A DNA stretch of 8,023 nt from Oscillospiraceae bacterium. GTDB taxonomy: Bacteria; Bacillota_A; Clostridia; Oscillospirales; Oscillospiraceae. Each line of letters begins with the position of its first letter. Position 1 is the first letter of the stretch. A model generated the notes under the pieces. The model had not been told where the DNA came from. It saw only the letters and a program-made list of their open reading frames with translations, and did not search any database. Position numbers and translations under genes: made by a program. Location: NCBI GenBank assembly GCA_015068175.1, contig SVLA01000092.1:1-8023 (forward strand), given 5' to 3'. Shown one piece after another: positions 1 through 8,023 of the stretch.

Positions 1-2064
1 CTGCCCGATGTGTTTGGCTACTCTGCCAATCTGCCTCAGATCTGCAAGCGCAGCGGTATCGACTATTTCTATACCACCAAGATCGGCTGGAATGAATACA
101 ATAAATTCCCCTATGACACATTCCGGTGGCGGGGTCTGGACGGCAGTACCGTTCTGACCCACTTTGGCTGCGCCATCCAATATGCGGATATCGAGACCGA
201 CTGGATGACCACCTACAATCCCACTTTGGAGCCGGCCTTCGTGCTGGGCGCCTGGAGGCGCTACCAGCAGAAGGATCTGAACCGGGATCTGCTGTTTGAT
301 TTCGGTTACGGTGACGGCGGCGGTGGTCCCACCCAGGAGATGATCGACTACGGTCGCCGTTTCCAGGCAGGAATCCCCGGCTGTCCCACGGTGAAGTTTG
401 CCAAGACCCTGGACTACTTCAAGCATCTGGAAGAGGAAGTGGCGGACAATCCCCACCTCCCGGAATGGACCGGAGAAATGTATCTGGAGTTCCACCGCGG
501 TACTTATACTTCCCAGGGTAAGACCAAAAAGAACAACCGCCGCAGTGAGCAACTGTACCATGATGTGGAAAATCTGTGGTCTTTTGCCAAGCTGATGGGC
601 GCAAAGGAAGAATATCCCGCCGAAAAGCTGGAAAAGAATTGGAAGCTGATCCTGCTGAATCAGTTCCATGATGTTCTGCCCGGTTCCTCCATCGCAAAGG
701 TCTACGAAGATGCCCAGGAACACTACGATCAGATCCTGGGCCAGGGCACACAGATGCGGGATGATGCCGCCGCTGTGCTGGCTTCCAAAGTTCATACCGA
801 GGGCGACAGCCTGGTGGTGTTCAATACCATGTCCTTTGCCCGTGATTGTGTGGTGATTTGGGACGGCAAAATCGAAGGCCTGCTGGATCCGGACGGTACT
901 CCCATCCCTTGCCAGAAGACCTACGACGGAAAGACCGTTTTTGTGGCACCGGCTGTGCCTTCCAAGGGTTGGAAGGCGTTCCGCATCGGCGGGGCGGCCC
1001 CGGCAGAGAAGAAGGTCAGCGTGTCCGCAGAAGGCATCGAGACCGATGGCCTGCGGGTGACCTTTGACGACCGGATGCATATTACCTCCCTGTATTCCAA
1101 GTTCGCCGGCCGCGAAACCCTGCCCCAGGGCGCCGTTTCCGGCCGCCTGATCGCCTATGACGATGTGGCACGGAATGACGATAACTGGAATGTCCAGGCA
1201 TACTATCGTGAAAAGTACCGGGTCATCGACCAGGTGACCGATGTGCAGGTCCTGGAAGCCGGCCCGGTGCGGGGCGTGATCTGCGTGGATCGAAAGTTCC
1301 GCAACTCCACCCTGCGTACTTATATGATGGCTTATGCCGGTTCGGATCTGCTTCATTATGAATATGAGATCGACTGGCAGGAACACAATCTGTTCGTCAA
1401 GGCGGAGCATCCCGTGGATGTCAACGCCCAGAATGCTTCCTACGAGATCCAGTTCGGCTATGTCCAGCGGCCGGTGCATAAGAATACCCTTTGGGACTTT
1501 GCGCGGTTTGAGGTCTGCGGCCATAAGTATGCGGATCTGTCCGATGGCGGCTTCGGTATGGCCATCCTCAATGATTGCAAGTATGGCTTCGATGCCACCC
1601 GCAACAGCCTGAATATTACCCTGCTCAAGTGCAGTACCTATCCCGACAAGCAGGCGGATATCGGCCACCATAGCTTTGCCTATGCGCTGTACCCCCACGG
1701 CGGAGATCTGCTGGCAGGCCGTGTCCGTGACCGGGCCTACGATTTCAACTTCCACGCACCTGCGGTGGCGGTGCCTGCGCAGCAGGGCGAGCTGCCCGGC
1801 GTGTACTCCATGCTGAGCATCAGCGCTCCCAACGTGGTCATCGAGACCGTGAAGAAGGCGGAGGATTCCGACGATATCGTGGTGCGCATGTATGAAGCTG
1901 AAAACAAGCGGACGGAGTGCCTGCTGTACACGGCAGTGGCTCCGGCCGGCTGCACCGAGACCAACCTGATGGAAGAGCCGGAGAATGTATTGCCCGTGGA
2001 GGGCAACACCGTGGCTCTGACCTTCCGCCCCTTCGAGATCAAGACGGTGATCATTCACAAATAA
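1..2064 (+). CDS. GH38 alpha-mannosidase, 5'-truncated by the window edge
   Basis: The reading frame is open from base 1 and encodes the C-terminal 687 residues of a glycoside hydrolase family 38 alpha-mannosidase, a zinc-dependent retaining exo-enzyme that releases mannose from alpha-mannosides. The window opens on LPDVFGYSANLPQI, the GH38 nucleophile motif; the Asp is codon 3 (bases 7-9). Further family signatures are YGDGGGGPT with the likely acid/base Asp at codon 105, EFHRGTYTS with His at codon 165, and NQFHDVLPGSS with the probable zinc-ligand His at codon 223. The rest is the long beta-rich C-terminal region, ending in the typical PFEIKTV stretch. Family members with this motif style are about 1000 residues, so roughly 350 N-terminal residues should lie upstream, and the GTG at base 10 is not a start. 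Whether it has a signal peptide cannot be seen. The family is secure; linkage specificity and natural substrate are not. It is followed by a hairpin and then another glycosidase gene, which suggests a mannan or N-glycan degradation locus. Confidence 0.95.
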   Translation: MPDVFGYSANLPQICKRSGIDYFYTTKIGWNEYNKFPYDTFRWRGLDGSTVLTHFGCAIQYADIETDWMTTYNPTLEPAFVLGAWRRYQQKDLNRDLLFDFGYGDGGGGPTQEMIDYGRRFQAGIPGCPTVKFAKTLDYFKHLEEEVADNPHLPEWTGEMYLEFHRGTYTSQGKTKKNNRRSEQLYHDVENLWSFAKLMGAKEEYPAEKLEKNWKLILLNQFHDVLPGSSIAKVYEDAQEHYDQILGQGTQMRDDAAAVLASKVHTEGDSLVVFNTMSFARDCVVIWDGKIEGLLDPDGTPIPCQKTYDGKTVFVAPAVPSKGWKAFRIGGAAPAEKKVSVSAEGIETDGLRVTFDDRMHITSLYSKFAGRETLPQGAVSGRLIAYDDVARNDDNWNVQAYYREKYRVIDQVTDVQVLEAGPVRGVICVDRKFRNSTLRTYMMAYAGSDLLHYEYEIDWQEHNLFVKAEHPVDVNAQNASYEIQFGYVQRPVHKNTLWDFARFEVCGHKYADLSDGGFGMAILNDCKYGFDATRNSLNITLLKCSTYPDKQADIGHHSFAYALYPHGGDLLAGRVRDRAYDFNFHAPAVAVPAQQGELPGVYSMLSISAPNVVIETVKKAEDSDDIVVRMYEAENKRTECLLYTAVAPAGCTETNLMEEPENVLPVEGNTVALTFRPFEIKTVIIHK

Positions 2065-2068
2065 TCCT

Positions 2069-2103
2069 TTTCACGGCTCACGGAGATCCGCTGAGCCGTG
2101 AAA
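2069..2103 (+). terminator. Inverted-repeat hairpin after the GH38 gene, possible terminator
   Basis: A perfect 12-bp inverted repeat (TTTCACGGCTCA at 2069-2080 and TGAGCCGTGAAA at 2092-2103) begins four bases after the GH38 stop. The loop can pair further (CGGA with TCCG), leaving one bulged base. It is followed by TTACCCCTTCATTTTGTT, which is T-rich but not a clean U-tract. It could be a rho-independent terminator, a leaky attenuator or an mRNA 3'-end stabiliser. I see no convincing promoter between it and the next gene, so partial read-through is plausible. Confidence 0.6.
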
Positions 2104-2155
2104 TTACCCCTTCATTTTGTTAAGTTAATTGGCAATAAATGACATTTGTGCATTC

Positions 2156-2164
2156 GGAAAGGAG
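2156..2164 (+). promoter_or_regulatory. Ribosome binding site that fixes the start of the GH76-like gene
   Basis: GGAAAGGAG lies 6 bases before the ATG at 2171. This supports that ATG over the in-frame TTG at 2129, which has no comparable site and would only add 14 unconvincing residues. Confidence 0.85.
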
Positions 2165-2170
2165 TATCCT

Positions 2171-3415
2171 ATGGAAGGTAAGTACTGTCAAATGGCGAAA
2201 AAAGCCCTGGAAGATGTGTATGCCCGGTTCTGGACGGATGAGGATGGCGGCCATATCCTGCCCACCCATTGCGGTCAGGTGGTGGAAAAACCGCTGATGA
2301 TTTGGGAGGTGACCATGCTACTGATCGCCATGGAAACCTATTATGATGCCACCGGCGACCAAGAGACCGCAGGGCGGATCGCCGGCACATGGCGCTATTT
2401 GAAATCCGTGTTTACCCGGGAGCAGATGGTGGCCAATTTCGGCAGCGAACCCAATCTGGCGGTGGACGACGTGGGCTGGGACATTATGTGCTATCTGATG
2501 GCCTACCGCTTCACCGGAGACGATGAGGCCCTGGAAATGGTCAAGACCACCCTGCTGGGTGCCTATGAGCATTACAAAGACGGCGACGATCTGCGGGCTG
2601 AGGGCCTTTGGTACAATGACTGGGCCCAGTATAATGACCAGTGGAAGTCTTCTTACATCGTCAGCCTGCTGATCAGTGCGCTGGAATATAGCCGTATTAC
2701 CAAAGAAACGGACAAGTTCTGCCCCGAACTGGAGGAGAAAACTCTGCAATTGTGCGATTGGGTAGAGCATACATTCCGCCGGGACCGGGTCTACACCGTG
2801 GAAAACGGCAGGAAAGACGGAAGCCCCTATACCGTGGATGTGATCGACCATCTGTACTGGATCGACTTCAACAAGGATCGGGAAAACAGAGACGAGCGCA
2901 ATGGCCCCAGCGGCGGACTGCGACCCCATGATATCCGGGAACTGGGCAGCGTCAGCGCCATTTTTGCCAATATGGGCATGGCGGCTGTGAATGTCATGCG
3001 CTATGAGATGTTCGGTGACGAGGAATGCCTGCGGAAGGCTATCCAGACGGCGGATGCCCTGGAAAAGCGGTACGATAACAACGGCGCTTACCTCAACGAC
3101 CGTGACGGACATACCAATGCCACCATGCTGCGCTGCTATATCCATACCCTGCTGGGTACCGAACGGACCACGGCGGCGCAGAGAGATCTGTTGTTCCGCA
3201 CGGCGGAGAACATCTTTGCTTCCGCCCGGAACTGCGATGGCTGGTATCTGCCCTGGTGGGGGAAAGTGGTGGACCGGATCCCGGAAATGACCCCCTCTTT
3301 TGCACAGTCGGTGTACGGCATCATGTTCAATGCCACCTCCGCCACCATGATCTGCGGCGCGGCGTTGCTGGAGAGTATGGGCTTCAGGCCCGGCTGGGAA
3401 AAAGAAAACGTCTAA
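2171..3415 (+). CDS. GH76-like (alpha/alpha)6-barrel glycosidase, putative alpha-1,6-mannanase
   Basis: This encodes a 414-residue protein with no signal peptide and no membrane segment, so it is probably cytoplasmic. The pattern of helical hairpins ending in aromatic or glycine-rich loops is that of a six-hairpin glycosidase. The segment around residues 98-103 (VDDVGW) matches the adjacent-Asp catalytic motif of GH76, with D99 and D100 as candidate catalytic residues. It is followed by a helix with AYRFTGDDEALEM, as in GH76 proteins. Residues 144-151 (GLWYNDW) and 158-161 (WKSS) resemble the GGGIWW and K-N segments of that family. GH76 enzymes cut internal alpha-1,6 linkages in mannan backbones, which fits the neighbouring GH38 mannosidase. 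Other (alpha/alpha)6 families, such as the N-acylglucosamine 2-epimerase fold or an uncharacterised relative, cannot be excluded by eye. The fold is likely; the family is moderately supported; the activity is inferred. Confidence 0.65.
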   Translation: MEGKYCQMAKKALEDVYARFWTDEDGGHILPTHCGQVVEKPLMIWEVTMLLIAMETYYDATGDQETAGRIAGTWRYLKSVFTREQMVANFGSEPNLAVDDVGWDIMCYLMAYRFTGDDEALEMVKTTLLGAYEHYKDGDDLRAEGLWYNDWAQYNDQWKSSYIVSLLISALEYSRITKETDKFCPELEEKTLQLCDWVEHTFRRDRVYTVENGRKDGSPYTVDVIDHLYWIDFNKDRENRDERNGPSGGLRPHDIRELGSVSAIFANMGMAAVNVMRYEMFGDEECLRKAIQTADALEKRYDNNGAYLNDRDGHTNATMLRCYIHTLLGTERTTAAQRDLLFRTAENIFASARNCDGWYLPWWGKVVDRIPEMTPSFAQSVYGIMFNATSATMICGAALLESMGFRPGWEKENV

Positions 3416-3441
3416 AAAACGGACTCTTGGGCGAAATGGGT

Positions 3442-3459
3442 CAAATGTTATAACATTTG
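3442..3459. promoter_or_regulatory. Perfect 18-bp palindrome, candidate operator
   Basis: CAAATGTTATAACATTTG is an exact palindrome in the 215-base gap after the GH76-like gene, about 86 bases upstream of the -35 box of the next gene. The symmetry and length fit the site of a dimeric transcription factor. It is followed by CTGTTATTTTT, so a weak AT-rich terminator hairpin for the upstream gene is an alternative. The binding protein is unknown. Confidence 0.5.
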
Positions 3460-3513
3460 CTGTTATTTTTCGTTATATTCAACAGAACAGCGATAGCATT
3501 ATTGACGATCCAG

Positions 3514-3536
3514 ACAAATTACGAAAAATAATTTGT
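3514..3536. promoter_or_regulatory. Inverted repeat just upstream of the promoter, operator or UP-like element
   Basis: ACAAATTA (3514-3521) and TAATTTGT (3529-3536) form a perfect 8-bp inverted repeat around the 7-base spacer CGAAAAA. It ends 8 bases before the -35 hexamer. An activator or repressor site, or an A/T-rich UP element contacted by RNA polymerase alpha, would all fit this position. Confidence 0.4.
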
Positions 3537-3544
3537 TTAACCGA

Positions 3545-3573
3545 TTGACAAAGGCGCGAGAAGAAGATATTAT
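3545..3573 (+). promoter_or_regulatory. Strong vegetative (sigma-A type) promoter
   Basis: TTGACA at 3545-3550 is a perfect -35 hexamer. It is separated by exactly 17 bases from TATTAT at 3568-3573, a 5-of-6 match to the -10 consensus TATAAT. Transcription would start near 3580, giving a leader of about 50 bases before the ATG at 3631. It should drive the two exported-protein genes that end at the terminator at 5288-5315. Confidence 0.75.
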
Positions 3574-3616
3574 TACCATAGGCGTGCCCCTCCCGGCATC
3601 GCCACATACATGATTT

Positions 3617-3621
3617 GGAGG
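3617..3621 (+). promoter_or_regulatory. Ribosome binding site that fixes the start at 3631
   Basis: GGAGG sits 9 bases before the ATG at 3631. An in-frame ATG at 3610 lies upstream of this site and would place MIWRNRK before the signal peptide, so 3631 is the better start. Confidence 0.85.
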
Positions 3622-3630
3622 AATCGAAAA

Positions 3631-4473
3631 ATGAAGAGACTGTTTAGCCTGATGCTGGCGTTGATGATGGTCCTGAGCCTGGCTGCTCTGGTTTCCGCTG
3701 ACGAGAATGAACTGGCTGCTGACGGTTGGAAAGTTGCCAATGACAATTTCCTTGGCTGGACCAAGGAAGGCGACGAGATTGTAGGCGATTTCAACATCGG
3801 CTGGGAAAATGCAGAACCCATGAAACTGTGGAAGAGCATGATCACCGACTTTAACAATTTCCGCCTGGAAATGACCCTGACCGCCAACAATATGACCAGC
3901 CCCGCCATCTCTGTGATGGGTGTCCGCATTGAAGCCGACGGAAACGGCGGCGACGGCCACCAGGTCTACCTGAAGACCAACAACACCGAAGGCTTTGAAG
4001 GCAGAAACCAGACTTATGACTGGATCAAGGCGGCTAACTCCAAGGTCAATGTGACCGTGGCCCGTAAGGACGGCGGCGACCTGCACATCCTGATCGCCGG
4101 CGAGAGCAACGAGAACGTCATCGGTGAGTTCAAGCTGATCACCGTGCCTGTGACCGCTGAGACCGATACCGTGGAGATCATGGCTTACAGAGGATGCGCC
4201 CGTTTCGGTGCCATTACCCTGACTGAGGGCGCTGATGTGGAACTGCCCACCGAGCCCGCTCCCGTGGTGCCCCCCACCGAGGCCCCTACGGATCCTGTAG
4301 AATTGCCCACCGAGCCCGAGGCTACTGAACCCGAAGCTACTGAGCCCAAGGCTACCGACCCTGCTGACGACGCCCCCGCCGGCGACACCAGCATCGGCCT
4401 GATCATCGCCATTGTTGCTGTGGTGGTTGTGGCTGTTGTGGTCATCGTGGTCATCCGCAAGAAGAAGGCGTAA
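3631..4473 (+). CDS. Exported membrane-anchored protein with repeated surface domain (copy 1), function unknown
   Basis: This is a 280-residue protein of a family I do not recognise. Residues 1-23 form a signal peptide with probable cleavage at VSA|DE. Residues 31-199 form a beta-rich domain shared with the next two genes. Its landmarks are an opening DGWK...LGW, the core EADGNGGDGHQVY (101-113), DW at 130-131, a V-x-V-x-x-R-x-x-GG-x-L strand pair, and a late YRG. Residues 200-250 are a Pro/Thr/Glu linker holding LPTEP twice and three 5-residue units of the type [EK]ATEP or KATDP. Residues 255-275 form a Val/Ile-rich transmembrane helix ended by RKKKA. No LPXTG-like motif is present: APAGD sits where the next protein has NPKTGD. 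It should therefore stay in the cytoplasmic membrane with its domain outside. It has its own strong promoter and lies 60 bases from copy 2. A carbohydrate-binding role is only a guess from the fold style and context. Confidence 0.93.
   Translation: MKRLFSLMLALMMVLSLAALVSADENELAADGWKVANDNFLGWTKEGDEIVGDFNIGWENAEPMKLWKSMITDFNNFRLEMTLTANNMTSPAISVMGVRIEADGNGGDGHQVYLKTNNTEGFEGRNQTYDWIKAANSKVNVTVARKDGGDLHILIAGESNENVIGEFKLITVPVTAETDTVEIMAYRGCARFGAITLTEGADVELPTEPAPVVPPTEAPTDPVELPTEPEATEPEATEPKATDPADDAPAGDTSIGLIIAIVAVVVVAVVVIVVIRKKKA
4318..4362 (+). repeat. Three 15-bp in-frame repeats in the Pro/Thr/Glu linker
   Basis: Three consecutive 15-base units encode EATEP, EATEP and KATDP in the linker before the transmembrane helix. 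Synonymous differences (GAA/GAG, ACT/ACC) show that the units have drifted. Such linkers usually act as spacers or stalks on cell-surface proteins. Confidence 0.8.
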
Positions 4474-4486
4474 GCTGATTATGTAA

Positions 4487-4508
4487 TTAGCGGCAGAAAT
4501 GCCGATAA
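4487..4508 (+). other. Intercistronic stem-loop with GAAA loop
   Basis: CGGCA (4491-4495) and TGCCG (4500-4504) close a GAAA tetraloop. TTA and TAA extend the stem beyond one G/A mismatch. No U-tract follows, so it is not a good terminator. It lies between copies 1 and 2, just before the ribosome binding site of copy 2, where it could affect message processing or the relative yield of the two proteins. Confidence 0.45.
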
Positions 4509-4533
4509 TAAATGAATTTGGAGGGACTATTTT

Positions 4534-5271
4534 ATGAAGAAACTGATTTCTGTTCTCCTGGCACTGACCCTGGTTCTGGGTCTGGCAACTGTTGCTTCTG
4601 CAGCTTCCATGGCTGACAGCGGCTGGTGGGATGACGACGGCCAGTACGACGGCTGGACTCTGAACGACGACGGCTCCATGACCATGATCAATGGTAATGG
4701 CTCCGGCAAGAACGACAACCGCATCGGCCACGGCATCGAGGATCCCGATAACTTCGAGATCACCGTCGTTGTGGACTCCGAGACCAACAGCCGCCCCGTC
4801 ATCAAGCTGTTCGGCCTGATCATCGAGCTGAACGCCGAGAACGGCAATGGCAACCAGTTCTTTGTTAAGAACATGGACGCCAACGGCAACTGGAACAACT
4901 TCGACTGGCTGAATGCTACCGAGTGCGTCGTCACCGTGAAGCTGGTTCGCGCCAATGGCGGCAACCTGCAGGTCACCGTTACCGGTAAGGACAATGCTAC
5001 CCCCATCACCATGGATATGGCGATCGGTGATGCTTCCGCTACCAACCTGGAGCTGGCTATGTTCGACTGCGGCAACCATCCCCAGCGCGGCATCGCTACC
5101 TACACCGTGACCTTCCCCGCTGCTGAGCCTCCCGCAACCGAGCCTCCCGCAACTGAAGCTCCTGCTGAGACCAAGCCCGCCAACCCCAAGACCGGCGACA
5201 TCTTCGGCGTCGTCGTTGCTCTGCTGGCTGTTTCCGCTATGGGCATCGCTGTTGTTTCCAAGAAGCACTAA
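4534..5271 (+). CDS. Exported, probably sortase-anchored protein with repeated surface domain (copy 2), function unknown
   Basis: This is a 245-residue protein. A strong GGAGGG site (4520-4525) lies 8 bases before the ATG. Residues 1-23 are a signal peptide with likely cleavage at ASA|AS. Residues 29-194 are a second copy of the surface domain, with YDGWTLND near the start, ELNAENGNGNQFF at 98-110, DW at 124-125, V-x-L-V-R-A-N-GG-N-L-x-V, and an MFDCG segment where copy 1 has MAYRG. Residues 195-216 form a Pro/Thr/Glu linker with EPPAT repeated twice. The C-terminus is NPKTGD (217-222), a transmembrane helix and KKH. This has the architecture of a sortase substrate, with NPKTG replacing LPXTG, so it is probably linked to peptidoglycan. 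The domain is rich in Asn, Asp and Gly, and codon choice is strongly biased to AAC, GAC, GGC and ATC, which suggests high expression. It is followed by a strong terminator. The domain's ligand is unknown. Confidence 0.95.
   Translation: MKKLISVLLALTLVLGLATVASAASMADSGWWDDDGQYDGWTLNDDGSMTMINGNGSGKNDNRIGHGIEDPDNFEITVVVDSETNSRPVIKLFGLIIELNAENGNGNQFFVKNMDANGNWNNFDWLNATECVVTVKLVRANGGNLQVTVTGKDNATPITMDMAIGDASATNLELAMFDCGNHPQRGIATYTVTFPAAEPPATEPPATEAPAETKPANPKTGDIFGVVVALLAVSAMGIAVVSKKH
5125..5154 (+). repeat. Two 15-bp tandem repeats encoding EPPAT
   Basis: GAGCCTCCCGCAACC and GAGCCTCCCGCAACT follow each other, differ only at the last base, and encode EPPAT twice in the wall-spanning linker before NPKTGD. 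The near-identity suggests a recent slippage or unequal-crossover duplication. Confidence 0.85.
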
Positions 5272-5287
5272 TTCCATAACGCAATTT

Positions 5288-5315
5288 GGGCACCGCATAG
5301 TGCGGTGCCCTTTTT
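5288..5315 (+). terminator. Strong rho-independent terminator
   Basis: GGGCACCGCA (5288-5297) and TGCGGTGCCC (5301-5310) form a perfect 10-bp GC-rich stem with a 3-base loop, followed directly by TTTTT (5311-5315). It starts 16 bases after the stop of copy 2 and should end the transcript carrying copies 1 and 2, separating them from copy 3. Confidence 0.93.
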
Positions 5316-5380
5316 GCCTAATCACTCTAATTTCGCAAATATCTGTGACTGCAAAATGGGCCGAGATAGACCGTGACACG

Positions 5381-5387
5381 AAAGGAA
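5381..5387 (+). promoter_or_regulatory. Ribosome binding site for copy 3
   Basis: AAAGGAA lies 7 bases before the ATG at 5395. It is weaker than the GGAGG sites of copies 1 and 2. The 79 bases between the terminator and this ATG must hold any dedicated promoter, and I see no convincing one. Confidence 0.7.
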
Positions 5388-5394
5388 CGATACC

Positions 5395-8023
5395 ATGAAA
5401 CGTATATTGAGCATGATGATCGCGGCGGCGTTGCTGCTGAGCATTTTGCCTGCGGCGATCCTGGCGACGGGCCAATCCCCTGCAGATCAGGGTTGGCAGA
5501 CGGACAGCAACCGTTTCGACGGATGGACGACCGAGAACGGTGTCATTACTTGTGATTACAACACCTCCGCCACCACGCGTATGTGGCGAAAGGTGGATAG
5601 TCCCAACAATTTCAAGATCTCCTTTGATATTACCTGCGATAACCGTACCAGCCCCTATATCCAGTTGGGCGGCACCATCCTGGAAGTGGATGCCAACAAC
5701 GGCGACGGCAATCAGGTCTATCCCAAGGTCAACGGCGTGGGCAGCGATTGGCTGAAAGCTGACGGTTGTAAGGTCCACATGGAGATCAACCGCGTCAACG
5801 GCGGTTATTTGACGGTGACCATCACCGGCGCCGGAAATGATGCCCCCAGAGTACTGACCGCAGCCTGCGGCGATGTGGACAACATTGAGATCGGTATGTA
5901 CCGCGGCGGCTTCTTCTCTTTGGCCAACTATAAAGAAGAGAAGGGCGACGATTCTCAGGTGGGCGAAGACCCCGATGCCGGCAGCGGCGAACTGGGCGTT
6001 GAACCCGACAGCAGAGGGAGCGAGGTGTGGACCTTGGGTGAAAACTGGGCCGTCGACAAAGAAGATTCCGTGCTGATCCTCACCAAGGCCAACGGTGGCG
6101 AGGCCCTTTGGAACGAAACCCTGGATATGAACCAGAGTTTCACTTTCTCCATGGATTGGGTGGTCAACACCACCATCAACAGCAACAATACCTGGGCGGA
6201 AAAGATGGCGCTGTGCCTGAAGGATTCCGCCACCGGCGATTACCTGTTCATCCGCCTGCAGCGCTACCGCAGCGGCGGTGGTATGTATCAGGTCCACATC
6301 GGCGCCCAATGGTGGACAGCGGCCACCTCCAGTTGGAGTCCCAATGTCCTGGATGTTTGGGCTTCCAAGATGAGCGGCGGTGTTTTGAAGGATATGAAGG
6401 TGCAACTGGTGCGGGATAATTCCCAGGATGCACTGCAGATCAAACTGCTGGATAATGAGGACGGTACCAGCCTGGGCAGCGCCATCCTGAAGCCTGGCAA
6501 TTTCTCCGATGCCACCATCCGCAATAAGTTCAGTGAGATGGTCCTCCACGGTACCGAAGTGGCGGTGGCCATCAGTTGCGACGGCAACAATGCGCCCTAC
6601 TACCTGACCAACCCGGTACTGGGCGAGGAGGAAAAAGTCGTCAGCCAAAATCTGTTTGCCTGCGATGACGTGTGGAAGCCGGAGCTGGACGACAAGGGCA
6701 ATCTGCACTTTACTACGAAAAATGCCGGCTTTGGCTGGATGGAATATAATGCCGGCCTGGATGCCGCCGCCGGTTTGGACTTTACTTATGCCGTGACGGT
6801 GACGGATTACGGCAAGGATGGCGCCTCCAGCGCGATCCGCCTTCGTTTCTGCGAGAATCCTGAGCAGTATTTCTTTGCCCGTCTGCGTTTTAAGGATGGC
6901 CAGTTTGCCATTCAGGGGCAGATGTGGGACGGAAACTGGACGGATCTGATGGGCGGCAATCAGTGGATCAGCGGTGAGACCCCAAATGATACCTGGCTGG
7001 TCCATGTGACCGCTGGGAACAATGTGCTGAAGTTTGAGATCCAGGACAGCACCGGCAAGGTGCTGGGTACTTACTCCACCGACCGGCTGCCGGCGGCATT
7101 CTTTGCCTGCGAAAATCTGGAATTGATGTTCTGCACCGAGGGCAACGGCCTGCACAGCCTGTCCGGATTCAAGGGCCTGCCGGAGATCTACTCCGCCGAT
7201 CGCCGCAGTGAGCCCTTCGGCAAGGTGGTCTTTGCCGGCGATGTGGTCCGTCAGTGGAATGAGACTTTAATCAGCGATCTGATCGCTTACCAAAACAAGA
7301 CGCCCGAAGCGGCCCTGGTGGCATGGAGCAAGGATGCCATCCTGGAGGAGCAGGGCCACCTGATCGTGCTGTCCGACGGTGTCGGCGCCATGTTGGGCGG
7401 TACTTCCGCCGCCGACTATGCCGCAAAGCTGAAGGAGCTGATCTCTGCTTTGAAGCAGGAAAGCGGCGTGGGCACGGTGATCCTGGTAACGGGCCTGCCC
7501 TATATCCAGGGAACGGATAGCCAGCTGTGCGCAGAATACAATGCGGCGATCCGGGCCGTGGCCATGGATCAGAACGTGCTGTACGCCAATCTTTACAGAG
7601 CCCAAAGCCAGACGGTCTGGACCTTGGACGGGGAACTGAACCCCACGGAGTCCGGCAAGCGGCTGGCCGCCGGCGAAGTTCTGCAGGAACTGCTGCGTAC
7701 TTGCAGCTGCCTGGCGGTGAACGCCACCACGGAATTGAAGATCGCGGCTACGGCCCCTGCGGAAAAGACCCAGGCGGCGCTGGATGCCTTCCGGACCGCC
7801 GCTGATGCCAAAGCCCTGGAAAAGGCGCTGACGGATGCCCACTTGGGTGCGGACCTGGATCTGTACCTGGGCTTCAGCACGGCGGTGCAGGAAAAGACCG
7901 TGCAGGCGTTGTTGGCCCTGGATCGCAGCGGTATCAACAGTTTTGAGGCCGCCGATGCCATGATCAACGCCGTTGCCATGAAGGTCGGCCTGGAAAATCG
8001 CCGTGAGATCCGCGGCCAACAAC
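5395..8023 (+). CDS. Large exported multidomain protein: repeated surface domain (copy 3), two beta-sandwich-like modules, degenerate SGNH-like region; 3' end outside window
   Basis: The frame stays open from the ATG to the last base, giving 876 codons with the C-terminus missing. Residues 1-24 are a signal peptide (probable cleavage ILA|TG). Residues 32-179 are the third copy of the surface domain, with FDGWTTE, EVDANNGDGNQVY (97-109), DWLKA (from 118), NRVNGGYL and MYRGG. An acidic Gly/Asp/Glu linker follows (about 181-209). Modules at about 210-413 and 414-595 look like concanavalin/LamG-type beta-sandwiches and share a Y-[LF]-F-x-R-L strand followed by Gly and Trp-rich segments. Residues about 600-770 follow the layout of an SGNH/GDSL hydrolase: FAGDVV, LIVLSDG, VGTVILVTGLP, YNAAIRAVA, LYANLY and DGELNPTESG. 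The nucleophile Ser of GDS is Val617, and the last block has no His, so it is probably not an esterase. Residues about 780-876 are helical and unrecognised. It likely acts at or outside the cell surface; the anchor, if any, lies beyond the window. Gene existence is secure, function is not. Confidence 0.93.
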   Translation, partial: MKRILSMMIAAALLLSILPAAILATGQSPADQGWQTDSNRFDGWTTENGVITCDYNTSATTRMWRKVDSPNNFKISFDITCDNRTSPYIQLGGTILEVDANNGDGNQVYPKVNGVGSDWLKADGCKVHMEINRVNGGYLTVTITGAGNDAPRVLTAACGDVDNIEIGMYRGGFFSLANYKEEKGDDSQVGEDPDAGSGELGVEPDSRGSEVWTLGENWAVDKEDSVLILTKANGGEALWNETLDMNQSFTFSMDWVVNTTINSNNTWAEKMALCLKDSATGDYLFIRLQRYRSGGGMYQVHIGAQWWTAATSSWSPNVLDVWASKMSGGVLKDMKVQLVRDNSQDALQIKLLDNEDGTSLGSAILKPGNFSDATIRNKFSEMVLHGTEVAVAISCDGNNAPYYLTNPVLGEEEKVVSQNLFACDDVWKPELDDKGNLHFTTKNAGFGWMEYNAGLDAAAGLDFTYAVTVTDYGKDGASSAIRLRFCENPEQYFFARLRFKDGQFAIQGQMWDGNWTDLMGGNQWISGETPNDTWLVHVTAGNNVLKFEIQDSTGKVLGTYSTDRLPAAFFACENLELMFCTEGNGLHSLSGFKGLPEIYSADRRSEPFGKVVFAGDVVRQWNETLISDLIAYQNKTPEAALVAWSKDAILEEQGHLIVLSDGVGAMLGGTSAADYAAKLKELISALKQESGVGTVILVTGLPYIQGTDSQLCAEYNAAIRAVAMDQNVLYANLYRAQSQTVWTLDGELNPTESGKRLAAGEVLQELLRTCSCLAVNATTELKIAATAPAEKTQAALDAFRTAADAKALEKALTDAHLGADLDLYLGFSTAVQEKTVQALLALDRSGINSFEAADAMINAVAMKVGLENRREIRGQQ

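What the first reader, a model, noticed from the sequence alone, without database searches (positions are those of the whole stretch)
3631..5934. Tandem trio of exported proteins built on one unassigned surface domain
Three adjacent genes encode signal peptides followed by diverged copies of one 150-170-residue domain. By eye the copies share a GW-x(n)-GW opening, an N-F strand, a T-S-P-x-I segment (clear in copies 1 and 3), an E-x-[DN]...G-x-G-[NH]-Q core, DW[IL], R-x-x-GG-x-L and a late Y-R-G or related turn. The rest is strongly diverged, which implies an old duplication kept for different roles. I cannot match the domain to a named carbohydrate-binding or adhesin family. With alpha-mannoside hydrolases upstream, a glycan-binding surface system is the leading hypothesis.
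Basis: partly seen in the sequence, partly recalled or inferred. Interest (0 to 1): 0.75.

Follow-up and report, generated by a model that had tools for sequence, protein, structure and literature searches.

The report
Trio of surface sugar-binding-like proteins
Three neighbouring bacterial genes share an undescribed lectin-like domain that most likely holds sugar chains at the cell surface close to sugar-processing enzymes; it looks like a new family of a familiar kind.

Summary
The three domains are homologous: pairwise BLASTP E 1e-12 to 4e-27, profile-profile E 1.2e-18 to 3.7e-36. Each copy type lies on one side of a well-supported branch in a 52-row tree, so the split is old. No Pfam model matches the window's copies above its cut-off. 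The predicted structure of B is a confident concanavalin A-like beta-sandwich.

Two corrections. (1) The third protein is not a third small surface protein: it is at least 876 aa, cut by the window edge, and its relatives run to 1126-1155 aa with two further sandwich-like regions, a dead SGNH hydrolase and an intact SGNH hydrolase. (2) Gene 2 upstream is not recognisably GH76; it matches no Pfam family. It is homologous, however, to the C-terminal region of P0063, which carries this same domain at its N-terminus.

Best reading: A and B are anchored sugar-binding proteins (B probably through an NPXTG-like signal and, by codon bias, abundant), and C is a carbohydrate esterase targeted by the same domain. 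Binding, activity and ligand are inferred; alpha-mannose is suggested only by the GH38 neighbour.

The parts
1..2064 (+). GH38 alpha-mannosidase, 5' end cut by the window
   Evidence: Pfam Glyco_hydro_38C E 1.5e-50, 38N 1.9e-37, Alpha-mann_mid 2.7e-28, 38C2 4.9e-19
2171..3415 (+). Gene 2: 414-aa protein without evident leader, no Pfam or NCBIfam family; homologous to residues 421-777 of P0063, a protein with the trio's domain at its N-terminus
   Evidence: no family; BLASTP E 2e-13; hhalign E 9.9e-9
3545..3573 (+). Promoter-like site upstream of gene A: TTGACA, 17 nt, TATTAT, 11 of 12 consensus bases
   Evidence: 5 promoter-like sites in 3300-5450 against a shuffle mean of 1.5
3631..4473 (+). 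Gene A: leader, domain copy A (residues about 25-199), Pro/Thr/Glu linker, C-terminal hydrophobic segment ending RKKKA
   Evidence: 25 further A-type clusters, P0024-P0048
4534..5271 (+). Gene B: leader, domain copy B (about 23-195), Pro-rich linker, NPKTG-type anchor signal; codon usage more biased than in the four neighbours
5288..5310 (+). Intrinsic-terminator-like hairpin (10-bp stem, 3-nt loop, TTTTT) between B and C
   Evidence: 3 terminator-like sites in the region against a shuffle mean of 1.7, this one by far the strongest stem
5395..5952 (+). Gene C, N-terminal part: leader and domain copy C
6004..7194 (+). Gene C, two further regions with predicted strands, weakly related to each other (hhalign E 4.9e-5, probability 68%) and not detectably to domain copy C
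   Evidence: low-confidence model
7210..7719 (+). Gene C, degenerate SGNH-hydrolase region: catalytic Ser and His positions replaced
   Evidence: Lipase_GDSL_2 E 8.2e-6, 26.9 bits, below the curated cut-off 32.9; related to the intact copy of its homologues, hhalign E 7.4e-12
5395..8023 (+). Gene C as a whole, 3' end cut by the window; homologues of 1126-1155 aa continue into an intact SGNH hydrolase and a C-terminal hydrophobic segment

Best explanation
The shared domain is a carbohydrate-binding-module-like domain with a concanavalin A-like beta-sandwich, in a family for which no Pfam or NCBIfam model was matched. A (held by a membrane segment) and B (probably linked by a sortase through an NPXTG-type signal, and probably abundant) display one copy each on a flexible linker and hold a polysaccharide or a glycoprotein glycan at the cell surface. 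C uses the same domain to bring a large esterase to that glycan; its C-terminal SGNH hydrolase would remove acetyl or similar ester groups. Released pieces would be taken up and cut by the GH38 mannosidase and by gene 2. Shown by computation: homology, gene order, predicted fold, domain combinations in relatives. Inferred: glycan binding, esterase activity, anchoring, high expression, one shared substrate, the place of action of GH38 and gene 2, and that the substrate contains alpha-mannose.
Confidence: 0.6

Rival explanations
1. The domain binds the cell's own envelope (wall glycan, teichoic acid or capsule) and the C-type SGNH enzyme edits its ester groups; the trio maintains or decorates the surface and has nothing to do with feeding.
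For: Leaders and anchor-like tails; separate promoter-like and terminator-like sites around A-B, so no shared transcription with GH38 and gene 2 is evident; codon bias of B fits a constitutive abundant surface protein.
Against: P0063 joins the domain to a region homologous to gene 2, the neighbour of GH38, which points to a metabolic link.
Confidence: 0.2
2. The domain is a protein-binding or adhesin domain: the sandwich recognises surface proteins of a host or of other bacteria, or serves as a spacer.
For: Tethered small proteins with flexible linkers resemble adhesin layout; the fold is used for many tasks.
Against: Fusion to an SGNH hydrolase and to a gene-2-like region is an arrangement usual for sugar-binding modules (general knowledge; CE2 in PMC9487903, passages).
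Confidence: 0.12
3. The domain is itself an enzyme: a lyase or hydrolase with the jelly-roll fold, acting through the conserved Glu/Gln/Tyr/Lys stripe.
For: Foldseek lists PL7 alginate lyases (best E 1.6e-5) and VIA-align lists an endo-glucanase (VvEG16) and a 3-keto-glycoside eliminase; five polar or aromatic positions are kept on one hairpin face.
Against: The aromatic position is Phe in 15 of 17 B-type rows and Tyr in 15 of 17 A-type rows, unlike a catalytic Tyr; no Pfam match of the window's copies to a lyase or hydrolase family in the domain.
Confidence: 0.08

Closest known systems
Concanavalin A-like accessory sandwiches of GH43 enzymes, and CBM66
   Different: 6-12% identity in the GH43 and CBM66 rows; no Pfam match; here mostly alone on small anchored proteins
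CE2 and CE17 carbohydrate esterases (binding module plus SGNH; review PMC9487903, passages seen)
   Same: Sugar-binding module and SGNH hydrolase in one protein; RiCE17 and RiCE2 deacetylate mannans according to that review
   Different: C-type proteins have three N-terminal sandwich-like regions, a dead SGNH copy and another module family; activity unknown
Surface glycan-binding proteins such as Sas20 of Ruminococcus bromii (PMC9112005, abstract, opening lines and section list seen)
   Same: Exported non-catalytic sugar-binding protein of a gut Gram-positive, with a beta-sandwich in one domain
   Different: Ligand known (starch), part of an amylosome; sequence relation not tested here one to one
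CscABCD surface clusters of Lactobacillus and others (PMC1534035, abstract and section list seen)
   Same: Cluster of exported proteins with putative sugar-binding domains, proposed for carbon acquisition
   Different: Those include WxL domains and are reported absent from clostridia; no WxL match in the window's proteins
Xanthan locus of Ruminococcaceae R.UCG13 (through the review PMC10881899, passages seen)
   Same: Gut Gram-positive locus with two GH38 mannosidases and two carbohydrate esterases
   Different: No PL8, GH5, GH88 or GH94 match among the window's five genes; the window is only 8 kb

Membership tests
Concanavalin A-like lectin/glucanase fold | Two-sheet antiparallel beta-sandwich aligned over the domain | tested here: met
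Pfam families of carbohydrate-binding or lectin domains | Sequence match of the window's copies above the curated cut-off | tested here: not met
   A, B and C scanned up to E 1 and copy C alone up to E 10: best for the domain is DUF5077, E 0.0078, 16.8 bits against 24.6. In a scan of 35 relatives, 25 of 35 matched families were shown; weak single hits there include W_rich_C (1 member, E 0.0023) and BT_3044-like_C (2 members, E 0.029)
Carbohydrate-binding module (functional sense) | Demonstrated sugar binding | not testable with these tools
   Needs binding assays
Carbohydrate-binding module (functional sense) | Occurs attached to carbohydrate-active enzymes | tested here: inconclusive
   7 of 8 C-domain hits carry an SGNH hydrolase and P0063 a gene-2-like region; neither enzyme is shown to act on sugars
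SGNH/GDSL hydrolase (C-terminal copy of C-type proteins) | Ser of GDS, Asn of GxND, His of DxxH | tested here: met
   7 of 7 full-length homologues; the window ends before this part, so not readable in C itself
SGNH/GDSL hydrolase (first copy, 7210-7719) | Ser of GDS and His of DxxH | tested here: not met
   0 of 8 rows, window C included, keep the Ser or the His
CE2 | Structure and sequence of the CE2 type | tested here: inconclusive
   Foldseek lists CE2 structures for the C-type model (E 9.2e-5 to 2.4e-4, rmsd above 20), but the model has mean pLDDT 59.8; by sequence the best solved chains are acetyl xylan esterases, E 0.00026
   0 families up to E 10; 0 solved chains up to E 1; a fold comparison was not made
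Sortase-anchored surface protein (B) | NPXTG-type motif, hydrophobic stretch, basic tail | tested here: inconclusive
   10 of 17 B-type proteins match Rumino_NPXTG at E 0.1 or better, best 1.2e-7; window B itself 18.4 bits against 23.5
CscABCD clusters | WxL domain | tested here: not met
   No such Pfam match up to E 1 in A, B or the part of C in the window

The most novel reading that the evidence does not exclude
A previously undescribed sugar-capture system, probably of gut Gram-positive bacteria: a triplicated lectin family in which two abundant anchored copies and one esterase-borne copy, diverged before the present lineages split, recognise different features of one ester-decorated, mannose-containing polymer, doing for these cells what Sus-type surface glycan-binding proteins do for Bacteroides.
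Probability: 0.2. Interest if true: 0.6.

Novelty: new member of a known kind. Interest (0 to 1): 0.42.

Why it matters
How Gram-positive gut bacteria hold glycans at their surface is, to my knowledge, less well described than in Bacteroides. A small domain kept in three separate lineages, tied to an esterase and lying beside a mannosidase, gives three directly testable proteins and a probable new binding-module family. Gene 2 and the P0063 C-terminal region may also be an undescribed enzyme family.

Tried and rejected
GH76 identity of gene 2: no Pfam, NCBIfam or PDB sequence support. Genome context: a scan of genome contigs for A-type proteins confirmed no relative among 174 pattern matches, and for the GH38 gene none among 37. 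As the patterns are a few short peptide words, this does not show absence. Viral contigs: none of 26. Plasmids, searched with C, and phages, searched with B: no match. Foldseek also listed receptor-binding and related domains of bacterial toxins for both models, and ranked some of them first. For B these rows have TM 0.34-0.41 of the query length and 6-12% identity, and VIA-align puts sugar-enzyme sandwiches first. I take them as the common jelly-roll fold only; no toxin reading is made. Common descent of domain C with the two following sandwich-like regions: not supported (hhalign E 0.15 and 0.16). Rfam RNAs in the window: none at gathering score. A minus-strand ORF at 3499-7155 (1218 aa) overlaps A, B and most of C and is taken, untested, as a by-product of codon composition.

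Rows left out before counts. P0023 was not counted as B-type and P0050-P0055 not as A-type, because they match in leader, linker or tail only. Alignment A2 (17 rows, B-type) leaves out P0001, P0003, P0004 (two domains), P0002, P0015, P0019 and P0023. Alignment A3 (18 rows, A-type) leaves out P0025-P0027, P0029, P0030, P0033, P0034, P0040, P0049 and P0050-P0055; A5 also leaves out P0039. The choice was made to keep the alignments small and varied. The tree adds the six halves of P0001, P0003 and P0004, the C rows, P0063 and both halves of P0049. Contig-length matching used 26 A-type clusters (P0049 among them), 22 B-type and 8 C-type. The other 21 A and 17 B lengths have no partner in the other set, which says little because only one contig length per cluster is printed.
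Full report
What is there. The window holds five + strand genes: a GH38 alpha-mannosidase cut at its start, gene 2 (2171-3415), A (3631-4473), B (4534-5271) and C (5395 to beyond the window end). A, B and C each start with a Sec-type leader, judged by eye, followed by one copy of the domain. A and B then have a Pro/Thr-rich linker and a C-terminal hydrophobic stretch with a basic tail.

Is the relation real? Yes. BLASTP of the three domains gives E 1e-12, 2e-26 and 4e-27, and alignment scores 17.6-35.5 s.d. above 2000 shuffles. Comparison of the family profiles gives E 1.2e-18 (A-B), 3.7e-36 (A-C) and 9e-33 (B-C).

Age of the duplication. Protein searches gave 23 hits for B, 32 for A and 8 for the domain of C; one B hit and six A hits match outside the domain only. 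In a tree of 52 domain rows the A rows (18), B rows (23) and C rows (8) each form one side of a well-supported branch (97/95, 100/99 and 99/96). Three remote rows (P0063 and the two halves of P0049) have long branches and uncertain places. So the three copies split before these organisms did. Within B-type proteins the domain has been doubled again in P0001, P0003 and P0004.

Linkage. The protein search prints the length of the longest contig for each cluster. Among 26 A-type, 22 B-type and 8 C-type clusters, five lengths are shared by an A and a B cluster, two by a B and a C cluster and one (20,993) by all three. The length 5,550 is shared by the double B P0001 (416 aa) and the C-type P0056 (1129 aa), whose genes would fill about 4.6 kb of it. 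This suggests that the gene group recurs, but the contigs themselves could not be read.

The third protein. Window C is cut at 876 aa. Seven homologues of 1126-1155 aa, 57-89% identical to it, end in an intact SGNH hydrolase. Lipase_GDSL_2 has E 1.6e-28 in P0056, and P0059 and P0061 score alike (3 of the 7 scanned; the precomputed domains of all 7 agree). GDS, GIND and DGLHP are in 7 of 7. The SGNH-like region inside the window (7210-7719) has lost the catalytic Ser and His in 8 of 8 rows and is related to the intact one (hhalign E 7.4e-12). Between the first domain and this region lie two parts with predicted strands that resemble each other weakly (E 4.9e-5, probability 68%) and not detectably the first domain. 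The model of the whole protein is poor (mean pLDDT 59.8) and is used only as a hint.

A telling fusion. P0063 (883 aa) has the domain at its N-terminus (hhalign with copy C E 7.6e-33). Its residues 421-777 are homologous to window gene 2 (BLASTP E 2e-13; hhalign E 9.9e-9). Neither matches a Pfam family up to E 10 or a solved chain by sequence up to E 1. P0063 is a single case.

Possible site. On the hairpin 95-100/108-114, odd positions are mostly hydrophobic and even positions carry E98 (34 of 35), D or N at 100 (35 of 35), Q108 (35 of 35), F or Y at 110 (34 of 35) and K112 (34 of 35), around a Gly/Asn/Asp loop; the even positions 96 and 114 are not conserved. Alternation puts the five on one, probably exposed, face. 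I take it as the candidate ligand or calcium site; no coordinates were available to check this.

Expression and anchoring. A sigma-70-like site with 11 of 12 bases lies upstream of A (3545-3573), and a terminator-like hairpin follows B (5288-5310), so A-B look like one unit and C another. Gene B has an effective codon number of 27.8 against 38.5 +/- 2.6 expected, 0 of 1000 simulations as low; A is 36.1 with 68 of 1000 as low; C is 38.7 with 986 of 1000 as low, that is, less biased than expected. B-type tails match the NPXTG anchor model in 10 of 17 proteins. A-type tails match it weakly in 7 of 18 (best E 0.0086) and the EF0750_LPXTG model in 8 of 18 (best E 0.00062).

Mechanism proposed. A and B hold a glycan at the surface; C brings an esterase to it; GH38 and gene 2 finish the work. 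Gene 2 has no evident leader; the start of GH38 is outside the window, so where it acts is open. Computation shows the homology, the predicted fold and the domain combinations; everything about ligands and activity is inference. An alpha-mannose ligand rests only on the GH38 neighbour.

What is known. No paper on this domain came up in six searches of the held library; the domain has no name to search for, so this is weak. The nearest known kinds are binding modules with this fold, CE2/CE17 esterases (PMC9487903, passages), Sas20 (PMC9112005, abstract), Csc clusters (PMC1534035, abstract) and the R.UCG13 xanthan locus with GH38 and esterases (PMC10881899, passages).

Noticed in passing
window 2171-3415: Gene 2 and the C-terminal region of P0063 may form an undescribed enzyme family: homologous to each other, no Pfam match up to E 10.
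   Followed up: partly
window 4534-5271: Gene B has much stronger codon bias than its four neighbours, a hint of very high expression.
   Followed up: yes
window 7210-7719: A catalytically dead SGNH-hydrolase copy precedes the intact one in C-type proteins; it may be a further binding or spacing part.
   Followed up: partly
window 5288-5310: Terminator-like hairpin between B and C, so the trio is probably two transcription units.
   Followed up: partly
window 1-2064: The only NCBIfam match of the cut GH38 protein is mannosylglycerate hydrolase, far below its cut-off (94 against 1138 bits), so its substrate is open.
   Followed up: no
window 3499-7155, minus strand: A 1218-aa open frame runs antisense to A, B and most of C; probably a composition effect.
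   Followed up: no
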